Shown piece after piece: positions 1 to 47,717 of a stretch of 47,717 nt of DNA. The notes under the pieces are model-generated. The model did not search any database. It was not told the origin of the DNA and worked only from the letters and a program-made list of their open reading frames with translations. How positions within the stretch are numbered: the stretch's first letter is position 1; each line of letters starts with the position of its first letter. The position numbers and the translations under genes are program-made. The DNA comes from Bacteroidota bacterium (GTDB lineage: Bacteria > Bacteroidota > Ignavibacteria > UBA10030 > UBA8401), in the NCBI GenBank assembly GCA_019455105.1, contig JACFMZ010000007.1, positions 1 to 47,717 of the forward strand, written 5' to 3'.

Positions 1-365
1 AGCGTTCCGTAAAAAACATGGGAGGCACCATGCGTCTCGGCGCGTATCCGTGCGTTCTTACAAAAGGAAGCAAAGCACACGCTGCCTATAAAAAGAACAT
101 CATCTCCGAACGGCATCGCCATCGTTATGAGTTTAATAATAAATTTCGCCGACAGTTTTCCCAAAAGGGAATGATTTTCAGCGGACTGTCGCCCGATAAA
201 AATCTTGTGGAAATTATTGAATTAAAAAATCATCCGTGGTTTGTGGCGGGACAGTTTCATCCGGAATTAAAATCACGGGCGCTTGCGCCCCATCCGCTCT
301 TTAGAGATTTTATTAAAGCGGCAAAGGAATATCAACAAATCAGCAGAAAAAAATTTGCGTTATAA
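1..365 (+). CDS. pyrG: CTP synthase, C-terminal fragment (5' end outside window)
   Basis: The reading frame is already open at position 3 and ends at 365, so only about 120 C-terminal residues are present. The segment [11 protein letters not shown] followed by a conserved histidine-rich stretch ([12 protein letters not shown]) and GQFHPEL is the end of the class I glutamine amidotransferase domain of CTP synthase, which makes CTP from UTP using glutamine ammonia. The H of FHPE and the following E are the last two members of the Cys-His-Glu triad; the Cys lies upstream of the window. The in-frame ATG at 18 is internal to the domain and is not a real start. The next gene begins 73 bases later. 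Confidence 0.93.
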
Positions 366-438
366 CATTTTGTTTTGAAAACAGCATGGCGTAAAAATTT
401 TATTCAATTCAAACATTTGTTTGTAAGAAGCATACTAT

Positions 439-906
439 ATGGAGAAACGTTCCTTTCAAGATTTTTATCCCGATGATTACAGCCATTGCTACGGCTGCGG
501 ACGATTGAATGCCAAAGGACATCAGCTGAAAAGTTTTTGGAACGGCGATGAAACCATTGCCCGCTTTACGCCGAAAGAATATCACACAGCGGTTCCGGGT
601 TTTGTGTACGGCGGATTAATTGCTTCTCTCATAGACTGCCACGGAACAGGAACTGCCGCCGCCGCAATGTACAAAAAAGAAGGGAGAGCGATGGATTCGC
701 ACCCGCCGCTGCGATTTGTTACCGCCGCTCTTCATGTAAATTATCTTAAACCGACGCCGCTCGGCGTTGAACTTGAGCTGCGCGGTGTTATTAAAGAAAT
801 AACCAAGAAAAAAGTTGTTGTTGACATATCGGTTTCTGCCAACGGAATACTCTGCGCCCGGGAAAATGTTGTTGCGGTAAAAATTCCGGATGAGATGATG
901 AAGTAA
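439..906 (+). CDS. PaaI/4HBT-type hotdog thioesterase
   Basis: This 155-residue protein has the size and pattern of a single hotdog-fold acyl-CoA thioesterase. It has an N-terminal CYGCG..N..GH motif (about residues 17-29), then VYGGLIASLIDCHGTGTA (the central hotdog helix with an Asp in the usual catalytic region) and the strand pattern LHVNYLKPTPLG. Family members hydrolyse acyl-CoA thioesters in the cytoplasm; the substrate cannot be told from sequence. The CxxC-like N-terminus is common in this subfamily and may bind metal. It converges with the Nudix gene, with 11 bases between the stops. Start ATG 439 has no strong Shine-Dalgarno sequence. Confidence 0.82.
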   Translation: MEKRSFQDFYPDDYSHCYGCGRLNAKGHQLKSFWNGDETIARFTPKEYHTAVPGFVYGGLIASLIDCHGTGTAAAAMYKKEGRAMDSHPPLRFVTAALHVNYLKPTPLGVELELRGVIKEITKKKVVVDISVSANGILCARENVVAVKIPDEMMK

Positions 907-917
907 AATTGTCTGTC

Positions 918-1502
918 TCAGTTGTTTACCTCAAGCGCATTAATATTCAGCACATCCACAAAATCTTTAATCATTAATGCCGTTGCACCCCAAATCGGTT
1001 CTTTCCAAACATCATAAATAAAAATTTCCCGATTGACTTCTTTTAATATCCGCATCTCTCGGCGAAAATTTTTCTGTTTAAAAAATTCTTCAAGCGGAAT
1101 AAAAATCAGTTCGGCAACTTCATCGCCGTTTTCCTTTAACGGCGGAAGCTGTTCGATAAAGCCGACAATTGGAGTTACCACAAAACCGGTCGGAATAACA
1201 ATATCGTTTAATGTTCCGACGATTTTTACCGCGTGTTTCGGCAGACCGATTTCTTCTTCCGATTCCCTCAGCGCGGTAGCTGTATTGGATTCATCTTCCG
1301 TATCACAGGCGCCGCCGGGAAACGAAATCTGTCCCTTATGGTGTTCCACAAGCTCCGTTCGTTTTGTAAAGAGAAGAAACAGCGATTCTTCTCTTTTAAT
1401 AATGGGAATAAGCACTGCCGCCCGCGTTCCAATTGGCTGAGAAACAAGTTTTGGTGTATGCCGTAACAACTGCTGTTGAATGTAATCGATAGAGAGAGTC
1501 AT
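918..1502 (-). CDS. Nudix hydrolase, CoA pyrophosphatase (NudL) type
   Basis: The Nudix box is visible as GGACDTEDE then ALRESEEEIGL (G-x5-E-x7-RE-x2-EE-x-G-L), preceded by the CoA-pyrophosphatase-type segments GTRAAVLIPI and GQISFPGG. Family members cut CoA and acyl-CoA to 3',5'-ADP and phosphopantetheine. I chose ATG 1502 because it places about 26 residues before the RAAVLIPI strand, as in E. coli NudL. An upstream in-frame ATG at 1559 would add 19 residues and overlap the ndh-like gene by 26 bases. Either way the gene follows the NADH dehydrogenase closely on the same strand and is probably cotranscribed with it. Confidence 0.85.
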   Translation of the reverse strand: MTLSIDYIQQQLLRHTPKLVSQPIGTRAAVLIPIIKREESLFLLFTKRTELVEHHKGQISFPGGACDTEDESNTATALRESEEEIGLPKHAVKIVGTLNDIVIPTGFVVTPIVGFIEQLPPLKENGDEVAELIFIPLEEFFKQKNFRREMRILKEVNREIFIYDVWKEPIWGATALMIKDFVDVLNINALEVNN

Positions 1503-1533
1503 GCAATAATTTTGTTGAGTGTAAGAATGAATC

Positions 1534-2769
1534 TTAAAACCGGCTGGTATCTCTTCCAAAAATAAACGCTTTCATCCAATCAAAAACAACGAGAATTTTA
1601 TTTTTCCAGCTGATAAGTTTGGTTAAATACGCCGAGCGCCAAAAAATCCAGGTGGAAAATCCTTTCCCTTTCATTTGGGGAAGATCGGCTAACGCGCGGT
1701 TGCTTCCGATGTATGCCAGCATGCCGTGATGATGATAAATAAACGGTTTGATTGGTTTTTCCTTAGCGAGTGCGTTCAGCGCTTTTCCGAGATAATAACC
1801 TTCCTGCTGTGCCACCTGCGATGTTGCCGGGAGAAGCTGATGTTCAATTACCGCACAATCGCCGAGAGCAAAGAGATGAGTAAAACCTTTTACATGAAAA
1901 TATTCATCGGTAATAATTCGTTTGGCTTTATCTTTTTCTACCGAGAGTGATTTTACAAAATCAGTCTGCGTATTTCCGGTTGACCAGACTAACAGTCCGT
2001 AGGGAACGTGCGAGCCGTCCGAAAGAAGCAATTCTTTTTCATCAATACTGGTTACCTGCGAATGGAGCCGGACGGAAATCCGCTGGCGTTGAAAATTTCT
2101 CAAAGTATAATCGCTCAGCGCCGCATCAAAGGTATTTAAGATTGAAGTTCCGGCTTCTAACAATGTAATATCCACATCCGGAATCATGGCAGGATAAGAA
2201 TCGACAAGATCTTCGGTGAGAAAGTCGTGAAGTTCTGCGGCAAATTCAACGCCGGTCGGTCCGCCGCCGACAATGACAAAATGAAGAAGACGTTTTCGTT
2301 CTTCAAATTGCAGCCCCGGAGTGCTGGCGCGTTCAAAATTTTCGATAATGCGCTGACGGATTGCCCGCGCATCGGCAAGTTCTTTTAACGGAAGCGCAAA
2401 CTGTTCCACGCCGGGAATTCCGTAGGTGTTATTCATGGCGCCGACAGCAATAACAAGAAGATCGTAAGCAAGCGAAAAGGTATTACCGTCTAACGCATTC
2501 TTGCAGATAATAATTTTTGCTTCGTCATTTATTTGAGTGCAGTAGGCGTAGTGATACGTAATTTTTTCTTTTGCGGTTCGAATCGGTTCAATAATAGAAC
2601 GAAACTCAATTGTGCCGACCGTGGTGCTCGGCAGCAGCGGCGTAAACAAAAAATGATTCCGCGGACTAACGATGATCACTTCATAAAAATGCGTATTAAT
2701 ACTTTTTAATAAACTAAATGCGGCAAAGCCGGTGCCGAGAATAATAAGTTTTTGTTTTTGTCGTTTCAT
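1534..2769 (-). CDS. ndh: type II NADH:quinone oxidoreductase (NDH-2), FAD-dependent
   Basis: A 411-residue two-Rossmann flavoprotein that passes electrons from NADH to quinone without pumping protons. An N-terminal FAD-binding glycine motif GTGFAAFSLL lies near residue 12, a second dinucleotide motif VGGGPTGVEFAAEL around residue 170 binds NADH, and LFALGDCAVI is the C-terminal FAD motif. The tail carries the hallmark WRSAYLTKL, then FDWMKAFIFGRD, an amphipathic membrane anchor seen in bacterial and mitochondrial NDH-2. Its presence suggests a branched respiratory chain. The Nudix gene follows on the same strand. Confidence 0.92.
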   Translation of the reverse strand: MKRQKQKLIILGTGFAAFSLLKSINTHFYEVIIVSPRNHFLFTPLLPSTTVGTIEFRSIIEPIRTAKEKITYHYAYCTQINDEAKIIICKNALDGNTFSLAYDLLVIAVGAMNNTYGIPGVEQFALPLKELADARAIRQRIIENFERASTPGLQFEERKRLLHFVIVGGGPTGVEFAAELHDFLTEDLVDSYPAMIPDVDITLLEAGTSILNTFDAALSDYTLRNFQRQRISVRLHSQVTSIDEKELLLSDGSHVPYGLLVWSTGNTQTDFVKSLSVEKDKAKRIITDEYFHVKGFTHLFALGDCAVIEHQLLPATSQVAQQEGYYLGKALNALAKEKPIKPFIYHHHGMLAYIGSNRALADLPQMKGKGFSTWIFWRSAYLTKLISWKNKILVVFDWMKAFIFGRDTSRF

Positions 2770-2999
2770 AATTGTATTTCAATCTTCGATTATTCTAATA
2801 GTTATCTCAAATCAAATAACCATTGTATTCCATTTCCTTTCTTAATGTAACAAAGAAAATATTGAAAATACTCCAATATATTGACCGCTGTACCTCAAAA
2901 CAGCAAACCAAGAAGTCTGTGATAAATGCCATTAAACTTTTTTTTTATCATAATGTCCTATATGCGTTATCCACAAATTAATTATTAAGGAGAACTTTT

Positions 3000-3362
3000 A
3001 TGAAAAGCAGTATTAAAAAAGCGGGATTGTTTCTTTTTTTAATTGTCGGAATTATCCTGGCGCAGCCTCCGCAAAACAGAACAGAGCGGGCTGTTGAACG
3101 TCTAAAAGAGAAATTGACATTAACCAAAGAACAAGAAAAAAATATTAAAGTAATTTTGGATGATCAGCAGGAAGCCATGACAAAAGAACGCGAACAGCAT
3201 CAAGGAGACCGCGATGCAATGCGTGCCGCCATGATAAAGCACAGAGATGAAGCGGACAAGAAAATTGAAAAACTCTTAACGAAAGAGCAGAAAAAGAAAT
3301 ACGAAGAATATAAAAAAGAACGTCAAGAGATGATGAAAAACAGAATGAGAGAAAGTAATTAA
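3000..3362 (+). CDS. small exported Spy/CpxP-like (LTXXQ-type) helical protein
   Basis: A 120-residue protein with a signal peptide (MKSSIKKAG then a hydrophobic run, cleavage probably near LAQPP). The mature part is almost entirely charged helix and contains two related segments, LTLTKEQEKNI (about residues 38-48) and LLTKEQKKKYEEY (about 92-104), resembling the LTxxQ repeats of Spy/CpxP periplasmic chaperones and metal-sensing ZraP-like proteins. AAGGAG 9 bases before ATG 3000 is a clear ribosome-binding site. The lipoprotein gene follows 36 bases after the stop. Assignment to the Spy superfamily is by motif and composition only. Confidence 0.65.
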   Translation: MKSSIKKAGLFLFLIVGIILAQPPQNRTERAVERLKEKLTLTKEQEKNIKVILDDQQEAMTKEREQHQGDRDAMRAAMIKHRDEADKKIEKLLTKEQKKKYEEYKKERQEMMKNRMRESN

Positions 3363-3398
3363 CAGCAGCACATTACAATAAAAATGAGGAGAAGGATT

Positions 3399-4319
3399 AT
3401 GTTTTCGATAAAAAATAAAACAATAATAACCGGTTCGGTTATGCTGTTATTCGCCGTCGTAATTTTAACAGGATGTAAAAAAGATGATGAACCGCTTGCG
3501 TCGTCATCGTTTCCCGGAAGCGCGTCGGAAGATGCTGCGGAATCAATTTCAGCAAGCTTGGGAAATGACAACGGAGGCGCAGCCGATAATCTCACCGACG
3601 TCGTTCAACTTGGCAGCGGATTAACATTTTCAACATTGTCGCTGGGAAAATCTGAAAACAGCGAATCGGTTGATTCTTCATACAACACAAGCACCGGCGA
3701 GTGGACGGTTACGCTTTCACGCGAACGGGGATCTCTTTTGGGATATCCGCATATGTCGGTACATCGCGTGTATCAATTTACCTTCTACCGCGATCTGAAT
3801 GATTCAACTTCATTTCAAAAATATCGCACTGTCAACGGAACGATTGCCAGCGCCATGAAATTTAAAATTGTCAGCGGAAGCGGTACGTTTGAAACCCGGC
3901 GGATGGATCATAAATTGCTAAGTGTTACCGGTTCATATATTATCACTAACCTTAATACCGATACGCTGATCATCAATTCCGATGAGAATTTTGTCCGCAC
4001 CGGCTCGGATACTATTACCACACGAAATGTCGTTCGCACATTAAATCATACTACCACGCTTCACTTTTCTAATATTAAAGCTCCGAGATTTCGTCCTTTA
4101 GCTCCGCGCCAGACATTCTTCCAGGCGTTCAGCGGAACAATATCCGGAACAATCAAAGGAACTGTAACGGTGCAAAAAGGCGAACTTTATAAAGACCGCA
4201 CCATTGATAAAACGTTTACCGTAACAATAAGCGACGGCACGGGAACAATCAGCATTGACGGAAAAGGTTTTACCTGTAATATTCAGACCGGAGAACGGGA
4301 AGATTCCCAGTCTCATTAA
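3399..4319 (+). CDS. lipoprotein of unknown function
   Basis: A 306-residue protein beginning MFSIKNKT and carrying a textbook lipobox LTGC with lipidation at Cys26, followed by KKDDE, so it should be a lipid-anchored envelope protein. I chose ATG 3399 over the in-frame ATG at 3384 because GAGGAGAAGG lies directly before it and the signal peptide is then of normal length. The mature part has a Ser/Ala/Asn-rich low-complexity linker (to about residue 65) and then alternating hydrophobic/Thr-rich strands that look like a beta sandwich or barrel. I recognise no domain. It shares a strand and probably a transcript with the Spy-like gene and ends at a strong terminator. Confidence 0.75.
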   Translation: MFSIKNKTIITGSVMLLFAVVILTGCKKDDEPLASSSFPGSASEDAAESISASLGNDNGGAADNLTDVVQLGSGLTFSTLSLGKSENSESVDSSYNTSTGEWTVTLSRERGSLLGYPHMSVHRVYQFTFYRDLNDSTSFQKYRTVNGTIASAMKFKIVSGSGTFETRRMDHKLLSVTGSYIITNLNTDTLIINSDENFVRTGSDTITTRNVVRTLNHTTTLHFSNIKAPRFRPLAPRQTFFQAFSGTISGTIKGTVTVQKGELYKDRTIDKTFTVTISDGTGTISIDGKGFTCNIQTGEREDSQSH

Positions 4320-4354
4320 CACAAACTAAATTATAACCGGAAAACAGATAGCTT

Positions 4355-4385
4355 ATGCCCGCAAAAGCGGGCATTTATTTTTTTT
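4355..4385 (+). terminator. rho-independent terminator after lipoprotein gene
   Basis: An 8-bp perfect stem ATGCCCGC / GCGGGCAT with an AAAA loop is followed by TTATTTTTTTT. It sits 36 bases after the lipoprotein stop codon. Confidence 0.9.
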
Positions 4386-4556
4386 AGAACAACAACGAAG
4401 AGAAAACACAAGGGCTTCTATAATATTTATTGAAATTCCTGTCGAGCAGATTTTTTGATAGTTTAATGTAAAGAAACCATTCCGGCATCATTGACACTCA
4501 AGTTCATTTTTACTACACTTTACAAACACAAACTCTCTACTAACTTTTTGAAATCT

Positions 4557-6152
4557 ATGGAACAATATTCTAAAGAACGGCACATCGGCACCATTAAGAG
4601 CATCACCAGTTCGGCAATTATTGTTATGCTCGATGATGATCTCTTTACCATGGAAAGAACATTCAACGGAAAAAATTATCCCGTCGGACAGGTCGGCTCA
4701 TTTATAATTATTCCGGCCGGAGACAGCGAAGTTGTCGGCATTGTTACCCGTACGCACTTTGTTACGGAACTGAATAAAGAAATGGACTGTCAGTTAATCG
4801 GTTCGCTGAGTGACGGAAAGTTTCAAAAAGGAATTGCCACTTATCCCAACATCGGAGGCAATGTCTATATGACGGATGAAAAAGGAGCGACAACAGTATT
4901 TGCTTCCTTCTCGCAATTCGGATTTGCCGTCGGCGATATTTCCGGTTATCCCGGCGAGCGGCAATACGTTGACCCGAATAAATTTTTCGGCAAACATCTT
5001 GCCGTGCTTGGTTCTTCCGGTTCGGGAAAATCGACAACGGTGGCTTCCATTCTTCAGAAGGTACAGATGTATTCCAACACGCACGTTATTATGCTCGATA
5101 TCCACAACGAATACGCGGCGGCATTTAAAGATTACGGAAATCTGATTAACATTACCGAACTGGAAATGCCGTACTGGTTTATGAATTTTGAAGAGATGCG
5201 TGAAATGTTTGTTGATGAAAACGAACCTTCCGCGCAATCTCAAATTATGATGATGAAAGATCTTGTGCTGAATGCAAAGAAAGCAAAAAATCCCGACCTG
5301 CAGAATATGATTACGGTTGATTCGCCGGTTTTCTACGATTTGAATGAAGTGCGCGCGAAATTTCAATATTATGATACCGAACGAGTAACGACAGGAACGG
5401 GCGTGCGCGAAGGTCCGTTCTTCGGTCAGTTCACCCGCTTTCTCGTCCGTTTGGACAGCAGAATGACCGATAAGCGTTATGAATTTATGTTCAAGCCGCG
5501 CAAGTTTAAAGATTCAAATGCGCTTATTGACATTCTTACGAGAATTCTCGGACTCGACAATCAAAAATCAATCACCGTGGTAGATTTGAGCGGCGTTCCG
5601 TTCGATATTGTGAACACCATTGTGGCTCTTCTTGCCCGCACAATTTTTGATTTTAATTTCTGGAATAAGAGTAAAGCAGATTTTCCGGTTCTTATGCTGT
5701 TTGAAGAAGCGCATAATTATTTACCGCAGGTTGCAACACAATACAACAGAGCGGCGCGCAAAATTGTGGAGCGAATTGCGAAAGAAGGAAGAAAATACGG
5801 CGTCGGCTGTATGATTGTCAGCCAGCGCCCATCGGAGCTTTCGGAAACCATTCTTTCCCAGTGTAATAATTTTGTTATTCTGCGGTTAACAAATCCGAAC
5901 GATCAAAATTTTGTGAAGAAACTTGTGCCGGATTCATTTGCCGGCATGTTTGATATTCTTCCCGCAATGCGTCAGGGAGAAGCGTTATTTGTCGGCGATG
6001 CGGTGCCTCTTCCGGCGCGCGTTATGCTCGATTTTCCGCAGCCGCCGCCGAACAGTTCCGATATTCTGTTCTATGATAAATGGATTGCTGCCGATGAGCC
6101 GACGGATGTTGCCGATGTTGTGAAACGCTGGTGGAATCAGGATAGAAAGTGA
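4557..6152 (+). CDS. HerA-like ATPase (DUF87 / FtsK-HerA superfamily)
   Basis: About 531 residues. An N-terminal HerA-type beta barrel (HAS-barrel-like, residues about 1-110) is followed by a RecA-like ATPase core with Walker A GSSGSGKS near residue 152, Walker B VLMLFEEAHNY near 377, and a C-terminal arginine-finger/sensor region containing GVGCMIVSQRPSELSETIL. HerA proteins are hexameric DNA translocases or helicases; archaeal ones work with the nuclease NurA, bacterial ones in DNA repair or defence. No NurA, SIR2 or other nuclease gene adjoins, so this looks like a stand-alone housekeeping-type HerA. ATG 4557 is preferred to the TTG at 4491 because the barrel begins right after it. Confidence 0.88.
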   Translation: MEQYSKERHIGTIKSITSSAIIVMLDDDLFTMERTFNGKNYPVGQVGSFIIIPAGDSEVVGIVTRTHFVTELNKEMDCQLIGSLSDGKFQKGIATYPNIGGNVYMTDEKGATTVFASFSQFGFAVGDISGYPGERQYVDPNKFFGKHLAVLGSSGSGKSTTVASILQKVQMYSNTHVIMLDIHNEYAAAFKDYGNLINITELEMPYWFMNFEEMREMFVDENEPSAQSQIMMMKDLVLNAKKAKNPDLQNMITVDSPVFYDLNEVRAKFQYYDTERVTTGTGVREGPFFGQFTRFLVRLDSRMTDKRYEFMFKPRKFKDSNALIDILTRILGLDNQKSITVVDLSGVPFDIVNTIVALLARTIFDFNFWNKSKADFPVLMLFEEAHNYLPQVATQYNRAARKIVERIAKEGRKYGVGCMIVSQRPSELSETILSQCNNFVILRLTNPNDQNFVKKLVPDSFAGMFDILPAMRQGEALFVGDAVPLPARVMLDFPQPPPNSSDILFYDKWIAADEPTDVADVVKRWWNQDRK

Positions 6153-6157
6153 AACAA

Positions 6158-6198
6158 TTAATAATCGTATCAAGGATACATCTTGATACGATTATTAA
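6158..6198. repeat. perfect 17-bp inverted repeat with 7-base loop
   Basis: Positions 6158-6174 and 6182-6198 are exact reverse complements (TTAATAATCGTATCAAG and its complement) around the loop GATACAT. The repeat begins 5 bases after the HerA stop codon. There is no T-run on either side, so it is not a canonical intrinsic terminator. It could be an mRNA 3'-stabilising hairpin, a protein-binding dyad or the remnant of a small element. Confidence 0.9.
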
Positions 6199-6511
6199 GA
6201 AAACATCCACCCTGTTATATTCAGACAGAGACATATTTCTGTTAAGAAAATGTTACTATTTGCTTCCTAAACTTATATCGCACGTTATATTTCTACTTTT
6301 CGGCCGTTACAGTAAAAATTTAACAGCATTCTTACTGCAAAGCCGGATTTTTCACTTCCATTAAAACCAACATTCATTAAAACTCACTTTTTATATCGAA
6401 ATCAAACTATTATAAACTTACACTCTACGATAAATAACGCTAACTTTTTTGCTGTTGGCAGAATCTCTTTTTTTATCTTACATTTCATTGAAAATAATCT
6501 TCAGCACATTG
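6199..6511. other. AT-rich intergenic region before the tri-heme cyclase
   Basis: This stretch is strongly AT-rich and contains no credible gene; the short frames have no ribosome-binding site or protein-like composition. I find no consensus -33/-7 promoter, though the cyclase operon promoter should lie here. Its 3' end (6449-6511) is in frame with the cyclase and could encode a longer N-terminus if TTG 6449 were used. Confidence 0.6.
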
Positions 6512-8662
6512 GTGAAAAACAGATTAGAACTGAAAATACTTCTTCTTATCATTCTTGCCCTTATTAGCGGATTCGGCACGTATGTTATTATTTCCATCAA
6601 TCGCGAATCGGCAATGCTGCTGGAAGAGCAGCGGCAGAAATCAACATTATTTTCCGAAACGGTTATGGTCGGAATTCGAAGCGTTATGCTTTCCGGAAAA
6701 ATTCCGCTCGCGGTTGAATTGGTGAAAGATGCACGAAAGAATTTACCATTCGGCGCTTTGCGAATGTACGACCGAAGAGCCGTTGAAGTCTTTACGGATG
6801 AAGAACACGAAACAATTTATGGCGCGGGAGACAGCACCATCCGACGCATTATTCAAACTCGAAAAGGAATGGTAACCGCAGGAAAAGATTTTTCGCTTCT
6901 CTACGCCCAACCGCTGCTCAATGAAACCGCCTGCCAACGCTGTCACGGAAGCAACCATTCGGTGCGCGGAGTTCTTCAGCTTTCTCTTGCACCGCAGCTT
7001 TTTTTGCAGCATGAAAAAGCGCAGTATGAAAAAAACGTTATCGCTCTTGCCGGTAAAAGCATTGCCGTTGCATTTCGCAATATTATGGTTGCTGAGAAAG
7101 CACCACTGATGGATACGCTGATACATCGTTTAAACCGCCTGCCGTTTATCGAACAGACAGCCGTCTATAACGACAGCGGAGAAATACGTTTCGGTAAAAG
7201 CAGCAAAAAGCTTCAACGGGATTCTCTTCTCGCTCTTTTTCACAGCGGACAAACTTCTTTGTTTTATCACAAAGAAAAAAAGAGCGTTACGCAATACATT
7301 CCTTTACCCAATGAACAGCGCTGCCGGACGTGCCACGGTTCAGACAAACAACAGCTCGGCATTATGGAAATTACGCTTAAGACCGAATCGGTAAAAAATT
7401 TAGAAAAGAATCCTGCCGAAGAAGCAGCGGCAATAATTCAACAAATAGTTGCCGAAGGATTCCGCAGCATTATGCTGACCGAAAAAGGTATTTACATACG
7501 CTATTTTATAAATGAAATACGCAGCAGCGGCATTGTTGATGAACTGCATATCTACGACAGATTTTTAAATGAACGATTTGCCAATATTCAAATTCATCCG
7601 GACGATTCTCAATTTGCTTTCGAGGCAATTCAAAAAGATTCTGTTATTGAAATACGTAAAAGAGAAAACAACGAAGAATTTCTTTCACAGTTCATCCCGC
7701 TGCGAAACGATTCGCGATGTCAGCCATGCCACGGAACAGATCATACAATCCGGGGAGTTATCGGTATTAGCGGTTCAATGGAAGAAATAAACAATGCAAT
7801 TTCACGCAATCGGCTCTATTCAGGAATTGCCGGCGCGGCGACAATTTTTCTTGTCTGGTTAGTGCTGAGAATATTTATGAAACTCGTTGTCGTAAAACCA
7901 ATCAACGTTATCGGCGAGGCAGCGATGGAAGTCGGGAGAGGAAATTTTTCCGCAGCCGCCGATGTACATTCAAATGATGAAATTGGTGATTTAGCAAAAC
8001 GATTTAATGCTATGATTCAGGGATTACGGGAACGATTTCATTTAGAAAAATTTGTTTCGCGTCAGACTGTTGATTTTATAAAAAAAGCGGATGAACGAGG
8101 CGTAAAACTCGGCGGCGAGCGGAAAAAAGCAACTGTCTTTTTTTCCGATGTCCGCGGTTTTACGGCATATACGGAAAAGGTTGAACCGGAACATGTTGTA
8201 AAATTATTGAATGCGCTTTTCAGCAGACAAGCAGAAATCGTAAAAAAATACGGCGGCGATATTGATAAATATGTCGGCGATGAATTGGTAGCGGTATTTC
8301 AATGCGATAATATGGTTGAAAAAGCCGTGCGGTGCGCCGTGGAAATTCAGCAGGCAATGAAAAATCTCCACGCCGAACTTGGAGAAGAAATTTCCATCGG
8401 CATCGGCATTAATACCGGCGAAATGGTTATGGGTGCAATGGGAAGCGAAGAGCGGATGGATTTTACGGTTATCGGCGATGTGGTTAATCTCGGCGCGCGC
8501 CTTTGTTCCGCCGCCGAACGCGGACAGGTGTTAATTTCCGAACAAACCGCCGAATATCTTTTCAATAATTCTTTCTTTCATTTAACGAAGCTTGAGCCGA
8601 TGAAAGTAAAAGGAAAAGAATCGTTTATTCAAGTGTATGAAGTGCACGAAAGAAAGAAGTAA
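6512..8662 (+). CDS. membrane adenylate cyclase with three c-type heme (CxxCH) sensor repeats and HAMP
   Basis: Using GTG 6512 (protein starts VKNRLELK, basic then hydrophobic), the protein has about 716 residues. A first TM segment (residues 8-30) leads into a periplasmic region of three homologous repeats, each ending in a c-type heme site CxxCHG at about residues 141, 271 and 403 (bases 6932, 7322, 7718), spaced 130-132 residues apart. A second TM (about 434-457), a HAMP linker and a class III cyclase domain (about 530-700) follow. Metal Asp residues (FFSDVRGFT and KYVGDE), the Lys before VGD, Asp in MDFTVIGD and the VNLGARL transition-state Asn/Arg are all present, so it should make cAMP. 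Redox, NO or other heme ligands are plausible signals. A GHL10 gene follows after 21 bases. Confidence 0.85.
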   Translation: MKNRLELKILLLIILALISGFGTYVIISINRESAMLLEEQRQKSTLFSETVMVGIRSVMLSGKIPLAVELVKDARKNLPFGALRMYDRRAVEVFTDEEHETIYGAGDSTIRRIIQTRKGMVTAGKDFSLLYAQPLLNETACQRCHGSNHSVRGVLQLSLAPQLFLQHEKAQYEKNVIALAGKSIAVAFRNIMVAEKAPLMDTLIHRLNRLPFIEQTAVYNDSGEIRFGKSSKKLQRDSLLALFHSGQTSLFYHKEKKSVTQYIPLPNEQRCRTCHGSDKQQLGIMEITLKTESVKNLEKNPAEEAAAIIQQIVAEGFRSIMLTEKGIYIRYFINEIRSSGIVDELHIYDRFLNERFANIQIHPDDSQFAFEAIQKDSVIEIRKRENNEEFLSQFIPLRNDSRCQPCHGTDHTIRGVIGISGSMEEINNAISRNRLYSGIAGAATIFLVWLVLRIFMKLVVVKPINVIGEAAMEVGRGNFSAAADVHSNDEIGDLAKRFNAMIQGLRERFHLEKFVSRQTVDFIKKADERGVKLGGERKKATVFFSDVRGFTAYTEKVEPEHVVKLLNALFSRQAEIVKKYGGDIDKYVGDELVAVFQCDNMVEKAVRCAVEIQQAMKNLHAELGEEISIGIGINTGEMVMGAMGSEERMDFTVIGDVVNLGARLCSAAERGQVLISEQTAEYLFNNSFFHLTKLEPMKVKGKESFIQVYEVHERKK

Positions 8663-8683
8663 CAAGTGCAGCCGTTTTTATCT

Positions 8684-10426
8684 ATGAGCAAAAATTTCCG
8701 TCTAAAATATTTATTTCTTCTCCTCTCTATCGTTTTTTCATCGCTGCTTCTTCAGGCGCAGACGACAAAATATGAAACACGTGCGGTATGGATTTCTGTT
8801 GCCAGCGGAGATTGGCCATCGTCATTCAATAAAGAAGAACAGCAGCAGTCGCTGTTGCGTATATTGGATTCTCTTCACGATTTAAAATTCAACACAATTT
8901 ATTTTCAGGTACGCCCGCGCGGAAATACTGTGTATCGTTCTTCGTATGAACCGTGGGCGCAGCAGTTAACCGGTACGCTCGGAAAAGATCCCGGATGGGA
9001 TCCGTTAGAATTCGCCGTTATCGAATCGCATAAACGGGGATTAGAAATTCATGCTTGGTTCAACACCTGCCGTGTGTGGATCGGCGACCCGCCGAAAAAC
9101 TCCAACCATCTTCTTTCCACGCACCGCGAGTGGGTAAAAAAATTTGAAAGCGAATGGTGGGTAGATTTCGGAATTCCCGAAGCGCGTGATTACACCTACA
9201 AACTGGTTATGGAATTGGTAAACAGTTATGATCTCGACGGAATTCATTTTGATTATATTCGTTATCCCGGCGCGCAGTTCGATGATTGGCAGTCGTTTCT
9301 TACCTATGGCGGCGGAACGGAGAAAGACGAATGGCGGAGAAATAATATTACCGAATTTGTGCGGAAGTGTTACGAAAGTATTTCACAGGAAAAACCGTTT
9401 CTCAAAGTCGGTTCCGCGCCGATTGGAATTTATCAGGCAATGAACGGAGCGCAGTCTTCTTTTTCCGGCTTAGGCGTAATTTCTCAGGATTCGCGCCGCT
9501 GGCTTCGCGAAGGAATTCATGATTATGTAACGCCGCAAATTTATTGGTCATTTGATGAACAACAGACGCCGTACGACCCCGATTTTGCGCTGTTGTGCAG
9601 CGATTGGATTCGTGAAGCGTACGGACGAAACATTATTATCGGTATCGGCGCTTACCGGGATTATATTCGCAACGAGCTGGCTGAACAGATTCACTATCTC
9701 CGCGAAGCGCATGCAGAAGGATACGCAATATTTAAATATTCCGATCTTACTTCTATTCGTTCGCAGATTCGCCGGCTTAATTCAACAATAGCGCTTCCTT
9801 CTGCCGTTCCGTGGAAAGATACCGCAGCGCCGGCGCCGCCGAAAAATATTTCCACCGTCAAAACCAACGACGGCATTCTTCTTCGCTGGAATATGCCGGA
9901 GACAACGGCAGGGAGAAAACTTCCGTTTTGGTTTATTGTCTATCGCTCGCTTGAAGATTCCGTTGACATCTCTTCTCCGCCGCAGATTCTTACCGTTCTG
10001 CCATGGCAGGAACAATCGTTTCTCGATGATTCTCCGCAGGCAAAAACAGGCGGCGCAGTCTATACTGTTACATCGCTCGACCGGTTTGGAAATGAGAGCA
10101 ACAGATATAGACAGGCAAAACATTTCCCAGCGCAGAGTTTTTCTCTCTTCGAGACAGAACGCGATACTCTTCCGGTGCTTGCGGATAATTTTCCGAATCC
10201 GTTTTCCGTGAAAACATATTTTTCTTATACGCTTCCTAAGCGTGGATTTGTTTCGCTCTCGTTAAAACATCTGGCGACGCTGCGCGACACGCTTCTCTTC
10301 TATCAAATGCAGGAAGCAGGAACTCATATTGTGTATCTGCAAAGTGATTCGCTGCTGCCGGGAGAATACGAATGTATTTTGCGTTCCGGCACAACCATTC
10401 TTACAAAAATGATTGAAAAGCAATAA
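8684..10426 (+). CDS. secreted GHL10 (DUF187) glycoside hydrolase-like protein with FnIII and C-terminal sorting-like domain
   Basis: ATG 8684 gives a clear signal peptide (MSKNFRLKYLFLLLS..., cleavage near LLLQAQ); the GTG at 8666 would only lengthen it. Residues about 25-370 match the GHL10/DUF187 TIM-barrel family (ETRAVWISVASGDWP, FQVRPRGNTVY, LDGIHFDYIRYPG, TPQIYWSFDEQ), often annotated as family-10-like glycosyl hydrolases acting on cell-wall or exopolysaccharide. A fibronectin-III-like domain follows (about 385-470). The last 80 residues contain FPNPFSVKTYFSYTLP, the pattern of type A C-terminal sorting domains of type IX secretion or of related FlgD-Ig modules. The close spacing to the cyclase suggests one operon. 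Confidence 0.85.
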   Translation: MSKNFRLKYLFLLLSIVFSSLLLQAQTTKYETRAVWISVASGDWPSSFNKEEQQQSLLRILDSLHDLKFNTIYFQVRPRGNTVYRSSYEPWAQQLTGTLGKDPGWDPLEFAVIESHKRGLEIHAWFNTCRVWIGDPPKNSNHLLSTHREWVKKFESEWWVDFGIPEARDYTYKLVMELVNSYDLDGIHFDYIRYPGAQFDDWQSFLTYGGGTEKDEWRRNNITEFVRKCYESISQEKPFLKVGSAPIGIYQAMNGAQSSFSGLGVISQDSRRWLREGIHDYVTPQIYWSFDEQQTPYDPDFALLCSDWIREAYGRNIIIGIGAYRDYIRNELAEQIHYLREAHAEGYAIFKYSDLTSIRSQIRRLNSTIALPSAVPWKDTAAPAPPKNISTVKTNDGILLRWNMPETTAGRKLPFWFIVYRSLEDSVDISSPPQILTVLPWQEQSFLDDSPQAKTGGAVYTVTSLDRFGNESNRYRQAKHFPAQSFSLFETERDTLPVLADNFPNPFSVKTYFSYTLPKRGFVSLSLKHLATLRDTLLFYQMQEAGTHIVYLQSDSLLPGEYECILRSGTTILTKMIEKQ

Positions 10427-10446
10427 TCAATTATTGGTAAAAAGGA

Positions 10447-11070
10447 ATGAATGAAAATCCGTTCGATCGTTATGCCGCTGAATATGAAGAGTGGTTCAAA
10501 ACCAATGAAGTACTTTTTCAATCGGAAGTTCTTGCCGTAAAAAAATTACTTCCGAAAAACAAAATCGGAATTGAAATCGGCATCGGCAGCGGAATCTTTG
10601 CTGAAAAACTCGGCATTCAATTCGGCATCGATCCTTCCGAAACCATGCTTCGCTATGCAAAGCAGAGAAAGCTGGTTGTCGTACAAGCGGCTGCCGAGCA
10701 ACTGCCGTTTATAAACAATTGTTTCGATGTCGCCGCTTTTATCACTTCGCTCTGTTTTATTAAAAATCCTTCTCAAGCGCTTGCCGAAGCCTATCGTATT
10801 CTCAAACCGAGCGGCGAAATTCTTATTGCCATTCTTGATAAAGAAAGCATTCTGGGAAAATCTCTTGAACAGAACAAGGAGAACGATAAGTTTTATCGGC
10901 ACGCGTTGTTTTATTCGGTAAACGAAATTTATGAATTAATGAAACAAGAAAATTTTGAAGCAACAGAAACCGTTCAAACACTTATTGAACCGCCGACAAA
11001 AATACCGGAAATTCCTGCCGAAGGATATGGAAAAGGAGGTTTTGTCGTAATAAGAGGAAAGAAAAAATGA
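10447..11070 (+). CDS. class I SAM-dependent methyltransferase
   Basis: A 207-residue methyltransferase11-type protein. Motif I is IGIEIGIGSGIFAEKL (about residues 37-52), the acidic ribose-binding residue is in FGIDPSETML, and the post-motif AYRILKPSGEILIAILD marks the core's second half. The substrate is unknown. It starts 20 bases after the GHL10 stop, with AAAGGA upstream of ATG 10447, so it is probably the third gene of the cyclase operon. Confidence 0.82.
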   Translation: MNENPFDRYAAEYEEWFKTNEVLFQSEVLAVKKLLPKNKIGIEIGIGSGIFAEKLGIQFGIDPSETMLRYAKQRKLVVVQAAAEQLPFINNCFDVAAFITSLCFIKNPSQALAEAYRILKPSGEILIAILDKESILGKSLEQNKENDKFYRHALFYSVNEIYELMKQENFEATETVQTLIEPPTKIPEIPAEGYGKGGFVVIRGKKK

Positions 11071-11179
11071 TTTAGTAAATTCAGCCATTTTTTTTTATTT
11101 TTGTACTGAATGGTGCTGATATAATTTCTAACTTCTTAACAAGAATATTATTTTTTTGGAATGCACCGAAAGAGGTGAT

Positions 11180-11602
11180 ATGAAAATAAATATTATTGAT
11201 GCCAGCAACTATTTTCGAGGACTTCTGCTGCTCATTCGAAAAGACCATCAGGTTACCCAGCCTGAAATTGATTTAATGCAAAAAATCGGCACATCGTTAG
11301 GGTTTGAAAAAGAGTTTTGTGAAAATGCCATTCGTGAAATTCTTGAAAACACCTACATTGAAGATGTTCCGCCGAAATTTTCCACGAAAGAGTTAGCGCT
11401 GAAATTTGTTAAAGACGGACTTCGTCTTGCGTTTGTTGATCACGAACAGATTCATCCTGATGAAGAAAAATGGCTGATTTCCATTGCCGAACAGAACGAA
11501 ATTGAAATGAAACTGTTTCTGCAGGAATTTCGCAACGCGCAAAATCATAGAGCCGAACAGGCAAAGTTAGAAGTTTTCGATTTAGTTGTTGAACATTTTT
11601 AG
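11180..11602 (+). CDS. small helical protein, possibly TerB-like
   Basis: A 140-residue, mostly alpha-helical protein. ATG 11180 follows GAGGTGAT, a good ribosome-binding site, and is preferred to the upstream in-frame start at 11156. Segments such as FRGLLLLIRKDHQVTQPEI, LMQKIGTSLGF and a terminal FVDHEQIHPDEEKWL followed by IAEQNEIE recall the TerB/DjlA-N helical fold, which carries two acidic metal-binding stretches. The match is impressionistic. It stands alone between AT-rich spacers, so context does not help. Confidence 0.6.
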   Translation: MKINIIDASNYFRGLLLLIRKDHQVTQPEIDLMQKIGTSLGFEKEFCENAIREILENTYIEDVPPKFSTKELALKFVKDGLRLAFVDHEQIHPDEEKWLISIAEQNEIEMKLFLQEFRNAQNHRAEQAKLEVFDLVVEHF

Positions 11603-11635
11603 CGCATCCGGCAGATCCATAGACCAATGTCAGAA

Positions 11636-11660
11636 AAAATAATTTTCGAAAAATTATTTT
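11636..11660. repeat. AT-only hairpin after TerB-like gene
   Basis: Perfect 11-bp arms at 11636-11646 and 11650-11660 around a CGA loop, followed by GTTATGATTTTTTC. It is 34 bases after the stop codon and could act as a weak terminator, but the stem has no G/C pairs. Confidence 0.5.
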
Positions 11661-11763
11661 GTTATGATTTTTTCTTTTCTCTCAGTTCTCCCCCCTCCCC
11701 TCACTTCTAATCTCTTGAAATAACTGTAAAACCCAGAGCAATTTCATTGCAAGAATATTTTTA

Positions 11764-11794
11764 CTGTTTTCCTCTCTAAGTTCAATTATATTTC
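11764..11794 (+). promoter_or_regulatory. candidate -33/-7 promoter of SDR gene
   Basis: CTG at 11764-11766, a 20-base spacer and TATATTTC at 11787-11794 match the Bacteroidetes TTG-N20-TAnnTTTG pattern with one change in each box. The start codon lies 20 bases downstream, so the leader would be very short. Confidence 0.4.
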
Positions 11795-11814
11795 CTGTGA
11801 ATCAGGAGAAAAAA

Positions 11815-12627
11815 ATGAGCACACTCAACAATAAAACCGTTCTCATCACCGGCGGCGCATCCGGTATCGGCAGGCTGATGGGAAAACTTGTTCTTGAAAA
11901 AGGAGCTTCTGTTCTCGTTCTTTGGGATATTAACAAACACGCATTAGAAGAAACCGAAAAAGAATTATCTTCACTAAAGAAAGTTGTTAAAAGCTATGTG
12001 GTGGATATTTCTCAGAGCAATGAAATTCAAGAGGCAGCGAAAAAAACAAAAAACGAAGTCGGCGCGGTTGATGTGCTGATTAACAATGCCGGAATAATTA
12101 TCGGAAAATATTTTCATGAACATACGCACGAAAATATTTCTCAAACAATGGCGGTGAATGCCGCGGCAATGATGCATATTACGTTAGAATTTCTCCCCCT
12201 TATGATAAAACAAAACAGCGGACACATTGTTAATATTGCTTCTGCTGCGGGAATGGTCGGAAATCCAAGAATGTCCGTCTATGCCGCCAGTAAGTGGGCG
12301 GTCATCGGCTGGTCTGATTCACTGCGGATTGAATTGGAAAAATTAGGAACGGCGGTTCGCGTAACCTGCGTAACGCCGTATTATATCAGCACCGGAATGT
12401 TTGAAGGGGTGAAATCTTCTTTTCTCATTCCGATTAACAAACCGGAAGCGGCGGCGCGAAAAATTATCCGCGGGCTTGAAAAGAATACGCTATATGTTCG
12501 CATGCCGCTGATTGTCTATACGCTGCAGATGATAAAAGGAATTCTGCCGACCCGCTGGTTTGATTTTTTTGTCGGCAGAGTTTTACAAGTCTACCGCACG
12601 ATGGATGAGTTTACCGGAAGAAAATAA
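11815..12627 (+). CDS. short-chain dehydrogenase/reductase (SDR), NAD(P)-dependent
   Basis: A 270-residue classical SDR. The cofactor motif TGGASGIG is at residues 14-21, NNAG near 90, the catalytic Ser region is NIASAAG near 141, and YAASK (Tyr/Lys) is near 155. The C-terminal extension (ILPTRWFDFFVGRVLQVYRTMDEF) resembles SDRs related to human retinol/17-beta-hydroxysteroid dehydrogenases, which are often membrane-associated and act on lipid-like alcohols. ATG 11815 follows CAGGAG and is preferred to GTG 11797. The ALDH downstream could oxidise the aldehyde this enzyme makes, but a repeat lies between them. Confidence 0.88.
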   Translation: MSTLNNKTVLITGGASGIGRLMGKLVLEKGASVLVLWDINKHALEETEKELSSLKKVVKSYVVDISQSNEIQEAAKKTKNEVGAVDVLINNAGIIIGKYFHEHTHENISQTMAVNAAAMMHITLEFLPLMIKQNSGHIVNIASAAGMVGNPRMSVYAASKWAVIGWSDSLRIELEKLGTAVRVTCVTPYYISTGMFEGVKSSFLIPINKPEAAARKIIRGLEKNTLYVRMPLIVYTLQMIKGILPTRWFDFFVGRVLQVYRTMDEFTGRK

Positions 12628-12692
12628 ATGCTTGTAACGATTGAAAAACAACGTCACGATGGGCACTGTAGAAGTACAAAATTTTAATAGCA

Positions 12693-12759
12693 TCATGGTC
12701 CCGAAGAGATGCCTTTGGCATTCGGCTCCCTGTCTACCGCAGGCGGGCGCTCACCATGA
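12693..12759. repeat. REP-like composite stem-loop
   Basis: An outer inverted repeat TCATGGT / ACCATGA (12693-12699, 12753-12759) encloses a small hairpin ATGCCTTTGGCAT (12709-12721) and a CCTG/CAGG stem. The inner motif GATGCCTTyGGCA recurs in the repeat at 23687-23697. Its GC content exceeds that of the flanking DNA. It looks like one copy of a dispersed intergenic palindromic repeat. Confidence 0.65.
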
Positions 12760-12790
12760 CAAATTCGCGAGTTTTTAAAAAAACATTATC

Positions 12791-14167
12791 ATGAATATTA
12801 CAGAACTTGTTTCTCAACAGAGAAATTTTTTCAATTCAAACAAAACTTTGGATGTACCGTTTAGAATTGAACAATTAAAAAAATTAGAACTGCTTCTTCG
12901 CGCAAATGAAGATCTGTTTGCCAAAGCAATCTATGCTGATCTAAAAAAATCACGCTATGATATGCTCACCACGGAGCTTTCTCTCGTGCTGGGTGAATTA
13001 TCGCTGGCAGTAAAAAAACTTCCTGCGTGGAGCAACAAACAACGAGTGCCGACAAATCTTGTCAATCTTCCGGCAAGAAGCTACCACCTCGCATCGCCGT
13101 ACGGCGTTACCTACATTGCCGGCGCGTGGAATTATCCCATTCAATTGACACTTCTTCCGCTCGTTTCTGCAATGGCGGCGGGAAACACTGCCGTGGTAAA
13201 ACCAAGCGAACTGGCGCCGCAGACCTCTTCGGCATTAGAAAAAATTATTAATGAAAATTTTCCCTCCGAGTATATTCAGGTTGTGGAAGGAGGCGCCGAA
13301 ACTGCGCAGGAAATATTAAAACAAAAATTCGATTATATCTTTTTCACCGGCGGAACGAGGATCGGCAGAATTGTGTATGAAGCGGCGGCACGGCACGTAA
13401 CGCCCGTTACCTTAGAACTCGGCGGAAAAAGCCCGGTCTTTATTCTGCCGGATTGTAATCTTGCTGTAACCGCAAAGCGATTAGTGTGGGGAAAATTTCT
13501 CAATGCCGGACAAACATGCATAGCGCCCGATTATCTTCTCGTCCATTCTTCAATAAAGGATAAACTGCTTCAGGAAATGGTGAAAATTATTACACACCAT
13601 TTCAGCACGGAACAGATTACGGAAAATTACACGGCAATTATTAACGACCGGCATTTTGAACGGCTGCAAAAGCTCATCATTCCTGAAAAAATATATTTCG
13701 GCGGAACGACAAATCCTCACGAACGCTTTATCAGCCCGACGATTCTTCATAACATAACCGTTGATGATGAAGTGATGAAAGAAGAAATTTTCGGGCCGAT
13801 TCTTCCGGTGCTGACGTTTCATTCTCTTGATGAAGCAATTGAAAAAGTAAAAAGCTTCGAGAGGCCCCTTGCCTTGTATGTTTACGGAAAAAACAGCAGC
13901 GCCGTTAAAAAAATATTCCGGGAATTATCGTTCGGCGGCGGCTCGCTGAATGATTCCGTGATGTATTTCGGAAATCCGAATCTTCCTGCCGGCGGTGTCG
14001 GCGCCAGCGGCATCGGGTCGTATCACGGCAAAAAAGGATTTGAAACTTTTTCTCATTACAAATCCATCTTGGAAAAATCTGCTTGGATTGAATTTTGGTT
14101 TTTAAAAACTCCGCCGTATAAAAAATGGAAATTAAAGCTTTTACGATTTCTCTTGGAAAATTTTTAG
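12791..14167 (+). CDS. aldehyde dehydrogenase, class 3 / fatty-aldehyde type
   Basis: A 458-residue ALDH3-like enzyme oxidising aldehydes to acids with NAD(P)+. Motifs include YIAGAWNYPIQLTLLPLVSA, AVVKPSELAP (cofactor binding), FTGGTRIG, the catalytic Glu in VTLELGGKSP and the nucleophile Cys243 in NAGQTCIAPDY. The shorter length than the usual 480-500 residues and the absence of the class 1 N-terminal extension fit the ALDH3 branch, which prefers medium- and long-chain or aromatic aldehydes. The end (KLKLLRFLLENF) is hydrophobic and basic and could associate with membrane. Its 3' end is marked by a strong terminator. Confidence 0.9.
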   Translation: MNITELVSQQRNFFNSNKTLDVPFRIEQLKKLELLLRANEDLFAKAIYADLKKSRYDMLTTELSLVLGELSLAVKKLPAWSNKQRVPTNLVNLPARSYHLASPYGVTYIAGAWNYPIQLTLLPLVSAMAAGNTAVVKPSELAPQTSSALEKIINENFPSEYIQVVEGGAETAQEILKQKFDYIFFTGGTRIGRIVYEAAARHVTPVTLELGGKSPVFILPDCNLAVTAKRLVWGKFLNAGQTCIAPDYLLVHSSIKDKLLQEMVKIITHHFSTEQITENYTAIINDRHFERLQKLIIPEKIYFGGTTNPHERFISPTILHNITVDDEVMKEEIFGPILPVLTFHSLDEAIEKVKSFERPLALYVYGKNSSAVKKIFRELSFGGGSLNDSVMYFGNPNLPAGGVGASGIGSYHGKKGFETFSHYKSILEKSAWIEFWFLKTPPYKKWKLKLLRFLLENF

Positions 14168-14197
14168 AGACCAAAAATATTTCGTATATTACATCAG

Positions 14198-14231
14198 CCC
14201 CTCTTTCCGCGGCAAAGAAAGAGGGGTTTTT
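14198..14231 (+). terminator. rho-independent terminator after ALDH gene
   Basis: Perfect 10-bp stem CCCCTCTTTC (14198-14207) / GAAAGAGGGG (14217-14226) followed by TTTTT. It lies 31 bases after the ALDH stop. Confidence 0.92.
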
Positions 14232-14257
14232 CATTCACCTTGTTTTGAAAGCACATT

Positions 14258-16207
14258 ATGATAAAAAATAATTCGATGCCGTTTCTTATCGGCATTTCTT
14301 CTTCCAAGGAATTTTCCGCAAAACACGAAAACCATCTGCGTGAGGCACAGGAACTGCTGACGCAGCTTCTTTCGGTAGAAGAAAAACGAACCGTTGAAAA
14401 TACGCTTCAGCCGTATGATGAAATTTTACTTCATCTTGATGCGGTGGGAAACCAAAGCTCATTGCTGGAAAACGTTCATACCGATGCCGAATTTCGATCG
14501 GCGGCAGAGTTGTTCAGTCAAAAAGCAGCGGCGTTCGGCGCGGAGCTTTCTTTGCATCGAGGCGTGTACGATGCTCTTTCGTCTATGGATATTTCCGGCG
14601 CCGACGAAAAAACAAAATTCTATGTAGAAAAAACTCTTCGCGATTTTCGTCTTTCCGGCGTTGATAAGGATGAAGAAACACGAAAAAAAATTAAAGCGCT
14701 GCGCGATGAACTGATTCTTATCGGACAGGATTTTTCCCGCAACATTCGTGAAGATGTCCGCACTGTTATTGTCAATGATGCCGGCGAGCTGGACGGACTT
14801 CCGCAAGATTATATTGCACGGCACAAACCAAATGAAAAAGGAGAAATTGTTCTCACCATAAATTATCCCGATGCCGTTCCGGTGTTTACCTATGCGAAAA
14901 GCGAATCACTCCGCAAGCGTATGTATATGGAATATAACAACCGCGCGTATCCGAAAAATATGGAAGTGCTGAACAAGCTGATTGCCAAGCGCTACGAACT
15001 GGCACAGATTCTCGGATTTCCGAATTGGGCGGCGTTTGTTACCGCAGATAAAATGGTCGGAAGCGAGCAGCGCGCTTCTGAATTTATTGACACGATTGCC
15101 GGCGCATCGCTTGAAAAATCACAACGCGATTATCAGCAGCTTCTTGCGACGAAACAAAAAGAACTTCCCGATGCGTCGGAAATTCATCCGTGGGAATCGG
15201 GATATTATTCCGAACTGCTTCGCAAGCGCGACTATGCATTTGATGCGCAAAGTGTCCGTCCGTATTTTCAATACGCGCGCGTTAAAGAAGGAGTGCTTAC
15301 TATTACCAGCCGTTTGTTCGGCGTGGAGTTTAGAAAAAATTCTGAAATTCCTGTCTGGCATCCTTCGGTGGAATGTTATGAAATGTTTGAAGACAGAATG
15401 CTTGCCGGAAGATTTTATTTTGATATGCATCCGCGGGAAAATAAATATAATCACGCCGCTCAGTTCGGTATCTGCAACGGCGTTCAAAATAAACAAATTC
15501 CCGAAGCGGCGCTTATCTGTAATTTTCCCGGCGGCGATGATCATGATCCCGGGTTAATGGAACACCGCGATGTGGAAACATTTTTTCACGAGTTCGGACA
15601 TTTGCTTCATCACTTATTCGGCGGCAGGCAGCCGTGGATTGGTATTTCCGGAATTTCGTGCGAATGGGATTTTGTTGAAGTTCCTTCCCAACTTCTTGAA
15701 GAATGGGCGTGGGATGCCGCAACATTACAGACCTTTGCAAAACATTTTCAAACCAACGAACCTATTCCCGCCTTCTTAGTGGAACAAATGCACCGCGCAG
15801 AAGAATTCGGGAAAGGACTGCAGGTGCGCCAGCAGATGATGTATGCACAGCTTTCGCTTTCCTGTTTTAATACGCAACCGGAAAAAATAGATACCGATGC
15901 ATTGGTAAAAACACTCCGTGAAAAATATACGCCGTATAAATTTGTTGAAGGAACGCACATGCAGACTTCGTTCGGTCATTTGGACGGCTATTCAGCAATT
16001 TATTATACCTATATGTGGTCGCTGGTTATTGCAAAAGATTTCTTTTCTCTCTTTGATAAAAAGGATCTGCTCGATACACCTCTCGCCGCTACATACCGAA
16101 AAAAAATTCTTGCCGAAGGAGGCGCAAAGCCGGCAGCGGAGATGGTGCGATCGTTTCTCGGCAGAGATTTTCAATTTAACGGCTGGAAAGAATGGCTGGA
16201 GAATTAA
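14258..16207 (+). CDS. M3 family metallopeptidase (thimet oligopeptidase / oligopeptidase A type)
   Basis: A 649-residue zinc peptidase that cleaves short peptides in the cytoplasm. The zinc site HEFGH is at residues 444-448, with the third ligand Glu474 in WDFVEVPSQ. The surrounding FFHEFGHLLHHLFGG and the substrate-binding GTHMQTSFGHLDGYSAIYYTYMWS segment are typical of M3A enzymes. The length is close to the family's usual 650-700. No signal peptide is visible, so recycling of peptides such as cleaved signal peptides is the likely role. Start ATG 14258 follows the preceding terminator by 26 bases. Confidence 0.93.
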   Translation: MIKNNSMPFLIGISSSKEFSAKHENHLREAQELLTQLLSVEEKRTVENTLQPYDEILLHLDAVGNQSSLLENVHTDAEFRSAAELFSQKAAAFGAELSLHRGVYDALSSMDISGADEKTKFYVEKTLRDFRLSGVDKDEETRKKIKALRDELILIGQDFSRNIREDVRTVIVNDAGELDGLPQDYIARHKPNEKGEIVLTINYPDAVPVFTYAKSESLRKRMYMEYNNRAYPKNMEVLNKLIAKRYELAQILGFPNWAAFVTADKMVGSEQRASEFIDTIAGASLEKSQRDYQQLLATKQKELPDASEIHPWESGYYSELLRKRDYAFDAQSVRPYFQYARVKEGVLTITSRLFGVEFRKNSEIPVWHPSVECYEMFEDRMLAGRFYFDMHPRENKYNHAAQFGICNGVQNKQIPEAALICNFPGGDDHDPGLMEHRDVETFFHEFGHLLHHLFGGRQPWIGISGISCEWDFVEVPSQLLEEWAWDAATLQTFAKHFQTNEPIPAFLVEQMHRAEEFGKGLQVRQQMMYAQLSLSCFNTQPEKIDTDALVKTLREKYTPYKFVEGTHMQTSFGHLDGYSAIYYTYMWSLVIAKDFFSLFDKKDLLDTPLAATYRKKILAEGGAKPAAEMVRSFLGRDFQFNGWKEWLEN

Positions 16208-16313
16208 ATTCAACAATATAAGTGAAAATATTTTTGGGGAACTTAGAAATTATTGAACTGTTAAAGAAAAAGCAGAATTTATTTCACTAACAATATTTTC
16301 TCTGTAAACATTA

Positions 16314-16718
16314 ATGCTTACCACAAACGAAGAACTAAAAAAACTGTTATCCGAAGTTAAAACCATTGCAGTGGTCGGCGCATCGCCGAAGCCGTGGCGC
16401 GACAGCGGCTCAATTTCAAATTTTCTCAGCAAGCGGGGATATACCGTATTTCCGGTGAACCCGAAATACACCGAAGTGCACGGAATGAAATGTTATCCCG
16501 ATTTAAAAAGCATTCCTGAAAAGATTGACTTAGTGGATATTTTCCGCGACCCGAGAGAGATTGATGCTGTGATTGATGAGGCAATTGCGCTGAACGCTAA
16601 AGCAGTCTGGCTGCAGCTCGGCGTTGTTAATCCGCAGGCGGCGCAAAAAGCAGAAAATGCCGGCTTGCAGGTTGTAATGGATCGCTGTATTGCAATAGAA
16701 TACCGCGCATTGATGTGA
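16314..16718 (+). CDS. CoA-binding protein (YccU/CoA_binding_2 type)
   Basis: A 134-residue single Rossmann domain. The N-terminal AVVGASPKPWRDSGSISNFL segment (about residues 18-37) is the CoA-binding glycine motif and GYTVFPVNPKY followed by G.KCYPDL is the next conserved block; AVWLQLGVVN and VMDRCIAIE end the fold. Family members bind CoA; no catalytic activity is established. It stands alone, 106 bases after the peptidase and convergent with the GT4 gene 24 bases downstream. Confidence 0.88.
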   Translation: MLTTNEELKKLLSEVKTIAVVGASPKPWRDSGSISNFLSKRGYTVFPVNPKYTEVHGMKCYPDLKSIPEKIDLVDIFRDPREIDAVIDEAIALNAKAVWLQLGVVNPQAAQKAENAGLQVVMDRCIAIEYRALM

Positions 16719-16742
16719 ATTAAATTTTTTAAAAAGAACGGC

Positions 16743-17861
16743 TCAACTCTTTTTCCGTTCGGCAACAATTCGTTCAATGACTTCCATTGTCTTCTCCGCG
16801 CCGATCTGCCAGTCAAATTCTTTTGAACGGAGCAGCGCGTTGTGCGCCAGCCGGCTGCGAAGCGGTTCATTGCGGAGCAGAAAAAGAATTTTTTCGGCAA
16901 GCATTATCCGGTTTCCGTACTCGTACAATAAACCCGTTTCACCGTCAAGAACGGCATCGCGCAGACCCTGCACGTTGCTGGAAACCGTTGTGGTTCCGCA
17001 GGCATTCGCTTCAATTGCCGTTAAGCCCCATCCTTCTTTTGCGGAAGTATTGACAGCAACATGCATTTTATTCAGCCACGAAACCTTCTCTTCTTCACTG
17101 ACAAATCCTGTAAATGTTACCGCATCTTCAAGACGAAGCTGACGCGTAATATTCTGCAAACGGGGTTTATCATCGCCATCGCCGACAATAACCAGCTTTG
17201 CTTCCGGAATTTCTTTTTTGACCAGAGGAAATGCTTCAAGCAGATGATCGAACGATTTATATTTTTTCAATCTGCCGAGCGCGCCGATAAGCGGAACAGA
17301 AGATTTTGCCGTTCCGGTTTGGCGATAACGCTGATGATTTAATCCGTACGGAACGTAATGCACTTTCTCCGGAGAAAATCCTTTCCGCTGAACTTCCTGC
17401 TGCGTGCTGGGAGAATGAATCATGAAATGAATTTTTTTATACAATGGAAGCGCGGCGCGTTCCATGCCATAAACGTACGAAGCAAGAGGAAAAATTGTTT
17501 CCTTAAAAACGCTCGTTCCAAGCAAATGATGAAGTTCGCCGAGTATCGGTTCGCGGACAAAGGCGGGAGTGCGAAAAGGAATTTTGTTCACATCATCAAC
17601 AACACAATCAAACTGCTGATGCCTGAATGTTGTGGAATATTTTTTTCGTACAAGAAAATTAAATAAAAATCTTCCCCCTTCGCGAATTACCTGAATGCCG
17701 TTCATCTCTTCTGCCGGCTTTGCGCCTTCATACGCCGAACAAAACAGCGTCACCGAATGACCCATTGCGGCAATACAGGAATACGTTTCATGAAGATGCA
17801 CTTCCGCGCCGCCCGCCAGCGGATGAGAAAGATCCTGCCAGTTAAAAATGAGAATGTTCAT
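16743..17861 (-). CDS. glycosyltransferase family 4
   Basis: A 372-residue GT-B glycosyltransferase. The N-terminal domain begins MNILIFNWQDLSHPLAGGAEVHLHE, with the acceptor-side glycine loop GGAE. The C-terminal nucleotide-sugar domain contains VPLIGALGRLKKYKSFDHLLEA and the E-x7-E motif in EGWGLTAIEANACGTTTV. Donor and acceptor sugars cannot be assigned. It lies downstream of a methyltransferase and a DUF2723 glycosyltransferase-like gene on the same strand (66-base gap), consistent with a surface glycan or glycoprotein role. Confidence 0.9.
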   Translation of the reverse strand: MNILIFNWQDLSHPLAGGAEVHLHETYSCIAAMGHSVTLFCSAYEGAKPAEEMNGIQVIREGGRFLFNFLVRKKYSTTFRHQQFDCVVDDVNKIPFRTPAFVREPILGELHHLLGTSVFKETIFPLASYVYGMERAALPLYKKIHFMIHSPSTQQEVQRKGFSPEKVHYVPYGLNHQRYRQTGTAKSSVPLIGALGRLKKYKSFDHLLEAFPLVKKEIPEAKLVIVGDGDDKPRLQNITRQLRLEDAVTFTGFVSEEEKVSWLNKMHVAVNTSAKEGWGLTAIEANACGTTTVSSNVQGLRDAVLDGETGLLYEYGNRIMLAEKILFLLRNEPLRSRLAHNALLRSKEFDWQIGAEKTMEVIERIVAERKKS

Positions 17862-17927
17862 AGCAGTGAAGGATGAAATAAATAACGGATTGTATTTCTG
17901 CGAAAAGGTTTTCTCGGTTCACTCTTT

Positions 17928-18695
17928 TTATTTTTTTCCTATCACACCCATGGAAAGCGCTGTGTAATACGCAACGGGCGTATCGCGCAGAGCGTTTCGC
18001 AGCGCTTTTCGAATGGAAAACAATCCCGGAATTTTCGGATACAACGGCAGCGTGATTTTTATTTTTCGCAGCGCTTCACGCGTAACTCTGTACAATAAAC
18101 TCGGATACATCCATTCGCCGTAAATATGCACGGTTGTTAAACCGAGTTTTTCCATTTCTCGTTTTAATTCCGGAACAGAAAATGAGCGCTCCCATCCCGC
18201 AAACCATTTGTTCATCGCAATCAGTACGGTTTTCATTGCCGTATAAATATGCCAGCGCTGAGGGACATCAACGCACAGCAAGCCGCCGGTTTTTAAGACG
18301 CGGATATTTTCTTTCAGCAGCGCTCCGGCTTTTTCACGGCGGAAATGTTCCAATAATCCCTGATGAAAAATAATATCGAACGTTTCATCCTGAAACGGAA
18401 GCTGAAAGGTATCGCCGCCGATAATTGTTACATCCATTTTTTCGGTATCAGCAATCTGCTTCATAATCTTCAACGAGTTGGGAGAATAATCCAGCTGAAA
18501 CACTTCCGCGCCGAGCGTAACAAACGGAAAGCTGTCGCGCCCCGTGCCGGCGCCGATTTCAAGAATTTTCTTTCCTTTCACATCGGTCAGCTTCACAATA
18601 TTTCGCACAACGCGGTCGGAGTTGGAATAGACCTCTTCCATATTGTTTTTTTCTTTCCAAAATTCTTCCCAATGGTCTAAACGCGATTCTTTCAT
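17928..18695 (-). CDS. class I SAM-dependent methyltransferase
   Basis: A 255-residue methyltransferase. Motif I ILEIGAGTGRDSFPFV (about residues 40-55) and FDIIFHQGLLEHFRREKAG (acidic/aromatic loop) are clear, and the post-core VLKTGGLLCVDVPQRWH closes the sheet. The C-terminus is basic and hydrophobic. The position next to the GT4 gene suggests methylation of a glycan or lipid intermediate, but that is inference. Start ATG 18695 is the only good option. Confidence 0.85.
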   Translation of the reverse strand: MKESRLDHWEEFWKEKNNMEEVYSNSDRVVRNIVKLTDVKGKKILEIGAGTGRDSFPFVTLGAEVFQLDYSPNSLKIMKQIADTEKMDVTIIGGDTFQLPFQDETFDIIFHQGLLEHFRREKAGALLKENIRVLKTGGLLCVDVPQRWHIYTAMKTVLIAMNKWFAGWERSFSVPELKREMEKLGLTTVHIYGEWMYPSLLYRVTREALRKIKITLPLYPKIPGLFSIRKALRNALRDTPVAYYTALSMGVIGKK

Positions 18696-18716
18696 AGTCG
18701 TTCCTTACAAAACAAA

Positions 18717-18780
18717 AAGCGTAAGAAGAAACCTGCAGGACGGTTTGTAAACGCGCCGGCATAAAATTTTTCTTACGCTT
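18717..18780 (-). terminator. probable terminator of DUF2723 gene
   Basis: On the minus strand, AAGCGTAAGAA (18780-18770) pairs perfectly with TTCTTACGCTT (18727-18717), followed by TTTGTTTTG. The loop is long (42 bases, with an internal CCTGCAGG palindrome), so efficiency is uncertain. Confidence 0.6.
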
Positions 18781-18791
18781 TTCTTAAAAAA

Positions 18792-21554
18792 TTATTTTTT
18801 AACGAGCGTGTCTTTCTTTGCTCCTTGTTTTAATGCCGTAAGCGCCTGCAATTGCCCTTTTTGCATTGATAACCATTGTTCTAAACCCGGAGTACCGGCA
18901 TATCGAACGTTAATTTTCTCCAGTATATCCAATGCTTTCTCATGATCTTCCCTGTTTTGATAAATGGTAAAGAGCATAAAATAGGGATTGTACTGGGTGA
19001 ACTGCTCGTCTACTCCTCTGGCAATCATACTGAGTAATTTCTTCTCCAGCTTTTCGGATTCTGTTTTATACCGATCGAGCGCCTGGGCGTAGAAATAAAA
19101 ATTGGTAATATCAAATTCCAAACGATAATCCATCGGCATAACTACGTCGGAAATTTTTGACTGCATGGAATCCAGAACGGCAACCACTTTAGAATTTTCA
19201 TGCATATTGTTAAGATAGTACAATGCCAAACGCATGAACGCGTTGCGGTAATTCATGGCAAGCCGTGTTACGTTATCGTCATAATGCACCGTTGAATCGT
19301 TTCCTTGCAAACCGCGAAAAAGATATCCGCGCCGGAATGTTTTACTCGGCACTACCGGCGTATCAAAAAGATTTGCTTCGAGAATTTTCGGATCAATATT
19401 TCCTTCATCGTTCGGCGCCGCATACGGAATAAGTTTCATCGCCAAACCGTCCATACGGAAATATCTATCCAGCCCGATTTTGCTGTCCGGCGTAGAAGTT
19501 ACCGCCATATAAATCGGACGCTCCCAATTATTGGAACGGATAATATCATACGCCATAATATCCTGAGCGCGGATTGCTTTTATTTTTCCGAATGTGAGCG
19601 TGTTTTGCAGCGTAAATCTAATCTGGCTTCCTTTGGTAAAGGTAGAGTCGTTTTTTGCAAGGCTCGCCTGTTTCGGCCGGTCGGAAAACTGTTCGTATTC
19701 TTTCATAACCGATCCCGGGACATCAAGCGCTAATTCCCGCGGTTCCCACTGCATTGGACCAATCTGTTCAATTTCCTGATCCGACAAACTGATTTTTACT
19801 TTTTTTGCGCCGTACGGTTCCTGGTGTTTCAGTTGAAGAATATACCACGGCGTATTGACTAAACTTAAATTCACAATGCGAATATCGCGTCGAATACCTT
19901 CTACATCCTGCAGATACCAGAGCGGAAACGTATCGTTATCGCCGTTAGTAAAAAGAATGGCATCTGGTTCGCAGGATTGAAGCAGATTGTACGAATAATC
20001 CCACGCAACGTAATCGCCGGTGCGGTCTGCTGAAGAATAATTTGTGCGCAGCATATTTACCGGAACGGCAGCCACGCACAGCGCCAGCACCGCGCCGCTG
20101 TAAATATTTTTCATCTTGGCATTGGTAATGGCGTTGCGAACGGTATCAACAAGCCCCACCACGCCGATTCCAATCCAAAGCGAAAAAACAAAAAACGCGC
20201 CGACATAAAAATAATCACGATCGCGCGGCTGCGGTTCCTGCATATTGAAATAAAACGCCATTACAATTCCCATAAGGAGAAAGAAATTGAAAAAGACCCA
20301 CCACATTACTTTGTCTTTTTTGAAATGATAATACATTCCGAAGAGACCGATGAACAGCGGAATTCCCCACAATTGTTTCCAGTTTACGCCGGCATCTTGA
20401 AAATCTCCTTCGCGCCCTGCATACTGCCACAAGAAATAACGCATCATCATATGATCCATCTGATAGCGCATGGTAAAATCCCAGTCGCTTTTATAATTGC
20501 GGTACATTCCCTGATGCATCGGTTCCTGGCTCCAGCGTCGTTTCATCAACGGCGCATCGCCGTACTGTTCGCGGTTTAAATACGAAACAAGACGTTTTAG
20601 CGTGTTCGGATTATTTTCATTCATGGGAGGGTTAGCGTTGGCGCGGATAATCACCATGGCGTAGGTCGAATATCCGAGCACAATCAGCAGAAACGAAAGC
20701 GAAGCAAGATTCAGCATTTCGCTCTTTCGTTTAATGGAAACATACACTCCGTACACCGCCGCAAGAATGGCGGCAATGGGAATCATTGTCCAGAAAATAC
20801 TTTTCGTTTCCGGACCTTCGCCGATTGAATATTCTCCGTCCAAAAGATTCGGAAGAAATTTTACAATGCCGGGATACACAACAGCAAAAATTCCGATCGC
20901 CACTAAACCGAAAATAATATAATTTTTAATGCTGAATTCATATCTTCTGAAAAAGACAATAATAAGAAACGGAAAGATTACCAGCAGCGCCAGCAAATGA
21001 ACGCCGAGCGAGAGCCCGATCATATACGCAATTAACAAAATGTAACGCTGATGATGCGGAGAATCTGCCCGTTCATTCCAGCGAAGCGAAAGCCACGTAA
21101 CGAACCCGACAAAGAACATACTGACGCCGTACACTTCCGCTTCAACCGCGTTAAACCAAAAAGTCGGCGAGAAGGTGAGCGATAGTGCGCCGACGGCGGC
21201 GCCGGTGTAAATAGTTAATTTATTCCACACATCATCCGTGCGCGGTTTCCAGAGAATAATTAATTTTACAATGGAAAGATAAAGGAACATTGACGATAAA
21301 GCGCTGGCAAGAGCGGAGATAAAGTGAACTCTCACTGCCGGATCGTGCGCAAACGGAACCATTCCAAATAATTTTCCGACAAGCAGAAACAAAGGGGAGC
21401 CGGGCGGATGCGGCACCTGAAGCAGATACGCTGCGGCAATAAATTCACCCACATCCCAAAAAACTACGGTATCGGATAAAGTCATTGTATAGACAACAAT
21501 TGAAACAAGAAAAACAAATCCTGCAACAATTTTATTCATTTTGGTATGTTCCAT
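18792..21554 (-). CDS. DUF2723 membrane protein (GT-C glycosyltransferase-like)
   Basis: A 920-residue protein with an N-terminal polytopic membrane half (about 11-13 TM segments to residue 500) and a soluble C-terminal half with helical TPR-like repeats (about 780-900). The start (VSIVVYTMTLSDTVVFWDVGEFIAAAY, then LQVPHPPGSPLF) is the DUF2723 signature, with the acidic WDxGE motif in the first extracytoplasmic loop expected of GT-C enzymes using lipid-linked sugars. In Bacteroidetes such proteins have been linked to protein O-glycosylation; here the acceptor is unknown. The GT4 and methyltransferase genes follow on the same strand. Confidence 0.9.
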   Translation of the reverse strand: MEHTKMNKIVAGFVFLVSIVVYTMTLSDTVVFWDVGEFIAAAYLLQVPHPPGSPLFLLVGKLFGMVPFAHDPAVRVHFISALASALSSMFLYLSIVKLIILWKPRTDDVWNKLTIYTGAAVGALSLTFSPTFWFNAVEAEVYGVSMFFVGFVTWLSLRWNERADSPHHQRYILLIAYMIGLSLGVHLLALLVIFPFLIIVFFRRYEFSIKNYIIFGLVAIGIFAVVYPGIVKFLPNLLDGEYSIGEGPETKSIFWTMIPIAAILAAVYGVYVSIKRKSEMLNLASLSFLLIVLGYSTYAMVIIRANANPPMNENNPNTLKRLVSYLNREQYGDAPLMKRRWSQEPMHQGMYRNYKSDWDFTMRYQMDHMMMRYFLWQYAGREGDFQDAGVNWKQLWGIPLFIGLFGMYYHFKKDKVMWWVFFNFFLLMGIVMAFYFNMQEPQPRDRDYFYVGAFFVFSLWIGIGVVGLVDTVRNAITNAKMKNIYSGAVLALCVAAVPVNMLRTNYSSADRTGDYVAWDYSYNLLQSCEPDAILFTNGDNDTFPLWYLQDVEGIRRDIRIVNLSLVNTPWYILQLKHQEPYGAKKVKISLSDQEIEQIGPMQWEPRELALDVPGSVMKEYEQFSDRPKQASLAKNDSTFTKGSQIRFTLQNTLTFGKIKAIRAQDIMAYDIIRSNNWERPIYMAVTSTPDSKIGLDRYFRMDGLAMKLIPYAAPNDEGNIDPKILEANLFDTPVVPSKTFRRGYLFRGLQGNDSTVHYDDNVTRLAMNYRNAFMRLALYYLNNMHENSKVVAVLDSMQSKISDVVMPMDYRLEFDITNFYFYAQALDRYKTESEKLEKKLLSMIARGVDEQFTQYNPYFMLFTIYQNREDHEKALDILEKINVRYAGTPGLEQWLSMQKGQLQALTALKQGAKKDTLVKK

Positions 21555-21591
21555 CGAAATCCTCTAAAAAATTTTCTGTGAAAAAGTCCAA

Positions 21592-21622
21592 TAAATATAC
21601 TTTGAAAGGGGCTGAATTACAA
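21592..21622 (-). promoter_or_regulatory. -33/-7 promoter of DUF2723 gene
   Basis: Read on the minus strand, TTG (21622-21620), exactly 20 bases, then TATATTTA (21599-21592). This matches the Bacteroidetes consensus TTG-N19-21-TAnnTTTG in all but the last base. The start codon is 38 bases downstream. Confidence 0.65.
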
Positions 21623-21722
21623 TAAAAATTCCAAAAAGCAGAGAAAGAATCGGCGGGCGCGTTATTGAATCTTACCCAATTTTCAATTACCATATATAGA
21701 CGAATAATATATAAAAAAGTCT

Positions 21723-23333
21723 ATGAAAATTATTGCACTGCTGCTCTCTGTTTTCAGCGCGCAAATTTTTGCTCAAGAATATTCCGCACAAGATACCGTT
21801 CGTTTGGAATTAAAAGACGGCTCAACACTTTTCGGCACAATTCTCTCTGAAGATTCACTTTTCATTTACTTCTCAACTCTTTCACATATTCCCGTAACAA
21901 TTCCTCATAAAGAAATTTTATGGAAAACAAAAGCTTCAGAAATTACTCAACACCGAAAAGCCGCCGATACAACCACGCTTGCCGATGATCCGAATAATTC
22001 CCGGCTGCTTCTTTTTCCAACCGGAAGACCGTTGAAAAAAGGGACCGGATATATTGCGGTGCACGAGGTTATTTTTCCTTCGCTGGCGTATGGTATTACG
22101 GATTTTCTTTCCATTGCCGGCGGCGCGCCGTTTTATCCTTTGTATCAATCACAACTGTTCTATCTCTCACCGAAACTTACGCTCATCAACAGCAGCCGAT
22201 TTTCATTTTCCTTAGGCGCAACATGGGCGAATCTTCCTTCAAGTTCGCAAACAATAACCTACGGAATATCGACAATAGGAAGCGAAAAATTTTCATTCTC
22301 TTTAGGAATTGGATCGCTCGGCACGAGAACAAATTATTCATTCTTTATCTTCGGCGCAGAACTGCATGTATTAAAGACGCTTAAGTTTCTCACTGAAAAT
22401 TGGCTGCAGAACGAAAATGGATTATCATTCTTCGGCATACGATTTTTCAAAAATAATTTTTCTTCTGATATCGGTTTTGTACGTCCTTTTCGCCAGCTCT
22501 ATACCAACCGTACATCGTATCTCCCGTGGCTTGTGGTTGCCTATAATTTCGGAACATCGCCTGTAGGAGATTATTCATTGCGTGAAACAGTAAAAGAATA
22601 TCTTCCTGCGCAATTTCGCTTTTCTGCTTCGTATGATATCGGCATTTCGAAAGGGAATAAAGAACCGGAGTACAGTTATCACGACTTACAGCCGGGCGGC
22701 AACTTTTCTTCAAATTCACTCTACACGGAATACCGCAAAGGAATAACGCTTCAGACAGAAAAAATTTTTTCTTCACATTCTGCTGCCGGTATTACACTTT
22801 CAACAATTGATGGAACCACAAAAACACCGGCATACAATGGACCGCACATTCTTCTGTTTAACGAAGTAAGCTTCTTTGATTATTATGTGTTTTTAAAACA
22901 GGAGTTTTCCATTATTTCAGCACTGCTTCATTATCAGTATCGTTTTGAATATCCCGTTGAAACTTCCCGCACATCTGTCGCTCTTGGCGGCGCGGTAGGA
23001 ATGAGCAATATTACTTCTCAATGGATGGGAAGTATTTACGGATTTGATAATTATCCGATGAAAAAAACTTCAAAGCGGCAGACCAATCCATTAACAGGAA
23101 TGGTTTCAGGCACGATAGAACAGCAACTAACGCGATATTTTTCGCTTGCCGTTCGCGCGTCGTACGTCTATATCGCACCGGTGAAAAGTTTAAATCCAAC
23201 ATTGAACATCGGAACCAGAGAGGATTATGCCGTATATCCGCCGGTTGAAAAACCAATTACCATTGAAATTCCGGAATCTGAAATTAATTACAGCCACAGT
23301 AAAATTGGAATTGTTCTCGAAGTTCATTGGTAG
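21723..23333 (+). CDS. exported protein of unknown function, probably outer-membrane beta barrel
   Basis: A 536-residue protein with a signal peptide (MKIIALLLSVFSAQIFAQ). Residues about 28-65 (LELKDGSTLFGTILSEDSLFIYF) look like a small SH3-like beta domain often found before barrels. The rest alternates short amphipathic strands with Ser/Asn-rich turns and ends ...SKIGIVLEVHW, a terminal aromatic residue typical of outer-membrane barrels. I recognise no specific family. It is divergent from the DUF2723 gene and followed by the repeat-rich gene-free stretch. Confidence 0.7.
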   Translation: MKIIALLLSVFSAQIFAQEYSAQDTVRLELKDGSTLFGTILSEDSLFIYFSTLSHIPVTIPHKEILWKTKASEITQHRKAADTTTLADDPNNSRLLLFPTGRPLKKGTGYIAVHEVIFPSLAYGITDFLSIAGGAPFYPLYQSQLFYLSPKLTLINSSRFSFSLGATWANLPSSSQTITYGISTIGSEKFSFSLGIGSLGTRTNYSFFIFGAELHVLKTLKFLTENWLQNENGLSFFGIRFFKNNFSSDIGFVRPFRQLYTNRTSYLPWLVVAYNFGTSPVGDYSLRETVKEYLPAQFRFSASYDIGISKGNKEPEYSYHDLQPGGNFSSNSLYTEYRKGITLQTEKIFSSHSAAGITLSTIDGTTKTPAYNGPHILLFNEVSFFDYYVFLKQEFSIISALLHYQYRFEYPVETSRTSVALGGAVGMSNITSQWMGSIYGFDNYPMKKTSKRQTNPLTGMVSGTIEQQLTRYFSLAVRASYVYIAPVKSLNPTLNIGTREDYAVYPPVEKPITIEIPESEINYSHSKIGIVLEVHW

Positions 23334-23381
23334 ATTTCAGGTAAAAAATATTTCACTTTATTAACTCCCGCATCATCCATT

Positions 23382-23470
23382 TCATTCCGAGTCTCCGGAG
23401 GAGGTGAGGAATCTCAAACATGAATAATAAATCACCCGCAGATTTCTTATCCCTATGGGATTCGGAATGA
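23382..23470. repeat. dispersed palindromic repeat, copy A
   Basis: The outer arms TCATTCCGA (23382-23390) and TCGGAATGA (23462-23470) are perfect complements. Inside is the block beginning GTGAGGAATCTCAAAC at 23404, followed by TGAATAATAA and CAGATT, which recurs in copy B at 23790 in the same order. Confidence 0.75.
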
Positions 23471-23651
23471 CAAAGAAAAAAAATAATTGCTAAGTATTGC
23501 TTTGTCATTCCCCAAACAAATACTGTCATTGCGGGTATAATACTCAGTTTGTGTTGATAATAAGACTGTAAGTTGTTCTTTGACATAGCGATATTGGTAG
23601 AAAATAATTGCGTAAAGAGAATCAATCTCTTAAATTATTCTTCAAGTCACT

Positions 23652-23745
23652 CTGAGCGAACGAAGTGAGTCGAAGTCCCAAAGGGATGCCTTCGGCAAGT
23701 GATTCAATTTATGCTTCGACTCATTCACTTCGCTCATTCGCTCAG
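23652..23745. repeat. REP-like multi-stem palindrome
   Basis: The left arm 23652-23675 (CTGAGCGAACGAAGTGAG...) is complementary to the right arm 23714-23745 apart from an 8-base insertion in the right arm. Between them are two tight hairpins, TCCC-AAA-GGGA (23676-23686) and TGCC-TTC-GGCA (23687-23697). The second is shared with the repeat at 12693-12759. Confidence 0.8.
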
Positions 23746-23787
23746 CATGACTGTGCATTTCGCTCTCGTCTACGACTCGTAGAGAAG

Positions 23788-23850
23788 AAGTGAGGAATCT
23801 CAAACGTGAATAATAATCACTTGCAGATTCCTCACTTGCCCCTTTGGGGC
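23788..23850. repeat. dispersed palindromic repeat, copy B
   Basis: AAGTGAGGAATCT (23788-23800) pairs perfectly with AGATTCCTCACTT (23825-23837), followed by a GCCCC-TTT-GGGGC hairpin (23838-23850) and GGAATGAC. The core matches copy A. Confidence 0.78.
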
Positions 23851-23903
23851 TATGTTCGGAATGACATTGGTGAGGTGAAGAATCTCAACCCTGATCTTCC
23901 CGG

Positions 23904-25046
23904 TTACACAATAAAACTCTCCGCAATAGCATCACACAAAACATATCCCTTTGCCGTTAGAGATAAAGTATTGTTCTCCTGCTTCATTAAACCGCGCGAA
24001 AGATAGTCGTGAACTTTTGCTTCATTGGTTTTCAAAAAATCCGTTTGAAAAATATTGGCAAGCACATCTAATCGTATTCCCGAACTGCGCAAGCCGAGAA
24101 AAATTTCTTCATTAAGAAGCGTCTCTTTCGTCAACTGTTCATTTCCCGACACAGGATTTTTTTTTTCTTCAAGATGGCCGCAATAGCTTTGAATGCTCCG
24201 CACATTCCACCAGCGCGTTCCCGTAAGAGGTTCTTCTCTCCAAAATGAATGCGCCGAAGGTCCGAAGCCGAGATAATTGGTGTGATTCCAGTAATTTTTA
24301 TTATGTCTCGATTCAAATCCCGGCAACGCATAATTGGAAATTTCATACTGCTGAAATCCAAAGCGCGAAAGCTGTTCCATGGTAGATTCATAAATTGCGG
24401 CATCGATATCTTCCGGCAGCGGCGCCACCAGTTTATTTTTTACCATCACGGAAAGAGGCGTATTATCTTCAACAATTAAACTATACGCGGAAATGTGTTT
24501 CGGCTGCAATGCCGCAGCGCGGGCAAGCGTTTCGTTCCATTTTTCCGGCGTTTGATTCGGCAGAGAAAAAATTAAATCGAGGCTCACATTATCAAACCCT
24601 GCTGCGTACGCATCGCGCACCGCCTGTTCCGCTTCTTCGGCAGAATGTATTCTGGTAAGAAATTTTAATTCATCGGAATGAAACGACTGAACGCCGAAAC
24701 TTATTCTGTTAATTCCAAGAGAGCGATAAGCGCGGAGTTTTTCTCTCGTTACTGTTCCCGGGTTTGCTTCGGTGGTAATTTCCGCATCGGCATCAACTTG
24801 AAAATATTTCAGCACCGTTCCAAGAATTTTTTCCATTGCCTGCGGAGAAAGCAGAGAGGGAGTTCCGCCGCCGAAAAAAATTGTTTCAATCGATTCCTTT
24901 GGTGCAAACTCTTCGCCGCGAAAAATAATTTCCTGCTGTAATGCCTGTAAAAACCGCTCCATGGAATTCATGTTTTCCACGGAATAAAAATCGCAGTAAA
25001 TGCATTTGTGTTCGCAGTACGGTATATGGAGATACAACGATGCCAT
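23904..25046 (-). CDS. hemW: radical SAM heme chaperone HemW (formerly HemN-like)
   Basis: A 380-residue radical SAM protein. It starts MASLYLHIPYCEHKCIYCDFYS, giving the [4Fe-4S] cysteines C11, C15 and C18 with an additional HIPYC motif typical of HemW/HemN. The ETIFFGGGTPSLL block, EANPGTV and NRISFGVQSF are family-conserved, and a winged-helix-like C-terminus follows. HemW delivers heme to respiratory proteins; it lacks HemN's N-terminal extension, so true coproporphyrinogen dehydrogenase activity is unlikely. It is the last gene of the minus-strand lepA-lepB-lepB-hemW run (3-base gap to lepB). Confidence 0.92.
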   Translation of the reverse strand: MASLYLHIPYCEHKCIYCDFYSVENMNSMERFLQALQQEIIFRGEEFAPKESIETIFFGGGTPSLLSPQAMEKILGTVLKYFQVDADAEITTEANPGTVTREKLRAYRSLGINRISFGVQSFHSDELKFLTRIHSAEEAEQAVRDAYAAGFDNVSLDLIFSLPNQTPEKWNETLARAAALQPKHISAYSLIVEDNTPLSVMVKNKLVAPLPEDIDAAIYESTMEQLSRFGFQQYEISNYALPGFESRHNKNYWNHTNYLGFGPSAHSFWREEPLTGTRWWNVRSIQSYCGHLEEKKNPVSGNEQLTKETLLNEEIFLGLRSSGIRLDVLANIFQTDFLKTNEAKVHDYLSRGLMKQENNTLSLTAKGYVLCDAIAESFIV

Positions 25047-25049
25047 AAA

Positions 25050-25637
25050 TTATTTCACCATTCTGCCGATTCTGTTCCAGCGGATTCCGCGTTCCCCTTT
25101 CGACCAATAAATCAGCGCTGCTTTTCCGATAAGATTCTTCATCGGCACGCATCCCCACTCCCTGCTGTCCGAACTGATGTTGACATTATCACCCATAACA
25201 AAAAACGAATCCGGCGGAACAACCACCGGACCAAAATTCTTTTCTTCGAAGTAATAGCGAAGAGGAAATTCTTCATTATTCACCGTTAATCTTCCTTCTT
25301 GAATTTTTATGGTGTCGCCGGAAATGCCGATACAGCGTTTAATTAATTTTACGGTATGAAACGGATCCGTCGGAGCAACGAGCGCCACAATATCGCCCCG
25401 CTGCAGCGATGTAACGGCAGGAAATTGAATTGAAGGAAGCGGAATAAAAAAAATAGATGACGGAGTTCGCGCGCCGTAAATAAATTTATTAATCAGCAGA
25501 TAATCTCCCGCTTCAATGGTTTCGCTCATGGAATTGCTCGGAACTTTAAAGGCTTCTACCACACACGACTTTATTGATACGCCGAGAATGCCGATTGCTG
25601 CCAGCAAAACAATTCCGTCGCGGAACTTACGCTGCAT
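25050..25637 (-). CDS. lepB: signal peptidase I (short paralogue)
   Basis: A 195-residue S26A signal peptidase with one N-terminal TM (GIVLLAAIGILGVSIKSCVV). Box B with the catalytic Ser is KVPSNSMSETIEAGDYLL, and the catalytic Lys is in KLIKRCIGISGDTI. Box E GDNVNISSDSREWG completes the active site. It cleaves signal peptides from exported preproteins on the outer face of the inner membrane. The start is 4 bases after the stop of a second, longer signal peptidase, so both come from one transcript. Confidence 0.92.
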   Translation of the reverse strand: MQRKFRDGIVLLAAIGILGVSIKSCVVEAFKVPSNSMSETIEAGDYLLINKFIYGARTPSSIFFIPLPSIQFPAVTSLQRGDIVALVAPTDPFHTVKLIKRCIGISGDTIKIQEGRLTVNNEEFPLRYYFEEKNFGPVVVPPDSFFVMGDNVNISSDSREWGCVPMKNLIGKAALIYWSKGERGIRWNRIGRMVK

Positions 25638-25641
25638 ACCA

Positions 25642-26745
25642 TTACCGAATCAACGTCCCAATTCTGTTAAGCCGCACCGAGGAAATTTTTGCCGACGCTT
25701 CATCAAGAAAATTATTCGATTTAAAAATAAACATAAGACTTACCAAAAGCAGCGCCACCGCCATGGTCTGGGCAAAACTTTTTTCATTTTTTCGCGCTTC
25801 AAGTTCCAGCGGATCTTTTGTCGCCGGCAGTTTTGAAAGAAGATATTTCTTCCGGAAATAATTTACAGAAAAAAGCAGCGCTACCACAGCAAACAATCCG
25901 GTAATCGGCAGATCGGAATTCCATGACCAATAGACAAAAATCGGCGAGCCGACAATATTTTCAGCGGGAATAAAACCCCAATAGCGGCTGTCCAAACTAT
26001 TGTCGCGGTGATCGCCCATGCCGAAATAATAATTATGTTCAACAGTATAGCTCGTTGTCTCTTTTCCGTCAATCGTAATAATACCGTTGCGAATATCGGG
26101 TGAATGATTTTCCCGCTTTATAAATGTTTCCCACATCGAATACGTATCGGGTGTCAGCGGAATTGTCATTCCTTTTTTCGGAACAACAACCGGTCCGTAA
26201 TTATCCTGATTGTAAGGAGCGGTCGGCGGAAAAATATTCGGTTCGGCATATCCCGGCGGAAAAATTCTCGGTGAATCAAACACCGCATTGTGCGGAAGCG
26301 GCTGACGTTCACCGTTGACATACACCACGCGGTTAATAATTTGCAGCGTATCGCCCGGCGTTCCCCAGCAGCGTTTTAAATAAAATTGAAATGTCTCTGG
26401 ATGCACCTCTTCACGCATTCCGGGAAATTCAAAAACAATTACATCTCCCCGCTCAACCTGTTTAAAGGCGGGAAGGCGAAACCACGGCAGACGAATATCG
26501 GTGAACATAATGTTGCGGGGCGATGTGCCGCCGTAAATAAATTTATTGACCATTAAGAAATCGCCCGTCATCACTTCGTTTTCCATTGATCCGGTCGGCA
26601 CCATAAAGGATGCAATAACAAAATTATTTAAAATAAGGAATCCGCCGAAGACAATAACAAACTCACGAATGTTATGAATTGTTTTTTCTTTCAGCGTTCT
26701 CGGTCTGGTTTCTTTTTTCGGTTTATCTTTTTTCCAGAATGACAT
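25642..26745 (-). CDS. lepB: signal peptidase I (long paralogue)
   Basis: A 367-residue paralogue of the preceding gene. Catalytic Ser is in MVPTGSMENEVMTGDFL (about residue 53), Lys in YLKRCWGTPGDTLQI and box E is GDHRDNSLDSRYWGF. An insertion of about 80 residues between the Lys and box E regions carries a Pro/Phe-rich stretch, and the C-terminus adds two hydrophobic segments (GLFAVVALLFSV and MAVALLLVSLMFIF). Large signal peptidases of this shape are common in Bacteroidetes. Sequences of the two paralogues diverge strongly, so substrate division is plausible. Confidence 0.9.
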   Translation of the reverse strand: MSFWKKDKPKKETRPRTLKEKTIHNIREFVIVFGGFLILNNFVIASFMVPTGSMENEVMTGDFLMVNKFIYGGTSPRNIMFTDIRLPWFRLPAFKQVERGDVIVFEFPGMREEVHPETFQFYLKRCWGTPGDTLQIINRVVYVNGERQPLPHNAVFDSPRIFPPGYAEPNIFPPTAPYNQDNYGPVVVPKKGMTIPLTPDTYSMWETFIKRENHSPDIRNGIITIDGKETTSYTVEHNYYFGMGDHRDNSLDSRYWGFIPAENIVGSPIFVYWSWNSDLPITGLFAVVALLFSVNYFRKKYLLSKLPATKDPLELEARKNEKSFAQTMAVALLLVSLMFIFKSNNFLDEASAKISSVRLNRIGTLIR

Positions 26746-26923
26746 GCTTAAAATCCGATCGAATGTTTTGGTTTTTGTTCTTCTTTCATTAACATTTTTA
26801 TTGCTTCAAAAACAACTCTAAACTGTTCATCGTATTTCTGTTCAAGCGAATTTAACTTTTAATACTCAGGAAAGCATCGCCACTCTCTGCTCCGTAAACA
26901 AAAGATTTTTCTCTTCCGCTTTT

Positions 26924-28729
26924 CTATTCATCTCCCATTTGCAGTACGGCAAGAAACGCTTCCTGCGGTAGCTCCACTCTGCCGACCTGCTTCATCCGTT
27001 TCTTTCCTTCTTTTTGTTTTTCAAGAAGTTTTCGTTTGCGGGAAATATCTCCGCCGTAACATTTTGCCAGAACATTTTTTCGTATTGCCGAAACATTGGT
27101 TCGCGCAATAACTTTACTGCCGATTGCCGCCTGAATGGCAACTTCAAACATTTGCCGCGGAATAAGTTCTTTTAATTTTGTGCAGAGCTTCTTTCCCATA
27201 TCGAAGGATTTGTCTCGATGCACAATGGTAGAAAGCGCATCAACCGCTTCGCCGTTAAGAAGAATATCAAGCTTCACTAAATCCGACTCGCGATAATTAA
27301 GAAATTCATAATCCAGCGAGGCGTATCCCCGTGTTAAAGATTTTAACTTATCATAAAAATCAAAAATAATTTCCGAAAGGGGAAATTCATACGAAACATC
27401 CGCGCGCGTGGGATCGAGGTAACTTGTATTTTTCCAAATCCCGCGCCGTTCCGTTGCCAGCTTCATAATATTACCGATGTATTCCGTCGGCGTAATAATC
27501 TGTGCTTTAATATACGGCTCTTCTATTCTTTCAATCTTTGAAGGGTCGGGCATATCGGAAGGATTATCAACTTCAAGCATTTCCCCGCTTGCCAGCATAA
27601 CGCGGAACTCTACGTTCGGAACAGTGGTAATGAGCGATTGATTAAATTCGCGTTCAAGACGTTCCTGAATAATTTCCATGTGAAGCAGACCGAGAAATCC
27701 GCAGCGAAAACCAAAGCCCAGCGCGCCGGAAGTTTCGGGCGCATAGATAAGCGATGAATCGTTCAGCGAAAGTTTTTCCAGCGATTCGCGCAGTTCCTGA
27801 AAATCGTCACTGTCGGTCGGATACAATCCGCTGAAGACCATCGGCTTTACTTCTTTATATCCTGCCAGCGCATTGCTCGCGCCGTTGTGAAAGGTGGTAA
27901 TGGTATCACCCACTTTTGTATCGCGTACATTTTTTAAACCGGCAATAACGTAACCGACATTTCCCGCGCTTAATTCTTTTCTGCGCGAACGATCCATATA
28001 CAGCACGCCGAGTTCTTCAACTTCGGCAACGGTTTTTTGATTGATAAATCTGATTTTATCTTTTTCCCGCAGCACGCCGTCCACAACGCGCACATACGTA
28101 ATGGCGCCGCGATAGGCATCAAATTTCGAATCAAAAATTAATGCGCGCAGCGGTTTATTTTTATCGCCGCGCGGTGCAGGAATTTTTGTAACAACGGCTT
28201 CAAGAATTTCTTCTATGCCGATTCCCGCTTTTGCGCTTGCCTTAATAATTTCTTCTTCCTTGCAGCCGATTAAGCTGACAATATCATGGGCAACGGTTTC
28301 CATCATTGTTGCCGCCGAAGGAAGATCTATTTTATTCATTACCGGAATAATTTCCAAACCGGCATCAATTGCCATATACAGATTGCTGAGTGTCTGCGCT
28401 TCTATTCCTTGAGACGCATCAACAACAAGAATTGCACCTTCACAAGCGGCAAGCGAGCGGGAAACTTCATAGGTAAAATCCACATGGCCCGGTGTATCGA
28501 TGAGATTGAGAATATACGTTTCGCCGTTCTTTGCTTTGTATTCCATTTGAATGGCGTGAAGTTTTATGGTAATACCGCGCTCCTGTTCAAGATCCATATT
28601 ATCAAGAACCTGGTTAACAACTAAATCGCGCTTAGTAATGCGCCCCGTAAATTCTAGTAACCGATCCGCCAGCGTAGATTTGCCGTGATCGATATGAGCA
28701 ATAATGCAGAAGTTTCTAATTGTATTCAT
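26924..28729 (-). CDS. lepA: elongation factor 4 (LepA), back-translocase GTPase
   Basis: A 601-residue translational GTPase, the normal LepA length. G1 [18 protein letters not shown]3 DTPGHVDF and G4 NKIDLP are intact; the GTPase domain is followed by the LepA-specific C-terminus ending in [21 protein letters not shown]. It binds stalled ribosomes and affects translation initiation and elongation under stress. It heads the classic lepA-lepB arrangement, here extended with a second lepB and hemW. The 178-base gap to lepB holds no recognisable gene. Confidence 0.97.
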
Positions 28730-28821
28730 TAATAGTAAGAGTAAAGGATGAATTGGGAAAGATTTTCGGCGTCAATTACACACTTGATGTAATTTTTCAT
28801 CCTTAAATTTTCAAATTTTCC

Positions 28822-28862
28822 AAAAAAAATCCCGCCGAAAAGTGCAATGGCGGGTCTTTTTT
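28822..28862 (-). terminator. bidirectional rho-independent terminator
   Basis: CCCGCC (28831-28836) / GGCGGG (28849-28854), flanked by an A-run before and a T-run after, so it can terminate in both directions. It ends the acyl-CoA synthetase transcript on the minus strand. Confidence 0.88.
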
Positions 28863-28944
28863 CTGCATTAAAATACTAATAATCGAATGCAAGTGCAAGA
28901 AAATGAATTTCTTCAGGTGAACGCTTTGTTCTTTCTCTGCAATA

Positions 28945-30468
28945 TTATACTTTTTGAAGCATATCTCGAACAATATTAGTTGTTGCACGAAAATCAATTT
29001 TTCCGCTTCCCATCTGCGGTAATTCGGAGATAATAACAAAATTTTTCGGTAGCGCAATATTGGGAAGCTGCTCTCCCATTTTTTTCAGTATTTCTTTCTC
29101 ATCAACTTTTTCGGTAACCGCCGCAACAATTCTTGCTCCTTTCATTTGGTCCGGAATTTCAACAATACAAACGCGCGTTCCTTCGGGAACAAGTTTTTCC
29201 AGTACATCTTCAACTTTAATAAGCGAAACCATTTCTCCGCCGATTTTTACAAAACGTTTTAATCTTCCGACATGCCATAAATATCCGTCTTCATCTTCCC
29301 ATCCCATATCGCCGGTATCGTACCAGCCGTGGCGGATGGCTAAGGATGTCTGCTCGAAATCGTCAAAATATCCTTTCATCACATTATCTCCCTTCACAAG
29401 AATTTTTCCGATTTCTCCGGTTTTACATTCTTTTCCCGTTTCATAATTTTCCAGCCGAACCTGCACGCCGGGAATCGGTCTGCCGACACTGCCGGGGCGG
29501 TTATGTTCCGGCGTATTTACGGTTAAGCCGGGAGAAGTTTCGGTTGCTCCGTACGCTTCTAATAATACTTTATTATGTTTTTCCAAATATCCTTTTCGCA
29601 GAGCATCAGGACATTTATCGGCGCCGCAAATCATTAAGCGGCACGATTCAAAATCTCCCGGTTGAGATTTATTAAGATATCCCCAGAAGAAACTCGGCGT
29701 GCCGACCATAAGCGTAATTTTTTCTTCTCGAAGAATCTGACACACCGCTGAAAAATCTAACGGATTAGCAATCGTTACAATCGTCATTCCAACATAGAAC
29801 GGCGCCCAGAGATGGGCTGTCTGCCCGAAGACGTGAAAGAGAGGAAGGTTGGCAAGAAAAATATCTTTCTCATCAAAGTGATAGACTTCCCGCAAGCTTT
29901 CAACGTTGGCGCGAAAATTTTTATGCGTTAACTGAACGGCTTTCGGATCTTTTTCGCTTCCGCTGGTAAACAGAATTACCGCTGTATCATTTTCATCCCC
30001 TTGATGAAGCGTTTTTAAAAGAAAATATGTGGGAAGCTTCGAGCGGAGCGCCGCGCTTAACTTTTCCAGCGTTGTAATGCTCTCCATGATGTCTTCCAAA
30101 AAAACCATACCGGGAATTACCGGGCATTGAATTTTTTCCAGCAATGCTTTTGAAGTAATAATTGTTTTAAAGTCGCACTTCTTTTGGGCGAATTGACAGT
30201 TTTGCACCGCACCGGTGGAATAATTAATCATTACCGGTATGCGCCCGCTTATTAACGACGCCAGTACCGCCAGCACGCTTCCGGCAGATGTCGGAATCAT
30301 AATGCCGATAAATCCGCTGTCGTACTTTTGAAATTTTTCGGAAAGAATTAACGACGCGATAAGGGCTTTCCCGTACGTTACTCTACGATCGGTCGTTCTA
30401 TCGATAATCGCCATCTTTCCGGAAAATTTTTTAGCGGTTTCAACAAATTGGTGGTGAAGCATTTTCAT
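28945..30468 (-). CDS. AMP-forming acyl-CoA / acyl-ACP synthetase
   Basis: A 507-residue ANL-superfamily ligase. The phosphate-binding loop is ILFTSGSEKDPKAVQLTHKN, motif YGATETSPGLTVN and A8-like GWYDTGDMGWEDEDG plus the hinge VGRLKRFVKIGGEMVS are intact; the last residues carry the catalytic Lys region (LPQMGSGKID). It activates a carboxylic acid through an acyl-adenylate. The compact length and the KRFVKIGGEMVSL hinge resemble the acyl-ACP synthetase part of Aas, so fatty acid recycling is likely, but the chain length is unknown. It has its own promoter. Confidence 0.9.
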   Translation of the reverse strand: MKMLHHQFVETAKKFSGKMAIIDRTTDRRVTYGKALIASLILSEKFQKYDSGFIGIMIPTSAGSVLAVLASLISGRIPVMINYSTGAVQNCQFAQKKCDFKTIITSKALLEKIQCPVIPGMVFLEDIMESITTLEKLSAALRSKLPTYFLLKTLHQGDENDTAVILFTSGSEKDPKAVQLTHKNFRANVESLREVYHFDEKDIFLANLPLFHVFGQTAHLWAPFYVGMTIVTIANPLDFSAVCQILREEKITLMVGTPSFFWGYLNKSQPGDFESCRLMICGADKCPDALRKGYLEKHNKVLLEAYGATETSPGLTVNTPEHNRPGSVGRPIPGVQVRLENYETGKECKTGEIGKILVKGDNVMKGYFDDFEQTSLAIRHGWYDTGDMGWEDEDGYLWHVGRLKRFVKIGGEMVSLIKVEDVLEKLVPEGTRVCIVEIPDQMKGARIVAAVTEKVDEKEILKKMGEQLPNIALPKNFVIISELPQMGSGKIDFRATTNIVRDMLQKV

Positions 30469-30499
30469 GAGACTTTCTCCAATTATTTATAAGCTTGAG

Positions 30500-30530
30500 G
30501 AAAGTTAGGTTTTCAATACTCAAAATGCAA
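30500..30530 (-). promoter_or_regulatory. -33/-7 promoter of acyl-CoA synthetase gene
   Basis: On the minus strand TTG (30530-30528), 20 bases, TAACTTTC (30507-30500). This matches TTG-N20-TAnnTTTG apart from the last base. The start codon is 31 bases downstream. Confidence 0.68.
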
Positions 30531-30594
30531 TGAAGAAAAATGAAATATCATAAATTTATTCGTTTTTCGTTAAAAATATTTTTCCTTTTACTAA

Positions 30595-31035
<441 letters not shown>

Positions 31036-31381
31036 TATATTTTTAACGGAAATTCTGCCGCCCAATACTGCCTTTTCTTGCGCTTTGATATACTCAGCCA
31101 AATGAAAATCACATTGTAAAAAATTTACTTGCTCTTTGATTTTAAACCTTCTACTTTACACTCGCAATTAACAGTACACCGTTGATGCGCCCGTAACCCT
31201 TCTGCAGAATATTCTACAGAAGATTGCTGTTCAAGATCTTTTCAGGATAATACCTGAGATAGGATCGGCAGACACAACTCTCACAGCAGAGATGCGTTAT
31301 GTGTAGCACCATGCCGGATGTACCCTTACGCGAGGCGGTATCGGTAAGGTTTCTCAGTATTAACCTGAAAGGATCCATCCT
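31036..31381. other. 346-base spacer: long structured leader of the cold-shock gene
   Basis: No gene on the plus strand. From about 31185 the composition turns less AT-rich and non-random up to the csp start codon, with several local complementarities (TTCTGCAGAA near 31200; TTACGCGAGGCGGTATCGGTAAGG around 31325). cspA-type genes of other bacteria have long 5' leaders that refold with temperature. The minus-strand frame crossing here is treated as a shadow. Confidence 0.5.
31129..31159 (+). promoter_or_regulatory. weak candidate promoter of cold-shock gene
   Basis: TTG (31129-31131), 20-base spacer, TACTTTAC (31152-31159). The -7 box fits TAnnTTTG only partly (TA..TT). If used, the leader would be about 215 bases long. 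Confidence 0.35.
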
Positions 31382-31585
31382 ATGGAAATGGGAACAGTGA
31401 AGTGGTTCAACAATTCGAAGGGTTACGGATTCATCTCCCGCGAAACAGGCGAAGATGTGTTCGTGCACTACAAGTCTATTGTTGGCGACGGCTACAAATC
31501 ACTGAAGGAAGGTGAAAAGGTTCAATTCGAAGTCGAAAAAGGACCCAAAGGCCTTCAAGCAGCGAATGTGAGCAAAGCACAATAA
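31382..31585 (+). CDS. cold-shock protein (CspA family RNA chaperone)
   Basis: 67 residues forming a single OB-fold. RNP1 KGYGFIS and RNP2 VFVHY are present, preceded by GTVKWFN. It binds single-stranded RNA and DNA and melts mRNA structure. GAAAGGATC upstream gives a ribosome-binding site; ATG 31388 two codons in is an alternative start. Its codons (AAG, TTC, AAC, GGC, CAC) are richer in C/G endings than neighbouring genes, as expected of very highly expressed genes. A strong terminator follows, so it is monocistronic. Confidence 0.96.
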
Positions 31586-31599
31586 TTACCATTTGCTGT

Positions 31600-31642
31600 A
31601 AAACAAAAAATCCCGACGTAAAAAGTCGGGATTTTTTGTTTT
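31600..31642 (+). terminator. rho-independent terminator of cold-shock gene
   Basis: AAAACAAAAAATCCCGAC / GTCGGGATTTTTTGTTTT is a long, almost perfect palindrome around GTAAAAA (core stem 31610-31617 and 31625-31632) with a T-run on the right and an A-run on the left. Confidence 0.95.
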
Positions 31643-31692
31643 AAATATTCTTTTGAGTAACAAAATTGTAATCTCTTCCGTCGGTTCTTTTC

Positions 31693-31724
31693 TTGCTATC
31701 AATATTGTTCTCTTCTTATCTTTT
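31693..31724 (+). promoter_or_regulatory. -33/-7 promoter of DUF3078 gene
   Basis: TTG (31693-31695), 21-base spacer, TATCTTTT (31717-31724), again the Bacteroidetes pattern. The start codon is 29 bases downstream. Confidence 0.6.
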
Positions 31725-31753
31725 CAAAAAATACTTTATGAAAGACTTCTCGT

Positions 31754-32566
31754 ATGAAATATTTCTTAATTTTCCTCTTTGCCGCTTTTACTGCATACGC
31801 TCAAAATGATTCAACACAAAAGAATTCTCATTGGCAGCACAGTCTGGTTGCCGGAGTAAATGTTACCCAAATGTCTCTTACCGACTGGGCAGCCGGCGGA
31901 GAAAGCGCGCTTTCGTACTCTTCGGTAGTTGAAGGAAAGTCCGTTCAAGATCTTGAAACCACAACATGGTCGAACACCTACAAGCTGGCGTACGGACAAA
32001 CACGGCTTGGCTCCAAACCGTTGCGCAAAACGGATGATAAAATTGAATTTGAAAGTGTGCTGACCTATAAAGTCGGAACCATCATCAATCCATATATTTC
32101 GGCAACATTAAAAACACAATTCGATGTTGGATATAAATATGACGATGCGGCCGGAACAAAAACTTTAGTGTCGCGTTTTTGGGCGCCGGCTTATTTAACA
32201 CAGGCGGTCGGTATCGGCTATCAGCCGATATCGCAGATTAAAACGCGTCTCGGCGCCGCGCTGCGTGAAGTAAGAACAAAATTCGGCTACATGGAAACTA
32301 ATAAAACCGAAGGAGGTATTGAATCCGTCACCGATGCGCAATTGAGTTTCAGCGATAATCTTTTGTTTACCGGAAAACTCGAACTTTTTTCTGCGTTTGA
32401 TAAATTTAATTTATGGATTGTTCGCAGCGATAACACGCTGGCGGCAAAAGTCAGTAATATTGTTACCGTTACTATAAATGTTCAGTTTATCAATGATGCA
32501 AACGTTCAGGCGCGGACACAAATTAAGGAAGTGCTCGCGCTCGGAATTGTGTACACCTTTATCTAA
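31754..32566 (+). CDS. DUF3078 outer-membrane protein
   Basis: A 270-residue protein with a signal peptide (MKYFLIFLFAAFTAYAQN). The block GVNVTQMSLTDWAAGGESAL near residue 35 is the DUF3078 signature, and the rest is amphipathic strands ending ...ALGIVYTFI, which indicates an outer-membrane barrel. The function of the family is not established. MscL follows 24 bases downstream on the same strand. Confidence 0.85.
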   Translation: MKYFLIFLFAAFTAYAQNDSTQKNSHWQHSLVAGVNVTQMSLTDWAAGGESALSYSSVVEGKSVQDLETTTWSNTYKLAYGQTRLGSKPLRKTDDKIEFESVLTYKVGTIINPYISATLKTQFDVGYKYDDAAGTKTLVSRFWAPAYLTQAVGIGYQPISQIKTRLGAALREVRTKFGYMETNKTEGGIESVTDAQLSFSDNLLFTGKLELFSAFDKFNLWIVRSDNTLAAKVSNIVTVTINVQFINDANVQARTQIKEVLALGIVYTFI

Positions 32567-32590
32567 AATAATTTTCAGAATGATGATGCT

Positions 32591-32887
32591 ATGGTAAAAG
32601 AGTTTATGGATTTTTTGAAAAAATACGGCGTTATTGGTTTGGCGATTGCCGTTGTTATCGGCGGAAAGGTGAACGCCTTCGTTTCGGCTACCGTTTCCGA
32701 TATTATTATGCCGATTGTCGGAATTTTTATTCCTGAAGGCGCATGGCAGACCTGGGAAATTGCCATCGGTCCGTTAAAACTTGCCGTCGGGCATTGGCTC
32801 GGTGCAGGAATTGATTTTGTTATTGTTGCCTATATTGTCTTTGCCTTTACAAAATATATTCTACGCGAAGAGTCCGCAACAAAATAA
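32591..32887 (+). CDS. mscL: large-conductance mechanosensitive channel MscL, short form
   Basis: 98 residues with the MscL architecture: N-terminal amphipathic FMDFLKKYGVIG, TM1 (LAIAVVIGGKVNAFVSATVSDIIMP, with the gate-lining glycines), a periplasmic loop (about 48-68) and TM2 (GAGIDFVIVAYIVFAFTKYI). The cytoplasmic C-terminal helical bundle present in the 136-residue E. coli protein is missing; it is dispensable for gating there. It protects cells from hypo-osmotic shock. Confidence 0.88.
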   Translation: MVKEFMDFLKKYGVIGLAIAVVIGGKVNAFVSATVSDIIMPIVGIFIPEGAWQTWEIAIGPLKLAVGHWLGAGIDFVIVAYIVFAFTKYILREESATK

Positions 32888-33076
32888 TTATATCTTTCTT
32901 TTTATCATTCCATATAGAACTCCAGAGAAGTTCTTTCATTCATTTTTATCTTTTCGTATATTGTTTACGGAAAAATTACCCCGCCTTTGCTGTGTAACAA
33001 TACGTAATAAATATTTCTCCAATCACATGAACATTGTCAATGTCTTTTGTGCACTATTGGAAGAACAGTATGTTTT

Positions 33077-34954
33077 ATGGAACATGACCAACACGAACAA
33101 GATTCACCTTCTTCATCTTCGCTGAACAGCGGAATTCCGGTTGCTCCCTCTCTCAGTTCGGCACTACAAGATATAGATCTTCCTGAAGAGCAGCAGATCG
33201 TCTCGAAAAGAATTGTTTACATCAGCGCGTTAGCAGTTCTTGTCGCATTTCTTTCCGGATTTATTGCACAGGGATTAATGTCGCTGATTTATTTCTTTAC
33301 GAATATCTTTTTTTATCATACGTTGAGTTTCTCCTCTTCATCGCCGGCAAATAATTCGCTCGGATTGCTTGTTATTGTTATTCCTGTTATCGGCGGGTTT
33401 ATTGTCGGGCTAATGGCGCGTTACGGTTCAAAAGGAATCCGCGGTCACGGCATTCCTGAAGCAATGGAAACAATTCTTATTAACGAAAGCAGAATTCCTG
33501 CACGGTTGACTTTTTTAAAACCAATTTCTGCCGCAATTTCTATCGGTACGGGCGGACCATTCGGTGCCGAAGGACCAATTATTGCCACCGGCGGCGCGCT
33601 CGGTTCTTTGCTGGGACAGTTATTAAAAACAACGGCGCATGAACGCAAAATTCTTCTTGCTGCCGGCGCGGCAGCCGGTATGGCGGCAACCTTCGGCTCT
33701 CCGGTTTCAGCCGTTATCCTTGCGGTAGAATTATTGCTGTTTGAATTTCGTCCCCGTTCAATTATTCCTGTTGCATTAGCCGCCGCCACGGCAACCGGCG
33801 TTCGCATGGCACTGGTCGGAAGCGCTCCGGTGTTCGCAATGACCGAGCTGCATCAGCCGAACGGACTTGCGCTTTCTCTCTATATATGTTTGGGCGCGTT
33901 CATCGGCGTTGCCTCGGTAGCGGTAACAAGAATTGTCTATGCGGTTGAGGATTTTTTTGAAAAACTGCCGATTCATTGGATGTGGTGGCCCATGCTCGGC
34001 GGAATTGTTGTCGGTATCATCGGGTATTTTGCTCCACACACATTCGGCGTCGGGTACGATAATATTGAACAGATTCTTTCCGGCTCAATGACGTTACAGG
34101 TGCTGTTCTTTTTATGCCTGATGAAATTTATTTCCTGGTCAGTTTCGCTCGGCAGCGGAACATCCGGCGGAACGCTTGCACCTCTTTTCACCATTGGCGG
34201 CGCCTTAGGCGGCGCGCTCGGAACGCTTGCCGCAGTGAATTTTCCGTGGATGGGAATTGATCCGCGTGTTGCCGCGTTAGTCGGCATGGCGGCAATGTTT
34301 TCCGGCGCATCGCGCGCGCTGCTGGCTTCTGTTGTGTTTGCCTTTGAAACGACTCTGCAGCCGCTCGGACTTCTTCCGCTGCTCGGCGGATGCACCGCTT
34401 CATTTCTTGTTTCGCTCATGATGATGAAGAATAGTATTATGACGGAAAAAATTGCCCGGCGCGGAATCCGCGTTCCGCAGGAATATGCGGCGGACTTTCT
34501 CGATCAGCTTCAAGTAAAAGATTTTGCCGCAAAAAATGTTTATTCTCTTTCCGCAGCCGATACACTTGCTTCCGTTCGGAAATGGATTTCTTCCGGCGCA
34601 AAGGGAACGACGCATCAGGGATTTCCGGTTCTTGACGAGCAACAGCACTTAACAGGAGTGCTTACACGGCGGGATATTTTAGATAAAACACAAAATGCAG
34701 AAGAACAAATCGGCTCGCTGATTAAGCGTACGCCCGTTGCTGTGTACGATGACTGCTCGCTTCGGGAAGCGGCGGATCATATGGTTCGGCATTCCGTCGG
34801 GAGATTGCCGGTTATTTCGCGGGAAAATCCTGCACTCGTTGTCGGAATTATTACGCGAAGCGATATTCTTTCGGCACACAATCAGCGGTTAGGAGAAACG
34901 TTAAATTCTTCATCGGGAATTATTTCTGCGATGATAAACCGCAGGAAAAAATAA
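33077..34954 (+). CDS. ClC-family chloride channel / antiporter with CBS pair
   Basis: From ATG 33077 about 625 residues; the TTG at 33047 is less likely because the following frame is unlike a ClC N-terminus. Signature segments are GTGGPFGAEGPI (selectivity filter with the gating Glu retained, which suits transport or antiport), GSGTSGGTLAPLF and MFSGASRALLASVVFAFE. The C-terminal 150 residues hold two CBS domains (about 480-540 and 550-615), which usually bind adenine nucleotides and adjust gating. It shares no obvious promoter with MscL (189-base gap). Confidence 0.92.
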   Translation: MEHDQHEQDSPSSSSLNSGIPVAPSLSSALQDIDLPEEQQIVSKRIVYISALAVLVAFLSGFIAQGLMSLIYFFTNIFFYHTLSFSSSSPANNSLGLLVIVIPVIGGFIVGLMARYGSKGIRGHGIPEAMETILINESRIPARLTFLKPISAAISIGTGGPFGAEGPIIATGGALGSLLGQLLKTTAHERKILLAAGAAAGMAATFGSPVSAVILAVELLLFEFRPRSIIPVALAAATATGVRMALVGSAPVFAMTELHQPNGLALSLYICLGAFIGVASVAVTRIVYAVEDFFEKLPIHWMWWPMLGGIVVGIIGYFAPHTFGVGYDNIEQILSGSMTLQVLFFLCLMKFISWSVSLGSGTSGGTLAPLFTIGGALGGALGTLAAVNFPWMGIDPRVAALVGMAAMFSGASRALLASVVFAFETTLQPLGLLPLLGGCTASFLVSLMMMKNSIMTEKIARRGIRVPQEYAADFLDQLQVKDFAAKNVYSLSAADTLASVRKWISSGAKGTTHQGFPVLDEQQHLTGVLTRRDILDKTQNAEEQIGSLIKRTPVAVYDDCSLREAADHMVRHSVGRLPVISRENPALVVGIITRSDILSAHNQRLGETLNSSSGIISAMINRRKK

Positions 34955-35018
34955 CGATACGGGTATGGTTTAATAAATATGCCGACAAACAGAATAACTA
35001 TTTATCGACAGCTTATTT

Positions 35019-36344
35019 CTACAAATAATATTTCAGCGGATTCGGCGGAAGCGAACATTCTTCGGCAATAGAGATGTTCGCAATCTTTCCTGAGGAGCGA
35101 AGCTGAAAAAGTTTCGGAACAATCTGGTCGCGCAGCGCAACCGGAGTTAACGGATTAATATAAATTCCTGTTCCTCCTTCAAACCCCGCCGGCACATTCA
35201 TTCTCAGCTTCAAAAGAACATGCCACGGCATTTTATAGACAGCATCAATCGGCGTGTAATACCATTCTTCGTTGCAGGACATTCTTGAACCCAGCGCCGC
35301 ATGACAGGCATGCACAAGATCGCTGAAGCCGCGAATTTCTTCTTTCGTCTGTTCATACGGACGGGAATAATTTGATTTGGAATAAATTTCTATCGTCGGA
35401 AAGCGATGGCCGATACCGACTGAGGCAACGGCGAAATCATTTTCCACAAAGACTAAATTAAACTGCGCCGCAAGATTAACTCCCAGTTCATTAAAAACAT
35501 TCGGATCTTGTCTTACCATTTGAATTTGTTCGGTAATAGAAGCGCCCCACTCATCGAGTCCGCAAATTTGTTTATGCAGATGATCGACCGATGCGCCCGC
35601 ATTGTGCAGCCAATTTTGAAAAATACTGATGTAGCGAACATACCGGTTATATTCCAGCATGTCGGACATTGCTTCAATAGTAAAATTAAAATAATGAAAA
35701 TGTTCTTCCGGCGATAATTCTCCGGAAGAGCATAACTGCGAATCATTTTCCGCCTGTTCGGTAAAATGCGACTTGGCGATAATCAATTCATGACAGCCGC
35801 CGAAAAAGGCGTCAATCATATTCAATCGTTCAAAGGCTTTTTTTCTTTTAATCTCTTCGGCGGTTTTTCCGGAACGCTGTAACTTATATTCCAGAATATT
35901 ATCAATGTGTTTTACACCCTGCGGATTTTGAATGTACTGATCTCTCCATTCAATCAAATCTTCATCCAAACGGTAACTGTAATTTTTTTTCCAATAATCA
36001 ATCGTTACAATTTCAAAAAGATTTCCGGTGCGCCGAAATTCCGCCGTCGAATTAAAATATTGGTCGGGAGGAAGATGATACGCCATATCGTACCGGCCGT
36101 CTCTTTTCACCAGGCGGGCTTTTTCCGGCGGCACTTCAAAATAGCGCGACCGGCAGAAACTGCAGTAATCTTCAGGATGATGTTGTGTTAACGGATGCGG
36201 TTCGAAATGATTTTCGTTGGTAATCGGTTTATCGCCGCGCCCCGGCACTGCCCATACTTCCGTGCCGGTAAACGGATTAATTTGTTTCACCGTTCCGTCC
36301 GGCATAATGTTATAGTAGGAATTATAATTATGCGGAAACATCAT
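35019..36344 (-). CDS. GalT/HIT-superfamily protein (DUF4921-like), possible nucleotidylyltransferase
   Basis: 441 residues. An early CSFC pair (about residue 60) resembles the zinc-binding CxxC of galactose-1-phosphate uridylyltransferases. SVDHLHKQICGLDEWG contains an HxHxQ-like core as in GalT (HPHxQ) and HIT proteins, where the middle His is the nucleotidylated residue. INPFTGTEVWAVPGRG at the N-terminus resembles the GalT/DUF4921 opening. The exact reaction is unknown. It is followed upstream on the same strand by a phosphohexomutase, which supports sugar-phosphate metabolism. Confidence 0.65.
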   Translation of the reverse strand: MMFPHNYNSYYNIMPDGTVKQINPFTGTEVWAVPGRGDKPITNENHFEPHPLTQHHPEDYCSFCRSRYFEVPPEKARLVKRDGRYDMAYHLPPDQYFNSTAEFRRTGNLFEIVTIDYWKKNYSYRLDEDLIEWRDQYIQNPQGVKHIDNILEYKLQRSGKTAEEIKRKKAFERLNMIDAFFGGCHELIIAKSHFTEQAENDSQLCSSGELSPEEHFHYFNFTIEAMSDMLEYNRYVRYISIFQNWLHNAGASVDHLHKQICGLDEWGASITEQIQMVRQDPNVFNELGVNLAAQFNLVFVENDFAVASVGIGHRFPTIEIYSKSNYSRPYEQTKEEIRGFSDLVHACHAALGSRMSCNEEWYYTPIDAVYKMPWHVLLKLRMNVPAGFEGGTGIYINPLTPVALRDQIVPKLFQLRSSGKIANISIAEECSLPPNPLKYYL

Positions 36345-36422
36345 ATTTTCCTTACCTGCAATTTTTAAATTTGCCGTTGGTAAATGTGTTAGAACAAATT
36401 GTAATTCCGGAGCAGCACGTTT

Positions 36423-37826
36423 TTATTTTGCCGCAATCGCCGCTTTCAACATTTGCTGAACTTTTTTCGGCGTGTTGGATTCGGCGTAAAATCGAATTAA
36501 CGGTTCGGTGCCCGAAGCACGGACGAGCATCCAGCCGTCTTTTGTAAAAAGCTTCACGCCGTCTGTCGTATCCACTCGGACAACAGGAAAGATTCCGACT
36601 TTCTTCGGTTTCTTTTCAAAAAACTTCATCACTTTTTCTTTTTCCGGCAGCGTTAATTGTTTATCAATTCTGCCGAAGTGATGTTCGCCGAACTCGTTAA
36701 ATAATTCTTTCACCAGCTCACTAAGTTTTTTTCCGCGCACCGCCATAATTTCCGCAAGAAGAAATCCGACAAAAATTCCGTCTCGCTCCGGCAGATGTCC
36801 TTTCACGCCGAGTCCGCCGCTTTCTTCCCCGGCAATAATAATATCCTTTTCCACCATTAAACGGCAGAGATATTTAAATCCGACCGGCGTTTCGAATAAT
36901 TTAATATTATATGAATCGCACATTTTTGTAATAATCTCGCTGACGGAAAGTGATTTCGCAACCGCTCCTTTGTAATGTTTTCGCTCCACGAGATATTTTA
37001 AGAGAATAGCAAAGATACGATGTGAATCAACAAAATTTCCTTTTTCATCAATAGCGCCGACACGATCGGCATCGCCGTCGGTGGCAAAGCCGAAATGATA
37101 TTTGCCGGCGCGGACTTCTACGGCAAGCTCTTCCAGATTTTGTGCAAGCGGTTCCGGATGTCCCCCGCCGAAGGAGGGATTATATTCGCTGCGAATTGTT
37201 CCGATGCCGGGCAGTAATAATTCGGGAATACCCATGCCGGCGCCGAACATCGCATCGTGCAGTATGTGAATGCGTTTCGCTTTAATCAGATCAAACTCGA
37301 TTTTCGTCTGCAAATCTTCCACATAAATTTTTGTGAGATTCACAAAAACAATTTTTCGGTGCTTCACCAAATCATCAAACGGCTGCAACGTAAGCGGAAG
37401 CTCGGGAAGTTCCTGCAGCGGCGCCAGTTCGTTTTCCACTTCGGTAATCATTTCAGGATGCGCCGGACCGCCGAAATCTCCTTTAATTTTAAAGCCGTTA
37501 TATTTTGCCGGATTATGACTTGCCGTAATCACAATTCCGCCGGCAGCTTTCTTCTTTAGAACGGCAAGAGAAACCATCGGCGTGGAAGAAATTTTATCGG
37601 CAAGAAGAACTTTTACGCCGAGCGAGGCGATAACCTGCGCGCTGCGATGAGCAAATTCCTGCGAAAGAAACCGCGCATCATAGCCGATGACAATGCCGTG
37701 ATCAATTTTTTTGTGTTTTGAAAAATATCTCCCTGTTGCCAAAGCAACTTTTTCAATATTGGAGAAAGTGAAATCTTCTGCAATAACTCCGCGCCAGCCG
37801 TCTGTTCCGAATTTTATATGTGCCAT
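36423..37826 (-). CDS. alpha-D-phosphohexomutase (phosphoglucomutase/phosphomannomutase)
   Basis: 467 residues with all four domains. The phosphoserine loop is ITASHNPAKYNGFK, the metal loop DGDADRVGAID, the sugar-specificity loop EESGGLGVKGH and the phosphate-binding loop RASGTEPLIRFY. It interconverts hexose 1- and 6-phosphates; the GEESGG version of the sugar loop fits phosphoglucomutase-type bacterial enzymes, but mannose specificity is possible. The 84-base gap to eno and the downstream GalT-like gene suggest a loose carbohydrate operon. Confidence 0.93.
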   Translation of the reverse strand: MAHIKFGTDGWRGVIAEDFTFSNIEKVALATGRYFSKHKKIDHGIVIGYDARFLSQEFAHRSAQVIASLGVKVLLADKISSTPMVSLAVLKKKAAGGIVITASHNPAKYNGFKIKGDFGGPAHPEMITEVENELAPLQELPELPLTLQPFDDLVKHRKIVFVNLTKIYVEDLQTKIEFDLIKAKRIHILHDAMFGAGMGIPELLLPGIGTIRSEYNPSFGGGHPEPLAQNLEELAVEVRAGKYHFGFATDGDADRVGAIDEKGNFVDSHRIFAILLKYLVERKHYKGAVAKSLSVSEIITKMCDSYNIKLFETPVGFKYLCRLMVEKDIIIAGEESGGLGVKGHLPERDGIFVGFLLAEIMAVRGKKLSELVKELFNEFGEHHFGRIDKQLTLPEKEKVMKFFEKKPKKVGIFPVVRVDTTDGVKLFTKDGWMLVRASGTEPLIRFYAESNTPKKVQQMLKAAIAAK

Positions 37827-37910
37827 AAAGAAATATGAATGGTTAAGTTATTAAATTGTCGTTTCCTGCAAAAAAGATTGGACAGAAAAAAAATATCTGT
37901 CTGTTTGCTG

Positions 37911-39257
<1,347 letters not shown>

Positions 39258-39365
39258 CTATGTCAAATTTCGCTAAAAATTGCCTCAAATGCAAAGACCA
39301 TAAAATGCATACGAAGAAAGAAATTACTCGCTGAAATTTTTTTAACTGAATTTGTAACTTTAAAA

Positions 39366-39405
39366 TGAAAAAGAGTATTGAATACTTCACGTTCTTCAAT
39401 ACTCT
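39366..39405 (-). terminator. rho-independent terminator of aconitase gene
   Basis: On the minus strand an 11-bp stem AGAGTATTGAA (39405-39395) / TTCAATACTCT (39382-39372), then TTTTTCATTTT. It lies 24 bases beyond the aconitase stop codon. Confidence 0.88.
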
Positions 39406-39428
39406 TCTTTCTTTTTCAAAAGAAAAAT

Positions 39429-42203
39429 TTAATTGTGTTTTAAATATTCTCTCAGCACGTACTGCAAGATTCCCTGATTTTTGTAATACTCAATTTCTAT
39501 TGCAGAATCCAAACGCGCCTTTACCGTAAAGGTAATTTCTTTGCCGGAGGGATGAATCGCTTTAACATCCAATGTTTTGTGCGGTTTCAAATTATCCGCC
39601 AGCCCGCTGATGGTAAATGTTTCCGTTCCGTCTAAACCGAGCGATGCCGCTGTTTCTCCTTCCGAAAATACCAACGGCGCAACGCCCATACCGACAAGAT
39701 TGCTTCGGTGAATGCGTTCAAAACTTTCCGCAATAACGGCTTTTACCCCGAGCAGAAATGTTCCCTTTGCCGCCCAGTCGCGCGACGAACCCGAACCGTA
39801 CTCTTTTCCGGCAAGAATAATCAGCGGAGTTTTATCCTGCTGGTACTGCATAGCAACATCGTACACGGATTTTACTTCTCCGGTCGGAAGATAACGACTG
39901 AACCCGCCTTCTTTATCGGAAATTTTATTTTTAATGCGCACATTCGCAAATGTTCCGCGCATCATCACTTCATGATTTCCTCTTCGCGAACCGTACGAAT
40001 TAAAATCTTCTTTATTGACTCCTTTGCTTTTCAAGTAAGCGCCGGCAGCAGAAGTTTCTTTAAATGAACCGGCAGGAGAAATATGATCCGTTGTAACTGA
40101 ATCGCCTAAATACAACAGCACCTTTGCGCCCTGAATATCCGAAATCCGTTCCGGCGCAGCTTTTAGATTTTCAAAGAACGGCGCTTCGCGAATGTATGTT
40201 GAATTTTTGTCCCACTCGAAGTTTTGTCCGAGTTTTACTTGTAAATTCTGCCAGTCGGTTGAACCGTCAAAAATTACATCGTACACTTCTTCAAAATCAT
40301 CCTGCTTCATGCAGTTATTGATTGTTCTTTGAATTTCATCACGCGAGGGCCAGATATCTTTCAGATACACCGGTTCGCCGTTCGGGTCAAAATCAATCGG
40401 GTCGTTAATTAAATCAATATCCACTCTTCCCGCCAGCGCGTAGGCAACAACCAGCATCGGCGACATAAGAAAATTCATTTTTACCTGCGGGTGAACGCGT
40501 GCTTCAAAATTTCTGTTTCCGGAAAGTACCGATGCGACAACCAATTCTCCTCTATCAACTGCCGTAGCAATTGCCGGGGGAAGCGGACCGGAATTTCCGA
40601 TACACGAAGTGCAGCCGTAGCCGACGGTATGAAAACGAAGCGCGTCTAAATCAACATTCAATCCGGATCGTTCTAAATATTTCGTTACAACTTTCGAACC
40701 CGGAGCTAATGAGGTTTTCACCCACGATTTTGACCGCAAACCTCTTTCGACGGCATTTCGTGCAAGCAGTCCGGCGCCGACCATAACAGCAGGATTTGAA
40801 GTATTGGTGCAGCTGGTAATGGCGGCGATAACAATGCTTCCATCGCTTACAACAAATTCTTTATGCGGCTGCTTAATCCGTACCGAGTGATGCATTTTAT
40901 CAACTTCAACATCGGATTTAACTTCGCCGTGAAGCGGAACTTTTCCGAAAGTAAATTCGGTTCCCGAGCCCCCTTCTTTCAACCACGCCGATTCAAAACG
41001 ATCTTCTTTCGGCTGGTACTCGCGGCTGAATTCATTTTTTAAAACTTCCTTAAACTTTGTTCCTAAATCTTTTACAAAAATCTTATCCTGCGGACGTTTA
41101 GGACCGGAAACCGTCGGTTCCAACGTGGACAAATCTAATTCCACAATGCTGGAATATTGTATCTCTTCGTTTCCGGTTCTCCACAAAAGATTTTCTTTAC
41201 AGTATGTTTCAACAATTTTAATCTGTTCTTCCGTGCGATTGGTGGAACGCATATATTCCAGCGTGCGGTTATCAATCGGAAAATAAGTAACTGTGCATCC
41301 AAATTCAGGAGACATATTACCGATGGTTGCCCGGTCGGTAACGGTAAGATTTTCCAAACCATCGCCGAACACTTCAACAAATTTTCCGACAACGCCCGCT
41401 TTGCGCAAAAGATTTGCAATCGCTAACACTAAATCCGTTGCAGTGCATTGATTCGGAATTTTTCCGGTAAGCTTTAAACCGACAACCTGCGGACAGGTAA
41501 AAAATATCGGCTGACCAAGCATTGCCGCTTCTGCTTCAATGCCGCCGACTCCCCACGCAATAACACCGATTCCATTGACCATCGGCGTATGCGAATCTGT
41601 TCCGACTAACGTATCGGGAAACAGCCAGCCATCCCGCGCAATAACACCTTTGGAAAGGTATTCCAAATTCACCTGATGACAAATTCCCATTCCGGGAGGA
41701 ACAACGGTAAAATTACGCAGTCCTTTCTGCGCCCATTTTAAAAGTTCGTAACGTTCTTTGTTTCGTTCAAATTCAAGTTCAACATTCTTATCGTATGAAT
41801 AATCTGTTCCAAAATAATCTACCTGCACCGAATGGTCAATTACTAAATCTACGGGAATGGCGGGATTAATTTTCTCTCCGTCTTTTCCATGGCGCACAAA
41901 TTCAGCGCGAAGCGACGCCATATCCACAACGGCAGGAACGCCGGTAAAATCCTGCATTAAAATTCGTGCCGGCATAAACGGAATGTCTTTATCAATTTCT
42001 GCCGGAGTCCATTTCAATAATGTTTCAATGTGCTCGTCGGTGATGCTGAATCCGTCGTGATTGCGCAGCGCGTTTTCCAATAAAATGCGAATGCTGAACG
42101 GTAAGTGCGAAATATTTGCACGTAAATCTTTTAAAGAACAATACCGGTATGATGTTCCGTTAACCGAAAGTTCTTTTACGGCTTTTGCTTTTGAGTAGCT
42201 CAT
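39429..42203 (-). CDS. acnA: aconitate hydratase (AcnA type)
   Basis: 924 residues. The [4Fe-4S] cysteines are in AAITSCTNTSNPAVM and GYGCTSCIGNSGPLP; GTDSHTPMVNG and the swivelling-domain NSYGSRRGNHEVMMRGTFANVR and AGKEYGSGSSRDWAAKG segments follow. It isomerises citrate and isocitrate in the TCA cycle. AcnA-type proteins can double as iron-responsive RNA-binding proteins. Its labile cluster is a classic NO and superoxide target, and it is divergent from the RIC Fe-S repair gene with 216 bases between the start codons, which may be meaningful. Confidence 0.97.
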   Translation of the reverse strand: MSYSKAKAVKELSVNGTSYRYCSLKDLRANISHLPFSIRILLENALRNHDGFSITDEHIETLLKWTPAEIDKDIPFMPARILMQDFTGVPAVVDMASLRAEFVRHGKDGEKINPAIPVDLVIDHSVQVDYFGTDYSYDKNVELEFERNKERYELLKWAQKGLRNFTVVPPGMGICHQVNLEYLSKGVIARDGWLFPDTLVGTDSHTPMVNGIGVIAWGVGGIEAEAAMLGQPIFFTCPQVVGLKLTGKIPNQCTATDLVLAIANLLRKAGVVGKFVEVFGDGLENLTVTDRATIGNMSPEFGCTVTYFPIDNRTLEYMRSTNRTEEQIKIVETYCKENLLWRTGNEEIQYSSIVELDLSTLEPTVSGPKRPQDKIFVKDLGTKFKEVLKNEFSREYQPKEDRFESAWLKEGGSGTEFTFGKVPLHGEVKSDVEVDKMHHSVRIKQPHKEFVVSDGSIVIAAITSCTNTSNPAVMVGAGLLARNAVERGLRSKSWVKTSLAPGSKVVTKYLERSGLNVDLDALRFHTVGYGCTSCIGNSGPLPPAIATAVDRGELVVASVLSGNRNFEARVHPQVKMNFLMSPMLVVAYALAGRVDIDLINDPIDFDPNGEPVYLKDIWPSRDEIQRTINNCMKQDDFEEVYDVIFDGSTDWQNLQVKLGQNFEWDKNSTYIREAPFFENLKAAPERISDIQGAKVLLYLGDSVTTDHISPAGSFKETSAAGAYLKSKGVNKEDFNSYGSRRGNHEVMMRGTFANVRIKNKISDKEGGFSRYLPTGEVKSVYDVAMQYQQDKTPLIILAGKEYGSGSSRDWAAKGTFLLGVKAVIAESFERIHRSNLVGMGVAPLVFSEGETAASLGLDGTETFTISGLADNLKPHKTLDVKAIHPSGKEITFTVKARLDSAIEIEYYKNQGILQYVLREYLKHN

Positions 42204-42258
42204 AATAAATAATTTTAAGGTTTATTGAAGTGAAAAAATCTGTTTAATTTTTAGTCAG

Positions 42259-42275
42259 TTTTATATTGTATAAAA
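42259..42275. promoter_or_regulatory. candidate operator dyad upstream of RIC gene
   Basis: TTTTATA-TTG-TATAAAA is a perfect 7-3-7 inverted repeat. It lies about 80 bases upstream of the RIC promoter and about 56 bases from the aconitase start codon, so it could control either gene. It is AT-only in the arms, so chance is possible. Confidence 0.35.
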
Positions 42276-42352
42276 TAGAAAATTTTTCCAACTATTTCTC
42301 AATAATTAATGCAAAAATTCAAATAATTCTCCTAAAGCATAAAAGTACTGTA

Positions 42353-42383
42353 TTGCTTTTATTGATTAATAATATTATCTTTG
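42353..42383 (+). promoter_or_regulatory. consensus -33/-7 promoter of RIC gene, overlapping a palindrome
   Basis: TTG (42353-42355), 20-base spacer, TATCTTTG (42376-42383): a full match to the Bacteroides consensus TTG-N20-TAnnTTTG. A perfect 10-bp palindrome ATAATATTAT (42369-42378) overlaps the spacer and the -7 box, a natural place for a repressor such as the Rrf2 protein encoded downstream. A start site near 42390 would give a 30-base leader. Confidence 0.75.
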
Positions 42384-42419
42384 TGCTGTAAACCAACAAC
42401 ACAAAAGGATAAAAAAATT

Positions 42420-43901
42420 ATGCAAAACACAAAAGAAGCTACCGTTATCAATGTTCAGGAAGTTGAGCCGAGACTGCGTCATCAAACCATCTTTCAAACT
42501 TTTGACGGACTGCAGGAAAATGAAAGTTTAATTATTCATAACAATCATGATCCCCGCCCTGTCTATTATCAGATGATGGAAATTTTCGGCGATATTTTTT
42601 CTTGGGAATATCTTCAGCAGGGACCCGAATGGTGGGATATTAAAGTAACAAAAAAATCCGCACCGCTGCAGACTTCCGTTGAAACACAGCCTGATGAATT
42701 GGTAATAGATGTTCCGGCAATTACTGAACACCGATTAAAACACGCCATTATTTTAAAAGCGTTTGATAATTTAACGCCGGGAAAATCTTTTGTTATTCAT
42801 AACGATCATGATCCGCGTCCGATTTATTTTCAACTTATGAATCTTCACGGTGATGTTTTTACCTGGGAATATTTACGGCAGGGTCCGCAGTGGTGGGATA
42901 TCCGCGTAACACGAAAAGGTGAACCGCAGCCGGCACAACCAGCGGCACAAAACGGCAAAGATATTATTGTGGACGGTCCCTCGCTTGAACCAAGATTAAA
43001 ACATCCGACAATTTTTAAAACGTTTGATGGTTTACAGCCGGGCGAAAGTCTCGTCATTCATAATGATCACGATCCGAAGCCGGTCTATTATCAATTATTA
43101 AACGAACGGGGCGATGTCTTCACCTGGGAATATCTGCAGCAAGGACCGCAGTGGTGGGATATTCGCGTAACGAAAAAAGGAACGGAGATTCAAGAAACTA
43201 TCGGACAGATTGTTGCCAAAGATTTACGCAAAGCCGACGTGTTGAAAAAATACGGAATTGATTTCTGCTGCGGCGGAAAGAAAACTGTCCGTGAAGCGTG
43301 CGCCGAAATCGGCGTGGATGCTTCCAAAGTGGAAGAAGAACTTCGCAAGCCGGTACAAAATGCCACCGGTAACAATAATTTGAATTTCGACGAGTGGAAC
43401 GTTGACTTTCTTGCCGATTATATTGTAAACACACACCACAATTATGTAAAAAAATATTTACCGGAAATTAACGGCTATGCCGTAAAAGTTGCACAGGTGC
43501 ACGGTTCCAATCATCCTGAATTATTAACCATTCGCGATCTCGTGCGAAAAGTAAATAACGAAATGTTTGAACATATGGCGGATGAAGAGACAAAACTGTT
43601 TCCGCAAATAAAAGAAATTCTCAACGCAAAAAATTCCAAAGGTTCATATACCAAAAAAGGAAACGAAAGTTTTTCTTATGTCGTTAAGAGTTCGGAAAAA
43701 GAACATGAAGAAGTCGGCGATGCCATGAAAGAAATCCGCAAGCTGAGCAAAAACTTTGCTATTCCGGAAGATGCATGCACCAGCTATAAACTGCTCTACA
43801 AAATGCTGGATGAGTTTGAGAATGATTTATTCACTCACGTGCATTTAGAAAACAACATTCTCTTCCCGAAAACCGAAGAGATGGAAAAAGCATTTTTATA
43901 A
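42420..43901 (+). CDS. RIC/ScdA-type di-iron Fe-S repair protein with three N-terminal DUF2249 domains
   Basis: 493 residues from ATG 42420, which follows AAAGGA; the TTG at 42381 lies in the promoter. Three near-identical DUF2249 repeats occupy residues about 9-79, 94-167 and 182-254 (core IHNDHDPRP...YYQ, ending QGPxWWDIRV). Next is the ScdA N-terminal domain with YGIDFCCGG (about 258-310), then a hemerythrin domain (about 325-485) with the expected iron ligands in NTHHNY, HGSNHPEL, FEHMADEE, EKEHEEV and FTHVHLENN. RIC proteins repair Fe-S clusters damaged by nitric oxide or oxidants, apparently by supplying iron. The linkers between repeats are Pro/Ala/Gln-rich. A strong terminator follows. 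Confidence 0.9.
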   Translation: MQNTKEATVINVQEVEPRLRHQTIFQTFDGLQENESLIIHNNHDPRPVYYQMMEIFGDIFSWEYLQQGPEWWDIKVTKKSAPLQTSVETQPDELVIDVPAITEHRLKHAIILKAFDNLTPGKSFVIHNDHDPRPIYFQLMNLHGDVFTWEYLRQGPQWWDIRVTRKGEPQPAQPAAQNGKDIIVDGPSLEPRLKHPTIFKTFDGLQPGESLVIHNDHDPKPVYYQLLNERGDVFTWEYLQQGPQWWDIRVTKKGTEIQETIGQIVAKDLRKADVLKKYGIDFCCGGKKTVREACAEIGVDASKVEEELRKPVQNATGNNNLNFDEWNVDFLADYIVNTHHNYVKKYLPEINGYAVKVAQVHGSNHPELLTIRDLVRKVNNEMFEHMADEETKLFPQIKEILNAKNSKGSYTKKGNESFSYVVKSSEKEHEEVGDAMKEIRKLSKNFAIPEDACTSYKLLYKMLDEFENDLFTHVHLENNILFPKTEEMEKAFL

Positions 43902-43921
43902 GAAATTACTGAACGGCTTTC

Positions 43922-43952
43922 AAGGGACAGACACAGCGTCTGTCCCTTTTTT
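43922..43952 (+). terminator. rho-independent terminator after RIC gene
   Basis: AAGGGACAGAC (43922-43932) / GTCTGTCCCTT (43938-43948) with an ACAGC loop, then TTTT. It lies 20 bases past the stop codon. Confidence 0.93.
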
Positions 43953-43956
43953 CACT

Positions 43957-43974
43957 CCGCCGGTTTATCGGCGG
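43957..43974 (+). repeat. second hairpin directly after RIC terminator
   Basis: CCGCCG (43957-43962) / CGGCGG (43969-43974) around GTTTAT, followed by TAAAATTTTTT. It starts 5 bases after the first terminator and 45 bases before the next start codon. Confidence 0.75.
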
Positions 43975-44001
43975 TAAAATTTTTTGAATTTTTTATACAG
44001 T

Positions 44002-44829
44002 ATGCTCATTAATGAACAAACAAAAATTGCGGTTCTCCTTAAACATCACCCGGATGCGTTAGAGGCTATTGTTGCATTAACGCCGGATTTTAAAAAACTT
44101 CGAAATCCTGTGCTTCGTAAACTTATGGCAGGAAGAACCAGCATTGCCATGGCGTCAAAAATCGGCGGCTGTACACCGGAAGATTTTTTTCGCGTGCTCG
44201 CTCCATTAGGTTTTGAAAAAGACACCGCTCCCGTTAAAAAAGAGAAGGCACCAAAAAACAAACCGGTTCCAAATTATTTAAGAGCCTTAAAACCGGAACA
44301 ACTGATAAATTTTGATGTCCGCCAAATGCTTGCCGACGGTAACGATCCGCTGCGGGAAATTCAGCAGAAAGTAAAAGCCTTAAAGCCGGGTGAAGCGATG
44401 ATTATTACCAATACCTTCGAACCGGTGCCGTTGATTCAATTATTAAAAAAGCAGGGCTTCGAGTCGTATGTTAATTTTATCGATCAGGATATTGTTGAAA
44501 CATATTTTTATAAAACTGATGAGACTAAACCGAGCGCTCCTTCGGCCGAAGACGATGCCGCAATTGCTACTTCCGGAGATTGGGAAATAAAATTAAAAAG
44601 TTTTGAAAATAATCTTGTAGAAATCGACGTCCAGCATTTGGAAGCGCCGATGCCGATGATGACGATTTTGGAATCGCTGGAAACTCTGCCGGAAGGAAAA
44701 GCATTGTATGTTCACCACAAACGAATTCCTGTTTTTCTTCTCACCGAATTGAAAGACCGAAAATTTGAATATCGGATAAAAGAAATTCAAGAAGGAGAGG
44801 TGTACTTATTGATTTACAGAGAGAAGTAG
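44002..44829 (+). CDS. DUF1858-like plus DUF2249 domain protein
   Basis: 275 residues from ATG 44002 (the TTG at 43984 only extends the N-terminus). Residues about 5-70 (AVLLKHHPDALEAIVAL, PVLRKLMAGRTSIAMASKIGG) resemble DUF1858, a small helical domain seen next to hybrid-cluster and RIC proteins. Two DUF2249-like segments follow (about 95-175 and 195-275), the second ending YRIKEIQEGEVYLLIYREK. DUF2249 has a TusA-like fold. No catalytic motif is visible; a binding or scaffold partner for the RIC protein is plausible. The next gene starts 6 bases after the stop. Confidence 0.75.
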   Translation: MLINEQTKIAVLLKHHPDALEAIVALTPDFKKLRNPVLRKLMAGRTSIAMASKIGGCTPEDFFRVLAPLGFEKDTAPVKKEKAPKNKPVPNYLRALKPEQLINFDVRQMLADGNDPLREIQQKVKALKPGEAMIITNTFEPVPLIQLLKKQGFESYVNFIDQDIVETYFYKTDETKPSAPSAEDDAAIATSGDWEIKLKSFENNLVEIDVQHLEAPMPMMTILESLETLPEGKALYVHHKRIPVFLLTELKDRKFEYRIKEIQEGEVYLLIYREK

Positions 44830-44835
44830 AACATT

Positions 44836-46122
44836 ATGTTTGGACCAATGATTAGCGGCGTACAGCAAACAACCAATTACAGAGTGGTGCTGCCGTTTTA
44901 TATTTACGCGTCAATTTCATTTTTCGCCGGCACAATTTTACTGCTGCTGCATACGGAAATTTTTCAGGTACATTTTTTTAATCAATACACGCTGGCAATT
45001 ACGCATACGATGGCGCTCGGCTGGGGAACAATGATTATTCTCGGCGCATCGCATCAGCTTCTGCCGGTGCTGATTGAAGGAAAACTTGAAAGCAATCCGC
45101 TTGCTTATACAACATTTTTCTTTACGGCAATCGGTATTCCTCTGCTTGTAGCGGGCTTTTATGTTTTTCATACGGACGGCTGGGTGCTAAAATCAGGAGC
45201 GGTGCTGGTAAATATCGGCGTAATATTTTATCTCCTTAATGTGTACAGCAGCGCCTTTAACAGCACAACAAGAAATGTTCATGCGTGGTATATTCTTACC
45301 GCTTCGTTTTGGTTATTTTCCACCACCTTTTTCGGACTTTTATTAGTCTGGAATTTTAATACTCCGATTCTTCCAAGCGATTCCGTCAGCTACTTAACGC
45401 TTCATGCGCATTTAGGAATTGTCGGCTGGTTTTTGTTAATGGTTATCGGCGTCGGCTCGCGGCTCATTCCGATGTTTTTAATTTCCAAATATGTGAACAA
45501 CAAAATGCTCTGGTGGATTTTCGGATTGGTGAATGCAGGATTGATTAGTTTTATTTTTCTAAAACTCTGGAATACGCCGGCTGTCTATTATTATTTTTCC
45601 GTAGCGCTGATTTTAGCGGGAGTGGTATTATTCGGGAGACACTGCATAAAAGCAAAAAATGTACGCATTAGAAAAGGCATTGACGAGCAGATGAAAACTT
45701 CTCTCCTCTCCGTACTTCAAATGCTCTTGCCGATTGCCGCGCTTCTTCTTGTGCTGCTGTTTCTTCCGGCAGATCGTTATCCGAATATCGGCTTACTGTA
45801 CGGCTTTTGCATTTTCTTCGGATGGATTACGGCAATTATTTTAGGAATGACTTTTAAAACTCTTCCGTTTATTGTGTGGAATAAAGTGTACCACAAGCGG
45901 GCGCATGCCGGAAAAACTCCCGTGCCGAAAGATTTATTCAGCGAGCGTGTTTATCATATAATGCTGCTTGCATATGTATCGGGTTTTGTTGTATTTATTT
46001 TCGGAATTATTTTTATCAACCAATTGACGCTGCAAATCGGCGCCGTTTGCCTGCTCGCAGCGGCAGCGCTGTATTTGTTCAACGTCGGAAAAACTTATTT
46101 TCATCAACCGGAGAAAGTATGA
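44836..46122 (+). CDS. 12-TM heme-copper oxidase subunit I-like membrane protein
   Basis: 428 residues with about 12 TM segments and almost no soluble parts. His57 (AITHTMALGWGTM), His73 (GASHQLLPVL) and His190/His192 (LTLHAHLGIVGWF, then GVGSRLIPMFLIS) sit in conserved membrane motifs, as in cytochrome cbb3/NorB-like subunit I relatives often annotated as cbb3-type subunit I in Bacteroidetes. The paired HH and HFH ligands of a heme-copper centre are not seen, so it may bind only low-spin heme(s), similar in spirit to NnrS. Expressed with Fe-S repair genes, it could sense or handle NO. It overlaps the next gene by ATGA. Confidence 0.75.
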   Translation: MFGPMISGVQQTTNYRVVLPFYIYASISFFAGTILLLLHTEIFQVHFFNQYTLAITHTMALGWGTMIILGASHQLLPVLIEGKLESNPLAYTTFFFTAIGIPLLVAGFYVFHTDGWVLKSGAVLVNIGVIFYLLNVYSSAFNSTTRNVHAWYILTASFWLFSTTFFGLLLVWNFNTPILPSDSVSYLTLHAHLGIVGWFLLMVIGVGSRLIPMFLISKYVNNKMLWWIFGLVNAGLISFIFLKLWNTPAVYYYFSVALILAGVVLFGRHCIKAKNVRIRKGIDEQMKTSLLSVLQMLLPIAALLLVLLFLPADRYPNIGLLYGFCIFFGWITAIILGMTFKTLPFIVWNKVYHKRAHAGKTPVPKDLFSERVYHIMLLAYVSGFVVFIFGIIFINQLTLQIGAVCLLAAAALYLFNVGKTYFHQPEKV

Positions 46123-46448
46123 GTGTTAATGTAGCCAGCAACAACGCGGAACAGTGCGAATATGCTTTAAAAGATTTATACAACGTAGATGATCCTGAAG
46201 TGGGATTGAACGTTGTTGATTTAGGATTAATTTATCAGTTAAACTTTGACGAAGCAGGAAAAAAATTAGATGCAACAATGACGTTAACAACACAATTCTG
46301 CCCGATGGGAGAAAGTATTACCAGCAATATAACGCAGTCGCTGGTAAATTCATTTCCCGGCTGGGAAGTGAATGTTAATTTAACCTTCGAGCCGCCGTGG
46401 GATTTTTCAAAAATTTCACCGGAAGGACGAAAATTTTTAGGACACTAA
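46119..46448 (+). CDS. DUF59/MIP18-type Fe-S cluster assembly protein
   Basis: 109 residues. NVDDPEVGLNVVDLGLIYQLNFDE at residues about 22-45 and MTLTTQFCPMGESITSNI with the conserved Cys are the MIP18/DUF59 signature (SufT, PaaD, CIAO2 relatives), which act in maturation of Fe-S proteins. The ATG lies within the stop codon of the membrane protein gene (ATGA), so the two are translationally coupled. The Rrf2 gene follows after 3 bases. Confidence 0.9.
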   Translation: MSVNVASNNAEQCEYALKDLYNVDDPEVGLNVVDLGLIYQLNFDEAGKKLDATMTLTTQFCPMGESITSNITQSLVNSFPGWEVNVNLTFEPPWDFSKISPEGRKFLGH

Positions 46449-46451
46449 ACT

Positions 46452-46883
46452 ATGCTCAGTCATACATGTAAAACCACCATTAAAGCGGTTATTTATCTTT
46501 CCTGTAAAAGTTCAACCGGAGAAAAAGCCAGCTTGAAGGAAATTTCCGAACACATTAACGCCAGCGAACACACGGTCGGAAAAACATTGCAGCTTTTGGT
46601 TAAGCAGGATATTATTAACAGCTTAAAAGGTCCGTTCGGAGGATTTTTTCTCAGCGAGGATCAGCAAAACCAGCCGATTTCCAACATTGTTGAAACAATA
46701 GAGGGAAAAGGAATTTTTAAAGAATGCGGATTGGGATTAAGCAAATGTTCCGAAACCCATCCCTGCCCCATTCATCACGAATACAAACCGATGCGCGAAC
46801 AGATTGAACGAATCTTCAGAGAAAAAAAAGTTAAAGATCTTTGTAGTTCTGTTTCCAGCGGCACAGCATTTTTAATGGATTAA
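46452..46883 (+). CDS. Rrf2-family Fe-S transcriptional regulator (NsrR/IscR-like)
   Basis: 143 residues. A winged helix-turn-helix (about 25-68: SLKEISEHINASEHTVGKTLQLLVKQDII, then GPFGGFFL) precedes three cysteines, C92, C99 and C105, at almost exactly the NsrR/IscR spacing in ECGLGLSKCSETHPCPIHHEY. A cluster at these residues would sense NO, O2 or Fe-S status and govern DNA binding. Since it is encoded inside the Fe-S repair locus it likely autoregulates it; the palindrome over the RIC promoter is a candidate site. NsrR rather than IscR is my preference from context only. Confidence 0.85.
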   Translation: MLSHTCKTTIKAVIYLSCKSSTGEKASLKEISEHINASEHTVGKTLQLLVKQDIINSLKGPFGGFFLSEDQQNQPISNIVETIEGKGIFKECGLGLSKCSETHPCPIHHEYKPMREQIERIFREKKVKDLCSSVSSGTAFLMD

Positions 46884-46901
46884 CAATTACAAAGAACTAC
46901 T

Positions 46902-47675
46902 ATGAGTAATAAAACAATCAATACCGAACAAGGACACTGGCTTCTTGCCAAAATGGGAAAACGCGTTTTGCGTCCCGGCGGAAGAGAGCTGACGGAAAAA
47001 TTAGTGAGCGAGCTTCACATTAACCACGATGATGCTGTTGTAGAATTTGCTCCCGGCATGGGATATACCGCCGCGCTTCTCTTAGAAAAAAAACCAAAAA
47101 AATATACCGGCATAGAACTAAATGAAGAAGCCGCCGCCTTGTTACAAAAGAAAATACATTTAAACGGCTATCAGGTAAAAAATGCTAGTGCCGCGGCAAC
47201 GGGACTTGATGCTTCTTCTGTTAATAAAGTAATCGGCGAAGCCATGCTTACCATTCAGCCGGATCACCGGAAATCCGAAATTATCCGCGAAGCCTACCGC
47301 ATTTTAAAATCGGGCGGAAGTTACGGCATTCACGAACTCGGCTTAATGCCGGATCATGTTCAGCCGGAAATAAAAAGCGAAGTACAGCTCGGACTGGCAA
47401 AATCAATTAAAGTGAACGCCCGCCCGCTGACAAAAAGCGAATGGTGTGCACTGCTTGAAAAAGAAGGATTCAAAATTAAAACTGTTGAAGAAAGTCCGAT
47501 GCATCTTCTCAAATTAAAAAGAATTCTTGAAGATGAAGGATGGTTACGAACGTTAAAAATTTGTCTGAACGTTCTCATTCATCCTTACGCTGCAAAAAGA
47601 ATTTTTGAAATGAGAAGAACATTTAACAAATACGAAGATCATCTTACTGCGTACGCAATTATTGCAGAAAAATAA
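46902..47675 (+). CDS. class I SAM-dependent methyltransferase
   Basis: 257 residues. Motif I VVEFAPGMGYTAALLLEKKP (about residues 47-66), acidic post-motif YTGIELNEEA and AYRILKSGGSYGIHELGL form the Rossmann core. The N-terminal GHWLLAKMGKRVLRPGGRELT is conserved in a subgroup that is found next to Rrf2 regulators. The substrate is unknown. It starts 18 bases after the Rrf2 gene and appears to belong to the operon; a further gene follows. Confidence 0.82.
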   Translation: MSNKTINTEQGHWLLAKMGKRVLRPGGRELTEKLVSELHINHDDAVVEFAPGMGYTAALLLEKKPKKYTGIELNEEAAALLQKKIHLNGYQVKNASAAATGLDASSVNKVIGEAMLTIQPDHRKSEIIREAYRILKSGGSYGIHELGLMPDHVQPEIKSEVQLGLAKSIKVNARPLTKSEWCALLEKEGFKIKTVEESPMHLLKLKRILEDEGWLRTLKICLNVLIHPYAAKRIFEMRRTFNKYEDHLTAYAIIAEK

Positions 47676-47702
47676 TCTTCCTTTAAAAAAGGAGATGAAA
47701 TT

Positions 47703-47717
47703 ATGAGTACCACAAAA
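47703..47717 (+). CDS. start of a further gene (truncated by window end)
   Basis: ATG 47703 preceded by AAAAGGAG with 9-base spacing, reading MSTTK to the window end. It starts 27 bases after the methyltransferase and is probably the next operon gene; its product cannot be identified. Confidence 0.6.

Follow-up and report, generated by a model that had tools for sequence, protein, structure and literature searches.

Domain organization of the RIC fusion protein

The window analyzed here is a stretch of 47,717 nucleotides from a Bacteroidota bacterium (GTDB class Ignavibacteria). On its forward strand, an uninterrupted open reading frame at positions 42420-43901 encodes, from an ATG start, a protein of 493 amino acids. 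The first-pass annotation had read this protein as three DUF2249 domains followed by a ScdA_N domain and a hemerythrin domain, and the profile searches confirmed this reading, with every domain scoring above the curated Pfam or NCBIfam cut-off. Since relatives align from the ATG, translation is less likely to begin at a TTG codon found upstream at position 42381. The DUF2249 profile (PF10006) gave three matches with a total E-value of 7e-69, and against a cut-off of 29.5 bits the copies scored 75-86 bits, namely 82 bits for copy 1 (42447-42653, forward strand), 75 bits for copy 2 (42705-42914, forward strand) and 86 bits for copy 3 (42981-43175, forward strand). Copy 1 is of the DrpA type and carries the motifs H-x-TIF, HNNHDPRP, W-x-Y-L and GPEWW.

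The remainder of the protein is formed by the ScdA_N domain (43191-43349, forward strand; PF04405, 78.6 bits, E-value of 5e-21) and the hemerythrin-like di-iron domain (43419-43871, forward strand; PF01814, E-value of 3.4e-16). The ScdA_N domain contains the YGIDFCCGG motif that had been noted earlier, in which the vicinal Cys283 and Cys284 are kept. When the hemerythrin-like domain was aligned to the YtfE structure 5fnn, His340, His385, Glu389, His429, His473 and Glu477 corresponded to His84, His129, Glu133, His160, His204 and Glu208 of YtfE, and all six di-iron ligands are kept. In addition, the product scored 243.4 bits with the RIC equivalog profile TIGR03652, whose cut-off is 204.7 bits. 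Judged by its sequence, the C-terminal half of the fusion is a true RIC/YtfE/ScdA protein. It shares with this family (TIGR03652; PDB 5FNN, 7BHA, 9R7J) the ScdA_N domain with its Cys-Cys pair, the hemerythrin domain and the six di-iron ligands, whereas the N-terminal extension of about 255 residues, made up of the three DUF2249 domains, and the operon are different. A second, plain RIC of 244 amino acids is encoded on another contig of the source genome.

The linkers between the repeats had been described as rich in Pro, Ala and Gln. This is true of linker 2 (EPQPAQPAAQNGKD), whereas the enrichment is mild in linker 1 (APLQTSVETQPDE), and Glu, Asn and Ala are abundant when the linkers of all relatives are considered. 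Between repeats, the linkers span 7 to 42 residues, whereas the distance from the last copy to the DFCCGG motif is 26-30 residues, with a standard deviation of 1.0 among 88 relatives; copy 3 and ScdA_N are thus separated by a short stretch of nearly constant length. The full-length model (pTM 0.59) has its weak spots in the linkers and does not fix the arrangement of the domains.

Conserved site and predicted fold of the DUF2249 repeats

DUF2249 proteins are widespread in denitrification islands, but the family has, to our knowledge, no member with a known molecular function, structure, ligand or partner. The three repeats of the window show pairwise amino acid identities of 54%, 66% and 68%, and their DNA sequences are 64-69% identical, values that do not agree with the near identity previously claimed for them. 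Across 214 DUF2249 copies, His15, Asn35, His37, Asp38, Pro39, Pro41, Trp56, Tyr58, Gly62 and Pro63 are essentially invariant, and His34 is common among the fusion copies and missing from DrpA. These signature residues are kept whether a copy stands first, in the middle, last or alone in its array, indicating that every DUF2249 copy is under selection. Each copy of the window has an intact conserved site, which is consistent with the proposal that the protein has three repeated binding sites.

The prediction of a single repeat had a pLDDT of 96.9. When this model was compared with the PDB using Foldseek, the top matches were HP1264, the SirA-like DSY4693 and TusA of the IscS-TusA complex (TMq of 0.59-0.75 and probability of about 1, none with E-value below 0.001). 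The model has a TusA/SirA-like topology, and its predicted β-α-β-α-β-β fold resembles that of TusA and SirA (PDB 3LVJ and 1DCJ; TM of about 0.6-0.7), with a His/HDP site in place of the catalytic Cys. Such a topology would be expected to bring His15, at the start of helix 1, and His37-Asp38, at the start of helix 2, to one and the same end of the sheet. The DUF2249 profile gave no match among PDB sequences, and the search of a viral structure library gave no useful match. The catalytic Cys that TusA has at the start of helix 1 is absent from the three repeats of the window, which contain no Cys at all, as do 208 of the 214 copies. This contradicts a TusA-type sulfur transfer by DUF2249, and with it the suggestion that the repair domain receives sulfur from the repeats.

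A conserved five-gene operon

The fusion gene is the first of five genes on the forward strand. It is followed by a DrpB-like gene (44002-44829; 275 amino acids, DUF1858 plus two DUF2249 domains), which matches Thermus DrpB with an E-value of 1.8e-46; a gene for an NnrS-like membrane protein homologous to heme-copper oxidases (44836-46122; 428 amino acids, PF05940 below cut-off); a gene for a DUF59/MIP18-type Fe-S assembly protein (46116-46448; 110 amino acids, PF01883, with TIGR02945 below cut-off), which overlaps the NnrS-like gene before it; and a gene for an Rrf2-family regulator (46452-46883; 143 amino acids, PF02082, E-value of 4.4e-21). Cys residues in the C-terminal half of the regulator make an Rrf2 protein of the Fe-S type plausible. 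Of the fused loci, 68 are followed by 3.6 kb or more of sequence, and 55 of these have all four downstream genes, almost always in the same order. Ten fused RICs were retrieved from the Bacteroidota sample, and each is flanked by DrpB or Rrf2/DUF59 genes; no DrpB gene was found within 1.5 kb of RIC at about 44 plain RIC loci. A link between the fusion and the DUF1858 protein encoded beside it is supported.

The DUF2249 copies of the DrpB-like protein lack the NDHDP motif and match the TusA profile weakly. Because FEP or HKRIP stands where HDP would be, these copies probably do a different job from those of the fusion. The NnrS-like protein matches proteins of Thermus (E-value of 4.5e-23) and Rhizobium (8.8e-15) that are encoded beside drpA/drpB homologues. 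It scores under the NnrS cut-off, yet it recurs beside DrpB in several phyla, and it probably represents its own family of heme-copper-oxidase homologues. At one locus (L092), two consecutive NnrS-like genes are found within the operon.

The gap between the fusion gene and the DrpB-like gene contains a terminator- or attenuator-like hairpin (43922-43948, forward strand), an 11-bp stem followed by a T run that is a match to the consensus only. Similar hairpins are present in 14 of 66 other loci, and the element possibly lets RIC be expressed above the remaining genes of the operon. FNR-type boxes were not enriched upstream (9 loci, compared with a mean of 5 and a maximum of 11 after shuffling). 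Elsewhere in the source genome (L009, 5168-5923; contig C70), we observed a stand-alone protein of three DUF2249 domains with a degenerate middle domain. At about ten other loci, its relatives are encoded just 3' of the RIC operon.

Distribution and copy number

In a sample of 395 Bacteroidota genomes chosen regardless of the fusion gene, at least 12 genomes carry a DUF2249-fused RIC. About nine of these have a single copy, G033 has two copies, and both the window and G281 have three; plain RIC is far commoner. We also scanned GTDB contigs with the window protein, a search that favors multi-copy forms, and kept the best 80 of 348 relatives. Over all loci, the fused frames contain one (n = 34), two (n = 11), three (n = 29), four (n = 14) or five (n = 3; L089, L091 and L106) copies, and the forms with two to five copies occur in dozens of public genomes. 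The tabulation of architectures across Bacteroidota thus yielded a one- to five-copy series, and we rejected the idea that the architecture of the window is unique. The earlier statement that RICs normally have no such extension was overstated in view of these carriers. Most of them are metagenome-assembled genomes, and the named strains belong to Flavihumibacter, Segetibacter, Arcticibacter and Amniculibacterium; one sampled genome (G122) and Flavihumibacter soli have identical RICs.

Evolutionary history of the fusion

The tree of RIC cores unites the fused RICs in a single group (SH-aLRT 95), which also includes two plain RICs (L023 and L042), and requires about 22 changes of copy number. 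In the domain tree, which has few columns and many weak forks, the nearest copy has the same position in another species for 47 of 57 first copies and for 88 of 91 last copies, and copy 1 of the window clusters with the first copies of other species. Since the copies group by position across species and their DNA has diverged strongly, the triplication in the window is not recent, contrary to what had been proposed. Based on these sequence comparisons, the fusion of DUF2249 to RIC most likely arose once. The expansion to several copies is old in some lineages, and in others it has happened repeatedly. Solo DUF2249 genes of 78 amino acids lie directly upstream of single-copy fusions in four loci (L124, L125, L129 and L015), suggesting gene duplication and fusion as one route.

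Unfused counterparts and denitrification context

In four genomes of the same class, we found an unfused cluster of DrpB, NnrS-like and DUF59 genes with a plain RIC further on, in which a solo DUF2249 gene is present in L182-L184 and the separate RIC in L181-L184. Thermus DrpA scored 103.9 bits against the repeat profile. In Thermus thermophilus, a DrpA-type DUF2249 with RHPxIF, NDHDPKP and GPE-W motifs adjoins a DrpB of DUF1858-DUF2249-DUF2249 architecture, as the DrpA-type domain does at the window locus, and a Thermus plasmid record contains the same set of DrpA, DrpB, the membrane protein and, further on, DUF59. However, Thermus DrpA is a separate, single-copy protein of 72 amino acids encoded beside nar, with no RIC fusion, whereas in the window the DrpA-type domain is fused and tripled. 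Plasmid records of Rhizobium and Mesorhizobium contain part of the set, with NnrS and nirK in the former and with nos genes in the latter.

The combination of DUF2249 with hemerythrin domains is known from database counts (PMC6282519). DUF2249 proteins are also known from haloarchaeal denitrification regions (PMC11218638), and on a plasmid of Halorussus aquaticus (L188, 6752-7801) we observed a four-copy DUF2249 protein encoded beside ric. This pair corresponds to the Bacteroidota fusions in unfused form, with the array and RIC as separate proteins, unlike the single protein of the window. The source genome encodes a NosZ-type protein, and NirK and NrfA were not found in it.

Possible role of the fused DUF2249 domains

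We favor, at about an even chance, the explanation that the protein is a RIC of N-oxide stress to which a DrpA-type partner has been fused and multiplied as docking or ligand modules coupling it to DrpB and the Fe-S machinery. The protein would be a cytosolic di-iron protein of the RIC type acting in defense against nitrite or NO stress, and the fusion argues that DUF2249 acts together with RIC in the cytosol. DrpA, usually a separate single-domain protein of denitrification islands, would have been joined to RIC and then multiplied. Each DUF2249 would be a Cys-less module whose single His/Asp/Trp/Tyr site holds a small ligand or metal, and/or would dock on the DrpB-like protein, the DUF59 protein or a cysteine desulfurase, as TusA does on IscS. 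The last copy, at its fixed distance from ScdA_N, probably works directly with the RIC core, and the upstream copies on their flexible linkers may contribute capacity or avidity. During nitrosative stress, the di-iron centre, as an iron donor or a nitrite reductase, would be brought to the Fe-S assembly or sensing machinery encoded by the operon. Fe-S proteins under NO stress are protected or repaired by RICs. YtfE binds IscS and IscU, and RICs can donate iron in vitro (PMC8117158); whether they act as iron donors through IscS/IscU or reduce nitrite is disputed (PMC9052748). In Thermus, mutation of drpAB abolishes nitrate control and most of the nitrate-reductase activity (PMC6282519). Some observations count against our explanation. 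Thermus DrpA was placed in the periplasm (PMC6282519), which does not fit a cytosolic fusion. Since NirK and NrfA were not found in the source genome, the source of N-oxide stress there is in doubt. The pTM of the full-length model and the E-values of the TusA matches also weigh against it.

A more specific form of the docking/ligand explanation, which we regard as unlikely, is that the His/HDP/Trp/Tyr site of the Cys-less TusA fold holds an N-oxide or iron in the cytosol and that arrays of one to five sites exchange this ligand with the di-iron centre. If true, DrpA would be a partner of the RIC type and not a nitrate sensor of the periplasm, because haloarchaea and other Bacteroidota keep the same partnership as separate proteins.

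The main rival explanation, although rather improbable in our judgment, is that the DUF2249 domains are sensors of nitrate, nitrite or NO that gate the di-iron centre or signal through DrpB, forming a regulatory relay rather than a repair system. In Thermus, deletions of drpA/drpB free the nar and dnr promoters from nitrate dependence (PMC6282519); denitrifying Haloferax induces DUF2249 genes (PMC11218638). The DrpB-like and Rrf2 genes of the operon and the conservation of the site without a catalytic Cys are also consistent with sensing. However, it is unusual for one molecule to carry three to five sensor domains, and DrpA is assigned to the periplasm while RICs are cytosolic. The fusions challenge the periplasmic-sensor model of DrpA.

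The first-pass annotation had proposed instead that the repeats are binding sites feeding iron or sulfur to the repair domain, which we now consider quite unlikely. The conserved His/Asp pattern would suit a metal site, the predicted fold is TusA-like and RICs are able to donate iron in vitro; nevertheless, the absence of Cys contradicts the sulfur version, and iron donation by RICs is itself disputed (PMC9052748). That the extra copies are largely neutral repeats, with one working and the others serving as spacers, is very unlikely: the frequent copy-number changes and the variable length and sequence of the linkers would fit, but signature residues are kept even in middle copies and position-specific identities have lasted over long times, which is not expected of neutral spacers.

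RIC, DUF2249 and the combination of DUF2249 with hemerythrin domains are already known. In the literature searched, neither multi-copy DUF2249-RIC fusions nor the five-gene operon are described, although work on DUF2249 with heme-copper-oxidase homologues and hemerythrins may report such fusions. The fused form of variable copy number appears to be previously undescribed. New here are the one- to five-copy series across Bacteroidota, the single group of fused RICs, the repeated copy changes and the conserved operon. These natural fusions tie DUF2249 to a well-studied cytosolic enzyme and to the operon, and they are ready-made constructs for testing DUF2249 binding.

Origin of the operon in the source genome

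No fused RIC was found in 97 other genomes of the order to which the window belongs. The RIC core of the window groups with Bacteroidia sequences, and the five operon genes, with identities of about 70-80%, share their nearest relatives (L071-L074, L105, L119 and similar loci). By contrast, an enolase encoded on this contig shows 90% identity to genomes of the same family, and contamination of the assembly is therefore unlikely. The simplest reading of these comparisons is that the whole operon was transferred from a Bacteroidia-like donor. An aconitase gene (39432-42203, reverse strand) is divergent from the RIC operon; its nearest relatives in the sample are found in other families of the class (86-87% identity), with matches from the same order at 54-56%, and this gene may also have been transferred.
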